From a virus, in the IMG/VR virus record IMGVR_UViG_3300031746_000043, positions 1 through 46,400 of that record: DNA of 46,400 bases; one strand, 5' to 3'. Below, piece by piece: positions 1-46,400 of the stretch (positions within the stretch are counted from its first letter, which is position 1; the number at the start of each line of letters is the position of its first letter). Made by a program: the position numbers and the translations under genes. Below the pieces are notes generated by a model. It worked only from the letters and a program-made list of their open reading frames with translations, searched no databases and was not told the origin of the DNA.

Positions 1-127
1 TTGGTTAAATAATATATCAAATTGGGTTTGGTTAAATCTAAAACTTTCATTGTATCCAACACTCATGGTATTATTCAAAAGTAAATTACAAGTTGCTGTT
101 GGGTCTTCTTGGAATTTAGTAAGCCAT
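1..127. repeat. Terminal direct repeat, left copy (circular join)
   Basis: The first 127 bases are identical to the last 127 (46274-46400). A minus-strand gene continues across the join without frame loss, so this is an overlap from a circular molecule. A length of exactly 127 fits a common assembly k-mer, so it is not necessarily a biological repeat. Confidence 0.93.
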
Positions 128-336
128 TCTCTGCAAGTTTTAGTTTCACTTTGATATAATAATCCAAGACAAATAACCATAATTAAAATAAATGTAATAA
201 CTAATTCATTAACGTCAAGTCGTGGGATTAATAACTTCTTCAGGTTTGCTTTTGTTAAGCCACGCTGACGTTTCACTATTGCTCCACAATGTTCGCATTT
301 TGTATCCTGTAAGTTCCAGTTTTCTTTAATACCCAT
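1..336 (-). CDS. Zinc-ribbon membrane protein spanning the circular join
   Basis: The 5' part of a gene whose stop lies across the join (TAA at 46265-46267), about 115 aa in all. The N-terminus has one CEHCG knuckle (residues 14-18), then a basic stretch, one strongly hydrophobic membrane segment (about 45-63) and a Cys- and Asn-rich outer tail. It starts inside the 3' end of the preceding small membrane gene, so the two are probably translated together. The function is not recognised. The uninterrupted frame across positions 1 and 46273 is independent support for circularity. Confidence 0.75.
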   Translation of the reverse strand, partial: MGIKENWNLQDTKCEHCGAIVKRQRGLTKANLKKLLIPRLDVNELVITFILIMVICLGLLYQSETKTCREWLTKFQEDPTATCNLLLNNTMSVGYNESFRFNQTQFDILFNQ

Positions 337-430
337 CGTCGTTACTTCTCCGTTTAAACCATATAATCACAGCAATAACTAATATTATTCCAATGCCTAC
401 TGCAATTACTGGTCCTGTTATGTCTGTCAT
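326..430 (-). CDS. Single-pass membrane mini-protein, 34 aa
   Basis: A 34-aa frame starting MTDITGPVIAVG, with one membrane helix (residues 6-24) followed by a basic tail (FKRRSN). Its ATG overlaps the stop of the 298-aa membrane protein upstream (TAATG), and the next gene starts inside its 3' end. This tight packing is the main evidence that it is real. Function unknown. Confidence 0.55.
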   Translation of the reverse strand: MTDITGPVIAVGIGIILVIAVIIWFKRRSNDDGY

Positions 431-1326
431 TATTTAAACCTCACTTCTAATTCCCCATTCTTAGGAATATCACTAAATATAAATTGTGCTTTCCATAAAT
501 ATATATTCTTTTTCTTGTTTTTAATTCTTATTATCTTCTTTCCCCTTATCTTTTTAATTGCAAATACTCCCTTTGAGAATGGATGCTCAGTTGTTTCAAC
601 TCTCAAAAGATACTTTGAGAATTCTCCTTTAGCTTTATAATCTAATAAGTTATTTTTAAATAAAGGAATTTCTATAATCTTATTCGCTGGAACTTCTTTA
701 AACTTAATAAAATATCCTCTTCCAATTAAATATTTCTGTTCATTTGATTGGAGCTTATCTAACTTTAGTTTCCTGCCTATTTTAATTCCAAGTTTTGAAT
801 TAGGAAAACCTAATGTCATATATCCAACACCAACAATACTCAAACTATAAACAAGTATTACTCCCAATATCGTTAAGAATAAATAAAGCCAGGGATTCAT
901 ACCTGCATAATCTAAATGCCTTAAAAAATAATGTCCACCTAAACTATTAATATAAGTTGTTTTAAGAAATTTATTATTATCAAATAAACTTATTCTTTCA
1001 GAATTAAATTCATAAGTTTCTTTAATGCTATTTTCGAAATCCCAATAGTTTGGGCATTCAATAGTAAAATTCATAACCTTTGTTTGATTATATCCATAAG
1101 TAACATTACAATTTGTAGGTGCATTAGTTGTTGGAGCTAAATAAACAAATAGCAAGAGGGCTAAATAAATAATCAAAACTATTAACAATAAAATGCCTAA
1201 AGCAACAATTGCGCTTTGAACTCTGGGCGTTCTATCAGGATATCTCCATTTAACACTTGGCTTTCCTTTTGCATAATCAATTATGCAACCAGCATTTGTT
1301 GGTATTCTTCCATAACTCTTCACCAT
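430..1326 (-). CDS. Two-pass membrane protein with outer loop, 298 aa
   Basis: An unrecognised membrane protein. From the ATG at 1326 (MVKSYGRIPT) it has a short basic N-tail, a helix at about 38-60, an outer loop of about 90 residues rich in N-glycosylation sequons, a second helix at about 150-172, and a basic beta-rich cytoplasmic domain ending NGELEVRFK. A longer frame exists up to 1380. I prefer the inner ATG because a 48-aa gene with a strong ribosome site covers the longer start and stops 12 bases before it. Possibly an envelope component or host-membrane modifier. Confidence 0.7.
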   Translation of the reverse strand: MVKSYGRIPTNAGCIIDYAKGKPSVKWRYPDRTPRVQSAIVALGILLLIVLIIYLALLLFVYLAPTTNAPTNCNVTYGYNQTKVMNFTIECPNYWDFENSIKETYEFNSERISLFDNNKFLKTTYINSLGGHYFLRHLDYAGMNPWLYLFLTILGVILVYSLSIVGVGYMTLGFPNSKLGIKIGRKLKLDKLQSNEQKYLIGRGYFIKFKEVPANKIIEIPLFKNNLLDYKAKGEFSKYLLRVETTEHPFSKGVFAIKKIRGKKIIRIKNKKKNIYLWKAQFIFSDIPKNGELEVRFK

Positions 1327-1337
1327 TTTATTTGTTG

Positions 1338-1484
1338 TTACTGCACAATTGCGATTGGGTCTCCAAAAATTTTTCCGCATTTCATAACTTCTTCTATCAA
1401 TTTGCCTTCTTTTTTGCTAAAAGTTATTTTGCCTGCTATCTTATTTTTTCTTCTAAGATATGCTATTGCATCTTTTTTGTTCAT
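1338..1484 (-). CDS. Small basic protein, 48 aa
   Basis: A 48-aa frame (MNKKDAIAYL...) preceded by a clear AGGAGG ribosome site. Lys-rich and probably a short helical bundle; no family recognised. Its stop falls just upstream of the start chosen for the 298-aa membrane protein, suggesting coupled translation. Confidence 0.6.
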   Translation of the reverse strand: MNKKDAIAYLRRKNKIAGKITFSKKEGKLIEEVMKCGKIFGDPIAIVQ

Positions 1485-1538
1485 TTATTTTACCTCCTAT
1501 ATAATTTATGTTTGTGTTTGTTTGATGACGACTATAAT

Positions 1539-1554
1539 GAGGGCAAACGCCCTC
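1539..1554 (-). terminator. Short hairpin between genes
   Basis: A perfect 6-bp stem with a 4-base loop (GAGGGC AAAC GCCCTC), 40 bases past the stop of the OB-fold-like gene. There is no strong T run, so it may be an RNA-processing or attenuation hairpin. Nearby, a 15-base sequence ending ATTTAA occurs twice, 33 bases apart (1552 and 1585). Confidence 0.35.
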
Positions 1555-1595
1555 AAATTGATTTAATCCATTGGGATAACAGTCCTCAAATTGAT

Positions 1596-1940
1596 TTAAG
1601 CAACGATTGTATAATCGTTTTTCTTTCCATCGTTCTTTACTGCAACAGTAAACTCAACGCCTGTTAATTTGCTATTGTGTTCAACAGCAAGTTTAACAAT
1701 CTGTCCATGAGTTGATGCAAGTGTTGCACCTTTTCCAAAAGTCCAGAGAACTTCATTTCCACTTACAAGTATTTTCAACTTGAATTGTGGATTGATTTCA
1801 TCTGGCTTTCCTTCATGCTTCTTTATATAAGGTTCAGTTTCTTCAAGTTCTGATAATGCTTTCACCTTATACTGCCCTACTTTAGGTTTCCAATAATTTC
1901 CACCTTCTTGTAGTCTTTTAAATTCAGTTTGGTAGTCCAT
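1596..1940 (-). CDS. Putative OB-fold single-stranded DNA-binding protein
   Basis: 114 aa with a GGAGG site 8 bases before the ATG. The pattern of aromatic and basic residues (NYWKPKVGQYKV near 16-27, VLWTFGKGAT near 84, closing VAVKNDGKKNDYTIVA) resembles small virus and phage proteins built on an OB fold that coat single-stranded DNA. This is pattern recognition, not a search. A ssDNA-binding protein would fit a genome that also has its own primase-helicase. Confidence 0.5.
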   Translation of the reverse strand: MDYQTEFKRLQEGGNYWKPKVGQYKVKALSELEETEPYIKKHEGKPDEINPQFKLKILVSGNEVLWTFGKGATLASTHGQIVKLAVEHNSKLTGVEFTVAVKNDGKKNDYTIVA

Positions 1941-1969
1941 TTAACTTTTTACCTCCATTATTATAAATA

Positions 1970-2179
1970 TTAATCATACTGCACTTCCTTAACTGGTTTA
2001 ACTAATAAGGATGTATCAGCGCCACTTATCCAGTCATATATACTTTTAACCATAGGTAATACCCAAGGATTAATAAACTTTGTCCATAAAAATCCTAATG
2101 TGATTATGATTAATAGTGCAGGTATTCCCCAGTTTAGCAGTTCGTCAAGATTTGCGATGTTCTTCCTCCAATCTTTCAT
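1970..2179 (-). CDS. Single-pass membrane protein, 69 aa
   Basis: 69 aa (MKDWRKNIANLDELL...) with one membrane helix (about 17-35) and an amphipathic C-terminus ending in KEVQYD. It overlaps the 3' end of the 54-aa membrane gene upstream by 35 bases, which is typical of this packed region. No family recognised. Confidence 0.6.
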   Translation of the reverse strand: MKDWRKNIANLDELLNWGIPALLIIITLGFLWTKFINPWVLPMVKSIYDWISGADTSLLVKPVKEVQYD

Positions 2180-2309
2180 TTAATTCAATAACAATTATTC
2201 CAATAAGAAATATTATCGAAGCAAATAATCCTATAATTAAACCACCAATTATTAAAAACATAAATAAAAATCCGATTATGCATATTAACTTTAAAATATT
2301 TTCACTCAT
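2145..2309 (-). CDS. Hydrophobic mini-protein, 54 aa
   Basis: 54 aa (MSENILKLICIIGFLF...), almost entirely one or two membrane helices followed by a charged tail (NERLEEEHRKS). A ribosome site (AGGAGG) sits 5 bases upstream, and the ATGA overlap with the stop of the preceding gene implies translational coupling. Function unknown. Confidence 0.6.
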   Translation of the reverse strand: MSENILKLICIIGFLFMFLIIGGLIIGLFASIIFLIGIIVIELNERLEEEHRKS

Positions 2310-2605
2310 GTTTCCTCCTGATTTTCTCTTTCCATTTGTTCTTTCTTTATTCTCATTTCTTCCTCGAGTAATATTTGCTTTGCCATCTTAACTCTTTCTT
2401 TTTTATAATATAATAAACATACTCTTGCCTTTTCAGTTACTGCCATTCTTGTAAACTCGGATAAGGTTAATCCTAATCTATTGCAGGCCCTCTTAACCAA
2501 TTGAGTTTCATTTGACTCCTGTGTTGAATTAGTTACTTTCACATCTTCTTCTCCAAACAACCTAACGTGAAAGCCAGGCTTCTCAATGTATCCTTGTCTT
2601 ACCAT
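2306..2605 (-). CDS. Putative ribbon-helix-helix-like regulator, 99 aa
   Basis: 99 aa. The centre (QLVKRACNRLGLTLSEFTRM, about 36-55) has the helix-turn-helix spacing of small ribbon-helix-helix or DUF1778-like proteins. A long charged coiled coil follows (KKERVKMAKQ...), rich in Glu and Lys. It may be a DNA-binding regulator with an oligomerising tail. Assignment is tentative. Confidence 0.5.
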   Translation of the reverse strand: MVRQGYIEKPGFHVRLFGEEDVKVTNSTQESNETQLVKRACNRLGLTLSEFTRMAVTEKARVCLLYYKKERVKMAKQILLEEEMRIKKEQMERENQEET

Positions 2606-2654
2606 ATACCCTCCTTAAATGATATACTGCACAACCAAATCCTAATCCCATTAT

Positions 2655-2984
2655 TCATTCTTTATCCTCCTTAATTAATTTACATCCAAACTTTTTACAA
2701 TCTTTTATCACAATTTCCCTTAATTCTTTATCATCCTTTGCATTTTCATATTCTTTTAATTCTTCTTTCGGCACATCAAACAAGTCTATCATATATGTTG
2801 GGATTCGATTCCTACTTGTTTTTATCTTTAAAATGATTTCATTAAGGACTTTATCGTCGTGTGGAAGATATTGTAATGGGCCTCCAAAAGCTTTATTCTG
2901 GATGGCATCCCAATACTTTATAATTCTATCTTCAATCGTAATTATGAAAAACGATTTCTCCTTTTGAAATAAAAGTTTTATCAT
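2655..2984 (-). CDS. Hypothetical protein, 109 aa
   Basis: Unrecognised 109-aa cytosolic protein (MIKLLFQKEKSFFIITIEDR...) with mixed beta and alpha character and a charged C-terminus (KELREIVIKDCKK). It starts two bases after the stop of a 43-aa membrane gene, so it belongs to the same operon. Confidence 0.6.
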   Translation of the reverse strand: MIKLLFQKEKSFFIITIEDRIIKYWDAIQNKAFGGPLQYLPHDDKVLNEIILKIKTSRNRIPTYMIDLFDVPKEELKEYENAKDDKELREIVIKDCKKFGCKLIKEDKE

Positions 2985-2985
2985 T

Positions 2986-3117
2986 TTAATTTAATCCATC
3001 CAATAATTTAAATGCCACGTAAAATATAAAACCCATTGCAATAAATGAAACCCAATTACAACTATAACTTACACAACTTTCTATTGCCTTTGGTGTTAAA
3101 TAAATTACTTCATTCAT
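2986..3117 (-). CDS. Membrane mini-protein, 43 aa
   Basis: 43 aa (MNEVIYLTPKAIES...) with a single hydrophobic helix (about 22-38). It lies between two operon genes with 1- and 10-base spacing, which supports it as real. Function unknown. Confidence 0.5.
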   Translation of the reverse strand: MNEVIYLTPKAIESCVSYSCNWVSFIAMGFIFYVAFKLLDGLN

Positions 3118-3127
3118 ATTCCCAATC

Positions 3128-3349
3128 CTACTTCTTATAATAATCTCCAATGAACTTTACTATTAACAAAAATTGATATATTGCTAAACCGATAGCGAGC
3201 ATACTTATAATTATTGGAGAGTAGTAAATCGCAATTATTGCTAACAATAATGTTGGAAATAAAAGGATGAAAGCTGTTGAAGTAGTTCTTCTCTCACTTT
3301 CATTTAATCCTTTGCCTACACTTTGTGGGATAGTTATTTCTTTTGACAT
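3128..3349 (-). CDS. Two-pass membrane protein, 73 aa
   Basis: 73 aa with two helices (about 25-42 and 45-65), a basic C-terminus (GDYYKK) and a strong GGAGG site. It is the first gene downstream of the period-5 array at 3390-3518, so the array lies in its upstream region or leader. Function unknown. Confidence 0.65.
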   Translation of the reverse strand: MSKEITIPQSVGKGLNESERRTTSTAFILLFPTLLLAIIAIYYSPIIISMLAIGLAIYQFLLIVKFIGDYYKK

Positions 3350-3389
3350 TTGTTGCCTCCTTTCAATTATTATTTAATAAATATTAGTT

Positions 3390-3518
3390 TGGTTTGGATT
3401 GTTCTGGTTTGTTGTGTTCTAAACTATAATGTTTTACAATTTTGAATTGTAGTGTATTGGCTTGAGCTAAATTGTGGTGATTTGAGCTCTATGTTTTGCT
3501 ATGTTTTGCTCTATGATG
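3390..3518 (-). repeat. Period-5 array B: degenerate CANNN pentamers in sense orientation
   Basis: Written on the plus strand, T recurs every 5 bases, usually followed by G. TG is at 3390, 3395, 3400, 3405, 3410, 3415 and 3430, with TA at 3420, 3425 and 3435. After a shift the series is 3443, 3448, 3453, 3458, 3463, TA 3468, 3473, 3478, 3483. After a second shift it is 3492, 3497, 3502, 3507, TA 3512, 3517. Other bases vary. In the leftward transcript this is CANNN repeated. The last units overlap the 3' end of the C2H2 gene at 3489-3647. Confidence 0.85.
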
Positions 3519-3647
3519 TTTCTGCTGAGTATGGGTTTTCAAATTATATTCAACTTGACTTTCTGATGTCCCTTTAATCTCTCTCTTACAAATAGGGCAT
3601 CTCTTTTTATATTCTAATCTTTCAATTATTTTCTTTTTTGATTTCAT
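3489..3647 (-). CDS. C2H2-type zinc-finger mini-protein, 52 aa
   Basis: 52 aa. CPIC (residues 17-20) followed at zinc-finger spacing by HTQQKH gives a C2H2-like site, framed by basic residues (MKSKKKIIERLEYKKR at the start, RAKHSKT at the end). The start overlaps the stop of the membrane gene upstream by 4 bases (ATGA). Probably a nucleic-acid binder. Its last codons are built from the period-5 array. Confidence 0.65.
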   Translation of the reverse strand: MKSKKKIIERLEYKKRCPICKREIKGTSESQVEYNLKTHTQQKHHRAKHSKT

Positions 3648-3829
3648 TTTTTATCCCTTAAAAACCATTTTAATGTAGTATAAATTATAGTTGAAAAGAC
3701 TAATCCAAGAACAATATGTTTAATTTGAATTTTACCATCAAAACCCAACTGACTAATAATGGAAGTAATTATAGTTATTATCCATAACACTAAATACATT
3801 ATTATGTTTATTTTAGTTTGTTTCTTCAT
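3644..3829 (-). CDS. Two-pass membrane protein, 61 aa
   Basis: 61 aa (MKKQTKINIIMYLVLW...) with helices at about 8-26 and 37-54 and a basic C-terminus (LRDKK). The first gene downstream of period-5 array A. Function unknown. Confidence 0.6.
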   Translation of the reverse strand: MKKQTKINIIMYLVLWIITIITSIISQLGFDGKIQIKHIVLGLVFSTIIYTTLKWFLRDKK

Positions 3830-3845
3830 CCAAACATAGTTCCTC

Positions 3846-3870
3846 TTATTTTCTTTTTTGATTTCATTTT
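3846..3870 (-). repeat. 25-bp copy of the C2H2 gene start
   Basis: This segment is identical to 3626-3650, which carries the start codon and first codons of the C2H2 mini-gene. Here the frame runs only MKSKKKIRGTMFG and stops. It is a short duplication or a remnant of a lost paralogue. Confidence 0.8.
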
Positions 3871-3877
3871 ATGAGTC

Positions 3878-3998
3878 TGCACTGTTTTGCATTGTCCTGA
3901 TTTGCTTTGTCTTGTTATGAATGTCTTGCTTTGTTGTGTAATGGAATGGTTTGTTATGATGTGTTGTGAACAGTGCTATTCTGTAATTCTGTGTGTTG
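3878..3998 (-). repeat. Period-5 array A: 19 consecutive CANNN pentamers in sense orientation
   Basis: On the plus strand TG starts at 3878, 3883, 3888, 3893, 3898, 3903, 3908, 3913 and 3918. After one 4-base step it starts at 3922, 3927, 3932, 3937, 3942, 3947, 3952, 3957, 3962 and 3967, with further in-phase hits at 3982, 3992 and 3997. The three bases between the TGs vary (GCA, TTT, TCC and so on). The leftward transcript would read CANNN repeated, almost without stable structure. It fills the gap upstream of the 61-aa membrane gene. Confidence 0.9.
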
Positions 3999-4022
3999 AT
4001 AACTCATAGACTATTAGACTAT

Positions 4023-4397
4023 TTAAGCTTTTCTACTCAAATTCATATCTATTAAATGTTGAAGCGCTTCTAACATTGCCTCTTGTCTGTCGTATAATGT
4101 ATTGAGCATATTCTCAACAGATACAACTCTTGGGACTGCAACTATTTGCGGTTCTTGTTTAACTTCTTGTCTTGGTTGTTCTCTTGGTTGCTGTCTAATA
4201 GGTTGTTTAGGTTTTATTTCTTCTTCCTGTTCTTCATCTTCCTCGTCACTATTTTCATCTTCTTCGTCTTCATCTCTATATTTCATAGGTTTTTTAACAG
4301 GCGCAGGTTTTCCAATAGGTTTCTTTACTGGCCTTTCGTCATCAGACTCATCTTCAATATCTTCGTAATCTTCTAAATCTTGTTTTTCTTTTGCCAT
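4023..4397 (-). CDS. Highly charged low-complexity protein, 124 aa
   Basis: 124 aa with a GGAGG site 7 bases before the ATG. Residues 6-65 are runs of Asp/Glu broken by Pro-Lys patches, followed by Pro/Gln/Arg-rich linkers. The last 35 residues (SVENMLNTLYDRQEAMLEAL) form a probable oligomerising helix. The acidic part could mimic DNA or act as a scaffold. The unspliced antisense frame over it is an artefact of the GAA/GAT runs. Confidence 0.65.
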   Translation of the reverse strand: MAKEKQDLEDYEDIEDESDDERPVKKPIGKPAPVKKPMKYRDEDEEDENSDEEDEEQEEEIKPKQPIRQQPREQPRQEVKQEPQIVAVPRVVSVENMLNTLYDRQEAMLEALQHLIDMNLSRKA

Positions 4398-4421
4398 TTT
4401 ACTTACCTCCTTTCATTTGTG

Positions 4422-4718
4422 TTATTGAATATACTCTGGTTTAATTTTATTCTTTTTAATTGTTGAAGTTCCAAATTCTTTCTGCGCTTCTAATAATCCT
4501 TTCCTTTGTTCTAATAATTGTTTCAAAGCTAATATAAGGTTTCCTAAAATTCCAACTTCTCCTATGAAAGAAATTAATTTTAGATACCAGGCAAGTGGAG
4601 TAAAAAATAAGACTACAATTCCTACTCCTAAAGCTCCTAAAAAAATCCCTGCAGTAAATCCAATACTCGCTTCTATTTGTGTTTGTGGTGATAGTGGAAA
4701 GATTTTTATTTTAGACAT
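4422..4718 (-). CDS. Two-pass membrane protein with coiled-coil tail, 98 aa
   Basis: 98 aa. Two hydrophobic helices (about 17-38 and 42-64) with glycine-rich faces (GIFLGALGVGIVV) and a charged C-terminal helix (LKQLLEQRKGLLEAQKEF). Architecture like a small holin or membrane-remodelling protein, but no family is recognised. Confidence 0.6.
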   Translation of the reverse strand: MSKIKIFPLSPQTQIEASIGFTAGIFLGALGVGIVVLFFTPLAWYLKLISFIGEVGILGNLILALKQLLEQRKGLLEAQKEFGTSTIKKNKIKPEYIQ

Positions 4719-4719
4719 T

Positions 4720-5088
4720 TTAATCTATAATTGGAACAATTATGTTTCCAATTTTCATGTCAACACATCTATGTTCTCTTGTTTTAGGTTTAACTTTTCT
4801 TTTTGAATTATAAAGAGCATTATGTAAAGCTATTAACCATTTCTCACCTTCATCTCCAATATCTTGAGAATACTTCATCAAACTTTCCCTTAATATAGCT
4901 TTCTTATCTAAATTATCTTTTAACTTTTCAATTATTTCTTCTATAAGTTTAAGATTTTTTAATACTTTTGTTTTAGATATTTCTCTAAATATTGTTTCAC
5001 CTCTTAACATTTCTGGTTTGTAATACTTTCCATTTATTAATAAATAACCAAATTCTGATTTAATATTTGATTGTTTTTTAAAAGTCAT
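4720..5088 (-). CDS. Hypothetical protein, 122 aa
   Basis: 122 aa with a GAGGGAG site before the ATG. Mostly helical and charged in the middle, ending in a beta segment (VDMKIGNIIVPIID). It overlaps the next upstream gene by 11 bases. No family recognised. Confidence 0.6.
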   Translation of the reverse strand: MTFKKQSNIKSEFGYLLINGKYYKPEMLRGETIFREISKTKVLKNLKLIEEIIEKLKDNLDKKAILRESLMKYSQDIGDEGEKWLIALHNALYNSKRKVKPKTREHRCVDMKIGNIIVPIID

Positions 5089-5329
5089 TCTCCCTCGAAT
5101 TATTTAATATAAATGTTTTAATATATTGTTCTTTAACCTGTTCTGATGTTACATTAGATAATTGCTGGCAAGCCACTACCATTTCTAAAGCAGTTACAGT
5201 ATTCTTTGCTCCTTGCTTAATTGCTTCGTGATAAAGAATATTATTAAAAAGTGCAATAATACTAAACATAATAATTATTAAAATTGCTAATATCATTATT
5301 CGTTTAACTCGTTTCTTATAAATATTCAT
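5078..5329 (-). CDS. Single-pass membrane protein, 83 aa
   Basis: 83 aa with a basic N-terminus (MNIYKKRVKR), one membrane helix (about 11-30) and an outer domain of about 50 residues containing sequons. The ribosome site GAGGTGGAG lies in the end of the gene upstream (4-base overlap). Function unknown. Confidence 0.6.
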   Translation of the reverse strand: MNIYKKRVKRIMILAILIIIMFSIIALFNNILYHEAIKQGAKNTVTALEMVVACQQLSNVTSEQVKEQYIKTFILNNSRENDF

Positions 5330-5520
5330 TCTCCACCTCTTTCTATCTCTCTCAAGTTTTTAATTGAAAGAACCGGGAAATGTGCTATCTCATTACACTT
5401 TGAACAAACCTTAACAACTCTCACTTTGCCCTCAACTACTAAAATTTCCTGTGGCTTATCCTGTGGCTTAGTATCTATCCACTTATGCTGACATTTTTTA
5501 TCTTTTTGAAACCACACCAT
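5326..5520 (-). CDS. Zinc-binding mini-protein, 64 aa
   Basis: 64 aa starting at the ATG at 5520 (MVWFQKDKKC), chosen over a longer frame because GGAGG lies 6 bases upstream. CQHKW near the start and CSKC near residue 41 look like one treble-clef or ribbon zinc site with a beta hairpin between (EGKVRVVKVCSKCNE). Similar CxH...CxxC mini-proteins occur at 22342-22593 and 7836-8072. Confidence 0.6.
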   Translation of the reverse strand: MVWFQKDKKCQHKWIDTKPQDKPQEILVVEGKVRVVKVCSKCNEIAHFPVLSIKNLREIERGGE

Positions 5521-5683
5521 TTTGCACCTCCTTCTTAATCGATTGAAGATAATGTCTTTCATAGCATTTAAGGAGTTTATCTAAAACATCAATAATTGTT
5601 TCATCTTTCATTTTCATAGCGCTAAGTTTAGCATATTGTTCATCTGATATAGATATTCTTATATCCCCTAAACTTTTATTCAT
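5498..5683 (-). CDS. Ribbon-helix-helix DNA-binding protein, 61 aa
   Basis: 61 aa from the ATG at 5683 (MNKSLGDIRISISDEQYAKL), preceded by GAGGTGAAG. A beta strand (DIRISIS) followed by two helices is the ribbon-helix-helix plan of small repressors and antitoxins. No toxin-like partner is evident, so a transcription regulator is more likely. Confidence 0.55.
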   Translation of the reverse strand: MNKSLGDIRISISDEQYAKLSAMKMKDETIIDVLDKLLKCYERHYLQSIKKEVQNGVVSKR

Positions 5684-5945
5684 CTTCACCTCTCTTATCT
5701 TTAAACTTTTTGCTCGCAGTATAATCCTCATTAGAAAGATAGTCCTCAAGCCCAGTTATCCTATTAGATAGCTGTAATAATCGATTGTAAGCCCAAGATA
5801 ACAAGATAATAATGATTCCGATAAGGGAGTATACCAAAGCTCTATCATAATCGATGTAAAATATAAAATACCGAACAAAACTACCTAATCCAAATACTAA
5901 TCCTGCAAATATTCCTAACAAACTCCAGTTACTTATTTTTTTCAT
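5676..5945 (-). CDS. Two-pass membrane protein with short coiled coil, 89 aa
   Basis: 89 aa from MKKISNWSLLG, with helices at about 6-28 and 35-53 and a coiled segment (LLQLSNRITGLEDYLSNE) before a charged tail. The AGGTTGGTG ribosome site supports the ATG at 5945 over the upstream TTG. Function unknown. Confidence 0.6.
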   Translation of the reverse strand: MKKISNWSLLGIFAGLVFGLGSFVRYFIFYIDYDRALVYSLIGIIIILLSWAYNRLLQLSNRITGLEDYLSNEDYTASKKFKDKRGEDE

Positions 5946-5975
5946 CTTATACACCAACCTAAAATAAGTATATGT

Positions 5976-6296
5976 TTATCCATAATCCCCTCCATCATCT
6001 TCGCTTGTATTCCAAATCATACCAACACCAAATCCTCCAACAGCTAATCCTCCAAGCCCTGCTAATAAACTCCACATTGGGTCACCAAATATGGTTGCAA
6101 GCATAACATTAGCAATTAATCCAAGTCCTAAAGCAAATGGAAAGTTAAAATTAGTTCCTGAAAGAAAACCATCAACAACTTGTCTCCGTAAAATTAATCC
6201 AAGAAGTAAAATAATACCAAATGAGAACCAAGAAAGGCTGCACCCTCCTAAAATATTCATTTCTCCCCAACCCTCACATGACATTAATGAGAACAT
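5976..6296 (-). CDS. Glycine-rich multi-pass membrane protein, 106 aa
   Basis: 106 aa from the ATG at 6296 (MFSLMSCEGWGEM), placed after a GGAGG. Three hydrophobic segments, the last very glycine-rich (LLAGLGGLAVGGFGVGMIW), then an acidic tail (TSEDDGGDYG). It could be a minor virion or pore protein. The function is not recognised. Confidence 0.6.
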   Translation of the reverse strand: MFSLMSCEGWGEMNILGGCSLSWFSFGIILLLGLILRRQVVDGFLSGTNFNFPFALGLGLIANVMLATIFGDPMWSLLAGLGGLAVGGFGVGMIWNTSEDDGGDYG

Positions 6297-6363
6297 TTTT
6301 GCCTCCGCCAGACTTCTGTTCCTAATAAAATTCTCCACTTTCCTTCACACATTTTAATAGATA

Positions 6364-6546
6364 TCATAGTCCGTGTAGTTCCTCCAATACACTTTTATCT
6401 TTAAATTTAGTCAATAAGAATAATAAGAATTCATCATCAGACTTGCTACCCATTCTAAAATCGTCTTTCATTTCCCTAAATTCAATAAATGTATTTGGAT
6501 AAATAGCGATATGATTAAACACCTTCTTTATTTGTCTCGTCTTCAT
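6364..6546 (-). CDS. Hypothetical protein, 60 aa
   Basis: 60 aa (MKTRQIKKVFNHIAIY...), basic and then acidic, probably two helices. It starts one base from the stop of the SPFH gene, so they are probably co-transcribed. No family recognised. Confidence 0.55.
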   Translation of the reverse strand: MKTRQIKKVFNHIAIYPNTFIEFREMKDDFRMGSKSDDEFLLFLLTKFKDKSVLEELHGL

Positions 6547-6547
6547 T

Positions 6548-7426
6548 TTATTTTTCCGTTGATTTTATTTCTGAAATTGGGAGTGTTCCCAAACTTATAA
6601 ATGGTGTTGCTCCTCCAGTTACTTGTGGCATAACTCCATTCCATTTAGCAATAGCTTCTTTTTGAACATCTAATGCTTTACTTTGAACTTCTATTTGAGA
6701 TAGTTGAACTAACTCTGGAGTTATTGATTGTTTTTTTAATCTTAACGCCTCTGCTTCTGCTGTAGCTTTTGTTACAGTCTGCTGAGCTTCATATTTGATT
6801 TGTTCAAGTTTATTCTTAGCTGCTAAAGCATTTTGTTCTTGTGTAACTTTATTTTCAATAGCTTGTGAAAAGGATGCACTAAATGCAAAATCAACAATTG
6901 AAATATCTTCAATTATTATCCCCCTTGATGCAAGTTTATCTCTTAAAGTAGTTTTCATATTTTCTCTAACTGCTTCTCTTTTAGTAATTAATTCTACAGC
7001 ATTAAATTGTGCAGTTGCTGCTTTATTACTTTCCTGTTCTAAAGGATAAATAATTTTATCAGCATAATTAACTCCAATAGTTCTATAAAGTTCAGGAACA
7101 CTTTCTGGTGAAAGATGATAGTTTATCGCTATCTTAGTATTCACATCCTGCAAATCTGCCGAAGCTGCAGTTAATGATGCCTCATACTTTTGTGTTCTTG
7201 TATCCATTTTTACTACAGATTGAACAAAAGGTATTTTAAAATTAAGACCCTCTCCAGTTGCTACTACACTTGGTTTTCCAAATGTTAGAACAACTCCCCT
7301 ATAACCTGCAGGGATTGTATAAACTGTAGAATATAATAATGCCCCAAAAAACAGAAGTAATATTCCATAAACAATTAATTTTATTACTTTCTTTTTTTCG
7401 TCTTTTTTATTAGTATCTGTCTCCAT
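6548..7426 (-). CDS. SPFH/prohibitin-family membrane protein
   Basis: 292 aa. A basic N-terminus, one membrane helix (about 15-36), then the SPFH/Band-7 core: IPAGYRGVVLTFGKP, GEGLNFKIPFVQSV, DTRTQKYEA, INYHLSPESVPELYRTIG, and EDISIVDFAFSASFSQAIE. An Ala/Glu/Lys coiled coil follows (about 195-245). These scaffold proteins form membrane rings in host cells, usually with a protease or in membrane microdomains. In a virus it may organise membrane sites for assembly or block host lysis. The inner ATG (METDTNK) lies 27 bases from a TATA box, suggesting a leaderless mRNA. Confidence 0.88.
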   Translation of the reverse strand: METDTNKKDEKKKVIKLIVYGILLLFFGALLYSTVYTIPAGYRGVVLTFGKPSVVATGEGLNFKIPFVQSVVKMDTRTQKYEASLTAASADLQDVNTKIAINYHLSPESVPELYRTIGVNYADKIIYPLEQESNKAATAQFNAVELITKREAVRENMKTTLRDKLASRGIIIEDISIVDFAFSASFSQAIENKVTQEQNALAAKNKLEQIKYEAQQTVTKATAEAEALRLKKQSITPELVQLSQIEVQSKALDVQKEAIAKWNGVMPQVTGGATPFISLGTLPISEIKSTEK

Positions 7427-7447
7427 CTTCAATTTAAACAATTTAAA

Positions 7448-7458
7448 CTATTTAAATC
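7448..7458 (-). promoter_or_regulatory. TATA box of the SPFH gene
   Basis: In sense orientation GATTTAAATAG, centred about 27 bases before the ATG at 7426. That is the normal archaeal TATA-to-start spacing, so the transcript would begin at or next to the start codon. Confidence 0.5.
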
Positions 7459-7574
7459 TATTTGATTATGTTGTTACTACTTTTACTTTACATCGCCCAA
7501 TGTTGATTGTCGGAACCATACATAACTTGCTACTTATTAGTGACACATACATTGTTGCGTTAAGTGGACTTGAA

Positions 7575-7593
7575 AAAGATTAAAAAAAATAAA
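7575..7593 (-). terminator. Poly-T terminator after the 81-aa gene
   Basis: Just past the stop at 7594 the sense strand reads a run of eight Ts, then AATCTTTTTC. A T run without a hairpin is the usual archaeal transcription stop. It separates the upstream operon from the SPFH promoter. Confidence 0.5.
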
Positions 7594-7839
7594 CTAATCT
7601 TCTTCTGTGTCCTCAAAATCAACTTCGTATTTTTTCTCTGAAACATCAAGCCTATCTTTAAAGTCTTGGTCTGCTTTGTCTTTGAGCATACCTAAAAAGC
7701 TCTGTAAAGCCATTATATCGTTTAAACTGGCTTGTTTCTTATCAATATCATAACCATATTCAAAATTAACTTCTCCATTTTCATCCTGCACTAAACGAAC
7801 ATAAGCAATTCCAAGAAGTTTTTTAGTTGGAGTTTTCAT
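7594..7839 (-). CDS. Acidic hypothetical protein, 81 aa
   Basis: 81 aa (MKTPTKKLLGIAYVRLV...) with an N-terminal beta hairpin, a helix (SLNDIMALQSFLGMLKDKA) and a very acidic tail (DFEDTEED). It overlaps the preceding zinc gene by 4 bases. No family recognised. Confidence 0.6.
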   Translation of the reverse strand: MKTPTKKLLGIAYVRLVQDENGEVNFEYGYDIDKKQASLNDIMALQSFLGMLKDKADQDFKDRLDVSEKKYEVDFEDTEED

Positions 7840-8072
7840 GGTTTCATACTATGCTTTAAATTTAATCTTGCTATAAATTCTGCAATTGATAAAAGACATC
7901 TATCTGAATAAACATTCTTGTCTATAAAACAATAATGTCTCCATTGAGGATACCATTTAATTTCTCCCAGTTTACAATTAGAACATTTACTCCAGACTTC
8001 TATAACTCTTGTTTTTGGCTTAGGTTTTCCTTCTTTGAATATTAACCATTCATCTTTTTGGACTATCTTCAT
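7836..8072 (-). CDS. Zinc-binding mini-protein, 78 aa
   Basis: 78 aa with CSNC near residue 30 and WRHYC plus a later Cys that could complete a metal site. The N-terminus (VQKDEWLIFKEGKPKPKTRV) is a basic beta hairpin. It overlaps its neighbours by 4 bases on each side, so translation is coupled. Confidence 0.6.
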   Translation of the reverse strand: MKIVQKDEWLIFKEGKPKPKTRVIEVWSKCSNCKLGEIKWYPQWRHYCFIDKNVYSDRCLLSIAEFIARLNLKHSMKP

Positions 8073-8596
8073 TTTAACTCCTGACTATTAAAAATATCTA
8101 AGACTTTCCTTGCCCAAACTCTATCACTCTCTTTCTCTTTTTCTGTTAAGTCTTTGTAAGGGGTTAGGGATTGTAATTTCCATCTTTTCTTATTTTTCTC
8201 GGTTAGATTATCTAAAAAATAAGCTGTCCATCTACAAAATTGGTAATGTTCTAAATCTGCTAATTTTTCTAAGAGTATATTCTCGGAAGTTTTATTCACG
8301 CTTTCGCCTTTATTCATCTTCCGAGTTTGAAACTTAAAGAAACTATATCTTTTTCCACAAGAACAATAAGTTGGTTTTTTAGAATGTTTAATACAAAATC
8401 CACAATTTCTACATTCCCATTGGATAATCGGTTTAAATTCGCTTTTATATGCAACCTTCTTAATCTCACTATCAATGTCTTTTATCTCTGGAGACCAACA
8501 CTTCCCATTATTAAAACCACAATGATAACATATTTTATCCTTGTCTTTTTGAGTATCAATAGTTCTAAACTTTTCTCCACAATTTTTACATATCAT
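8069..8596 (-). CDS. Zinc-ribbon protein with RyR-like C-terminal domain, 175 aa
   Basis: The N-terminus has several zinc knuckles: CKNCG at 3-7, CYHCG at about 23, CRNCG at about 62, CSCG at about 78. The C-terminal 65 residues (EHYQFCRWTAYFL, then LTPYKDLTEKEKESDRVWA) match the consensus of the small RyR-like domain known in phage and bacterial proteins, with its YxxLxExEKxxDR signature. That domain is thought to bind nucleotide-like ligands. This is inference from memory of the family. Confidence 0.65.
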   Translation of the reverse strand: MICKNCGEKFRTIDTQKDKDKICYHCGFNNGKCWSPEIKDIDSEIKKVAYKSEFKPIIQWECRNCGFCIKHSKKPTYCSCGKRYSFFKFQTRKMNKGESVNKTSENILLEKLADLEHYQFCRWTAYFLDNLTEKNKKRWKLQSLTPYKDLTEKEKESDRVWARKVLDIFNSQELK

Positions 8597-8751
8597 TATT
8601 CAATCTTCCTGATTTGTTTATCCCACTCTCTATTTAATTTTTCTATATCTTTCTTATCTAAAATTAAGATAGGTTCTCTTGCTTTTTCTCTGATTGTAAC
8701 CAAAATACAATCTTCTCCAAAGCAATGAATTTTAGTAAAGTCTATTGTCAT
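8596..8751 (-). CDS. Hypothetical protein, 51 aa
   Basis: 51 aa from the ATG at 8751 (MTIDFTKIHCFGED), preceded by AAGGAG. A longer frame to 8820 runs inside the methyltransferase gene and lacks a ribosome site. It overlaps the methyltransferase stop by 4 bases (ATGA). Function unknown. Confidence 0.5.
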   Translation of the reverse strand: MTIDFTKIHCFGEDCILVTIREKAREPILILDKKDIEKLNREWDKQIRKIE

Positions 8752-10127
8752 TGTAGTAACTCCTTGATGATTTTGGCAACAACATTCACACTTTGTCCAT
8801 TTCCTGCAAGTTTGTAACATTGAGTATCTGATAACCCATTCAAGTTTACTTCATCTTTTAAGAATCCCTGTAATCTAAAACATTCTTTTGGAGTTAATCT
8901 TCTTAACTTTCCAGCACCAACTACATTTCTATGTAGTTTCTCATAAAAAAACTCAGGAGAATTTACTCCTTTGTGCATATTTGCATCAAGACAATTTGCT
9001 ATAACTTGTTGTCTATCTGACATAGGATTAGCATTTAAACTATTAACAATATCTTCTTTTATTGATAAACTTGGATTATCCCTATCTCCACATAACTGCA
9101 TTACCATTGGAACATTATTTCCACCAGTTCCCATTTTCATGCTTAGAGTTGGGCTTAATTCATTTTCCCTAAACCCCTTAGTTCTTGAATCAAATCCTTT
9201 CCTGTCATAAACCATTGGAGTAACTATTCCACCAGAAGTATCTCCATGAGAGTTTAATGTTGGAGAAATTCCATCATATTCTCGCATTTTATCTTTGTAA
9301 CGACTATCATAAACCAAATTATCTTTTTGAACATTAGTTAGTGAATTACTGCAACCATCCTCTCTCGGTTCTAAATTTTGAAATCTGCCTATTTCTTTAT
9401 CTCGTTTAGGATTATTTGTTCTTGGATAACTTCTCATAGCAATTATCTTACTTTCCTTTTCTTGTAGATATTTTCTAAATCTTTCCTGTAGTAATTCACT
9501 AAGATAATATTTTTCATCTACTATTGGTTCTAAAATATCTTTAATAAATACTTTTAATTCTTCTCTATCTGGAAATTTAAAATCCTGCTTAATGTCCCTT
9601 CTAATTCCTACAAAGAAAATTCTCGGTCTGCTTTGAGGTATTCCATAATCTTTAGTATTTAATATTTGGGAATAAACTTTATAACCACAATTAATCCAAG
9701 AATTTATTAGTTTATCTCTAAAATCTTCAAACTTCTTACTCATCAATCCCTTAACATTTTCAAATAAGAAATATTTAGGTTGTTTAATCTTCAATGCCTT
9801 TGTTAGTTCTAAACCTAAGATAGTTCTTCCTTTGTTTAAGTCTTGTTTTTCTGCAACCGAAACATCTTGACATGGAAAACCACCAGTTATTAAATCAAAA
9901 TCTGGCACGACATTCCAATCTATTTTGGAAATGTCTCCAAAATTGTGTGGTCTGATTACCTCCCCTTTTAACATATCTGGAAACTTATGACAATGGTTGT
10001 GTTCAAAACATTCAATAGCATATTTATCAATCTCTGAAAATCCAACACATTCAAACTCTATCTCCAACTGCTTTAAAGCAAAATTATCAGTTCCATAACC
10101 TGCAAATGCAGTAAAGAGTTTTATCAT
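8748..10127 (-). CDS. DNA (cytosine-5) methyltransferase
   Basis: 459 aa. Methylates cytosine C5 in DNA using S-adenosylmethionine. Motif I is FTAFAGYGT (5-13). The catalytic loop is GGFPCQDVS with Cys86. ENVKG (123-127) and QSRPRIFFVG (about 168-177) are motifs VI and VIII, and the C-terminal motifs are RRLTPKECFRLQGF and AGNGQSVNVV. The target-recognition region (about 225-400) is long and contains repeated LSPTLS/LSIKED-like segments. No restriction enzyme lies next to it, so it probably protects viral DNA from host restriction. Confidence 0.92.
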   Translation of the reverse strand: MIKLFTAFAGYGTDNFALKQLEIEFECVGFSEIDKYAIECFEHNHCHKFPDMLKGEVIRPHNFGDISKIDWNVVPDFDLITGGFPCQDVSVAEKQDLNKGRTILGLELTKALKIKQPKYFLFENVKGLMSKKFEDFRDKLINSWINCGYKVYSQILNTKDYGIPQSRPRIFFVGIRRDIKQDFKFPDREELKVFIKDILEPIVDEKYYLSELLQERFRKYLQEKESKIIAMRSYPRTNNPKRDKEIGRFQNLEPREDGCSNSLTNVQKDNLVYDSRYKDKMREYDGISPTLNSHGDTSGGIVTPMVYDRKGFDSRTKGFRENELSPTLSMKMGTGGNNVPMVMQLCGDRDNPSLSIKEDIVNSLNANPMSDRQQVIANCLDANMHKGVNSPEFFYEKLHRNVVGAGKLRRLTPKECFRLQGFLKDEVNLNGLSDTQCYKLAGNGQSVNVVAKIIKELLQ

Positions 10128-10158
10128 TTCTTTTCTCCTTTTTGTAATTCTATTGTTT

Positions 10159-10812
10159 TCATTCTTTCACCTCAATTCCAAGCATCTCTGATGCTATACC
10201 AAGGAACCGGCCATAGCCACAATCAAGATGGCGCCCGCCATAAGCATCACAGCTGAGCCCGAGCCTGTTGACATACCACGCCCTTAATATTAATTCTTCA
10301 TTATTTAATATTAATTCTTCATTATTAATATAAATACCCATACCTTCTTTTTGTTTTAAGAAAACTAAATTTATATATTTATATAATAAATTACCTAAAA
10401 GACATTTCCAAATCGAATGATATTTTGCTTCTTCTTTTGTTAAAAAACTATTTAATTTTAAATTATTTATATTAAACTCTTCTCCTTTTAATTTCTTATA
10501 TTGAATTTCGGTAATCTTAATTCCGCCCTTATCCAACAAGGTATTTGAATTTATTGATTTTAATAATTCACAGTCTTTTATTATTTTTATCTTACCTTTA
10601 AATTGAACTAAAGCATCACAAGTATCAAAATAATTATCTCTCCAATCATCTTGTTTTGAATTTAATCTCCTTTCTATTATTTGTTTCATAGTCATAGGAA
10701 TACGATTATCTTTAATCAATAATTCCATCTGTTTCGTATTCTCGCCATAAAACTCTTTATACTTTTCTCTTTTTGGCTGTTCATTTAAACTAAATTCTTC
10801 TTTGTCTGTCAT
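10159..10812 (-). CDS. Hypothetical protein with 7-residue internal repeat, 217 aa
   Basis: 217 aa, not recognised. The body is AT-rich and lysine-rich, but the last 45 residues (RAWYVNRLGLSCDAYGGRHL...) are encoded by clearly more GC-rich DNA (10195-10283) and look strongly conserved. Just before this lies a perfect 21-bp tandem duplication (10284-10304 and 10305-10325) that repeats NNEELIL in frame. It overlaps the recombinase gene by 4 bases. Confidence 0.65.
   Translation of the reverse strand: MTDKEEFSLNEQPKREKYKEFYGENTKQMELLIKDNRIPMTMKQIIERRLNSKQDDWRDNYFDTCDALVQFKGKIKIIKDCELLKSINSNTLLDKGGIKITEIQYKKLKGEEFNINNLKLNSFLTKEEAKYHSIWKCLLGNLLYKYINLVFLKQKEGMGIYINNEELILNNEELILRAWYVNRLGLSCDAYGGRHLDCGYGRFLGIASEMLGIEVKE
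10284..10325. repeat. Perfect 21-bp tandem duplication inside a gene
   Basis: Two identical 21-bp units back to back, adding seven residues in frame to the 217-aa protein. Being perfect, it is a recent slippage product. Confidence 0.9.
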
Positions 10813-11612
10813 TTCACTTCTCCCATTATCTTATTTATCTTTCTTCGTTCTGCTTCATTAAATATTAAAGAACTTCCATAATGCGCCATAAATGTATCCA
10901 TATCGTGGCCCATTCTATAACACAGCTCTCCACTATCAATTCCAAAAGTTCTCATCCAACTACCATAGGTTTTTCTTATATTATGTGGAGAAAAGTTATG
11001 CCAATCCTTTATCCCAACCTTTTTTAGCTTTCTTTTAAGGATATTTGAATAGGAAACAACTTTGGATTGATAATATTTCTTCCTATCTTCATTATTTAAC
11101 TCATCATAATTCTTTGGAAGCTTTGAATTATCTAAAAAAATAAAATCCTTTGGATTAATTGTTTTCCCTCTAACAAATGATTTATACTCTTGAATAAAAT
11201 TGCTTGCAACAAAGAATCCTCTTGACTTTCCTATTGCATAAAAATTCTTTTTGGCTTTCCTTTGCTTAACTATCTCAAATTTAATAGTTCCTCGTTCAAT
11301 ATCTATATTCTCATGCTTTAAATTAAGAGCTTCCATAATTCTCGCGCCAGTATGCAATAAAGTTATGAAAAAGAACCTGTGTTCTTTATTCTTCAAAGAA
11401 TTAATAAACAATTCCCAGTCATCAGGAAAGAAATATGTTCTTCTATCATCTCTTACTGAATAACCTGAACCATTACTTCTCATTCCCATTTTTAATCCAT
11501 CAGTCCTGGTTTTATTCAATTTAAGAATTTGTTTGCCACAAGAACAAACAAGTAAGTTATCTTGCTCAATAAAATTATGCCTATGCGAACTATTATCTTT
11601 TTTTATATCCAT
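10809..11612 (-). CDS. Tyrosine recombinase / integrase
   Basis: 267 aa. The catalytic set is visible: Arg91 in LLHTGARIMEAL, His210 and Arg213 in HNIRKTYGSWM, His236 in MGHDMDT and the nucleophile Tyr245 in MAHYGSS. The N-terminus is short, with a possible zinc knuckle (CSCG, 23-26). It could integrate the element, resolve dimers or invert DNA. No tRNA-like attachment site is visible, so resolution of circular dimers is as likely as integration. Confidence 0.9.
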   Translation of the reverse strand: MDIKKDNSSHRHNFIEQDNLLVCSCGKQILKLNKTRTDGLKMGMRSNGSGYSVRDDRRTYFFPDDWELFINSLKNKEHRFFFITLLHTGARIMEALNLKHENIDIERGTIKFEIVKQRKAKKNFYAIGKSRGFFVASNFIQEYKSFVRGKTINPKDFIFLDNSKLPKNYDELNNEDRKKYYQSKVVSYSNILKRKLKKVGIKDWHNFSPHNIRKTYGSWMRTFGIDSGELCYRMGHDMDTFMAHYGSSLIFNEAERRKINKIMGEVK

Positions 11613-11725
11613 TTACTTGATTTGAAAATCACCTTTAAAGATAAACATTAAAATAAATATAAATTCTTTTATCGTCTATCAAATTTTAAGTGTTTTTCAC
11701 TTTGTTTATCTATTATCCTAAAAGA
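11613..11725 (-). promoter_or_regulatory. Promoter region of the recombinase operon
   Basis: 113 bases with an archaeal-style TATA element (sense TTTATATTTA, about 45 bases before the recombinase ATG) and a weak AGGTGA ribosome site. The 3' side follows the radical SAM gene's upstream neighbour without any larger feature. Confidence 0.4.
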
Positions 11726-12691
11726 TTAACTATTTATAGTTTTTGTTTCTATTCTTTCTAATTCCTTTTCAAAAAAAGGTTTATACCCTCTTAATCTTTC
11801 AGATTTTTCCATAACATCTTTAAGATTCATTTTAAAAGCACCCATCATATTACCCCAACAAGCAAGAGCAATAAATTCAGGTTTATCATATATCTTCCTA
11901 TCCCTCATAACATAAACTCCTTGCTTTTCATTTTGTAATAGTTTCATTCGTTTATAGACACTTTCAAAAGTATCTTTTTCTCCAACATAACAATACCAAC
12001 GAGTTCCCCAATCCTTTAATCCAGCTTCCTTTAGCATTTTAATTGCTTTAATAACTATTGGAGTATATGCAATATCATCAAAGGCAAATCTTATTTCTTG
12101 TTTATGTTTCAAAGAAAAAAGTATTTTGCATATTTCAGGAGTTAATAATCTAAAATCCAATCCTTGATTAAAGTCTACTATTAAATCATTATCTTTAATC
12201 TGTTGAGCAATCTTTTTAAAATGTTCAGGCACAGCAAGAATATTATTATCAAGAATAACTATCTCTTTATGTTTTTTATCCCAAAATTCATAAATATCAC
12301 AATTAATTCTTATTCTACCTTCGTGAGCTTGAACCTTACAGAAATAACAATTTCTAATACACCCTCTTGTTGTAAAACCAAGAGAGTAATCACATTTAAA
12401 AGTTTCATAATCAGGCATAAGGTGTTCTATTTCATCAGGCAACCTATTAGCATTAACTCCAATCCCCCCAATCTCAACATTCTTAAATTGTTTGGCAACT
12501 TTTAATGCAGTATCTTTATTCTTATCAAAAATACAGGATACATATACTTTATCAAAGGGAATAAGTCTTTGGGAGATTGTTTTATCTCTCATTAAATAAA
12601 CCTTATCCCTTTTATTCTTATGATACCTTGCAATTTTCATTAAAGCTAAGTTTGGCAAAGTTCCATCAATTTGTATTAATCCTATTTCCAT
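11726..12691 (-). CDS. Radical SAM enzyme (virus-type, function unknown)
   Basis: 321 aa from the ATG at 12691 (MEIGLIQIDGTLPNL). An N-terminal Rossmann-like region (1-95) precedes the radical SAM cluster motif CIRNCYFC (Cys111, Cys115, Cys118), followed by ILDNNIL and DFNQGLDFRLL as in related phage-borne enzymes. Such proteins bind a 4Fe-4S cluster and make a 5'-deoxyadenosyl radical. The substrate is unknown. It lies 42 bases after a ParB-like gene, a pairing I recall from other viruses. A nucleic-acid or tRNA modification role is inference. Confidence 0.85.
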   Translation of the reverse strand: MEIGLIQIDGTLPNLALMKIARYHKNKRDKVYLMRDKTISQRLIPFDKVYVSCIFDKNKDTALKVAKQFKNVEIGGIGVNANRLPDEIEHLMPDYETFKCDYSLGFTTRGCIRNCYFCKVQAHEGRIRINCDIYEFWDKKHKEIVILDNNILAVPEHFKKIAQQIKDNDLIVDFNQGLDFRLLTPEICKILFSLKHKQEIRFAFDDIAYTPIVIKAIKMLKEAGLKDWGTRWYCYVGEKDTFESVYKRMKLLQNEKQGVYVMRDRKIYDKPEFIALACWGNMMGAFKMNLKDVMEKSERLRGYKPFFEKELERIETKTINS

Positions 12692-12733
12692 TTTCTCTTT
12701 TAAAAATAAATGGGGATTTCTCCCCAAAATAAA

Positions 12734-13651
12734 TTAATTTTTGTTTTTCTTAACAAGTTCTTCTATTTCTTTTACCTTTTCCCTTTTAGAAACTAAATCA
12801 TCATCCCATAAAAGTTTATATTTTTTCAAACGAGATTTACATAAATCATAGAAAAATTTACACGCTTCTCTACCCCCTGCTTTTCCATTTTGTTCCCAAA
12901 GCGATATTTTTGAAACAAACTCTTTTTTGAGAATTCTTGGTAATTTCTTATTACTCTTATTATCATACCATATCCTCATAAGAGCAGATAAAGGAGTTGA
13001 TTTATATAAAAGATTTCCCTCGCCATATTGTCCACAAATTACTTTCATAAAATCAGTAAATTCTTTTATTTCATCTATATCTTCAGAAGTTACTTCACAA
13101 AAATCACTTACACATTTTTCCTTACCTGCGCCATATCCTCCTTCAAAATTTTTCTGTCTTTTTGAATTGATATAAGTACCAACAAGTAATTTTACATTTA
13201 AGTGGGTTTTATCTCCATAAATTGTTACAGGCAATTTTTTAAGTATTTCATCTCCATAAGGAATTGTATTCCAATATGCTTTTAAAAAATCTGTTGATGA
13301 TTGAGTAACTCCTAAATTCCATAACCTATAAATCTTTCTTCTTTCTTCTTCATTAAGATTTCTATAAACAGCAACCCACAAATAAAGTTTAAATTCTTTA
13401 TCAGTTCCTAATTTTAACTTTATTGCTTCTATCCTATGGTTACCATCTATCAAGAAGAATTTTTCTACATTTTTTTCATTAACTACTATTGGAGAATTAA
13501 AATGAATACCTTCATTTAATCCAGTCAATATTTCCTTAACTTTTCCATTTCGGATTTTCCTTCTTTCTTCTTCATCTATGATAAAATTTTTAATGGAGAA
13601 CTTATCTATTAACATCCTTTTCATTATATAAGGAGGAGATAGTTCTGCCAT
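12734..13651 (-). CDS. ParB/sulfiredoxin-fold nuclease-like protein
   Basis: 305 aa. The N-terminal third carries the ParB-like core: strand PIVVNEK, then FFLIDGNHRIEAI (DGNHR at 69-73), the phosphate-binding GxHR box that gives CTPase or ATPase activity in this fold. The rest is helical and basic, without a clear ParB helix-turn-helix. It could also start at an inner ATG (MKRMLIDKF), which overlaps the stop of a 24-residue upstream frame with a strong AAGGAGG site. Partition, nuclease or a role with the radical SAM gene are all possible. Confidence 0.75.
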   Translation of the reverse strand: MAELSPPYIMKRMLIDKFSIKNFIIDEEERRKIRNGKVKEILTGLNEGIHFNSPIVVNEKNVEKFFLIDGNHRIEAIKLKLGTDKEFKLYLWVAVYRNLNEEERRKIYRLWNLGVTQSSTDFLKAYWNTIPYGDEILKKLPVTIYGDKTHLNVKLLVGTYINSKRQKNFEGGYGAGKEKCVSDFCEVTSEDIDEIKEFTDFMKVICGQYGEGNLLYKSTPLSALMRIWYDNKSNKKLPRILKKEFVSKISLWEQNGKAGGREACKFFYDLCKSRLKKYKLLWDDDLVSKREKVKEIEELVKKNKN

Positions 13652-13681
13652 TTTAAAGTTTTTAGGGAAGTTAAATTGTAT

Positions 13682-13843
13682 TTAATTTGTTTTTCCATTT
13701 TCTTTATACCTCCTTTCATTTGTATCAAAATAATTATTGAGAATAGTTATTATAGTATCTTGTAAGGTTTCAAAATTATGATTAATTTTATACAATTTCA
13801 AGTTCTTATTTAATTCAAGAGGTATGTCTATTTGTATTTTCAT
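13682..13843 (-). CDS. Ribbon-helix-helix mini-regulator, 53 aa
   Basis: 53 aa. MKIQIDIPLELNKNL is a typical RHH beta strand and first helix, followed by FETLQDTIITILNNYF as helix two. It sits directly upstream of the ParB-like gene, and its last codons contain that operon's AAGGAGG site. A likely autoregulator of the ParB and radical SAM operon. Confidence 0.6.
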   Translation of the reverse strand: MKIQIDIPLELNKNLKLYKINHNFETLQDTIITILNNYFDTNERRYKENGKTN

Positions 13844-13925
13844 AATATTCCAAGTATTAAATAGTATTTAAATATTTGGTTTTAAATGTAGGTTTTAAAC
13901 CGAATAACTAAAAACACATATCAAA

Positions 13926-15044
13926 TCAGTGATACTTTGATACTAATTGCTTCTTATACCTAAAATATGTTGGGCGACTTAACCCAGTCCTCTCACACCA
14001 CGCCTGCTCGCCTACGCCCTGCACTATCAAACTCAAATACTCATCTGTCTTGATGTAACTATTGGCTAACTCTACCCAATTAACCCTATCCCACTTATAA
14101 AACTCAAAGCACATAAACAAAAGCCGAATTGATAGGTTTTTAGTCGCCTCATTAGTGTTTTCTTTAATCCAACTGACTATCTCTTGTCTTTCTGTAGTGG
14201 TTAAACCTTCATAATCGTTCTTTGCTATATCAAATATGATGCTAATTTTGGTTTGGTAGTCCATTTCCAAAGGATAAGTTAGTATTCTGCTCTCAACTGC
14301 CTTGAGATGTTCTGACTTCTCGGGTTTTTCGTTTAACAGAATAATTATTCTGCCTTTGAATAGAAAACTGCTCGGCGTGTTCTTTAAAGCATTTGTTGTG
14401 TGATACTCAACAAAACCATTAACATCATTAAGACACGCTTTCAGCATATTCAGATTAATCTTATTCTCTAAAATATTTATATCATCTAAAATAATCAAAT
14501 TATTTCTATTCTCAAATAACTTTTTATAAAATTGTAATGGAGTTATATGCCCAGAAATAAAATTATAGTCCTCACCCTCTTTTAGTCCTGCCTCTTTAAT
14601 TACTCTTTTTACATTCCACGACTTTCCTAAACCGCCCTCGCCATATAATAATAACCCTCTTGACTTACCATTAACAACCATTTTAATATATTCTTTAGGA
14701 ACATAATAAATTTTATTTAATAAATCAGAAGTATTTGTATTGGCGATAACTTCCAACTGCTTTTCAAACTCCAACTTTGCCTGTATCTGTATTTCTTTAA
14801 TACCCTGAATAGTAAAATGCTCTATATATTCATCACTAATAGCAGTATCTTTTCTCAACTTCGGCATCTGAAAGCCCAGCAGTTCATTTAATTTATATTC
14901 TATCTGTGCTTTATTCTCCTCATAACTCAAAGAAGAATCCATTTCGGCAATTAAATCAAAGGTTTTATAGTCGGCATTAGCATCAGCAAACCTCTTTTTT
15001 ACATATTGCTCTAATTTATTATATCCTTTTTGTGAGATGTTCAT
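13926..15044 (-). CDS. AAA+ ATPase with C-terminal helix-turn-helix
   Basis: 372 aa. A helical N-domain (1-110), Walker A GEGGLGKS (135-142), Walker B LIILDD (183-188), a sensor segment GRIIILLNEKP and a C-terminal helix-turn-helix (WCERTGLSRPTYFRYKK, about 350-367). This resembles DnaC/IstB- or Cdc48-like viral loaders, or an origin-binding initiator. It starts inside the preceding zinc gene. A role in loading the primase-helicase or in origin recognition is inference. Confidence 0.8.
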   Translation of the reverse strand: MNISQKGYNKLEQYVKKRFADANADYKTFDLIAEMDSSLSYEENKAQIEYKLNELLGFQMPKLRKDTAISDEYIEHFTIQGIKEIQIQAKLEFEKQLEVIANTNTSDLLNKIYYVPKEYIKMVVNGKSRGLLLYGEGGLGKSWNVKRVIKEAGLKEGEDYNFISGHITPLQFYKKLFENRNNLIILDDINILENKINLNMLKACLNDVNGFVEYHTTNALKNTPSSFLFKGRIIILLNEKPEKSEHLKAVESRILTYPLEMDYQTKISIIFDIAKNDYEGLTTTERQEIVSWIKENTNEATKNLSIRLLFMCFEFYKWDRVNWVELANSYIKTDEYLSLIVQGVGEQAWCERTGLSRPTYFRYKKQLVSKYH

Positions 15045-15285
15045 TTTTTAAATTCATTTTTATTTCGTTTATAACTTGATTTTTACAAATGGGATGTATA
15101 AATTCACTTTGTTTAATAATCCTAAAAATTCTATTTAATAATGTTTGTCGCCTAACTTTTCTTATAGAATTAATCTTATTAAAATTATTCACACCTAATT
15201 TTTTCCTTCTATCCCAACACCTTAGGCATAATGTTTCATATTTGGTTTTCTTTTCAAATGGTTTATAACAAATCTCACACTTCAT
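15019..15285 (-). CDS. Zinc-finger protein, 88 aa
   Basis: 88 aa. CEIC (3-6) and CLRC (20-23) form an N-terminal treble-clef zinc site; the rest is a basic helical tail. It has a GAGGG site upstream and overlaps the AAA+ gene by 26 bases. Probably a small nucleic-acid-binding accessory of that ATPase. Confidence 0.65.
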   Translation of the reverse strand: MKCEICYKPFEKKTKYETLCLRCWDRRKKLGVNNFNKINSIRKVRRQTLLNRIFRIIKQSEFIHPICKNQVINEIKMNLKNEHLTKRI

Positions 15286-15663
15286 TTATCCCTCTTTCCA
15301 ATTTAAATATAAAAGCACACTAATTATTAAAATTATTTCCACAACAACAAAAATAATCCAAAACAATTTATTATCTGTTTTAATAGGCGTTGGAATATTA
15401 ATATTATCTGTTGTATTATTTTCTATTATAGGACACACAGCAGTTTGATTTTTATAAATTATAAATCCCCCACCACCCACATAAGTTGGAGAACAAGTTG
15501 GCGTTGGCGTTGGCGTTTCATAATAATAACCATAAGAATATCCATAGCCATAACCATAACTTTCAGTTCCAACAAGAGTTCCATTAAATCCCGATACAAT
15601 TAATAAACATAATATTCCTATTGAAATTAATACCGGACCCAAAAAAGTTTGAAAATAACTCAT
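15286..15663 (-). CDS. Surface protein with Tyr-Gly and Thr-Pro repeats, 125 aa
   Basis: 125 aa with a membrane or signal segment at 7-26, then a low-complexity outer region: alternating Tyr-Gly (about 35-47), Thr-Pro repeats (about 50-57), a GGGG stretch and sequons, and a C-terminal membrane helix (about 100-120). It would display a short flexible ectodomain on the cell or virion. An AGGAG site lies upstream. No family recognised. Confidence 0.65.
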   Translation of the reverse strand: MSYFQTFLGPVLISIGILCLLIVSGFNGTLVGTESYGYGYGYSYGYYYETPTPTPTCSPTYVGGGGFIIYKNQTAVCPIIENNTTDNINIPTPIKTDNKLFWIIFVVVEIILIISVLLYLNWKEG

Positions 15664-16454
15664 TTTAAACTCCTATAACTTATAAATCTTTTTCTGCCCT
15701 CATCACTTTCAGTTAAATACTGAATACAAATCTCACAATAACCCTGCGTATCAATTAAATTCTTAACTATTTGTCCGTTATGCCCTGCAATCTGCAAACA
15801 ATTATTCTCGTCGTCTGTTGCTCTAATTCCAGCATTATTAATTGTATAAGCACTAACTTTTAAATAACCCTCTTGAAAAAACTTACATTTTAACCACGAC
15901 TTACTTCGCCGTCTTTCATAAAAAGAATTTATATCCTTAATTACAATACCCTCACCATTATTCTCTTTTGCTTTTATTAACATCTCTTTAATCTCCCCAA
16001 ATTCAGCAATTTTAATTAATTTAAATTGTAATGGTTTAATTAAATCACAAAGAATTTTATATCTCTCTTTTAATGGTTTCATTATTAAGTTTTCATCACC
16101 AATTTTTAAAATATCAAAAGCCATAAAATAACACTCAACTTTTGAACTATCAATTTTATCTTGTTTTGATAATCCAGCTCTTGTCTGCAAAGTATTAAAA
16201 TTTCCGTCAGAAGATATAATTTCGCCGTCAAGAACGCACTCGCAGAATAAAGATAATTCTTTTACTATCTCTTTAAATTTATTTGTAATATTATTAATAC
16301 TTCTATTTATTAAAATAACTTCGCCGTCGTAATCTACATAAGCCATACATCTCACCCCATCATATTTTTGCTGTGCTTTATACTTCTCGCAATTTAATTT
16401 TAATGCTTCAACTTTGGTTATGCTTTCACATAAAGCAAATATTTTTTCAACCAT
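15660..16454 (-). CDS. ATP-dependent DNA ligase (minimal, virus type)
   Basis: 264 aa. Seals DNA nicks through an enzyme-adenylate. Motif I KYDG (30-33, Lys30 nucleophile), NRS (50-52), LDGEI (75-79), FDIL (113-116), GEGIVIKD (167-174) and the lysine pair WLKCK (187-191) are present, followed by a short OB domain. There is no N-terminal DNA-binding domain, as in small viral ligases. The ATG at 16454 follows AGAGGAT. A 14-residue frame (MNKEEFEKWKED...) overlaps the upstream stop and may couple translation. It shares a region with a possible Ku-like gene. Confidence 0.9.
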   Translation of the reverse strand: MVEKIFALCESITKVEALKLNCEKYKAQQKYDGVRCMAYVDYDGEVILINRSINNITNKFKEIVKELSLFCECVLDGEIISSDGNFNTLQTRAGLSKQDKIDSSKVECYFMAFDILKIGDENLIMKPLKERYKILCDLIKPLQFKLIKIAEFGEIKEMLIKAKENNGEGIVIKDINSFYERRRSKSWLKCKFFQEGYLKVSAYTINNAGIRATDDENNCLQIAGHNGQIVKNLIDTQGYCEICIQYLTESDEGRKRFISYRSLK

Positions 16455-16496
16455 TTTATTTATTATCCTCTTTCCATTTTTCAAATTCTTCTTTGT

Positions 16497-16697
16497 TCAT
16501 TTTAAATCAAACCTTTTCTTTAACTCTTGTATATTATCCTTTTTTGTTAATATATCCCAACTCTCCATTTCCTCACAAATAGTTTCATTATCTTTCCAAT
16601 CGCTTACAAATTCCCAAAATTGTTTATCAGTAAGTTTATCTCTAATAATCTCACTAAATTCTTCTTCTATTTGTTCTTCTTTTGTTTGGTATCCCAT
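16497..16697 (-). CDS. Acidic helical protein, 66 aa
   Basis: 66 aa (MGYQTKEEQIEEEFSEII...), acidic and fully helical in appearance, with an FWEFVSDWKD centre. No Shine-Dalgarno sequence precedes it, in line with most of this block. No family recognised. Confidence 0.55.
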   Translation of the reverse strand: MGYQTKEEQIEEEFSEIIRDKLTDKQFWEFVSDWKDNETICEEMESWDILTKKDNIQELKKRFDLK

Positions 16698-16814
16698 TTT
16701 GAATATGAGCGTGGAATTATCTTACTTGATGTTAATAAATCGTTCAGTTAATCCCACGACTTTATTGATTTTGCAATTAAGCAAATATGAGGGTATGGTT
16801 TTATATTGCCGACG

Positions 16815-17036
16815 CTATTTTCTTTCGCCTACGGCTTTCCTATTGCGTTTTTTTTGAGTTAAAACACTCTTTTTTATGATATAATTGTCTGTTTCTTTAA
16901 TTTCTTGTAACCAATAATTAAACTCAATATCATAATCACACTTCTCACAAATCCAAACTTCTTGTAATGTTTCGCCGTCTGTTATTGGTATTGACGCAAC
17001 GCCTTTATTACAAAACTGACATTTTTGTTTAATCAT
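16815..17036 (-). CDS. Zinc-ribbon protein, 73 aa
   Basis: 73 aa. CQFC (6-9) and CEKC (30-33) with a beta hairpin between form a classic zinc ribbon; the C-terminus is very basic (LTQKKRNRKAVGERK). Likely nucleic-acid binding. It overlaps the SWIM gene by 8 bases. Confidence 0.65.
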   Translation of the reverse strand: MIKQKCQFCNKGVASIPITDGETLQEVWICEKCDYDIEFNYWLQEIKETDNYIIKKSVLTQKKRNRKAVGERK

Positions 17037-17286
17037 TTTGTTTATTTGCTGTTAATTTAATTATGCTATTAGTTCCACTTTTAACGCCTATTAAAGTTAT
17101 TGTTGTTTCTGTATCTTGTTGTTTATTAATAATATCTAAAATGTGTTTGCAGTTTTTCCTCTCGCCTTTTTTAAATATCCACGCTGGACAACTACACGCA
17201 TAACTGCCGTCATCATATTTGCTTACAACATAAATGCGACTACTACTATTGCTCTCAACATTAAATTTTTCTAATATTTGTTTCAT
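17029..17286 (-). CDS. SWIM zinc-finger protein, 85 aa
   Basis: 85 aa. CSC at 31-33 and CKH at 46-48, with Gly-Ser-Tyr-Ala before and KNCKHIL after, give the CxCx(n)CxH signature of SWIM domains. In archaea and eukaryotes these bind DNA or protein partners in recombination (for example Rad51-paralogue partners). Standing alone beside a ligase and a Ku-like gene, a DNA-repair role is plausible but inferred. Confidence 0.75.
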   Translation of the reverse strand: MKQILEKFNVESNSSSRIYVVSKYDDGSYACSCPAWIFKKGERKNCKHILDIINKQQDTETTITLIGVKSGTNSIIKLTANKQND

Positions 17287-17288
17287 TT

Positions 17289-17852
17289 TTATAAAACCAT
17301 TAATTGTTCTATACTCGCTTTTTCAATCCCCTGAATAGTTAGTGTTAAATGTTTAACCTTTTCTTTTTGTTTTTGTATTTCTTTAATGCTTAATATCTGT
17401 TCGCTTATTTTTGTAGTTCCAATATTCATAAATAACTCGTCGTATAATTCATTAACATAAATATAAGCAAAATACATTTTTTTTCCACCAAAAGACAAAC
17501 CGAATTTTAATGCTTTATTGCTGTCTTTTAATTCTTGTTTTAATCTATCACACTCAACATAATACATTTTAGGATTTAATAAATCCAAAACTTCGCTTTT
17601 ATCAACTTCTTTATATTTGTCTGTTTCTTTTGTTCGGCTAAATTTATCTAAAACCTGTCCGTTGATTAACATAAACGCTTTTTCTAAATGTTCGCCTGTC
17701 GCCTCATTAATAAAATAACCCTTTTCTAAATGCCCTGCAACCCAATTTAATGCGTTGCCGTCTTTATCAACAGCAGAATATTCTTGTGCGTTCTCTTTTA
17801 ACGGCGTGTATTTCAGCATAAAAGTTCCTATCCTCAAAGAATACATAGGCAT
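17289..17852 (-). CDS. Possible Ku-like DNA end-binding protein, 187 aa
   Basis: 187 aa. From residue 44 the order of features follows the Ku core: EKGYFINEATGEHLEKAF (Ku KGYE..G..V), then KEVDKSEVLDLLNPKMYYVE (Ku FV...ID....YYL.P), then a strand-rich stretch KALKFGLSFGGKKMYFAYI. The N-terminal MPMYSLRIGTFMLKYTPLK could mirror Ku GLV.vPVkly. This is a visual match at low identity and could be chance. It is strengthened a little by an ATP-dependent ligase two genes downstream. If correct, it would bridge broken DNA ends as a homodimer. Confidence 0.4.
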   Translation of the reverse strand: MPMYSLRIGTFMLKYTPLKENAQEYSAVDKDGNALNWVAGHLEKGYFINEATGEHLEKAFMLINGQVLDKFSRTKETDKYKEVDKSEVLDLLNPKMYYVECDRLKQELKDSNKALKFGLSFGGKKMYFAYIYVNELYDELFMNIGTTKISEQILSIKEIQKQKEKVKHLTLTIQGIEKASIEQLMVL

Positions 17853-17853
17853 T

Positions 17854-18117
17854 TTATTTTTTAACCCCCTGTTTTAATTCAATTAATTTATCCAACTTAC
17901 TTATAAATTCCTCGTGCTTTAATCTTTCAACTTTATAATTTAACATTTTTAATTGATGTTTTGATTTAATTAAATCATTTTCAAAAAAACATATAATCAC
18001 AAATGCAATTAACCAACAAAAACCAATTAATAATAAACCTAAACCATTATCTTTTGAAAAGTAAGATGCTAAAATAAATAGGTTTGCGATTAGCATAAAA
18101 AAAGGTGAGGTGTTCAT
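17854..18117 (-). CDS. Two-pass membrane protein with coiled coil, 87 aa
   Basis: 87 aa with helices at about 5-22 and 26-48 and a charged coiled coil afterwards (MLNYKVERLKHEEFISKLDK). No family recognised. Position in the SD-less operon suggests expression with the Ku-like gene. Confidence 0.6.
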   Translation of the reverse strand: MNTSPFFMLIANLFILASYFSKDNGLGLLLIGFCWLIAFVIICFFENDLIKSKHQLKMLNYKVERLKHEEFISKLDKLIELKQGVKK

Positions 18118-18124
18118 TTTTAGT

Positions 18125-18301
18125 TTAATACCTCTTTAATTCCTCGCAATATGTTTTTATGGATAACATTAAATCATAAGGCAATAAATCAAGTAATAAA
18201 GAATTATTATCGTGCAAATTATTTAAAACAATTTCAACTTTTTTAATTCTATCTATTAAATCGTTGTGTTCTATTGTTAATTGTTGTATATCTTTTCTCA
18301 T
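18125..18301 (-). CDS. Small helical protein, 58 aa
   Basis: 58 aa (MRKDIQQLTIEHNDLIDRIK...). Its first ten residues resemble those of the 125-aa gene just upstream (MRKNIQELTTEQ), as though the two share an ancestral start. Predicted to be a coiled coil. No ribosome site. Confidence 0.55.
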   Translation of the reverse strand: MRKDIQQLTIEHNDLIDRIKKVEIVLNNLHDNNSLLLDLLPYDLMLSIKTYCEELKRY

Positions 18302-18303
18302 TT

Positions 18304-18681
18304 TTAATACTCGCTTGATAATAATAAAACATTATCAATATAAAATAAAGTTACTTCTCTTTTTACATTTGTATATTCGTAATCTTGAGTATAAAGTATT
18401 TTATCGTTGCCGTCTGTTACTATCATTTTTGCTGTGTCGTCTTTTAGTTTCAATTTAACAGAAATAAAACTTTCGTCCTTAATTTTAAAATTGTCTGACT
18501 TTGCTACAACTAAAAAATCTGTAACTAACCAACTATAACCATTTTTCATAATATAATAAATGCCGTCGGTTACATTAGTATTCATAACATTAAAATAATT
18601 CTCACTACCATAATATTTATTTAAATCTTTTAATTCTAAATCTGTTTGTTCTGTTGTTAGTTCTTGTATATTCTTTCTCAT
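18304..18681 (-). CDS. Beta-rich hypothetical protein, 125 aa
   Basis: 125 aa from the ATG at 18681 (MRKNIQELTTEQTDLEL), the one gene in this block with an AGGTGAG site. A helical start is followed by beta strands (GIYYIMKNGYSWLVTDFLVV, SVKLKLKDDTAKMIVTDG) and ends LFYIDNVLLLSSEY. No family recognised. Confidence 0.6.
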   Translation of the reverse strand: MRKNIQELTTEQTDLELKDLNKYYGSENYFNVMNTNVTDGIYYIMKNGYSWLVTDFLVVAKSDNFKIKDESFISVKLKLKDDTAKMIVTDGNDKILYTQDYEYTNVKREVTLFYIDNVLLLSSEY

Positions 18682-18716
18682 TTTAATACTCACCTGTCTT
18701 AAATATTAAATAATAT

Positions 18717-18929
18717 CTATTTAAATATGTTTCGGTTATCTTCTTGCTGTTTTAAATCCTGTTCTAATTTTTTAAATTGTTCGTCAAACTCTTTTGCTGT
18801 TTTATCTTTATTTATTATTTTATCTAACTTTTTTATTTGTTTAATTAACTCTTTTTTTATTAAAGGATTTAATTCGGTTTCTGTTGCTGTTGGTTTTATT
18901 ATCTCTTTTGGTTTAATTTGTTCTTTCAT
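18717..18929 (-). CDS. Charged coiled-coil protein, 70 aa
   Basis: 70 aa, almost entirely Lys/Glu/Gln helices (LIKKELIKQIKKLDKIINKD). Its start overlaps the ArdC-like stop by 4 bases, implying coupling. No family recognised. Confidence 0.55.
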   Translation of the reverse strand: MKEQIKPKEIIKPTATETELNPLIKKELIKQIKKLDKIINKDKTAKEFDEQFKKLEQDLKQQEDNRNIFK

Positions 18930-19816
18930 TTTAAAACCTCATTATTTTTTAAGATGTAGTTCGACGATTTTTGTGCGTCTTTAATCACTTTAAATAAAAA
19001 GGTTTTATCTTCTCTTAAATTTTGTAGCCAACCATTAATGTATGCCGTGCTATTGTTTAAAGTATTATTATCTATATTTGCCGACGCACATAAAAACGCT
19101 GTGCTTAGTTCAGCTATTACTTCCTCTTTTGAATATAAATCTGTTTTAAATTGTGTTGGCGTCGTGATACCCTCTCTTTTTAATCTTTTCTCGTGTCCTG
19201 TGCTGTGGCTTAATTCGTGATAAAATGTGCTGTAATATTCCTCAACGCCAATAAAATTAGTTATATTCGGTATTTTTATTTTGTCTTCTATTGGTATATA
19301 ACAAGGATTTAAACCAACCTCAATAATAGGTTTATCTTTATAGTTAAAAATTATCTGTTCGCACTTCTCAATAGGTTTTAAATCTTTTTTATTCTCATCC
19401 TCTTTTATTATTATGTTGGTCTGTTCTATATTAAAAACATTATAACACTTTAATATTGGATATGTTTTTATTTCTTTTAAACCTGTATCTTTATTCTCAA
19501 TTTCTCTTTTATTAATCTCATAATAAAAAATAGCTGTGCTTTTACTATCTTTTTTTAAATGTGCGTTCAGTTTTTTAATTTGTAAAAATGTTAAATAATA
19601 AGGTGATGTAAAATTTTGAATAATGTTATTTATATTTAAGATAAAAATGTTTATGCCGTTGTAATCTTTTTTAGTGATGTAATTTTTAAAACTACCATTA
19701 GCCCAACATTTAAGCCATTTTAAATTGCCGTTCTCCAAAAGTTCTATAATCCTATTTAATACTTCTTGCTGTTTTGGATGTAAGTATTGTCGTGTTGTGT
19801 TTGTTTGTGTTTTCAT
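18926..19816 (-). CDS. ArdC-like antirestriction / zincin protein
   Basis: 296 aa. The N-terminal half has the ArdC-type ssDNA-binding layout (about 10-130, with WLKCWANGSFKNYITKKDYNGIN). The C-terminal half has the metallopeptidase motif HELSHSTGH (200-208) and a downstream Glu in EEVIAELSTAF (Glu236) as likely third ligand. ArdC proteins from plasmids and phages protect incoming single-stranded DNA from host nucleases and restriction. Here it would act early in infection. It shares its first residues (MKTQTN) and the 20 bases around the start with the next upstream gene. Confidence 0.88.
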   Translation of the reverse strand: MKTQTNTTRQYLHPKQQEVLNRIIELLENGNLKWLKCWANGSFKNYITKKDYNGINIFILNINNIIQNFTSPYYLTFLQIKKLNAHLKKDSKSTAIFYYEINKREIENKDTGLKEIKTYPILKCYNVFNIEQTNIIIKEDENKKDLKPIEKCEQIIFNYKDKPIIEVGLNPCYIPIEDKIKIPNITNFIGVEEYYSTFYHELSHSTGHEKRLKREGITTPTQFKTDLYSKEEVIAELSTAFLCASANIDNNTLNNSTAYINGWLQNLREDKTFLFKVIKDAQKSSNYILKNNEVLK

Positions 19817-19817
19817 T

Positions 19818-20108
19818 TTAGTTTAAATCCTCGTCGGTTAAATATTGTATTTGTTTTAAGTGACTTCCTTTAGCCAGATTGTCACTATTTTCTCTTGATG
19901 TTTCTTTGTCTATATTAATAATTTCTGCTATTATGGTTTTATTCTCAAAATGTACTTCTATTAATCCATTTTCTTTATTATACCATAAAGTAGGTAAGTT
20001 TTTTAATTTTCTAATCTCCCTTAATAATCTTATTTGTTTTTTATATTCTGCTGTAACTTCTTTTAGTTTAAGCATTACTTTATTGTGTTCGTTTGTTTGT
20101 GTTTTCAT
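19818..20108 (-). CDS. Hypothetical protein, 96 aa
   Basis: 96 aa, N-terminal helix pair (LKEVTAEYKKQIRLLREIRK) then a small beta sheet (GLIEVHFENKTIIAEIINID). Its start MKTQTN and flanking bases repeat those of the ArdC-like gene, so a duplicated initiation cassette may have been copied between the two. No family recognised. Confidence 0.6.
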   Translation of the reverse strand: MKTQTNEHNKVMLKLKEVTAEYKKQIRLLREIRKLKNLPTLWYNKENGLIEVHFENKTIIAEIINIDKETSRENSDNLAKGSHLKQIQYLTDEDLN

Positions 20109-20305
20109 TTTAAAATTTTTATGCGTTTAAATCCAAATTCTAATTCTTTTAAAAAGTTATTTAACTCCATTAATCTTTTGGGTGTTGTTATGCTTTGGCT
20201 TTTACTATCTGCAAGTGTTCTCAATATGCCTCTTATTTCTAAAAGTGCATTACTTATTTCTGTTGTGTTTGTTCTGTTCTGTTTATCGTCTGTTAATTGT
20301 TTCAT
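20105..20305 (-). CDS. Small protein at the head of the SD-less operon, 66 aa
   Basis: 66 aa from the ATG at 20305 (MKQLTDDKQNRTNTTE). I reject the longer frame to 20353 because the TATA box lies inside it: TATATAAA at 20328-20335 is about 26 bases before this ATG, so the transcript would be leaderless. Helical, with a basic C-terminus (FGFKRIKILK). No family recognised. Confidence 0.6.
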   Translation of the reverse strand: MKQLTDDKQNRTNTTEISNALLEIRGILRTLADSKSQSITTPKRLMELNNFLKELEFGFKRIKILK

Positions 20306-20327
20306 AGATGAAACACGAAAACACCCT

Positions 20328-20335
20328 TTATATAC
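20328..20335 (-). promoter_or_regulatory. TATA box of the 20.3-16.5 kb operon
   Basis: Sense strand GTATATAAAGGG, a near-ideal archaeal TATA element about 26 bases upstream of the first ATG. It should drive the block containing the ArdC-like, Ku-like and SWIM genes. Confidence 0.65.
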
Positions 20336-20409
20336 TTTTCTATATTCAAGCATATAGGTTTGTTTATCTTTTATGTTAATAGATAAACTTTTCTTTATTA
20401 TCTCCCTAT

Positions 20410-20528
20410 TGATTTGTTATGATGTGTTTATCTTTAACTATGGTTTTGTTCGTGCTGTGCTGTCAGGTCTTGTGCTGTGCTGTCAGTCTTGTGCTGTGCT
20501 GTCAGTCTTGTGCTGTGCTGTGATACTG
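20410..20528 (-). repeat. Period-5 array D with 19-bp tandem repeats
   Basis: Four near-identical units (20452-20471, 20472-20490, 20491-20509, partial from 20510) whose plus-strand core is GTGCTGTGCTGTCAGTCTT. Inside each unit a T again recurs every 5 bases (20453, 20458, 20463, 20468, 20473, 20478, 20483). The run is preceded by in-phase TGs at 20410, 20415, 20420 and 20425. In sense orientation this is CANNN again (CACAG, CACAA, CAGCA). It is followed by a run of Ts and an AT-rich stretch, which also suits an iteron-type origin. Confidence 0.8.
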
Positions 20529-20821
20529 TGATTTTTTTTACTTTGCTAAATGAATTATTTAAAGCCACATCTGTTATCCTATTTTGATTTTTTCCTGCAA
20601 TTTTTTATTCTTTGAACTGCCACCCTGACAGAGTATTCGTTCTGGGCTTGTGGGCTTGTAATTAATTATACTTTGCCCTGCCCCGACGCGCAGAGTATTC
20701 ATTTCCAAAGGTTCTGGGCCTGCTTTGCTGAGAAAACCGCGCAAAATATACATATATTAATGTTACACCTGTCCAATAGATAAAAATAAGTTAAAATTAC
20801 TACTGCTTTCTTTAAAAATAT

Positions 20822-20846
20822 CGGTTTTCTTAGAGAAAAACCATAT
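20822..20846 (-). terminator. Hairpin terminator after the P-loop ATPase
   Basis: In sense orientation GGTTTTTCT, a 3-base loop, then AGAAAACC with one bulge, followed by ATATTTTTAAAG. It lies about 10 bases past the ATPase stop codon, so it probably ends that operon. Confidence 0.5.
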
Positions 20847-20855
20847 TTTTATAGG

Positions 20856-21920
20856 TTAATAGGAGGGTTCATCATAGTATTCTTTCTCAATTCTCTTTCT
20901 AGTTGCATCAACTCCATAACTTACAGTCATTTCACTAATTTTATGGTCCAACATTTTACTTATCTCTTTAGAAATATCTGAATTACTCATTTTAAACATT
21001 TTTGCAAGGATATAAAACATTGTATCTCTCTCCATGTGCCATTTGACATCGCGTTGCGACTTCTTTCTCTTCTTTAATGCTTCTTTTTTCTTGTTATCAT
21101 ATGCTTCTTTATCAAGCGGGAAGTAATCAGTAAACTTTCCATGAAAATTTGGTTCAACTGAAAGATATTTTGAAATAGTCATCTTCTTTCCTTTCCCTAT
21201 TACATATAAAAGTTCTTTTTTCTTTTCATTGAAGAAAGAAAAATAACCACGATTATAATTTTTATCTGTATAACAGTTAATTAAAAATAAACTTCTTGGA
21301 ATTGCAATAGTTTCTTGAAGTTTAAAGAAATCTGGAAGCACTATGATGATGATATGCCCAAGAGCGCCACACTCCTGAAAGAAATCTTGAGTAGCTTTGT
21401 TAATATTTTCCATCGCTCTCGCTGAATCTAATCCAGCTCGTCCTTCGTCATAAACAATCACAGAATTTTTCGGAAGTTTCATCGCTGTTTCTTTTAATTC
21501 ATCTGGACTGAACACAACATTATCAATGTTGAATGGAACTTTATCTAATTTAGCAGATTTCTTATTCTCATTTAATAACCAAGCAAGATAATAAGCAATA
21601 TGCATCGCTATTGTTGATTTTCCAATACGAACTTTACCACTTCCACTAACAATCACAACACAATCCCAAGATTTTATTAAAAAGTTTGGAACTTCATTTA
21701 AATTCTCTCTTAAAAATCCATCCATATAAAATTTTAAATCTGTTACAGGAAACTTTGAATTTGAATGGGGAATATTTGGAGCAACTCCATCATATTTTTC
21801 TATATCCTTCTTTGCCCAGTATATTTTTTTAGCTTCTCCAATTTGTTGAGGAGTCATACCAGCAAATATCGGATTAAATTTTTTAGAATACCCTCCATAA
21901 ACTTTTTTTTCTTCTTCCAT
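20856..21920 (-). CDS. P-loop ATPase (viral packaging/assembly type), 354 aa
   Basis: 354 aa. Walker A GSGKVRIGKST (93-103), Walker B VIVYDEG (154-160), a conserved FFQECGALGHIIIIVLPDFF segment (sensor/arginine region) and LFLINCYTDKN. The layout resembles Zot/FtsK-like ATPases that many archaeal viruses carry for genome packaging or virion extrusion. The C-terminus (about 300-350) has a helix-turn-helix-like stretch (FKMSNSDISKEISKML). It is followed by a terminator and preceded by a 161-aa partner 2 bases away. Packaging is inferred; DNA segregation is an alternative. Confidence 0.75.
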   Translation of the reverse strand: MEEEKKVYGGYSKKFNPIFAGMTPQQIGEAKKIYWAKKDIEKYDGVAPNIPHSNSKFPVTDLKFYMDGFLRENLNEVPNFLIKSWDCVVIVSGSGKVRIGKSTIAMHIAYYLAWLLNENKKSAKLDKVPFNIDNVVFSPDELKETAMKLPKNSVIVYDEGRAGLDSARAMENINKATQDFFQECGALGHIIIIVLPDFFKLQETIAIPRSLFLINCYTDKNYNRGYFSFFNEKKKELLYVIGKGKKMTISKYLSVEPNFHGKFTDYFPLDKEAYDNKKKEALKKRKKSQRDVKWHMERDTMFYILAKMFKMSNSDISKEISKMLDHKISEMTVSYGVDATRKRIEKEYYDEPSY

Positions 21921-21922
21921 AA

Positions 21923-22408
21923 TTAACCTCCATAAATTGCTTTGCCTGGGTCATGTTCTACTTGCCTTAAGTATAAATGTAAATCTGTCATCTTTTTTCT
22001 GAGCCATATTTCTTTCATATATATAATTGCCCAAAGTTCATTATTTAATTTATTTATTTTTTTATTTTCTTCTAGGCTTGGGTTATCTGTGGTAATTATC
22101 TTTTGCTTGATTATTTCACTTTTTTTATTTTCTATCTTTGTATTAAACAATGAAAATTCTTCAACATCTTCCCTCCCTAAAACAATATCAACAATCTTTC
22201 CATTTTTATCTTTTGCAATTTCCATAGGATTTTTAAAAATTATATTTGAATAAATTCTGTTTAAATGCAAATCCCACTTTAAAAAATCTCCATTGTCAGC
22301 ATCCCTCTCAACTTTATTTAAGAGGTCATTCAATCTAAAAATTAATCCCCATCCAGTATCCTGCTTTGGCTGTTCCCATAAACTTCCCCTAGAATATCTC
22401 CCTGACAT
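21923..22408 (-). CDS. Hypothetical partner of the P-loop ATPase, 161 aa
   Basis: 161 aa from MSGRYSRGSLWEQPKQ, with GGGAGGAAG before the ATG at 22408. Largely helical, with a central charged linker and closing LWAIIYMKEIWLRKKMTDLHL. The arrangement (QDTGWGLIFRLNDLLNKV, LHLYLRQVEHDPGKAIYGG) looks like a conserved family in archaeal elements next to this ATPase, but I cannot name it. A dedicated ATPase cofactor is likely. Confidence 0.65.
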   Translation of the reverse strand: MSGRYSRGSLWEQPKQDTGWGLIFRLNDLLNKVERDADNGDFLKWDLHLNRIYSNIIFKNPMEIAKDKNGKIVDIVLGREDVEEFSLFNTKIENKKSEIIKQKIITTDNPSLEENKKINKLNNELWAIIYMKEIWLRKKMTDLHLYLRQVEHDPGKAIYGG

Positions 22409-22593
22409 TTTTCTTCCTCCCAAAGTTTTACTCGTTTAATAAATCCACAGTTTTCACAAATGAAAGATGCTTTATAACATTCGGGCCATAAAGTTATCTT
22501 CTCGGAATAATATGGATACGCACGAAGAAAATGAAACTTATGTTTGCATTTCTTCCGTGCGTTATTAAAAACTGGCTTGCTTTTTTTAACCAT
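22342..22593 (-). CDS. Zinc-binding mini-protein, 83 aa
   Basis: 83 aa from the ATG at 22593 (MVKKSKPVFNNARKKC), with AGGTGA upstream. CKHKFHF and CENCG are a likely shared zinc site. The last third (EEEKCQGDILGEVYGNSQ) overlaps the following gene by 67 bases in another frame. Function unknown. Confidence 0.6.
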   Translation of the reverse strand: MVKKSKPVFNNARKKCKHKFHFLRAYPYYSEKITLWPECYKASFICENCGFIKRVKLWEEEKCQGDILGEVYGNSQSRILDGD

Positions 22594-22633
22594 AGTCACC
22601 TGATTTTCCAATCCAATTAAGATATTAAGTTAT

Positions 22634-23008
22634 TTAAACTTTATGTTTGCGCTTTTTTATCCTGCACTTTTCACACGCTGCGTGTTCATCAAGAACTTTC
22701 TCTCTACAGATATAACACAAATGTTTCTTTTTACATTCCCAGTAATTTTTTTTCTGCCAGGCTTTTGCATAAGGAAGAACTTTAGCATTAAACCTTTCTC
22801 TATGAGCTAATCTCCATTCTCTTGCTCTTGTTATGTTTTTTTCCCTGAATTTAAAATCATCTTTCAATCTACTATATCTCTTTGATGCATTACTTTGTGT
22901 TCGACATTTTTGAGAACAATATTTTTTATTAAATCCATTTCCTCTTTTCCATTTAATTCTTTTATCCTCAAATTCTTTTTTACACCAAAGACATTTTTTA
23001 ATTTCCAT
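22634..23008 (-). CDS. Double zinc-finger basic protein, 124 aa
   Basis: 124 aa. N-terminal CLWCKKEFEDKRI with KKYCSQKC (a C4 finger of the MYM/FCS kind), a long basic helix (RAREWRLAHRERFNAKV), then a C-terminal C4 finger (CYICREKVLDEHAACEKC). Very basic overall, so nucleic-acid binding is likely. The layout also resembles HNH-derived fingers without the catalytic His. A GAGGAG site precedes the ATG. Confidence 0.65.
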   Translation of the reverse strand: MEIKKCLWCKKEFEDKRIKWKRGNGFNKKYCSQKCRTQSNASKRYSRLKDDFKFREKNITRAREWRLAHRERFNAKVLPYAKAWQKKNYWECKKKHLCYICREKVLDEHAACEKCRIKKRKHKV

Positions 23009-23201
23009 CTTCTCCTCCAGATAATTTTTTTGTCTGATTGAAAAGTGTATTAAATCTTTCCTGATGCTTTTGTTTTATATTTTCAAGAATGCCAATGATA
23101 AGCAAATGACTTTCTATATTATCTGTTGGAAATCCTTTTCCTCTTTCAGCAATTGCTATCTTATTATCAGCGATTCTTACATTCCATGTTATCTCTTTCA
23201 T
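22998..23201 (-). CDS. Hypothetical protein downstream of the G-rich array, 67 aa
   Basis: 67 aa (MKEITWNVRIADNKIAIAER...), a beta hairpin, then helices (LLIIGILENIKQKHQERFN). A GGAGG site sits 6 bases before the ATG. Its leader contains the 14-unit TRNGG array (23226-23295), so it may be the gene controlled by it. Confidence 0.6.
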   Translation of the reverse strand: MKEITWNVRIADNKIAIAERGKGFPTDNIESHLLIIGILENIKQKHQERFNTLFNQTKKLSGGEDGN

Positions 23202-23225
23202 TTTGTTCCTCCATTATAATTTTAT

Positions 23226-23295
23226 CCGTACCATACCGCACCTCACCATACCTTACCGCACCTTACCATACCCCACCTTACCATACCTCACCTCA
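23226..23295 (-). repeat. Period-5 array C: fourteen TRNGG pentamers (sense strand)
   Basis: On the plus strand the sequence is exactly 14 consecutive CCNYA pentamers (CCGTA, CCATA, CCGCA, CCTCA, CCATA, CCTTA, CCGCA, CCTTA, CCATA, CCCCA, CCTTA, CCATA, CCTCA, CCTCA). The sense strand is therefore GG every five bases with a varying middle. The repeated GG pairs could form two-layer G-quadruplexes in mRNA or ssDNA. It lies 25-94 bases upstream of the ATG at 23201. Confidence 0.95.
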
Positions 23296-23329
23296 ATCAT
23301 ATTTCTATGACTATAAGTTATGATAATGA

Positions 23330-23890
23330 TTATTTCTTTTTTTCAGTCCAGTTGATTACTTGGAATTTTCCGAATCTTCCACGCTTTGCAGGTCTCCAAT
23401 CTCCTACACCTACATTTCTTCCAGCTATGTCAAATAGTTCTTTCATTACTGGAACTTCAATTTGGCTTTCATCAAAAGTGCATTCAAATTCAACTTTCCA
23501 TTTATCAAATTGTGGTCTGTGCAAAACATTTCTTCCGTGTGTTGTTGGATTAACTGCAAGTATAGAAAAGACTTTCCATTTTTCTTTTAATACAATTTCA
23601 AATGGATTTATCTCTACACTTGAACCAGCAACTTTTGAATAGGTAGCTTTTGCACTTCCCTTACCCATCATCTTCTTTTGCTTTCCAGCTTCAACTATTG
23701 CTCCTTGAAACCAAGTTGCAGGAAGATATACTTTTCCTGTTGCATCTGAATAAAGTTTGCATTCAGCAAGCTCTATTGGTGTCATAGTTTCTCTTTTACT
23801 ATCCTTTGACTTTTCTCCAATATCTAACTGACTTGGTCTATTCATAAGTAATGGACTTATTCCTTCTATTGTTATGTTATATGTTTTCAT
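23330..23890 (-). CDS. Conserved phage/archaeal-virus hypothetical protein, 186 aa
   Basis: 186 aa with a GGAGG site. Landmarks: ITIEGISPLLMNRPSQLD, YLPATWFQGAIVEAGKQKK, FSILAVNPTTHGRNVLHRP and AGRNVGVGDWRPAKRGRFG. I recall this combination from uncharacterised phage proteins near replication genes. The beta-rich start plus the glycine-rich GVGDxRP loop is reminiscent of RAMP/Cas7-like RNA-binding folds, but that is speculative. Confidence 0.7.
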   Translation of the reverse strand: MKTYNITIEGISPLLMNRPSQLDIGEKSKDSKRETMTPIELAECKLYSDATGKVYLPATWFQGAIVEAGKQKKMMGKGSAKATYSKVAGSSVEINPFEIVLKEKWKVFSILAVNPTTHGRNVLHRPQFDKWKVEFECTFDESQIEVPVMKELFDIAGRNVGVGDWRPAKRGRFGKFQVINWTEKKK

Positions 23891-23925
23891 TTTGTTTAAC
23901 CTCCTGTTTGTTTAATCATAACTTC

Positions 23926-24057
23926 CTATTTAAATACTTTTCTATCATTGTAATACTTCTGTCTGAAGTGGAAGTTACATAAACCTGAATGGTTTTGAAT
24001 TCTAATTAACTTCCCACACTTACTGCACTTCTTTGCTCGTTGTATTTTAGTTGCCAT
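23926..24057 (-). CDS. Zinc-finger mini-protein, 43 aa
   Basis: 43 aa (MATKIQRAKKCSKCGKLIRI...). CSKC and CNFH form a compact C3H-like site within a basic protein. It starts within the 3' end of the 72-aa zinc gene upstream. Probably nucleic-acid binding. Confidence 0.55.
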   Translation of the reverse strand: MATKIQRAKKCSKCGKLIRIQNHSGLCNFHFRQKYYNDRKVFK

Positions 24058-24224
24058 TTTCTTCTTGCTTCATTTATCTTTATTCTATTCTGCCTTTGAA
24101 TTATGTCAAAACATTTAAGGCAGAGCCTTTGGTATCTTGTTGCTGGATGATACCTCTCATTACAATTCGCACAGTAGCGAAAGAATGGTTTGGTTTTCCT
24201 TTTGGTTTGGATTGCTTGTTTCAT
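24006..24224 (-). CDS. Zinc-finger basic protein, 72 aa
   Basis: 72 aa with AAAGGGAG before the ATG. CANC (18-21) and CLKC (35-38) form a zinc ribbon (YCANCNERYHPATRYQRLCLKC), followed by a basic helix (RIKINEARRKWQLKY). Resembles 15019-15285 and the N-half of 22634-23008, suggesting a family of related small fingers in this genome. Confidence 0.65.
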   Translation of the reverse strand: MKQAIQTKRKTKPFFRYCANCNERYHPATRYQRLCLKCFDIIQRQNRIKINEARRKWQLKYNEQRSAVSVGS

Positions 24225-24238
24225 GTTTTACTCCCTTT

Positions 24239-24352
24239 GTCACAGGCAGACAAGCCCACCAAACTTTATACTGGTTGTGGGAAGGGATAAAAAGAGATGA
24301 GTTCAGAAAGTTAAACCTCTGATTCATTGTATAATTTCCTTCTGCCTGTGAC
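24239..24352. repeat. 12-bp perfect inverted repeat enclosing 90 bp
   Basis: GTCACAGGCAGA at 24239-24250 and its exact reverse complement at 24341-24352. The arms end abruptly, as in a MITE-like element or the closing stem of a structured RNA. Confidence 0.75.
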
Positions 24353-24461
24353 TATTTTTGTTATTTTCATTGTTTTTTTGTGCTTTTTTTTGTTTTGATT
24401 TTGTTATTTTTTATGATTGTGCGAACTTTTAGGAGTTTGAGTTATTCGGTTTGCCTTATTA

Positions 24462-24559
24462 ACATTACTGATATTACTGATATTACTCACGTCCCCACTC
24501 AGTTTCTCATGTGTGTAATTGAGTGCCACCATAGGTAATATTGGTAATATCAGTAATAT
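24462..24559. repeat. Inverted array of 9-bp units after the primase gene
   Basis: The left arm contains ATTACTGATATTACTGATATTACT; the right arm repeats TAATATTGG, TAATATCAG, TAATATT, largely its reverse complement, with a 40-odd base loop. It starts immediately past the primase-helicase stop. Possible terminator-like stem or protein-binding site. Confidence 0.6.
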
Positions 24560-24564
24560 TTTGT

Positions 24565-26892
24565 TTAAACTTTCCATTTTGCGCCAAGCCAAACCTTAGC
24601 ATAACCTCCCTTTCCATCAAACATCCAATCAAAATACTTAGTTGCACTTTCATATCCTAACTCCTTCATAGCTTTGCTTAATGATATTTCAGACATCTCC
24701 CTATGTCTATTTTCATTACTCCAAGCAGAGAATTTCTTGTAAAAATCTGCTTTAGTAATATATCCATTTATGGATTCTTCCACCATATCTTTTATGAATT
24801 TTTCAAGGAAGTTACTTCTTGATTCAAACTTTTGTTTTCTTTCTTCTATTGTTCCTTCATTTGTAAATTCCCTTTTCTCCAATAATTCTTTTAATATCTT
24901 ACAACATTTCAAACATAAGTTTTCATATTCAAAATCTGGAATATCTAATAAAATATCTTTTTTCTCTGAAAAAGTATTTGGGAAATCTATTATCATCCAT
25001 CTCCTATAAAATCCAATAGTTTTATCAGTTGTTGTAGGAAGGTTGTTTGTTGAGATTATTATCTTTGCTTTATTGATGTCTTCAAAAGGATTTTTGTTTT
25101 TATATTCAAATCCAATCAAATCTCCACCACTTAATTTTTTAAGCAAACTTGTCTTGCTTAATTCACCAAAATTTGTTTCTCCCATTTGACACACAAGTTT
25201 TTTATGTAATCTCGTAACTTCAAATCTTGAAGCAATAAGAACATCTAATTCAGTTGAACAACAATTATTATCTCCAATAAACTTCCTAAGTAATTCAAGA
25301 AATTTACTCTTACCATTAAGTCCTGCTCCAATAAAACAAAAGATTCTATGAATTGGATAACCATTTAATAAACAATAAGCAATAATCTCATAAAGAGTTT
25401 TAACATATTTTTTCCCAACCCATTCTTCAAATATTCTATCTATTATTGGTGTATCTTCTAATTCTCCAAGTTCCCATGGAATGGGATTTGTTACAAAATA
25501 TTTATTACTTACTTTTATTTTATCTCCAGTAATTATATCAATAATATAATTCTTGAATTGAATCCATGTTTCAGGGATTGGAAGAGGTTTATTTTTTCTA
25601 CTAACTTGTTTTAATGCTTCAAGTATTTCATTTCTTTCTGTTGAGTTTATAGTATCTGCTTCAGAATTATCAGATATATAATTCATAATATCTACTTCAT
25701 CACATAGTTCCCAGCATTGTAAATCAAAATTCCATATCCACCATAATTTAGTTTTATCATAATAAAGTGGTTGAACTTTTAAAAATTGTTGAGCAAGATT
25801 CTTTTTATCTGTAAAAAATTTTATTGCTTTATTAAATTGTTCTGCTTTGTTTTCTTTATCTAATTCTTTATTTAAATTATCTTCTGCTTTCTTAGATTGA
25901 ATCCATTGTTTATATTCTGGAGTAAGTTTCCAATCAAAAGGTATTTTGTATTTTCTTGTAAAATTAACTAATTGTCCAATTCCAAAAGGAAAAAAAGATT
26001 TTCCTTTTTCATCAATTCCTTTTAACCAATTATCTAATTCTCCTTCACCACCTCTTTGAATCTTTACATATTGTTCTTTTAATAATTCTCTATCAGGATG
26101 GTCAGAAATATATATTGCCATATTCCTACTTATTACTTTATGTCTTTCACCTTTTGGTATTTGATGAGTTAAACAATAATCCATAAAGGAGCAAATTGTA
26201 GGAGTATTAATTGCTAAAGGATTTGGACTATAAGTTTGTAATTCAATCTTTAATATATCTTCACTTAATTTAATATCTTCTTCTCCTGATGGATTATTCA
26301 TAATTGTTCCTAATACAAAATTATCTTTTTCAGATACATTTAGAGTTCCTGCTACTCTTGCAATTCTTGATGGATTATAAACTGTTGAATCAATTTCAAT
26401 AAGTTCCTTTTCATGTTTCTTTTTTATTCTCATACCAAACTCTTTAACTTTCTTGGAATTTTCTTCTGTATTTTCTATTGGATAAATATGATGTATCACC
26501 CAATAACCATGTCCAGAATTTATTACTAAAGGTTCTTCATATCCTAATTCTTTACAAATATCCAATATTTCTATTGCAACTTGTCCTGCAATAAATAATC
26601 CTTTCTCTCCTGTTCCATGTGCATCAATATCGTGTCCAATGTTTGTAATATATTTTATATCATTATCTTCTGTTCCATTTTCCTTTCTTTCATTTAATCC
26701 AACATAAATATTATATTCTCCATTTAACTTTTCTATTTCTTTTATTAAATCATTTTCATTAGAAACAAAAACTGAAACAGGAAATTTCTTTCCTTCAAAC
26801 CATCTTGGTTTGATTGCTCTTATTTCAGTTTGCTTACTATGGTTTAAAAATTTCCAGTATTTTATCACTTCCTCTTTTTCTATCTCCATCAT
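24565..26892 (-). CDS. Primase-polymerase fused to D5/SF3 helicase
   Basis: 775 aa. The N-terminal part is an archaeo-eukaryotic primase/PrimPol: HDIDAHG (metal-binding DxD, about 87-92), NSGHGYWVIHH (about 125-135) and DSTVYNPSRIARVAGTLN. The C-terminal part is a D5-type superfamily 3 helicase: Walker A GAGLNGKSK (about 520), Walker B near CQMGETNFG and motif C IIISTNNLP with GFYRRWMIIDFP. This one protein can prime, synthesise and unwind, so it is the core replication enzyme. The start overlaps the stop of the nuclease gene (ATGATG after GGAGG). Confidence 0.92.
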   Translation of the reverse strand: MMEIEKEEVIKYWKFLNHSKQTEIRAIKPRWFEGKKFPVSVFVSNENDLIKEIEKLNGEYNIYVGLNERKENGTEDNDIKYITNIGHDIDAHGTGEKGLFIAGQVAIEILDICKELGYEEPLVINSGHGYWVIHHIYPIENTEENSKKVKEFGMRIKKKHEKELIEIDSTVYNPSRIARVAGTLNVSEKDNFVLGTIMNNPSGEEDIKLSEDILKIELQTYSPNPLAINTPTICSFMDYCLTHQIPKGERHKVISRNMAIYISDHPDRELLKEQYVKIQRGGEGELDNWLKGIDEKGKSFFPFGIGQLVNFTRKYKIPFDWKLTPEYKQWIQSKKAEDNLNKELDKENKAEQFNKAIKFFTDKKNLAQQFLKVQPLYYDKTKLWWIWNFDLQCWELCDEVDIMNYISDNSEADTINSTERNEILEALKQVSRKNKPLPIPETWIQFKNYIIDIITGDKIKVSNKYFVTNPIPWELGELEDTPIIDRIFEEWVGKKYVKTLYEIIAYCLLNGYPIHRIFCFIGAGLNGKSKFLELLRKFIGDNNCCSTELDVLIASRFEVTRLHKKLVCQMGETNFGELSKTSLLKKLSGGDLIGFEYKNKNPFEDINKAKIIISTNNLPTTTDKTIGFYRRWMIIDFPNTFSEKKDILLDIPDFEYENLCLKCCKILKELLEKREFTNEGTIEERKQKFESRSNFLEKFIKDMVEESINGYITKADFYKKFSAWSNENRHREMSEISLSKAMKELGYESATKYFDWMFDGKGGYAKVWLGAKWKV

Positions 26893-27563
26893 AACCTCCA
26901 AAATCTTTGTCCCCAATGTCCCTTTTTTTCTTTAAACCAATCACAATAAACCATTGTAAAAAAATAAGGATTATCTTTTTGTTTTGGTTCAGAAATAATT
27001 ATTCCAACTGATGGTGCTTTCTCAAAACTTAATTCTTTTTTTAATCTCCTCCAATTTGCCCATAATAATCTTAAATAAACTCCAGTCGTATAATATTCAT
27101 ATCTTGGAAAATAACCTTGTTCAACCATAAATCTTTTATATTTTGCATTATCATCATCTTCTTCTGCATCATTTAAATTATCAAAGAAGTCTCTTTCTTT
27201 TCTTAATAAATGTCCCTCAATAGATTTATCAGTAGCAATAGCAAAATGAGATATTATTATTTCTTCTTTTTCTATAAAATACTTTGTTTTTTTTAAAAAA
27301 TAGTTTTCATAGTAATCTAATATTTTGCAAGCATCATAAACATCTTTTGATTTTTTTGAATTTTTAATTTCTATAGCAATATATTCAATTCCATATCCTC
27401 TATCAATAGCAACAATAAAATCAGGTTTTTTATTCACTCCAGAAGTTGTAAATGTTTTCCATCCCAATTCATTTTTTCTATTAAAGTAAACTTCTTTGAT
27501 ATATTCTCCTTTAGTTTTAAGCCAATCCCAAATGATTAATTCACTTTGTTCTTCAGGTTTCAT
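26889..27563 (-). CDS. PD-(D/E)XK nuclease, 224 aa
   Basis: 224 aa from MKPEEQSELIIWDWLK (ATG at 27563 after GGAGGTTGGGAG). Core motifs: Glu8 in helix one, KPDFIVAI (47-54) and IAIEIKNSK (62-70, ExK), then DACKILDYYENYF. The restriction-endonuclease fold with a KPDxxxxE-x-K core is common in archaeal viruses for Holliday junction or replication-intermediate cleavage. Its overlap with the primase gene supports a replication role. Target not known. Confidence 0.75.
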   Translation of the reverse strand: MKPEEQSELIIWDWLKTKGEYIKEVYFNRKNELGWKTFTTSGVNKKPDFIVAIDRGYGIEYIAIEIKNSKKSKDVYDACKILDYYENYFLKKTKYFIEKEEIIISHFAIATDKSIEGHLLRKERDFFDNLNDAEEDDDNAKYKRFMVEQGYFPRYEYYTTGVYLRLLWANWRRLKKELSFEKAPSVGIIISEPKQKDNPYFFTMVYCDWFKEKKGHWGQRFWRL

Positions 27564-27700
27564 CTCCCAACCTCCCACTCCACATCTCCAATAATCTTAT
27601 GCAGACAATCAATACAAACAAACTTTTTCAAATCTTTAGGATTAGGATAACAATGTGAATGCCACTTCTTACAAATAGAACAAAGGCAGGAGTAAATCAT
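27560..27700 (-). CDS. Zinc-finger mini-protein, 46 aa
   Basis: 46 aa (MIYSCLCSICKKWHSHCYPN...). Many Cys/His residues (CLCSIC, WHSHC, CIDC) suggest one or two zinc sites. It overlaps the methyltransferase stop and the nuclease start by 4 bases each (ATGA), so it is a coupled operon member. Confidence 0.6.
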   Translation of the reverse strand: MIYSCLCSICKKWHSHCYPNPKDLKKFVCIDCLHKIIGDVEWEVGR

Positions 27701-28320
27701 TTTTTATCTCCAATATTTAATGTTAATTGTGGTTTTTTAAAAGCCATTTCGAAAATGTGAAGTCCTAATTCTGGGTCTACACAATTTCTTAATAATTTCC
27801 TTTTATCACCATAGTCCTTTCCATTTATATCAAATCCATAACTCTTTCCCCCAGTTTTTCCATATCTTATATCTAACTTAGGCATATCTATTTTACTGAT
27901 ATTAAAGTTACTCCAAAAATAATGTCTTCCGCTTTCTTGAGGTTTTATTAATGGAACATAATAAGAATTAACATTCTCTACAACCCATTTACACTTAGCG
28001 AAATGAGTTAGTAATAATATCTCTTGATATAGATTCATATCTGGATAAAGTATCTTCTGTTTTCCAGTTTTCATCCATATTTTCTTAAATGAACTATGAG
28101 TTGGACAGGGTGGAGAACTCCAAATAAAATCAAATTCTTTATAATGTTCTAATAAATACTGGTGTGCATCTGCAACTATAACTTTATCGTTTGGAAAGAA
28201 GTCCTGATAAATCCTGGCAATTTCTGGGACATTTTCAATAGCAGAAACTTCTATATCTCCAGTCCATAACTTTCTATTGCCCCCGATTCCAGCATAAAGA
28301 TTAAGAATTTTCAAAGTCAT
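27697..28320 (-). CDS. Small C5 cytosine methyltransferase
   Basis: 207 aa. SAM motif LNLYAGIGGNRKLW (6-19), catalytic PPCPTHS with Cys72 and VVENV (113-117). It is much shorter than the enzyme at 8748-10127, with a small recognition region, as in minimal phage methyltransferases. It probably modifies the viral genome at a different site from the other enzyme. First operon on the left of the divergent promoter, so probably expressed early. Confidence 0.85.
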   Translation of the reverse strand: MTLKILNLYAGIGGNRKLWTGDIEVSAIENVPEIARIYQDFFPNDKVIVADAHQYLLEHYKEFDFIWSSPPCPTHSSFKKIWMKTGKQKILYPDMNLYQEILLLTHFAKCKWVVENVNSYYVPLIKPQESGRHYFWSNFNISKIDMPKLDIRYGKTGGKSYGFDINGKDYGDKRKLLRNCVDPELGLHIFEMAFKKPQLTLNIGDKK

Positions 28321-28559
28321 TTCTCCACCCCCAACTTATATTCATCTAAATCAAAAACATTAATCCAATAAATATCTTCAGTAACATTCTTTCTTTGTTC
28401 AGGAGAAAAATTAGTAATGTTGATTGTATCTTCTTCTATCTTATTAATATCTGCAAAATGCAAATCACCATTAATTTCTTTAATATAAATAGCTTTATTT
28501 TTACTTAGAAGTATCCTTGCCAGTTCCTTCCACCTTTCTATTTTTTCTTTAATATCCAT
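28317..28559 (-). CDS. Hypothetical first gene of the left operon, 80 aa
   Basis: 80 aa (MDIKEKIERWKELARILL...), a helix, then a small beta sheet (AIYIKEINGDLHFADIN). An AGAGGAAAGG site lies next to the ATG. It overlaps the methyltransferase by 4 bases. No family recognised. Confidence 0.6.
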   Translation of the reverse strand: MDIKEKIERWKELARILLSKNKAIYIKEINGDLHFADINKIEEDTINITNFSPEQRKNVTEDIYWINVFDLDEYKLGVEK

Positions 28560-28696
28560 ATCCTTTCCTCTTTGCTAACTTATCAAATCCTTGAACTTTA
28601 TAAAGATTTGTAACCATTTTTAAAACCTAACAATTTAAATAAGTTAAGTCATAAAATAATCGATGGGAGGTAAGGAAATTAATTAATCCGACATAA
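28560..28696. promoter_or_regulatory. Divergent promoter region between early and late blocks
   Basis: Leftward: TATA-like palindrome CTTTATAAAG at 28596-28605, about 40 bases before the ATG at 28559. Rightward: TTTAAATA at 28633-28640, with a GGGAGGTAAGG site (about 28665-28675) and the capsid ATG at 28697. This is the only place where both gene blocks point away from each other, so regulation of the early/late switch may occur here. Confidence 0.6.
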
Positions 28697-28927
28697 ATGA
28701 TAAACAGACTTATCGGTGGATTCGTAGCAATTCTTATTGGTGTATCTTTAATAGGCCCAATAGCAGAACAAGTTAATACAGCAGCAGCAACTGGTGGAAG
28801 TTTATATAACACTTCAACATGGAGCGCAACTGTATTAAAGATGGTTCCTGGATTCTTTGCATTAGGAATTTTAGGAATAGGTATTGCAGTATGCTATGGA
28901 GCACTTAGAGACGCAGGAGTTGTTTAA
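28697..28927 (+). CDS. Putative major capsid protein, copy 1 (76 aa)
   Basis: 76 aa with two hydrophobic segments (about 4-24 and 48-71) joined by a short Thr/Asn-rich loop. Very small double-hydrophobic proteins at the head of the late block are characteristic of spindle-shaped archaeal virus capsid proteins (Fuselloviridae, Halspiviridae, Thaspiviridae and relatives). Identification is by architecture and position, not homology search. The last 104 bases are identical to the next gene. Confidence 0.6.
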   Translation: MINRLIGGFVAILIGVSLIGPIAEQVNTAAATGGSLYNTSTWSATVLKMVPGFFALGILGIGIAVCYGALRDAGVV

Positions 28928-28943
28928 GGATTAACCATTTAAG

Positions 28944-29228
28944 ATGATAAATCGATTAATCGGTGGATTCGTAGCAATTCTTATTGGTGTATCTTTAATA
29001 GGACCAATAGCTGAGCAGGTTCAGAATGTAGCACTTTCAACAAATAGTACAGGTGCAACTTGTACTGAAGCTGGAGCAGCAGCAGCACAAACTAAGTGTC
29101 AACTATATCTTAGCTCCTCATGGGGCGCAACTGTATTAAAGATGGTTCCTGGATTCTTTGCATTAGGAATTTTAGGAATAGGTATTGCAGTATGCTATGG
29201 AGCACTTAGAGACGCAGGAGTTGTTTAA
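28944..29228 (+). CDS. Putative major capsid protein, copy 2 (94 aa)
   Basis: 94 aa. The first 26 residues and the last 34 are the same as in copy 1 (104 identical bases at the 3' end: 28824-28927 and 29125-29228). The loop is longer and carries two Cys (TCTEAG, TKCQLY) instead of TAAATGG. The pattern of conserved shells with a diverged exposed loop suggests duplication followed by gene conversion, with the loop facing outside. Confidence 0.6.
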   Translation: MINRLIGGFVAILIGVSLIGPIAEQVQNVALSTNSTGATCTEAGAAAAQTKCQLYLSSSWGATVLKMVPGFFALGILGIGIAVCYGALRDAGVV

Positions 29229-29248
29229 ACTTTCCTATAAAAAAATAG

Positions 29249-32167
29249 ATGGTATTTTATAATTTAAGGGAAAAGGGAATTTCCCTATTTTCATTTTTCA
29301 TATTCGTAATTCTTTTTCTTCCTTTAATTTCTTCAGCGCAGGATATTAAAATTGGTATTGATTCCAATCCTCAACCAATCATAAATGATAATTCAAGCAC
29401 AGGTCTTAACATTGGAATAGACACAGGCAAAAACATTCTTTATCATTATGGAGGAAATGCTTCTGGAGGTTCAACAACAAATAACTATTACAATATTACA
29501 AACACAACTAACTACAATGTAAATTATACAAACATTGCTCTTACAAACCAATCAGCAACATGGACTGCTGGAACAAATGTTTCTACTTCTGACAATGGTT
29601 GGTTCTTTGGATTATTTAATTGGATAATAAGTTCTTTAACCCCTTCAAGTGTTGCAACTTTTAACGGAACAACTTTATGGATTAATGATACTTACTTTTA
29701 CAATCAAACTCAAAGCGCATATTTCTACAACATGACACAATCTGCATACTTCTACAATCAATCTATTACTTATTATTCTGATGGAAAATGGATTACTAAA
29801 AATTCAACTAATGGATTTAATTTTAATGAAAGTCAACTTTCAACAACATATTATAATGCAACCCAAAGTCAAGCAATTGCAGGGACTATAGATGGAGGAA
29901 ATTTAGGAAATACTCAACATCAAGATGGAAAATATGATGGTAATACATTTAACTTTTCAGAAGCTTCAGGAAGTCCTGGATTAGATTTAAGAATTAATTT
30001 TACTGGAATAGATAGTTTTAATCAGGGAGTAATGAGATATAAAACATCTTCTCTTTCTGGCGCTTTTCCAATTATACAAGTATGGAATTATGTTACAAGT
30101 GCTTGGGAAGATTATCCTTATGTTTCTACAAGTTCAGCTTTTGCAACAATTACTCAACCAGTATTTGATTCATCTGACCATGTTGATGTTAATGGAATTG
30201 TTCAAATGAGATTATATAAAGCAAGTAATGGAAACACAAATAATAAATATTATATAGACTGGATTGCTATATCAAAAGGTTTTGGAACTCCAAGTGGAGA
30301 AGAAGTAGACCCTTATAGTTATCACACAGATATGAATATAAATGCAACAGGATATAATATTTCAGCAGACTACTTCATTGGAAATGAAATTTTAATTGGA
30401 GGAATATATGGAAAACAATATCTTTATAATATGTCAAATACTGCATACTTTTATAATCAATCTCTTTATGCAGATAATTTCTTAAGAAATGGAACATATC
30501 CTTGGTTTAGTTATTTGAATGTTTCAGGAGAAATAGTCACAGGTTTAATTAATATAAGCGGTGCAGGGGGGAAGGTTGGTATTGGGACGGTGAGTCCAGC
30601 TGCTTCACTTGATATTTCTGGAGTTCCCACTCAACTTGCCATGAGAAACCCCGCAGGAAATGTCGCTCTGCGTATGTATTCTAAAGCAGGTTCAACAGAC
30701 CAACTTGTATTTCTTGACGATGCAACAGAAAAGTGGGCAGTCAGAAAAGACGGAAGCAATAATTTTGGAATTTATAATATTGCCCTTGGTGTAGATAGTT
30801 TCCTTATACTTCCTTCAGGCAATGTCGGTATTGGGACGGCGAGTCCTAGCACGAATTTACATATTAAAGGAACAACAGATGTAGTAACAATACAAGCTAC
30901 CAATGCAGTTGGGAATAAGTTTCTCAGTTTTGATTTTGCAGATGGTGGTGCATCTGACTACGGTAATATTCAAGTGCAACCATACACACTTGTTATACAA
31001 GCCGGCAATTTCAGCGGTGGAAAGATTCAGCTTACTCCATATAATGGTGGTGTATATAGTAGTAGTTTAGGATTGATATTAGATACTGCTGGCAATGTCG
31101 GTATTGGGACGACTGCTCCTGCCTACCTTTTAGAAACAGCAGTAAGTGCAATCGGCGCAAACTTTTCAGGAACATTATATGTTAATGGAACAAGTGGAAA
31201 AGTAGGGATTGGAACTTCGTCACCATCTTCAGTATTAACTGTTGATGGAAAGATTGGTGTAACAAATAATAATGGAGTTTATTTTTTAACAACAGGAAAT
31301 CTTGATGATGGAACTTCAATGAAAAGAACAACTGCAAATGCTACATTATTTGTATATAGTAAAAATAGTTTAATATTCCAAGCAAATGGTGATACTGATG
31401 TAAGATTTTGGAATAGCACAGGACTTTCTTATGTAACTTATGAAGCAGATAATAGAAGAGTAGGAATTAGAACAACATCACCTGCTCAACCATTACATGT
31501 AAATGGAAGTGCATTAATTGTTAATCAAATAGGAATAAATGGTCAAGATGTAAATGCAAATTATGGAATTGTAAGTAGTGGAATATCAGGAGCAATATTA
31601 GGATATAATGATGATAATGCTCAATATGGAATATTAGGTTATCAAGCAGGAGCATTAAATTATGCAGTATATGGAACAGATATATCAAACGAAGGTTATG
31701 CAGGATATTTCTATGGACAGGTTTATGTTTCCTTAAATGTATCTGCTCAAGGATTTATTGATAGAACTTCTGTATTTAATACAGATAAAAATGCTTTTGA
31801 TTATGTAAAAGATGCAAGTTATTATTTAGACAATGGAGTTATTAATCATTCAAGATTCTATGGTTATACAACATTTAATAATCCACAAATAGATTATTCA
31901 AGACCTGAAACAAAGATAGAACAGAACTGCACAACAACAATAATAGATGTAGATGGAGATACAAAAGAAACTTGTAAGCCAGTAACAATAACTTACTATC
32001 CTCATTCAAAAGATGTAACAGAAGAAGGTGTTGATTTAGGTAGAGAGATAAGTGTTCACAGACAAGCAATATATGAAATCAAAACAGAGAATGATAAATT
32101 AACTAACTGCATTGCAACAAGCAAAACATTTGATGAGATGAAGTTATGTGCAGGAGGAAGTGGATGA
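29249..32167 (+). CDS. Secreted fibre/adhesin with VGIGT repeats, 972 aa
   Basis: Signal or anchor segment (FSFFIFVILFLPLISSAQD, about 14-32). A first region has many YFYNQTQ/YFYNMTQ repeats (about 150-175) and sequons. Residues about 450-660 have beta-solenoid repeats ending in VGIGT(A/T/S)(S/A)P, typical of phage tail fibres and trimeric adhesins. The C-terminus (about 850-972) has a helical/S74-like chaperone flavour (VDLGREISVHRQAIYEIKTENDK). It probably forms receptor-binding spikes. The 30560-31130 stretch is visibly more GC-rich than its surroundings. Confidence 0.8.
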   Translation: MVFYNLREKGISLFSFFIFVILFLPLISSAQDIKIGIDSNPQPIINDNSSTGLNIGIDTGKNILYHYGGNASGGSTTNNYYNITNTTNYNVNYTNIALTNQSATWTAGTNVSTSDNGWFFGLFNWIISSLTPSSVATFNGTTLWINDTYFYNQTQSAYFYNMTQSAYFYNQSITYYSDGKWITKNSTNGFNFNESQLSTTYYNATQSQAIAGTIDGGNLGNTQHQDGKYDGNTFNFSEASGSPGLDLRINFTGIDSFNQGVMRYKTSSLSGAFPIIQVWNYVTSAWEDYPYVSTSSAFATITQPVFDSSDHVDVNGIVQMRLYKASNGNTNNKYYIDWIAISKGFGTPSGEEVDPYSYHTDMNINATGYNISADYFIGNEILIGGIYGKQYLYNMSNTAYFYNQSLYADNFLRNGTYPWFSYLNVSGEIVTGLINISGAGGKVGIGTVSPAASLDISGVPTQLAMRNPAGNVALRMYSKAGSTDQLVFLDDATEKWAVRKDGSNNFGIYNIALGVDSFLILPSGNVGIGTASPSTNLHIKGTTDVVTIQATNAVGNKFLSFDFADGGASDYGNIQVQPYTLVIQAGNFSGGKIQLTPYNGGVYSSSLGLILDTAGNVGIGTTAPAYLLETAVSAIGANFSGTLYVNGTSGKVGIGTSSPSSVLTVDGKIGVTNNNGVYFLTTGNLDDGTSMKRTTANATLFVYSKNSLIFQANGDTDVRFWNSTGLSYVTYEADNRRVGIRTTSPAQPLHVNGSALIVNQIGINGQDVNANYGIVSSGISGAILGYNDDNAQYGILGYQAGALNYAVYGTDISNEGYAGYFYGQVYVSLNVSAQGFIDRTSVFNTDKNAFDYVKDASYYLDNGVINHSRFYGYTTFNNPQIDYSRPETKIEQNCTTTIIDVDGDTKETCKPVTITYYPHSKDVTEEGVDLGREISVHRQAIYEIKTENDKLTNCIATSKTFDEMKLCAGGSG

Positions 32168-32292
32168 ATCAAGAACAGCAGAAACAAATAGTTCAACAAA
32201 CTGCAAATGATAAAAAGATAAATGACTGCATAACAAATTCAAAAGACTTTGAAGAATTAAAAGTTTGCACAAGTGCCGGAGTAATACCATGA
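32164..32292 (+). CDS. Small Gln-rich protein, 42 aa
   Basis: 42 aa (MNQEQQKQIVQQTANDKKIN...). Its C-terminal half (NDCITNSKDFEELKVC) mirrors the end of the fibre protein (TNCIATSKTFDEMKLC), so it looks like a duplicated fibre tail segment. It overlaps the fibre stop by 4 bases. Confidence 0.6.
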   Translation: MNQEQQKQIVQQTANDKKINDCITNSKDFEELKVCTSAGVIP

Positions 32293-32414
32293 GATGCAAA
32301 CAATGTAAACATAATTACAAAGCATTGACAGTAGAAGAATTGTGCTGTTTTTGTCACTGGGATAAATTTGGGAATTGGAGTAAAGATTTTTCAAGCGGGG
32401 AGAAGAAAAATTGA
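32289..32414 (+). CDS. Zinc-knuckle mini-protein, 41 aa
   Basis: 41 aa (MRCKQCKHNYKALTVEEL...). CKQC and CCFC could bind zinc. It has a 4-base overlap with each neighbour, so the start is set by coupling rather than by a ribosome site. Confidence 0.5.
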   Translation: MRCKQCKHNYKALTVEELCCFCHWDKFGNWSKDFSSGEKKN

Positions 32415-32512
32415 CAAAATACTGTAATCGTTGCGGAAAGAAGAAACCAGATAATGGAAGTTATTATTGTGAAGAATGCAAAAAGGAGATTCGAGAAAAG
32501 ATTAAAAAATGA
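32411..32512 (+). CDS. Zinc-ribbon mini-protein, 33 aa
   Basis: 33 aa from a TTG start overlapping the previous stop. CNRC and CEEC, with basic flanks, form a minimal zinc ribbon (YCNRCGKKKPDNGSYYCEEC). Evidence is the perfect four-cysteine spacing and the overlaps. Confidence 0.5.
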   Translation: MTKYCNRCGKKKPDNGSYYCEECKKEIREKIKK

Positions 32513-32649
32513 ATAAAGAAAACTTAATAGTAATTATTTTAGCATTATTTTTTATTAGTTTATCTTTTATAAGATTTGTTCCTGCGATTGAAAACATCTG
32601 TGATAAAACAATTTTAATCAATAATTATACAATGAGGTATTGTCCATGA
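32509..32649 (+). CDS. Membrane mini-protein, 46 aa
   Basis: 46 aa (MNKENLIVIILALFFISLSF...), one membrane helix and a short outer part with two Cys. It overlaps the genes on both sides by 4 bases. Function unknown. Confidence 0.5.
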   Translation: MNKENLIVIILALFFISLSFIRFVPAIENICDKTILINNYTMRYCP

Positions 32650-33350
32650 TACATAAACATTTTAATAACTTTAAATCTTCTAATAGTATGAAAAACATTC
32701 TAATTGGAATAGCATTATGTTTAGGAATAATTTTAGCCTGTATTGTTTCGAATGTAAGTGCAGTAAGTTTAGGAACATTCAAAGCAGGACAGCCAATTGA
32801 ATTAGTTCAGCTTTGTGATAATGGTGCAGCACTTTGTTCAGGTTGTAATATTTCTTATGTTAATTATCCTAACTCAACAATCTTTTTATCGAATGTTAAT
32901 ATGACAAAAAGAACTTCTGACTTTAGTTACATTATGAATCCGTCTTATGTTCTTGGAACTTATAATGTGGGCGGAAATTGTTTTGATACAACAATGGTTA
33001 AAACCTGGACTTATGATTTTACAATCACTCCAAGTGAAGGCGCAGAAAGTAATACAATGACATTTATTGTTTTGGCAGTGATTGGTCTTGTTCTTTTAAT
33101 TCTTTCATTTATGTTTTCTAATTTAATATTTGCATTTCTTTCAGGACTTGCATTTTCAGGAGCAGGAGTTTATACAATGATTTATGGATTTGGAAATATA
33201 ACTAATCTTTATACACAGATTGCTGCGTCGATTATTATTGGATTTGGAGTTATAATCACAGTCGTTTCAGCTTTAGAATTCCTTGATGAAATGTCTGGAG
33301 GACAATTTGAAGGAGGATATTCAACTAGCGACGAGGAAGAAGAAGATTGA
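32646..33350 (+). CDS. Secreted/membrane virion protein, 234 aa
   Basis: 234 aa from ATG 32646. Signal or anchor helix (about 17-37), an outer Cys-containing domain with sequons (about 40-135), then three membrane helices (about 141-160, 164-187, 196-213) and an acidic tail (STSDEEEED). A typical minor envelope protein plan; no family recognised. Confidence 0.65.
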   Translation: MIHKHFNNFKSSNSMKNILIGIALCLGIILACIVSNVSAVSLGTFKAGQPIELVQLCDNGAALCSGCNISYVNYPNSTIFLSNVNMTKRTSDFSYIMNPSYVLGTYNVGGNCFDTTMVKTWTYDFTITPSEGAESNTMTFIVLAVIGLVLLILSFMFSNLIFAFLSGLAFSGAGVYTMIYGFGNITNLYTQIAASIIIGFGVIITVVSALEFLDEMSGGQFEGGYSTSDEEEED

Positions 33351-33370
33351 ATGAAAGGAGGAAAAGGCAA

Positions 33371-33862
33371 ATGGATGAAGACGAAGAAGAAAATATGAAT
33401 GAAGTTTCAGAAGATGTAGCTCAGCAAGGTTATGGAGAAGATGCTGAAGATATGCAGGAGCATATGGTAGAAGTTCAGCAAGACCAACAGTTCGGTTCTT
33501 ATCCCGGGATGGCATCAAGAGAAGGTATCTTTACTTTCTTTAGACATATCCTAGGAATTAAAGATAGCAGTAAGGTTGCAAATCTTAGAACAAAAGAATT
33601 AGGTATGCTGGATTTGTCTGTTAGAAATTGTGAGTATCTTGCAAAGTTAGGAAAACTATTACATAATGATTCTTATGATACTTTCTTTATGACAAAGGCA
33701 GAAATAACTTTAGCAACTTCAATGTCAAGAGGAGGATGGTTACCAGAATTAGTTGTATCACAGAAAAGATATAGCCAGAGAATGGTTCAACCAACAACAC
33801 CTGTTCAGCAAAAGAAAACATTCTTCGGAAAACCAGCATCACAGCCAGCACAAGCACAATGA
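33371..33862 (+). CDS. Acidic helical protein, 163 aa
   Basis: 163 aa from the ATG at 33371, after AAAGGAGGAAAAGG. The N-terminus is acidic (MDEDEEENMNEVSEDV), followed by a helical core (VANLRTKELGMLDLSVRNCEYLAKLGKLLHN) and a Pro/Gln-rich tail. Cytosolic; possibly a scaffold or structural protein. No family recognised. Confidence 0.65.
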   Translation: MDEDEEENMNEVSEDVAQQGYGEDAEDMQEHMVEVQQDQQFGSYPGMASREGIFTFFRHILGIKDSSKVANLRTKELGMLDLSVRNCEYLAKLGKLLHNDSYDTFFMTKAEITLATSMSRGGWLPELVVSQKRYSQRMVQPTTPVQQKKTFFGKPASQPAQAQ

Positions 33863-34422
33863 AAATGACAAAAGAAGAGTATGATGAAGTTAGGAGGGAA
33901 TATGAGTATGATGAAGATAAAGGCGAAAAGAAAAAACCATTTAAACTTCCTTGGAAAAAAAGGAGAGTAATGGCTAAAAGCAAAAAGCCTGACCAGATAC
34001 TTGTATTCCTGCTTAATCTTAAAAAACAAATTGAAGGGCCAATATTAACAAAGATATATGGAGGTAATTTTTTAGTTATTAGAAATCATGTATATCGTTA
34101 CAACCCTGATAGAGTTTTATCTTTTGGAAAGTTTAAATCAGTGATAGCAAGAGAATATGATAGGGAACTTGTTGGAGTAGATGATTACCAAGAATTAATG
34201 TATAAAGATTTTATTTCAAAACACCCCGGAGATAGAATTAACATTCAGGACCCAGTTTTAATCAAGGCATTAATTCAAGCAAGACTTGGAGAGAAACAAC
34301 CTATGAAAGCAAGCATGAAATGGATAATCATTGCTTTGGTTATCTTAGGAGTAATAATTGGTTTCTTTTACATTGCGAATAAAAATAAAGCACCGGTAAC
34401 ACCCGCGCCAACAACTCCATAA
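33859..34422 (+). CDS. C-terminally anchored protein, 187 aa
   Basis: 187 aa. Charged N-terminus (EYDEVRREYEYDEDKGEKKK), a globular core (VLSFGKFKSVIAREYDRELV...), then a C-terminal membrane helix (about 154-173) and a Pro/Thr tail (APVTPAPTTP). It overlaps the neighbouring genes by 4 and 1 bases. A membrane-attached assembly or virion protein is likely. Confidence 0.65.
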   Translation: MKMTKEEYDEVRREYEYDEDKGEKKKPFKLPWKKRRVMAKSKKPDQILVFLLNLKKQIEGPILTKIYGGNFLVIRNHVYRYNPDRVLSFGKFKSVIAREYDRELVGVDDYQELMYKDFISKHPGDRINIQDPVLIKALIQARLGEKQPMKASMKWIIIALVILGVIIGFFYIANKNKAPVTPAPTTP

Positions 34423-34655
34423 TGGAACTTCTGGTCGTCAAAAAGGATAAAGATAGATTAAAATTCAAAGCAGTTAAAGCTGTCAATCGTAATTGGAATC
34501 CACCACGATATATGAAAGTAATTAAGAACAAAGATTTTAATCAGATAGCTTTTTTATTTTATGACTTACATCAAATGGGTTATCCAATAGATAAAGCATA
34601 TGGAAAATTCAAATCACTTTTTGACGAACCAGAACTTTTTTTCTTGAAAACGTAA
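34422..34655 (+). CDS. Hypothetical protein, 77 aa
   Basis: 77 aa (MELLVVKKDKDRLKFKAV...), small alpha/beta protein with a basic N-half. It is the last gene before the inserted minus-strand nuclease. No family recognised. Confidence 0.6.
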   Translation: MELLVVKKDKDRLKFKAVKAVNRNWNPPRYMKVIKNKDFNQIAFLFYDLHQMGYPIDKAYGKFKSLFDEPELFFLKT

Positions 34656-35114
34656 TTAACATTTTGGATGTAATAACCTATGGCAAGGTTTGCATACATA
34701 ATATATTTGTTTATTTTTTATTGCATTAATTATATCTTGTTTTTTAGTTGGATAAATTTTATGGTGTAATTGAAGGTCTTTATTAATTAAACAATTTTTA
34801 CATTGATATATTGGTGGAGTTATTTTTTTATAACCTCTACCCTTTATCATATCTTTTGTTCGAACTCTTGATATGAATTGTTGTTTATGTGCTTCATAAT
34901 ATTTTTTCATTAAATTTTTCATTCTTAATTTATTTTTTGGTTTGTCATACCATTTTTTAAAATATTTCTTCCTATAAATTATTCCATTTTTACTTTTGCA
35001 CCATTTTCTTCCATTTATTTTCCAGGCTTCTTTATGACATAAATAATAATTATGGTGATGTAATCTTATTTTTGATTTATTCTGTTGATAATATTCTTTA
35101 CTATATCGTCCCAT
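34656..35114 (-). CDS. HNH endonuclease (homing type)
   Basis: 152 aa. The basic N-terminal half (KEYYQQNKSKIRLHHHNYYL) is followed by an HNH core: CKNC (105-108), LQLHHKIYP with His117/His118, and CKPCHRLLH (141-149). It stands alone on the opposite strand in the late block, as free-standing homing endonucleases do. It cuts DNA and promotes its own spread. Confidence 0.82.
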   Translation of the reverse strand: MGRYSKEYYQQNKSKIRLHHHNYYLCHKEAWKINGRKWCKSKNGIIYRKKYFKKWYDKPKNKLRMKNLMKKYYEAHKQQFISRVRTKDMIKGRGYKKITPPIYQCKNCLINKDLQLHHKIYPTKKQDIINAIKNKQIYYVCKPCHRLLHPKC

Positions 35115-35191
35115 TAGAAAATATATATTATAGGTTTATAAATGTTATGTTACATAACTATTTAAATAATTACTAGTATTTCCTATTGTTA

Positions 35192-35320
35192 ATGGCAAAT
35201 GCAACGACAATAAAAGTAAAAAGAGTATTTGTGAATAAATGTAATGGACAATTAACAATTATACTTCCTAAACGAAAAATGAAACATTTTCCTAAGAGGG
35301 TGGAAATTTCTTATTGGTAA
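35192..35320 (+). CDS. AbrB/SpoVT-like swapped-hairpin mini-protein, 42 aa
   Basis: 42 aa (MANATTIKVKRVFVNKCNGQ...). The pattern VFVNKCNGQLTIILPKRK resembles the beta-hairpin of AbrB-type DNA-binding proteins, here without a C-terminal extension. A TATA-like TATTTAAATAATT precedes it, so it may start the second half of the late block. Tentative. Confidence 0.5.
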   Translation: MANATTIKVKRVFVNKCNGQLTIILPKRKMKHFPKRVEISYW

Positions 35321-35324
35321 TAAA

Positions 35325-37553
35325 ATGGTTAATCCAATTTCACAGCAAACGCAACAGCAAATACAATCCCTTAGTCCTGACGCATATTCAAGATTATCAG
35401 ATGCACTAAATAGATTTGCAGGCGGAAGAGGATTAGCTTATCTTCATGGGCCCGAAGAATTTGCATTGGCACAACAAGTAATTAGAGAGACTGGAATGGA
35501 TAGAAGTGTTGATAGAGGAATGGCAATGGAGCAATGGAAAACTCAGATGAAAACTCCTGGCGATTATGTAAAAGACGGAGTTTATTATGGAACTCCTACA
35601 ACTCAAACTCCAAGTTGGTATACTGATTTTAAAGCTGGAATTCAACCACCAAGTAATCAAGATGTTGCAATGGGGAAAACTAATTCGCAAGTCCAACAAC
35701 CATACTTGCAACAAGAACAAATTGGAGTATACCAAGGTATACCAGAAACAAAGATTTATTATTATGAACCCTCAACAAATTTAAAAAGAGAAGCAACACA
35801 AAGTGAATTTGATTGGTTTCAACAACAAACAAGTGTATTAAGAGCTTCAACTCAACCAGTTCCATTTTGGCAAGTTCCATTAAGTAAAGTAAGTGGAGAA
35901 GTTCAACAAATTGGGAGGAATATTAAACAAGATTTTTTAGGTGGAGTTGAACGAATTAGGCCATTAGTTGAACCAATTGTTGAAAAAATTCCACCAGAAA
36001 TTAGAGAATTTGGAAAAGTAACTGAACCAGCTGGTGTGGTAAATTGGAATTCATTTTCAAAAACTCAGCAGAATGATATTTTAAATGCAATGTCACCAAG
36101 CCAACGAGAAGCATTTATAACTCAACTCCAAAATCAACAGATTGTTGCTTTTCCAAAACAGGTAACTGATATTCTTGCAAAAGGAATAATAACTGCTGGA
36201 AAATATGTAGGTGAGAAAACAATTCCAATATTAAAAGCTGGAGAGTGGAGAGGTTTTGATATAAGTCCAATTGGAAGACTTGAAACAGGAATAAGAAAAA
36301 CATTGCTTGAACCATCACCAATAATTTCTGAATCAACAGCAAAAGAATTAATAAGCACAGGATTATTATTTGAAGCATTCTCTCCTTTATTTTCATCTAT
36401 GGTTGCTAAGAAAGGAAAGACACAAGTTCAAATTCAAACAGCAGGACAGAAGTTTAAATCTCCCGAATTAAGTAAAGAAGAATATGAAAAATTTTTAACT
36501 GATGTAGGACGAAGATTACAAACTTATAATAAACAATCAAGAATGGATTTTATAAGAACACAGGTTAATAGATTTAAAGATAATGAAAAAACACTTAATG
36601 AATTTAAAAAATATTTAGATGCTGTGTTTGGAAAGCAGGAAGCTGATGCTTTATTTAAAGAAGTAGTTGTTCAAGAATACGGAGAATTACTTGGAACATC
36701 AATCCCAACTGCACCTAGAATTGTGACTGGAGTTACAGGAACAGAAAGTGCTTATGCTGGAGCCGGGACTTATGAAACTACTGGATTCTTTGCTCCTCAA
36801 GTAAAAGGAAAATTAGCAACTTTACAATTACAGCAATCAAAGTTTCAGGAAAAATACTTAGTAAAACCACAAGAACAATATTTAACAAAGTCTAATATTT
36901 TAACTGGTCAAAAAGAAGCTACAATTTCTATGTTAGGTTTGGGATTGAAAACAAGTTTAATAACAAAACAAGAACAACAATCACAACAGAAATATGAACA
37001 GCCACAAAAATATGTGGAATCTTTTAAATTTATACAATCTCAACCTCAAAGATATGCACAAAAACAAGTTCAAAGACAAATATTAATGCCAAAAGTAATT
37101 CAAAATTTTTATCGTCCTATAAAACAAATTACTAAACCAGGAGAAGATATATTTTTTAAACCATCAAGAAAACCCACCTCCATAAAGTTAGTAGGTAAAC
37201 CGATTAAGTCTACTGAGTTATCATATTTAGTTTATACAAGAAAAGCTAAGAAGCCTATGTTAGTTTCCACAAAACCATTATCAAGAGGAGAAGCTTTAGC
37301 TTTGGGCGTGCGCGCAACTAAGACAACCGCAAGGGCTTCATTTCAATTAATTCCAACAAAAGCAAAAGCAACTTCATTAGGATTAGCACCTATTACTGAA
37401 AAACAAGTTTATGGTTTTGGATTTAGACCACCAATTAAAAAGGGCAAGACAGGGGCAAGAGACACATTTATTCAATTAAGAAGCACAAGATTAGGAACAA
37501 GAGCAGAAGTTCGCGCTGTGCAATCGTATAAGCGAAGGAGTGGCATATGGTAA
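35325..37553 (+). CDS. Gln-rich structural protein, 742 aa
   Basis: 742 aa, no family recognised. An ordered first half with repeated Pro-Leu segments (about 195-330), an amphipathic helical centre (KEEYEKFLTDVGRRLQTYNKQSR) and a very Gln/Lys/Arg-rich, basic C-terminal third. No signal peptide or strong membrane helix. The amount and basic charge suit an internal virion or DNA-condensing protein, or a scaffold. Confidence 0.7.
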   Translation: MVNPISQQTQQQIQSLSPDAYSRLSDALNRFAGGRGLAYLHGPEEFALAQQVIRETGMDRSVDRGMAMEQWKTQMKTPGDYVKDGVYYGTPTTQTPSWYTDFKAGIQPPSNQDVAMGKTNSQVQQPYLQQEQIGVYQGIPETKIYYYEPSTNLKREATQSEFDWFQQQTSVLRASTQPVPFWQVPLSKVSGEVQQIGRNIKQDFLGGVERIRPLVEPIVEKIPPEIREFGKVTEPAGVVNWNSFSKTQQNDILNAMSPSQREAFITQLQNQQIVAFPKQVTDILAKGIITAGKYVGEKTIPILKAGEWRGFDISPIGRLETGIRKTLLEPSPIISESTAKELISTGLLFEAFSPLFSSMVAKKGKTQVQIQTAGQKFKSPELSKEEYEKFLTDVGRRLQTYNKQSRMDFIRTQVNRFKDNEKTLNEFKKYLDAVFGKQEADALFKEVVVQEYGELLGTSIPTAPRIVTGVTGTESAYAGAGTYETTGFFAPQVKGKLATLQLQQSKFQEKYLVKPQEQYLTKSNILTGQKEATISMLGLGLKTSLITKQEQQSQQKYEQPQKYVESFKFIQSQPQRYAQKQVQRQILMPKVIQNFYRPIKQITKPGEDIFFKPSRKPTSIKLVGKPIKSTELSYLVYTRKAKKPMLVSTKPLSRGEALALGVRATKTTARASFQLIPTKAKATSLGLAPITEKQVYGFGFRPPIKKGKTGARDTFIQLRSTRLGTRAEVRAVQSYKRRSGIW

Positions 37554-37603
37554 ATACTCACAATCATACTCGTAGGATATTTTCGTCTTCATCCGCGAGC
37601 CTA

Positions 37604-37623
37604 CCTTCCTCATACGAGGAAGG
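37604..37623 (+). promoter_or_regulatory. 8-bp hairpin before a membrane virion gene
   Basis: CCTTCCTC ATAC GAGGAAGG is a perfect stem with a 4-base loop. It ends about 35 bases before the ATG at 37658. The right arm contains a GAGGAAGGAGG ribosome-like sequence, so the hairpin might mask or mimic a ribosome site. Confidence 0.45.
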
Positions 37624-37657
37624 AGGATATAATCATAAAACAAAAAGGAGGAGCAAC

Positions 37658-38026
37658 ATGAACAAGAAAACTAATTTGATAGCACCAATGAAAAAGAAAA
37701 GTAAGAAAGGAAACTTGATGACACTACCAATGAATTTGTTAATGTTATTTATAACAGTAACATTCTTAGTGGCACTTATTCCTGGCTTAGTTGAGATAAT
37801 CAATACTGCACAGCAGTCTGATAGTCTTAATTGTGCTGGATATAAGTATAATGGAGATGCAACTCATGCATTAAGTTATAATAGCACAATTGGAACTCAG
37901 TCAAGTATTGGTTGTTTAGCAATCAAATTATACATTCCATACATTGTTCTTGGAGTATTAATATCAGGAGTAGCATTAATATTCTATGGACGAACAATGG
38001 GAGACCAACAGCAACAGGCATATTAA
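37658..38026 (+). CDS. Two-helix membrane virion protein, 122 aa
   Basis: 122 aa from the ATG at 37658 after AAAAGGAGG; the frame to 37547 overlaps the previous gene and the hairpin. Basic N-tail, helix at about 26-48, a 35-residue loop with two Cys and sequons, and a second helix (about 88-111) ending FYGRTMGDQQQQAY. The same plan as the capsid-like proteins, but without clear sequence identity. Confidence 0.65.
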   Translation: MNKKTNLIAPMKKKSKKGNLMTLPMNLLMLFITVTFLVALIPGLVEIINTAQQSDSLNCAGYKYNGDATHALSYNSTIGTQSSIGCLAIKLYIPYIVLGVLISGVALIFYGRTMGDQQQQAY

Positions 38027-38056
38027 ATTGTTCTAATGAAAATGGAGTACGAACAG

Positions 38057-41000
38057 ATGAACAAAAAATATAGTTTAACAACTAAATGTATGCTATCATT
38101 AATGATAATGATTTGTTTAGTTGCTACAATAAACGCATTTGAGTTTGATAATACATTAAGTTATGATACAAATACAAAGACAGCAACAATAACAAATGCT
38201 TTTGGACTTGGAGAGAAGATAGCCGACGTGAAACTTACTTCTGCATTAAAAGAATATGTTTTGCGCGGTAAGGATGTTAAGGTTGCAGAGTTTGAATTAA
38301 GTAATTATAAAAAAGATTATGATAATGCGTTAGCTAAGATTGATACTTATGATTTAAGAAAGGCTAATGTTAAGATAGATAGAACATTTAATTATAAATA
38401 TTATTCAAAGATAGGAACTATTAATAAACCAATTTATATCCAAGATTGTAAAGAATCATTTGATGCAAAGAACCAATCAAGTTATGAAGATTGCACAAGA
38501 AAACAAACTGGAACTTCTATTGAAGATGTTTATAGTTGGATTGCATTTAAAGAATTAAGTGAATTGCCTGAAGGAAATGTTAGAGTTGGTATATTTACAG
38601 AAGTTAAAGAAGGAGATTATGTGGAATGGATTCCAACATTCTTTGGAGTTCAAATTAATGAATGGGCTTCTTGGACAGATAGTTTTAATGATGGACTTGT
38701 TGGATATTGGAATCTGGACGCAACAACTGGAACTAATTATCAAGAAAACTTTAAAGGAATATTAAATGGAACTGTTATTCCTCTTGGCGCAATAGATTAT
38801 GTTGTTGGAGCAACAGGAAAGAATAATTATGGATTTAGAGAAAAAGGGGGTTCATTTATTAATGTTACATATAATAATTTATTAAATTCAATTACAACTA
38901 ATATGAGTATAAGTGTATGGTTAAATATTACAGACGTTAATGCAGGAGATTATGCCTTACATAGAGGAGGAAATACTTGGGGAATTAGGTGTGGGAATTA
39001 TGTGCCTGATACTTGTGAGTTTGATTTATTTGATGGTGGAGGATTAAAACATATTGAACCAACAACAACAATACTTCATGGTGGTTGGCAACATTATGTT
39101 ATGGTTGCAAATGGAAGCCATATTGCAGTTTGGATAAATGGAGCATTAAAAGGAGCATTAGCTTATGATGGAACTATTGCAGTATCAACAACTAAAACAT
39201 TACAATTCTTAGCAGATAGTAATGTAGGAGTTATGGATAATGCAACAATAGATGAAATTGCAATTTATAATCGAACATTATCTCCAACTGAAATATCAAA
39301 TCTTTATAATTCAGGAAATGGTATTTTTCCTTCATATTCAAGTCCTGTTGTTACATTAAATATTCCTATCGATGGTTTTATTACTACAAATACTTCAGTT
39401 ACTTTTAATTGTTCAGTAACTTCTTCAAAACCAATGTTAAATGTTTCATTATATATTAATGATATTTTAAATTGGACTGTTGAAAATACAACAGCTGGAG
39501 AATTAGGATTAGGTTTACAAAAGTTAATTGTCTTTAGTGAGGGTTATAGAAATTGGAGTTGTAAAGGATACAATAATTTAAATGAATTTAAACTTTCAGA
39601 TACAAGATGGTTTAATGTAAGTACAAATTACAATTATGTTGTTAATTCATTTAGTTATGGTAACTCTTCTAATGAAACTGAAACCAAATCATTTATAATG
39701 AATATAACTTATAATCCAGATAAATATACAAGTGGAACTTCAACATTTTATTTTAATCAGACTGCTTATACTCCAACAATAACTACTTCAGGAACAAGTG
39801 ATTTATTAATTAGTAAAGATATAGATATTCCATTAGTTTCAGTAGGAATAAATAAAACATTATATTGGGAATTTGCTTTAACAAATGCAACTGGAACACA
39901 TTATTTTAATTCAAGTCCTTATAATCAAACAGTTGTTCCAATTCATTTTGGAATTTGTAATGATACAGGTCTTTCTGCATTATATCTCAACTTTACATTC
40001 AAGGATGAAGCAACAAACGATAATATGAACGCAACAATAGATAGTAGCACTTGGTGGTATTATTTAGGAACAGGAACAATTAATAGAACATTCTTATTTT
40101 CAAATTCAACTGCAAATCCAAGTTATGCTTTTTGTTCTAATACAACAGGACTTCCAATTAAAGCAGCAGTATCTGATATGCATTATTTATATACTTTATA
40201 TCCAACAAGAACATTAACAGAATTATTTTCATTGACAAGCACTGTTACAAATAAAGTTCTTTATTTGCTTTCAACTTCAACAGGAATATATTCTACATAT
40301 CAAGTTGTAACTCCAGGCAATCAAGTTATTCAAGGAGCACATTTAATTGTAACAAGAATAATAAGTGGAAGCACAGTTGTTGTTGCTGATGGATATACTG
40401 ATAGCGCAGGAACAGTTACATTCTTTTTAAATCCAAATTACGACCATACAATAACTGTAAGTGCAAGTGGTTATGCTTCGCAGACAATAACTCTTAAACC
40501 AAGTAGTTCAACTTATACAATTACTATGGGAGGAAGTGGAGAATACTTTCAATTTAGTTCTTTACTGGAAGGAGTTACATATAATTTTTATCCAGCATCA
40601 GGAATAATTAGTTCAGGAGTTCATAATTTTACATTTGAAGTTTTCTCAAGTCTTTATGCTTTGCAGAATTGTTCAATGCAGATAAGAAATATTTCAACAA
40701 CATTATATACAGTAACAGGATGTATTAATTCAAGTCGTGGATATTTAAGTCAAGTAATTAATGTAACAAAACATCCCCAATTATATGGAAACTATTCAAT
40801 AAGAATTAATGATACTTGGTTGCAAATTGAAGGTGATGCTAGATGGAAGAATTTTGCAAATGAAAGTTCTTCAGGTATTGGAGCTTCATTGAAAGATGCT
40901 TTGAAAGATTTATATTCACTTCCTGAATGGGGAACAGATGCACAGAAGTCAGATTTTTCAAGAATAGTGTTCTTCTTTTTGTTCTTTGCAATAATCTTGG

Positions 41001-41254
41001 CAGGAATAAATTTTTATAGTAGTTATGATACTGCTTATCCGGGTTCATTATTTTGGATAATGACTCCAGTAGTTTTATTACTTACAATAATTAATGGCCC
41101 TGGTGGTCCTGGATTCTTTTATCTTGCTGGTGCAACAAACTTAGGATTTGGAGGTTCATTTACTTCTGTAGTTGATAATTGGATATTACCTGTTCATTTT
41201 GTATTATTATTAATAATATATTTCTTCACAACAAATAGGAGGTATCAAGGTTAA
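38057..41254 (+). CDS. Secreted adhesin with LamG-like domain, 1065 aa
   Basis: Signal peptide (LSLMIMICLVATINA). After about 180 residues comes a LamG/concanavalin-like lectin segment: DGLVGYWNLDATTG, ISVWLNITDV, HGGWQHYVMVANGSHIAVWING and NATIDEIAIYNRTLSPTEI. Then follow beta-sandwich repeats with many sequons and, near residue 750, a carboxypeptidase-regulatory-like domain (GAHLIVTRIISGSTVVVADG). The C-terminus has three or four membrane helices. It most likely binds host surface glycans. The inner ATG 38057 (MNKKYSLTTK) is used because GGAG precedes it. Confidence 0.8.
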   Translation: MNKKYSLTTKCMLSLMIMICLVATINAFEFDNTLSYDTNTKTATITNAFGLGEKIADVKLTSALKEYVLRGKDVKVAEFELSNYKKDYDNALAKIDTYDLRKANVKIDRTFNYKYYSKIGTINKPIYIQDCKESFDAKNQSSYEDCTRKQTGTSIEDVYSWIAFKELSELPEGNVRVGIFTEVKEGDYVEWIPTFFGVQINEWASWTDSFNDGLVGYWNLDATTGTNYQENFKGILNGTVIPLGAIDYVVGATGKNNYGFREKGGSFINVTYNNLLNSITTNMSISVWLNITDVNAGDYALHRGGNTWGIRCGNYVPDTCEFDLFDGGGLKHIEPTTTILHGGWQHYVMVANGSHIAVWINGALKGALAYDGTIAVSTTKTLQFLADSNVGVMDNATIDEIAIYNRTLSPTEISNLYNSGNGIFPSYSSPVVTLNIPIDGFITTNTSVTFNCSVTSSKPMLNVSLYINDILNWTVENTTAGELGLGLQKLIVFSEGYRNWSCKGYNNLNEFKLSDTRWFNVSTNYNYVVNSFSYGNSSNETETKSFIMNITYNPDKYTSGTSTFYFNQTAYTPTITTSGTSDLLISKDIDIPLVSVGINKTLYWEFALTNATGTHYFNSSPYNQTVVPIHFGICNDTGLSALYLNFTFKDEATNDNMNATIDSSTWWYYLGTGTINRTFLFSNSTANPSYAFCSNTTGLPIKAAVSDMHYLYTLYPTRTLTELFSLTSTVTNKVLYLLSTSTGIYSTYQVVTPGNQVIQGAHLIVTRIISGSTVVVADGYTDSAGTVTFFLNPNYDHTITVSASGYASQTITLKPSSSTYTITMGGSGEYFQFSSLLEGVTYNFYPASGIISSGVHNFTFEVFSSLYALQNCSMQIRNISTTLYTVTGCINSSRGYLSQVINVTKHPQLYGNYSIRINDTWLQIEGDARWKNFANESSSGIGASLKDALKDLYSLPEWGTDAQKSDFSRIVFFFLFFAIILAGINFYSSYDTAYPGSLFWIMTPVVLLLTIINGPGGPGFFYLAGATNLGFGGSFTSVVDNWILPVHFVLLLIIYFFTTNRRYQG

Positions 41255-41703
41255 TGGCAAGATTACAAACAATGTTAATCATATTAATTTGTATTCAGTT
41301 TTGCTTAATTTTATATTCAGACCAAACTGTTCAAGCTACAGACACTTGGGAATTAGTAACCAATTCTGCTAATTGGAATAATACTACATTTATATTATCA
41401 ATAATTGGAATTGCAGGAAGTATAGGATTAGTAGGAATTGTTGCAGGAAGTATCTTTGGATTTAAAACTGATTTTATAATATTTGCAATAGCCATTCCTG
41501 GATTAATTAGTTTAGGACTTCCATTTGTAAATTTATATAATGTTCTTTCAAGTGAAATAACAAGCAGATTTTTTCCAGGATGTGGAGTGGGAATTGCAAC
41601 AGGATGTAATATTACTAATTTGATTTTAGCGACAACACTTGGAGCAGTATTTGTATTTTATGTTTTTACTGTGATAGACTGGTGGAGAAATCGTGATATG
41701 TAA
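41254..41703 (+). CDS. Multi-pass membrane virion protein, 149 aa
   Basis: 149 aa with GGAGGTATCAAGG before the ATG. A signal-like helix, outer loop (TDTWELVTNSANWNN), then three more helices with a Cys-bearing loop (FFPGCGVGIATGCNIT) and a basic tail (DWWRNRDM). Function unknown. Confidence 0.65.
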   Translation: MARLQTMLIILICIQFCLILYSDQTVQATDTWELVTNSANWNNTTFILSIIGIAGSIGLVGIVAGSIFGFKTDFIIFAIAIPGLISLGLPFVNLYNVLSSEITSRFFPGCGVGIATGCNITNLILATTLGAVFVFYVFTVIDWWRNRDM

Positions 41704-41704
41704 A

Positions 41705-41875
41705 ATGATAACTAAAAAACAAAAACAAATGAAAGGAGCAGATAAAGAAAAGATAATGGAACTAAAAAGAAAATTCGGAAAGCATTGGAAGAAAAAAGTT
41801 TTGGTTAGAAAGAACTATCCATTTGGAAAACATTCAACTCCAATGATAACCCTTGAGAAAAGGAGGATAAAATAA
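41705..41875 (+). CDS. Small basic protein, 56 aa
   Basis: 56 aa from the ATG at 41705 (MITKKQKQMKGADKEK). Lys-rich, probably DNA- or membrane-bound. The last codons contain the GGAGG ribosome site of the next gene, so the two are coupled. Confidence 0.55.
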   Translation: MITKKQKQMKGADKEKIMELKRKFGKHWKKKVLVRKNYPFGKHSTPMITLEKRRIK

Positions 41876-41876
41876 A

Positions 41877-42161
41877 ATGGCATTACCTGAAATGTTAGGT
41901 GCATTAGATTTGTATACATTCTTTGTGAATTTTGTGTTTGGTTCATTTTGGATGTCCATAATTGGATTAGTCCTCATCATTTTCATAATTTTATTGATAG
42001 GAAGAATGTCAATCTATACAACAACTTGGTATATTGGAATGTTTGTTTTAGCGATGACATTAGGTTATGGATATGTAACACTTAACATTTTAATTACTTT
42101 ATTTTTATTAGTCTCACTTTATTACTCGTGGAGCTCTTGGATGAATAGGGCGGGACAATAA
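41877..42161 (+). CDS. Three-helix membrane protein, 94 aa
   Basis: 94 aa, almost all hydrophobic: helices at about 15-42, 48-63 and 65-85, ending SSWMNRAGQ. Strong GGAGG site. It might be a minor capsid/envelope protein or a holin-like pore; no family recognised. Confidence 0.65.
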   Translation: MALPEMLGALDLYTFFVNFVFGSFWMSIIGLVLIIFIILLIGRMSIYTTTWYIGMFVLAMTLGYGYVTLNILITLFLLVSLYYSWSSWMNRAGQ

Positions 42162-42177
42162 ATTGATATTTAAAACA

Positions 42178-42187
42178 ATTTATATAA
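42178..42187 (+). promoter_or_regulatory. TATA box for the 42.2-43.3 kb genes
   Basis: TTTATATAAG, centred about 30 bases before the ATG at 42214 with no ribosome site between, so initiation is probably leaderless or nearly so. Confidence 0.55.
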
Positions 42188-42213
42188 GTTAAAAGTTTAT
42201 TAATAAAAAGAAA

Positions 42214-42417
42214 ATGGCAATGAGACAACACCGATGGAAATTTCAAGCAGATTCTTTTAATGATAATGATAATGTTTCAGGAGTTGGAGACCAGAATGAA
42301 TCATTTATGGATTGCAGTCTTCCTGGATTAACTGGTTCACCTATTGATGTTAAGTTTATTAGAAAAGACGAAACTAATTTCGAAGTAGCGCGAAGAATGG
42401 GAGTGAAAATATGGTAA
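42214..42417 (+). CDS. Hypothetical protein, 67 aa
   Basis: 67 aa (MAMRQHRWKFQADSFND...), with basic and Asp/Asn-rich segments. First gene after the internal TATA box; its stop overlaps the start of the AT-hook protein. No family recognised. Confidence 0.6.
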   Translation: MAMRQHRWKFQADSFNDNDNVSGVGDQNESFMDCSLPGLTGSPIDVKFIRKDETNFEVARRMGVKIW

Positions 42418-43256
42418 GTATAATGGAAAAAATAAAAAATTATGGAAAACCTTATAGGGCAAAAATGAGACCAGAGGTAGCACCGCAATCATTAGCTAAT
42501 TTAAATAAAAGCAAAGCACAATTTACTAAAGAAAGAATCTATAGGGCAAATGAAAGATTGGGAAGAATGTTTCAACCTGCAGAAAGGATTGTTCAAAGAA
42601 CAGGAGCTTATGCTGGAAATAGAATGACAAGAGCAATAGATTCAGCACATAGAATATCACAGCAATCAGTAGGCAGAGGAAAATTCACTACAACACAATT
42701 AAGACAATCAAAAGCTATTCGTGGATTGATTACAGCAACAACTCCAATTCCACAAAAAGCACTTTATACTTATGCGCAATCTGCTGAATCTAAAGGTAGA
42801 GGAAGACCTAAAGGTGCCTGGGCAACTAAGTATGCCCCCTACAATGGAGTTTATGGTTATAGAAAATTTATAAGAGCACAAAATGCTGCGCAAAAGTATC
42901 AAGCAGAACTTCAACAAGCACAACAAAGAATGGCTCAAGTTCAACAGGTTCCAACTCAAACAGGACAAGAAGTAGTTATGCAATATCAACAGGTTCAACC
43001 ACAGCAACAATTTCAACAATTACCTCAACTTCAAAGTCAGCAACAGCAATTTCAACAACCGCAACAACCTCAACAATCACTACCGCCAATAGCAACTGTT
43101 TTCAGAAGCTCTGGCGGTCATCCCTTTAAACCTGTAAACCCTCCTCTTCAAAGGACTCCTAATTCAATGTATTATGAAGACACCGACGCATTTTCAGGAG
43201 AACGAATAATTAAACAAAGACCACAAGCAGAGGCTTGGATAAGACCTAAATATTAA
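42411..43256 (+). CDS. Basic Gln-rich protein with AT-hook, 281 aa
   Basis: 281 aa. A basic N-half with the AT-hook-like core GRGRPKGAW (about 128-136), then YGVYGYRKFIRAQNAAQKY and a long Gln-rich tract (about 165-225). The AT-hook suggests binding to the minor groove of the AT-rich genome. A nucleoid or core protein of the virion is the likely role. Confidence 0.65.
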   Translation: MVSIMEKIKNYGKPYRAKMRPEVAPQSLANLNKSKAQFTKERIYRANERLGRMFQPAERIVQRTGAYAGNRMTRAIDSAHRISQQSVGRGKFTTTQLRQSKAIRGLITATTPIPQKALYTYAQSAESKGRGRPKGAWATKYAPYNGVYGYRKFIRAQNAAQKYQAELQQAQQRMAQVQQVPTQTGQEVVMQYQQVQPQQQFQQLPQLQSQQQQFQQPQQPQQSLPPIATVFRSSGGHPFKPVNPPLQRTPNSMYYEDTDAFSGERIIKQRPQAEAWIRPKY

Positions 43257-43379
43257 ATTCATATTTAAAAAATGGAGGAAAAATAACATGGGAAAAAAGA
43301 AAAAGTAAATAATAAATATTAGAGAAGTTAAATTATTAAGCAACCAGTAATGGTTGCTTATATTTTATAGGAGGATAAA
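43257..43379 (+). other. Leader with micro-frame and hairpin
   Basis: Contains a 6-residue frame MGKKKK (ATG 43288) behind a GGAGG site, then the terminator-like hairpin at 43338-43359. It may act as an attenuator between the AT-hook gene and the small basic genes. Confidence 0.4.
43338..43359 (+). terminator. Perfect 9-bp hairpin
   Basis: AAGCAACCA GTAA TGGTTGCTT, followed by ATATTTTATAGGAGG. It is either a partial terminator after the AT-hook gene or a regulatory stem upstream of the small basic genes. Confidence 0.65.
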
Positions 43380-43457
43380 ATGAGAAAGAAAGACAAAGAC
43401 AAAAAGAAAAAAAAGAAAGAAAGTTATGTTAAACCAAAAGAAATGGAGGACTACTAA
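43380..43457 (+). CDS. Very basic mini-protein, 25 aa
   Basis: 25 aa, nearly half Lys (MRKKDKDKKKKKKESYV...), with a GGAGG site. Short but in a tidy tandem series with the next three frames. Resembles the tiny DNA-condensing peptides of some viruses (an inference). Confidence 0.5.
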   Translation: MRKKDKDKKKKKKESYVKPKEMEDY

Positions 43458-43574
43458 ATGCCTAAAACACAAAAGTTTAAAAAATTATTGAAAGCAACCC
43501 AAGTATACTATGGTAGAAAGAAAGGAACTTCGGTAGCCTATGGAGTTGCCAGAAAGAAAGGATGGAGAATATGA
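43458..43574 (+). CDS. Basic mini-protein, 38 aa
   Basis: 38 aa (MPKTQKFKKLLKATQVYYGR...), Lys/Arg-rich. It starts directly after the previous stop and overlaps the next start by 4 bases. Likely DNA-binding. Confidence 0.5.
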   Translation: MPKTQKFKKLLKATQVYYGRKKGTSVAYGVARKKGWRI

Positions 43575-43684
43575 AAATAATAATCAAAGGAAACCCAAAA
43601 TATGTAAAGAGGATGTTTAAACACCTTAGGTCTGAACATCCGTCGACAAAACGTCGTATGATAATCAAAGGAGGCAAACTATAA
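43571..43684 (+). CDS. Basic mini-protein, 37 aa
   Basis: 37 aa (MKIIIKGNPKYVKRMFKHLR...). Beta-alpha pattern with a basic helix. It contains the motif II(I)KG twice (IIIKGNPKY, MIIKGGKL). ATGA overlap with the preceding gene. Confidence 0.5.
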   Translation: MKIIIKGNPKYVKRMFKHLRSEHPSTKRRMIIKGGKL

Positions 43685-43685
43685 A

Positions 43686-43844
43686 ATGACAGACACAGAT
43701 GGATTAATAGGAGCAGTAGGAGGACTACTTGCAGTAGCAGTAGTTGCTAACGTTGCTGGAAAACTATTAGGAAAAAGCAAAGGGAAATCTCTTTTTGACT
43801 TAGATAATCATAAAATAAAGGGAGGTAAAAGCGAATGGTGGTAA
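43686..43844 (+). CDS. Glycine-rich hydrophobic mini-protein, 52 aa
   Basis: 52 aa with one hydrophobic helix (LIGAVGGLLAVAVVANVAGK, about 7-26) and a basic, Trp-ended tail. It may be an amphipathic membrane-active virion peptide. It overlaps the next start by 10 bases. Confidence 0.5.
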   Translation: MTDTDGLIGAVGGLLAVAVVANVAGKLLGKSKGKSLFDLDNHKIKGGKSEWW

Positions 43845-43948
43845 AAAACAAATGGTTAGAACATTTAGCTAAAACAAGAAAAGCAAATCCAAAAATAAAA
43901 GATGTTGGAAAACTTGCAAAATTGGCTAAAGCCAGTTATCAGAAGTAA
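43835..43948 (+). CDS. Small basic chromatin-like protein, 37 aa
   Basis: 37 aa (MVVKNKWLEHLAKTRKANPK...), with GGGAGG 8 bases upstream. The W..HLAKTRKANP...LAKLAKASYQK pattern resembles very short basic proteins in large DNA viruses that bind nucleic acid. Tentative. Confidence 0.55.
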   Translation: MVVKNKWLEHLAKTRKANPKIKDVGKLAKLAKASYQK

Positions 43949-43979
43949 ATCATTTTCATACGATTGAAAGGAGGTAATC

Positions 43980-44522
43980 ATGGAAAACAAAACAGTAGGA
44001 CTATTAATTAGCGCATTTGTAGCAATCTTACTTGGAGTAGTCCTCGTAAACATTGTTGCAGAACAAGCTAATTCAAAGACTAGTTTATTGGGAGCACCAA
44101 GTGAAACTATAAGCATAGCTTCATCAAGAGGACCAGCTAATGCAGAAATTAATGCTACACAAAACATTAACTATACATTGACTTATTCAAACACTGGAGA
44201 TAGGTCTTGGAGACAAGATAACTCATTCTGTTATATAACAAATGCAGTTTTCAAAAACTCTTCAGGAGCTACATTAACTTCAGCAACTGACTATGTATTG
44301 AACACTAAAGCAGGAACAGTTTATTTCCTTCAGACAGCACCAGTAAATCAAAGTTATATAAGCAATTCAACAACAGCTACATATCAATATTGTCCAAATG
44401 ACGTTATTGGGGAAAGCTGGGCAAGAACAATAACTGATTTGATTGCAGGATTTTTTGTATTAGGCATATTTGGAGTTGGAATATTCCTTGTAATTAGATT
44501 AACTAAAGATGAATTAGAATAA
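43980..44522 (+). CDS. Capsid-paralogue with large outer domain, 180 aa
   Basis: 180 aa with GAAAGGAGG before the ATG. The N-terminus (LLISAFVAILLGVVLVNIVAEQ) and C-terminus (DLIAGFFVLGIFGVGIFLV) match the two helices of the capsid-like proteins (LIGGFVAILIGVSLIGPIAEQ and VPGFFALGILGIGIAV). Between them is an outer domain of about 115 residues with sequons and two Cys. Probably a minor capsid or decorating protein of the same fold. Convergent with the next gene, overlapping 9 bases. Confidence 0.75.
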   Translation: MENKTVGLLISAFVAILLGVVLVNIVAEQANSKTSLLGAPSETISIASSRGPANAEINATQNINYTLTYSNTGDRSWRQDNSFCYITNAVFKNSSGATLTSATDYVLNTKAGTVYFLQTAPVNQSYISNSTTATYQYCPNDVIGESWARTITDLIAGFFVLGIFGVGIFLVIRLTKDELE

Positions 44523-44840
44523 GCTCAAGAAGTTCCACAAAGGATTTCCGTGACTATCTATTGGGGGAGAATGATTAAGAGGCAATACCTCAAAATTATC
44601 TCTCCCAACTTTTTTTAATAATTCAAATGTAATTAATTCTTGAATAAAATCGTGTTGATATTTCTTTGGTAATCGTATATACCATTTTATTACAGGATGA
44701 ATTTGACTAATATGAATGAAACCACCATTTGATTCTCTTCTTATTAATCCATAAATATAATTATGACTTTTAATATTTTTAATTAAATCAATAAGTTCTT
44801 CTCTAGTCATTTCACTTATAGTTTTTGTTTCATCTTTCAT
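44514..44840 (-). CDS. Hypothetical protein, possible winged helix, 108 aa
   Basis: 108 aa (MKDETKTISEMTREELIDLI...). Landmarks YIYGLIRRESNGGFIHISQIHP and YQHDFIQELITFELLKKVG suggest a small helical domain with a beta wing. I recall similar proteins in archaeal genomes but know no function. It lies downstream of the TnpB chimera. Confidence 0.65.
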   Translation of the reverse strand: MKDETKTISEMTREELIDLIKNIKSHNYIYGLIRRESNGGFIHISQIHPVIKWYIRLPKKYQHDFIQELITFELLKKVGRDNFEVLPLNHSPPIDSHGNPLWNFLSLF

Positions 44841-44901
44841 ATCACACTTCTTCTTTCATATTGGGTGAACTACTCATAACCTAACTCCTGTTGAGGTTAT
44901 G
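44841..44901 (-). mobile_element. Right end / guide-RNA 3' region of the IS200/IS605-type element
   Basis: The TnpB tail codons and the following bases form a stem (CATAACCT 44875-44882 with AGGTTATG 44894-44901) and, in sense, run on to GAGTAGTTCACCC. Archaeal TnpB genes of this kind overlap the right end and the omega-RNA scaffold at this position. The left end is not recognisable, and the gene start is coupled to a zinc mini-gene. Confidence 0.5.
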
Positions 44902-46094
44902 GCTTCTTGCTTCATAGACAACCCTTGCTCAATCTGAGTAGAGGAGTTATTCTCCACATTGGCTCGTTCCGAACCAATAAATTTAGTTTTTATGTTTATT
45001 GCAGAGTTTAGGTCTCTGTCTATCTCAAACCCACAACTTGAACATTTGTATGTTCTTATCCACAATGGCATCTTTTGAAGATTTCCACAGTTGCTACATT
45101 GTTTTGTTGTGTTCTTGGGGTCAATTTTTACAATCTTACAACCAGCGTTTTCAGCTTTTTGTTTCCATACCTTTGTATTAATATTTAATTGTTCTTCTGA
45201 ATAAATAGAATAAAAAATATTATGTTGTAAGCAATATTCTTCTAATTTTTTAATTTTTTCATTGTTGAATTTGATTAATTTTAAAGGTTTAACTTCAATT
45301 ATTTCTTTATCACCATTGATATATTCAATTTCAAAATCTGGAATGTATCTTTTAATTTTGTTATTTTTAATATATTCTAATATAATATTACATCTATCAA
45401 ATTTTAATACATTTGCATTTAATTCTAAAATTTCTAAACATCTTTGTTCATAAAAGCTTTGATAATAAATAGATTTGTTATTTTTATCAGACCAAAAATG
45501 TCCTCTATATTTAGAATTACCATTAAATAATTTTCCAGATGCAATATATTCAGAAGTTTGTTTACTTTTTAAAATTGAAAGATTGTCTTTTGTTTCTTGT
45601 GTATGTGTTTTTCCTGACATACCTTTTGAAAAAGAACCAACATATTTCATAAATTTACTATCTCTATGTTTTCCCAACCAATAATTAGTTGGATTAATTA
45701 ATTTTGCTTCTTTCATTTTTTCTCTCACTTCCAATCTTTTTGAAACATTATTTTCTCCTAATTGTCTTTTTGATAATCTCTTCTTAAATTCTTCAGTATG
45801 TTTAGGATGATTATGTCCATTAATATATTTGTTACCTTTTTTAACTTCTTTTCCACAACCACATAAACATAGTCTTTGGTTTTCCATCTGTAAAACTTTA
45901 GAATGAATATTATTCATTTCAGGAAAAACAACTTTCAAATCCAATAAATAGTTTTGTAATTCATTTTTTGTAAATCTTTCATCAAGTCCTGATAGCAAAT
46001 GATTATAAGTTTGTCTGCAAATATCAAGAGCAAAGTCTAACTTTTCTCTTACTGGCTTATTTGGATACATTCTGAATTTATATGTGAGGGTCAT
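44874..46094 (-). CDS. tnpB: Chimeric TnpB with inserted homing endonuclease
   Basis: 406 aa. Residues 1-75 are a normal TnpB start (MTLTYKFRMYPNKPVREKL, IHSKVLQMENQRL). Residues 309-406 are a normal TnpB end: YKAENAGxK-type helix, IDPKNTTKQCSNCG and CSSCGFEIDRDLNSAINI (zinc finger and RuvC-III Asp), then the SMKQEA tail that runs into the right end. RuvC-I and RuvC-II are missing. In their place (76-308) are CLCGCGKEVKKGNKYINGHN, NUMOD3-like repeats, and a PD-(D/E)XK-like core (Glu216, PDFEIEY 252-258, EVK 267-269). Not a functional RuvC nuclease as written. Confidence 0.88.
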   Translation of the reverse strand: MTLTYKFRMYPNKPVREKLDFALDICRQTYNHLLSGLDERFTKNELQNYLLDLKVVFPEMNNIHSKVLQMENQRLCLCGCGKEVKKGNKYINGHNHPKHTEEFKKRLSKRQLGENNVSKRLEVREKMKEAKLINPTNYWLGKHRDSKFMKYVGSFSKGMSGKTHTQETKDNLSILKSKQTSEYIASGKLFNGNSKYRGHFWSDKNNKSIYYQSFYEQRCLEILELNANVLKFDRCNIILEYIKNNKIKRYIPDFEIEYINGDKEIIEVKPLKLIKFNNEKIKKLEEYCLQHNIFYSIYSEEQLNINTKVWKQKAENAGCKIVKIDPKNTTKQCSNCGNLQKMPLWIRTYKCSSCGFEIDRDLNSAINIKTKFIGSERANVENNSSTQIEQGLSMKQEAITSTGVRL

Positions 46095-46231
46095 TTTTCT
46101 ATTTTTACTCTTGGATGTTTAACTTTCATATGTTCACAGACTCTGTCCATATCTCTATCATTAACTTTATTATTTTTGATAGGATATTCTGTATATATCT
46201 CTTCTTTGCAATATGGGCATTCTAATATCAT
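46091..46231 (-). CDS. C2H2 zinc-finger mini-protein, 46 aa
   Basis: 46 aa (MILECPYCKEEIYTEYPI...). CPYC and CEHMKVKH give a C2H2 zinc finger, with GGAGAATAG upstream. Its stop overlaps the TnpB start (ATGA), so the chimera is probably translated by coupling from this gene. Confidence 0.65.
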   Translation of the reverse strand: MILECPYCKEEIYTEYPIKNNKVNDRDMDRVCEHMKVKHPRVKIEK

Positions 46232-46264
46232 TGTCTATTCTCCTTTTGACTTTCTACATATCTT

Positions 46265-46400: not shown

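Follow-up and report, generated by a model that had tools for sequence, protein, structure and literature searches.

Phased arrays in the window

The window analyzed here was a whole IMG/VR virus record of 46.4 kb, possibly a fragment, and it contained four arrays of five-base units (A to D). On the plus strand of array A, TG occurred every 5 bases at 3878-3918 (9 matches) and, after one 4-base step, at 3922-3967 (10 matches), for a total of 19. Past 3967 the phase was kept only at 3982, 3992, and 3997, with 3972, 3977, and 3987 out of phase. The first-pass annotation of this sequence had described both series, the step between them, and three further in-phase matches up to 3997, all of which were confirmed. 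Read on the minus strand, on which the neighbouring genes are also encoded, the array consisted of 19 CANNN units in two segments (3875-3968): 10 units at about 3919-3968 and 9 units at about 3875-3919, joined by a single 4-base unit (3918-3921, plus-strand TGAA).

The comparison of the lag-5 signal with shuffled sequence, which the first-pass annotation had proposed as a check, supported the pattern. Array A contained a lag-5 TG run of 10, whereas the longest one obtained when the intergenic stretch 3830-4022 was dinucleotide-shuffled 20,000 times was 7. When only the array was shuffled, a run of 10 was reached once in 20,000, without an adjoining run of 9. There were 19 lag-5 TG pairs (z = 6.3), TG pairs at lags 3, 4, and 6-9 were at or below expectation, and the only enriched lags were 5 and its multiple 10.

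CA was retained in all 19 units and the three other columns were free, with minus-strand compositions of A8 C3 G3 T4 at position 3, A11 G3 T4 at position 4, and A9 C3 G4 T2 at position 5. The anchor was thus CA only, and the adjacent columns did not form a three-base consensus such as GGY or a related motif. Because decay would erode all columns alike, free columns beside a fixed dinucleotide indicate that this is not a decayed tandem repeat; an origin as a microsatellite or decayed repeat was therefore rejected, and the earlier statement that the array is neither a microsatellite nor a tandem duplication held. A search of Rfam gave no match.

Array A was enclosed by a perfect 8-bp inverted repeat, with plus-strand arms GCACTGTT (3879-3886) and AACAGTGC (3969-3976); an inverted repeat of equal length was found in 0 of 500 shuffles. 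A possible outer stem would pair TATGAGT (3870-3876) with ACTCATA (4002-4008), although the overall duplex energy of the flanks was not unusual (z of only -1.4). The same shuffle test gave no significant closing stem for arrays B, C, or D. TATA-like boxes lay about 30 bp before the first in-phase match of array A (GCTTAAATA, 4020-4028, minus strand) and about 30 bp ahead of array C (TTTAAATA, 20556-20563, minus strand), in both cases on the CA strand. Relative to GCTTAAATA, transcription of the archaeal type would begin around 3997-4001, on the border of array A. A stretch of about 22 bp that forms the start of a small zinc-finger-like ORF (3492-3650) occurred twice (3632-3652 and 3850-3872), the copy at 3850-3872 lying immediately downstream of array A on the minus strand.

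The CA/TG phase of array A was shared by two weaker arrays, both on the minus strand. Array B (3381-3530) was a broken CANNN array (lag-5 z = 5.7) with a best run of 6 units at 3387-3416. Array C (20452-20533; z = 4.5 over 20400-20540) had CANNN units arranged within tandem copies of a 19-bp sequence, CAGCA CAGCA CAAGA CTGA, and was only partly this plain repeat. The region adjoining array C (20590-20740) was G+C-rich, with repeated CAGAGTATTC and TGGGC motifs.

A VIPR locus in the same genome

VIPR (Viral Interference Programmable Repeat) was described in a 2026 preprint as a virus-borne relative of CRISPR and proposed as the ancestor of CRISPR effectors (PMC13142463). As set out there, it consists of an RNA (vrRNA) and a protein, Vipr, which is a RAMP protein of about 20 kD borne by phages or archaeal viruses. 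The vrRNA has 9-16 units, each made up of GGY and two guide letters, the DNA target is read with one skipped base, and the proposed model places RAMP (Cas7-like) subunits on every pentanucleotide (PMC13142463). The consensus is given in the main text as GGY/NN "or a related consensus" (PMC13142463).

Array D (23226-23297, minus strand) had 13 GGT-NN units in GGT/ACC phase, which corresponds to the published GGY/NN consensus (PMC13142463) and falls within the 9-16 range. It was located about 33 bp downstream of, and on the same strand as, an ORF encoding 186 amino acids (23330-23890, minus strand). The AF2 model of this protein had a pLDDT of 92, and Foldseek matched it to Csm3/Cas7 proteins of type III and type VII CRISPR complexes with E-values down to 9e-8. 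The protein fell in the same HMM family as Viprs that adjoin arrays, including the Vipr of phage SUSP1, which is the published reference and is flanked by GGY arrays. As a positive control, the family HMM recovered the SUSP1 Vipr (ALH47069.1) at E = 1e-52, and a direct phmmer comparison of the window protein to SUSP1 Vipr gave 1e-11. Its closest relative was the Vipr of locus L148 (77% identity), itself beside GGT-NN arrays. In L148 two such arrays directly follow vipr and are followed by hairpins; the order of vipr and array was the same in the window, where the next gene directly followed array D and no clear structured 3' tail was seen after its repeats. On the basis of the predicted RAMP/Cas7 fold, the identity to the L148 protein, and membership in the SUSP1 Vipr family, array D and this ORF were identified as a VIPR locus of the GGY type. 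This classical GGT-NN array beside a vipr gene had been missed in the first-pass annotation.

Clade-specific HMMs run with filters off matched only ORF 23330-23890 in the window and found no second, diverged Vipr, although the contig may be incomplete and another Vipr could lie on the missing part. An ATPase-based search for relatives recovered only one sister virus, G001, in which no Vipr was found, so the vipr gene of the window looks more like accessory cargo than like part of the viral core. In the position that corresponds to array C, G001 had a T-poor, CA-rich stretch without 5-nt phase. The earlier suggestion to ask whether the CA phase is kept in relatives was thus only half applicable, since the nearest virus had neither a strict CA array at that place nor a Vipr, and this combination also fits accessory cargo. 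An integrase search of genome contigs gave one remote match, in Omnitrophota.

Elsewhere in the window, a 187-aa protein (17289-17852, minus strand; 51% to its G001 counterpart) had no Pfam match and was Ku-like by eye only; an ATP-dependent DNA ligase was encoded nearby (15660-16484, minus strand). At 44874-46094 (minus strand) there was a TnpB-like protein (HTH_OrfB and Cas12f1-like TNB) that also had NUMOD3 and TnsA-like endonuclease domains, a predicted homing-endonuclease-like insertion within the TnpB reading frame.

CANNN arrays and vipr genes across IMG/VR

Searching IMG/VR for runs of ten CANNN units gave at least 120 stretches. Many of those listed were microsatellites, and many others were diversified, intergenic, and present in several copies per locus. 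The proteins near the diversified arrays belonged to one family, which included ORF 23330-23890 of the window. Among the matches listed, a Vipr was encoded on the same contig in 38 of the 58 diversified-CANNN records and in none of the 48 microsatellite records; the 20 diversified-array records without a Vipr included some arrays inside ORFs. A parallel GGTNN scan found a Vipr-family protein at 52 of 68 loci vs. 0 of 31. This co-occurrence of diversified CANNN arrays and vipr genes, among the matches listed, makes a CA-type vrRNA the most likely identity of array A. It also supports the proposal of the first-pass annotation that a short fixed motif is read every 5 nt, and the filament of 5-nt subunits imagined there comes close to the VIPR model of RAMP subunits seated on each pentanucleotide (PMC13142463). 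What that annotation missed is that the free letters are probably guide letters.

Loci of the CA type were found with CAC-NN units (L112, L117, and L134) and with RCA-NN units (L018, L060, L122, and L102). Like array A, these loci had CA every 5 nt, free letters, and runs of about 10 units, and CA was on the Vipr strand. This strand relation was seen at nearly all loci with a nearby Vipr, with L020 and L082 as exceptions, and array A was likewise on the same strand as the vipr gene of the window. The mode of run length in CA-type arrays was 10, and the runs of 10 and 9 in array A were at or near it. Unlike array A, these loci had a fixed third base (CAC or R-CA), as most CA types do, and their own adjoining Vipr. 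Precedents for CA with poorly constrained third positions beside vipr genes were found in L082 and L030, in both of which the CA strand was opposite to vipr. In L082, seven CANNN arrays (10236-11162; 57 units) had almost free third positions and lay on the strand opposite a divergent Vipr; they are possibly a further VIPR motif type. Another anchor motif was seen in L023, a TCA-NN array with a Vipr on the same contig at 34.6 kb (G089).

Closing stems like that of array A were present in L122, L102, L045, and L043. Flank pairing exceeded shuffles around the CA-type arrays of L102, L045, L122, L043, and L030, and none of the 234 GGY arrays had flank pairing at z < -3. The long inverted repeats closing the CA-type arrays of these five loci were themselves a feature unlike GGY arrays. 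A 4-nt joint like that of array A was absent from the CA-type arrays compared. In arrays of the GGY type, a 4-nt unit, GGCA, separates segments of 10-12 units. GGY-NN arrays punctuated by GGCA every 10-12 units were seen in L203, L212, L147, L200, L193, and L187, where GGCA is probably the boundary of successive vrRNAs.

In a quick tree, the anchor motif tracked Vipr phylogeny. The CAC, RCA, and GGY types clustered, requiring 12 changes compared to a shuffled mean of 34, and TCA and TGY occurred once each; the Vipr of the window paired with that of L148, which is of the GGY type. Whole contigs showed no mixing: CA arrays were absent from all 50 contigs with a GGY-type Vipr, and GGY arrays from all 36 with a CA-type Vipr. 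Among the Vipr loci compared, the window alone had a long CA array together with a GGY array (0 of the 86 other Vipr contigs). Because anchor types cluster on the Vipr tree and did not mix in 86 contigs, array A and the resident Vipr are mismatched.

Target searches

When array A was decoded with 0-3 skipped bases and compared to related viruses and 2.4 Mb of loci, no target rose above shuffles, in what was a weak test. An exact gapped scan of IMG/VR with one half of array A gave zero matches. For array D, decoding with 0-3 skips gave a best match of 22/26, compared to a shuffle maximum of 21/26, and the matching locus came from the target scan itself. An exact gapped IMG/VR scan with its 18-base core gave two matches, 21/26 and 22/26 overall, which is chance level. 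Under 1-nt skip decoding, array D read as a plausible coding peptide with no stop.

Interpretation of array A

Array D and ORF 23330-23890 fit the described VIPR system directly. Array A resembles it in having tandem 5-nt units, a fixed anchor with free letters, and about 10 units per run, and differs in that its CA anchor has no clear third fixed base, it is 19 kb from vipr (most Vipr-associated arrays adjoin the gene), the contig has no matching Vipr, and no target was found. These differences, including the presence of a GGY-type Vipr only, are among the points against the explanation that we favor with some confidence, which is that array A belongs to the CA-type vrRNAs, or derives closely from one, and is separated from its own Vipr. 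In favor of it, besides the association across IMG/VR and the shared strand, are the run lengths, the 4-nt joint known from GGY-type arrays, the closing stem, the TATA-like box, the presence of a real Vipr in the window, and the looser precedents in L082 and L030. The minus strand would be transcribed into an RNA of about 100 nt, in which the CA in every unit would be the anchor gripped by Cas7-like Vipr subunits, and each unit may contribute two of its three free bases as guide letters for a gapped DNA target. Such a vrRNA would have its 10- and 9-unit segments joined by the 4-nt unit and closed by the 8-bp stem and, with its CA-type Vipr supplied in trans or lost, could be a guide, a mimic, or a relic. 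Since no Vipr other than the GGY-type one was detectable in the window, array A is probably orphaned, whether as a trans guide, a decoy, or a relic.

A pure decoy is the first alternative. Array A could be an anti-VIPR RNA that mimics the fixed part of a CA-type vrRNA and soaks up the Vipr of a rival or host, with free positions that carry no target information. The CA motif with its unconstrained letters, the lack of a matching Vipr in the contig by clade HMMs, the target searches that found none, and the several broken copies in arrays B and C are all as expected of a decoy. However, this virus has no known host or rival with a CA-type VIPR, there is no obvious reason for a decoy to have a regular length, and the target searches were weak tests, so we consider this unlikely. 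There is some resemblance to orphan viral mini-CRISPR arrays and RNA anti-CRISPRs, in which guide-like repeats are carried by a virus without a matching effector. Those elements have contiguous spacers and long repeats, unlike array A.

Alternatively, array A could be a second vrRNA of the resident Vipr, with one protein loading both GGT-NN and the plus strand read as TG-N-NN, as TGN resembles GGY. The arrays of L020 are TGYNN on the vipr strand, the quick tree placed the L020 Vipr beside that of L157, a GGY type, with support of 83, and 4-nt joints are typical of GGY arrays. Against such dual use, a CA/TG array was absent from all 50 other GGY-Vipr contigs, a Y follows TG in only 13 of the 19 array A units, and the TATA-like boxes favor the CA strand, which makes it a rather improbable explanation.

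Regulation of the adjacent genes must also be weighed. The operon at 3644-3829 could have the CA anchors in its 5' leader, bound there by some other RNA-binding protein, in a control like that of TRAP, a bacterial regulator. Arrays A-C were all upstream of same-strand genes, the TATA-like boxes preceded A and C, and the RNA inside the closing stem of array A would be unstructured; TRAP sites (NAGNN) similarly repeat a short motif at 5-nt intervals along unstructured RNA. But the TRAP motif is NAG rather than CA, the ring-shaped TRAP-like binder suggested by the first-pass annotation found no counterpart among the window proteins scanned, which included no TRAP family, and like arrays elsewhere accompany vipr genes. 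A leader element is accordingly very improbable, and for the annotation's remark that 5 bp is close to half a helical turn no evidence was found. A neutral origin, as low-complexity sequence or a decayed tandem repeat within a leader rich in CA and poor in T, would find support in the 19-bp repeat of array C and the unphased stretch at the same place in G001 but is hardly credible given the invariant CA beside free columns, runs of 10 and 9 far beyond shuffles, and the perfect closing stem.

Implications for VIPR systems

Under the favored explanation of an orphaned CA-type vrRNA, a stem-closed CA-type array in a GGY-VIPR virus might borrow the CA-type Vipr of a host or rival, as an orphan guide, or block it, as a decoy; this proposal is tentative. 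The scans across IMG/VR showed that the anchor motif follows the Vipr tree, that GGCA can punctuate GGY arrays, and that stems close some CA-type arrays. Since the vrRNA signature was spotted in raw sequence without tools, the results suggest that such arrays may be found by their 5-nt phase alone. Should array A truly be a CA-type orphan carried by a GGY-type virus, it would give a first indication that VIPR systems use each other's parts or take measures against one another; if it acts in trans as a guide or as a decoy, it would be the first case of a vrRNA that works across such systems.

Follow-up and report, generated by a model that had tools for sequence, protein, structure and literature searches.

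A 19-bp tandem repeat with inner 5-nt steps in a virus carrying a VIPR locus: a possible orphan guide array expanded by block duplication

What is the block of short repeats that lies beside the end of an ATPase-like gene (20856) in this viral DNA, and what might it do? It forms the tandem repeat with the top TRF score (131) in the window, that is, the whole stretch of 46,400 nt that was analysed. A preliminary description had called it array D, four 19-bp repeats built of 5-bp steps, and had considered its position suited to both operator and origin functions. The 19-bp repeat is confirmed: TRF returns 3.6 copies with 98% matches, and ungapped copies start at 20447, 20467, 20486 and 20505, with spacings of 20, 19 and 19.

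20452-20521, minus strand: array D core, 3.6 copies of the 19-bp unit (TRF, ungapped copies and CA-spacing test)
20408-20523, minus strand: full period-5 ACA/NN extent of array D, including a degenerate 3' part (ACANN and CACNN scans)

On the minus strand, which also carries the neighbouring genes, the unit reads ACAGC ACAGC ACAAG AC(C)TG, or four pentamers, one of which is short by 1 base in two copies; one copy measures 20 bp. The 5-bp steps are likewise borne out, with 15 CA-to-CA pairs at distance 5 against 6.1 in shuffles (P<0.002), and 9 against 3.5 (P=0.001) after the tandem has been reduced to a single copy. Because the enrichment survives this collapse, the period of 5 is not merely a by-product of the 19-bp repeat. 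The phase is poorly kept past one step, with no clear excess of CA pairs at distance 10 or 15. The scans weakly favour the further claim that the same phase extends upstream of the repeats, the pentamer phase reaching approximately 20408-20523 (ACANN, 23 steps) when phase shifts are allowed.

When the whole window was scanned for any triplet recurring every 5 nt, and compared with shuffled windows, only four arrays emerged: B (81 bits), A1 (67), D (55, as CACNN at 20450-20522) and A2 (43), the best of each of twelve shuffled windows scoring 22-30. The preliminary description had seen a free NNN in arrays A and B, and a fixed triplet followed by a free NN describes them better. Array A1 shows such a fixed triplet with hypervariable NN (67 bits against a null maximum of 30); it consists of two runs that share one phase and are offset from each other by 49 nt (5x10-1), and 21 of its 25 pentamers are distinct. 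On the minus strand, array D can be read as CAC/NN or as ACA/NN, and because its diversity is low and its core nearly invariant, triplet and NN are inseparable there in either register.

3875-3999, minus strand: array A1, about 25 ACA/NN (CANNN) pentamers (triplet scan)
3387-3519, minus strand: array A2, about 27 weaker ACA/NN pentamers (triplet scan, 43 bits)
20413-20428, identical to 3950-3965: 16-bp segment TTTGTTATGATGTGTT, an exact match between arrays D and A1

This exact 16-bp segment links array D to array A, in line with the preliminary description; the longest share with 275 random segments was 11 bp. Arrays A1, A2 and, probably, D would form one class, ACA/NN on the minus strand, distinct from B. 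The exact array D repeat is absent from the viral contigs searched and its unit from all other fetched loci; the region has no DNA match among annotated phage records and no Rfam match, and an early literature search on pentanucleotide phage repeats gave nothing of use.

The geometry of these arrays has a counterpart in array B, which begins about 35 nt past the stop codon of a small gene on the same strand.

23330-23890, minus strand: Vipr gene, 186 aa, phrog_4652, RAMP fold (profile and predicted model)
23223-23295, minus strand: array B, 14 GGT/NN pentamers, VIPR-type guide array (vrRNA), 81 bits

VIPR (Viral Interference Programmable Repeat), as set out in a 2026 preprint (PMC13142463), is an RNA-guided system that represses rival phages. 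Its small RAMP protein, Vipr, associates with vrRNAs made up of 9-16 GGY/NN repeats, and the NN dinucleotides base-pair with double-stranded DNA, one base being skipped each time; some VIPR types use 'a related consensus', according to the same preprint. A profile of 80 homologs of the gene product matches 36pp_D, 'SUSP1 Vipr protein' (PDB 36pp), at E 4.7e-43, and the window's protein alone matches SUSP1 Vipr at E 2.9e-8. Its predicted model (pLDDT 94) matches the RAMP proteins Csm3 and Cas7 with Z of about 12. Because protein family, fold, GGY/NN repeat (14 GGT/NN units, within the 9-16 range), strand and position all fit VIPR, array B and the 23330-23890 gene are, judged by sequence and predicted structure, a VIPR locus of an already-known kind. 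The Vipr match of the neighbouring protein led us to set aside two earlier candidates for the cause of the period: RNA binding of the TRAP-like (NAG+2) kind, and single-strand annealing proteins that have 5-nt footprints.

In a relative with a 66%-identical primase (L010), 13 GGC/NN pentamers directly follow the homolog of the 23330-23890 gene, and the Vipr of the window groups with that of L010 among the GGY Viprs in the Vipr tree. The vrRNAs of VIPR systems bear a structured 3' tail. In the window, the next ATG follows array B after only some 21 nt, and no stem is evident there by eye; L010 has a GGCGG/CCGCC stem at that place. Under the 1-nt skip rule, the best target match of array B in 2.4 Mb of loci was 23/28, which is marginal against a null of up to 22, and natural targets of the A1 and L010 arrays did not rise above null in the same loci. 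Target scans of sequence collections with B, A1 and the L010 arrays gave chance-like matches to part of the pattern, without extension. No second Vipr was found in the window by profile, RCA-clade profile or profile-profile search; the only one is of GGY type, has its own array and lies 2.8 kb from array D.

How closely are pentamer arrays and Vipr genes associated elsewhere? Viral contigs scanned for runs of ten GGY/NN units yielded at least 120 stretches. Although these loci were picked by DNA pattern alone, a profile built from three proteins found a Vipr homolog in 82 of the 120 matches listed, on the strand of the array in every such locus, and an iterated profile raised this to 86 of the 120 listed. 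Heterogeneous arrays (GGY or TG type) adjoin a Vipr gene in 114 of 165 loci and homogeneous arrays in none of 72 (P=1.5e-27), so that pentamer geometry is diagnostic when the pentamers are diverse. All five annotated phages examined have pentamer arrays adjoining a Vipr gene. Heterogeneous pentamer arrays also occur near a RecT-like gene in three loci (L066, L188 and L234), with no Vipr detected in the fetched stretch.

Each of 121 Vipr loci has one array class (GGC or GGT, CAC, GCA or ACA, TGT) on the strand of the gene, and the array may be on either side of it. The non-GGY triplets are CAC (12 loci), GCA (11), ACA (3) and TGT (3), with examples in L141, L153, L143 and L151; these classes may already be covered by fig. 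S17 of PMC13142463, on related consensus repeats. Array class follows the Vipr tree, with 7 changes against a shuffled mean of 27, and so a contact between protein and triplet (GGY, CAC, RCA, TGT) could be tested by swapping. Whole-locus scans (1.08 Mb) found no second guide-like class at another Vipr locus, three flagged exceptions being a register variant, a CTG array resembling a pentapeptide-repeat sequence and a GAC tandem that is almost homogeneous, and none was found in three complete phage genomes. The window is therefore unusual in combining a GGT/NN array (B) with ACA/NN arrays (A1, A2 and probably D). Arrays A1 and A2 are heterogeneous and resemble the ACA/NN arrays that adjoin Vipr genes in L151, L156 and L192. 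More broadly, A and D share triplet class and strand relation with the RCA/NN arrays of L151, L156, L192, L141, L258 and others, but those arrays adjoin a Vipr gene and A and D do not. Phage phiHSIC is another example of a virus with a Vipr of the RCA class.

Two features of Vipr-linked arrays bear directly on how array D may have grown. Phase breaks are mostly of -1 (108 of 171 in GGY loci, 12 of 12 in CAC loci and 7 of 9 in RCA loci), and over the 121 Vipr loci this predominance suggests a fixed junction between successive vrRNAs. In addition, exact repeats of at least 15 nt within an array, which mark block duplications, occur in 62 of the 121 loci, in agreement with the suggestion in the preliminary description that arrays grow by duplicating several pentamers at once. 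Array D is linked to this grammar because 19 = 4x5-1, and -1 is the main phase break in Vipr-linked arrays; the 49-nt step of A1 is also a -1 step. Arrays D and A thus resemble a VIPR system in their triplet-plus-NN geometry and -1 slip, but ACA replaces GGY and the partner Vipr is absent from the window.

A competing account, which we consider unlikely though far from negligible, is that array D is no more than a minisatellite in which replication slippage has multiplied a 19-bp unit, unrelated to guide arrays and with an accidental inner 5-nt pattern (GTGCT occurs twice in the unit). The low diversity of D fits this account: the 19-bp core holds about three distinct pentamers only, as in homogeneous arrays, whereas Vipr-linked stretches of 15 pentamers never hold fewer than seven. 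Pure (TGTGC)n arrays with the same dominant pentamer occur in other viruses (L146, L206) without Vipr, homogeneous arrays never adjoin a Vipr gene, and the absence of the unit from the other fetched loci points the same way. However, slippage alone would leave three observations aside, namely the period-5 signal that persists after tandem collapse, the 16 bp held in common with A1, and the -1 slip as in Vipr-linked arrays. Unlike the (TGTGC)n microsatellites, array D is also a higher-order repeat, of 19/20 bp, and it has a degenerate period-5 flank that is related to A1.

The surroundings of array D bear on the roles first suggested for it, and contain several recognizable elements.

20810-20854: imperfect 21-nt inverted repeat, 3' of the ATPase-like gene
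20556-20563, minus strand: TATA-like TTTAAATA, about 35 nt ahead of array D, a candidate promoter
20362-20388: hairpin after array D, with 12-nt arms that are 92% complementary; resembles the sequence at 11701-11734

The array had been placed between the terminator of a packaging ATPase and the TATA box of an early operon. The end of the ATPase-like gene and the inverted repeat are there, as is a TATA-like TTTATATA at 20327-20334 (TATATAAA on the minus strand), about 25 nt before the ATG at 20305. A simple bacterial-type scan found no terminator. Matches of the TTTAAATA type number 25 in the window against 19.5 expected, such boxes being common in this AT-rich genome. The palindromic hairpin sequence is common to two intergenic sites, 11701-11734 and 20359-20393, and is possibly a terminator or processing element. 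A TATA-like box before the array and a hairpin after it would be compatible with transcription. A short period-5 stretch (ACAGA ACAGA ACAAA, minus strand) also occurs at 20258-20284, inside the start of the 20105-20353 reading frame.

Neither operator nor origin function is supported, since nothing positive beyond position speaks for them, and the better-attested arrays of this geometry (B, and more than 100 elsewhere) are VIPR guide arrays that sit beside a Vipr gene on a fixed strand. As an operator array, D would be bound by a putative protein that regulates the operon beginning at 20305. Its placement about 75-190 bp upstream of the TATA-like box would suit this, but the related arrays A1 and A2 are located elsewhere and in Vipr loci such arrays are found on either side of the gene, which makes the proposal very doubtful. 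Iteron plasmid origins consist of direct repeats, about 19 bp long and close to AT-rich DNA, and array D, with approximately four 19-bp direct repeats next to a T-rich stretch, has a similar outline and could in principle be bound by an initiator. It differs from them in its inner 5-nt structure and in having neither a recognized initiator (no Rep-type protein among the proteins tested) nor conservation seen, and there is no GC-skew switch at its position. In the nearest relative, the corresponding CA-rich stretch holds no significant array of period 5 (P=0.42), unlike what would be predicted for an essential origin, and we regard an iteron-type origin as highly improbable. Taken over the whole intergenic region of that relative, the period is weak (P=0.012).

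An archaeal host is plausible for this virus from its TATA-type promoters and small membrane coat-like proteins. A 187-aa protein (17289-17852, minus strand) looks Ku-like by eye, has no family match, and is encoded near an ATP-dependent DNA ligase gene (15660-16484, minus strand); both genes are conserved in another locus, L009. A TnpB-like (IS605 OrfB) protein encoded at 44874-46094 (minus strand) has NUMOD3 and TnsA-like endonuclease domains as insertions.

Our tentative reading is that array D is an orphan of the VIPR type that grew by block duplication and has probably decayed, any guide role being putative; we favour this account, while giving it slightly less than an even chance. Arrays D, A1 and A2 would belong to the same ACA/NN class, matching in geometry the vrRNA genes of VIPR systems whose Vipr uses RCA/NN rather than GGY/NN. 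In D, a four-pentamer block would have been duplicated head to tail, producing the tandem 19-bp units and the -1 slip that is typical of such arrays. A minus-strand transcript may still be possible, running from the TATA-like box (20556-20563) to the hairpin (20362-20388), although a recognizable partner protein is absent from the window. The period beyond the tandem, the segment held in common with A1, the -1 slip statistics and the VIPR locus at B are observations, whereas we infer a VIPR-type origin for A as well as D, and the transcription and decay of D. A working guide is harder to reconcile with the paucity of distinct pentamers, with blocks of 4 pentamers against 9-16 per vrRNA, with the failure to find a matching Vipr and with the lack of a significant array at this place in the nearest relative; the VIPR reading as a whole must also face the 0/72 result for homogeneous arrays and the GGY type of the sole Vipr in the window.

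Solitary CRISPR repeats act as RNA decoys against Cas proteins, and a comparable role can be imagined here. The virus would then maintain two incompatible guide classes: one, GGT/NN, would work with its own Vipr, and the other, the orphan arrays of ACA/NN type (A1, A2 and D), would serve the Vipr of another element or decoy that of a rival, with D a low-complexity decoy derived by block duplication. We consider this elaboration improbable.

The analysis assigns a VIPR locus to this virus and links otherwise unexplained pentamer repeats to VIPR. If a single Vipr is really paired with arrays of a different class, this would point to guide sharing between elements or to RNA-based counter-defence against VIPR.
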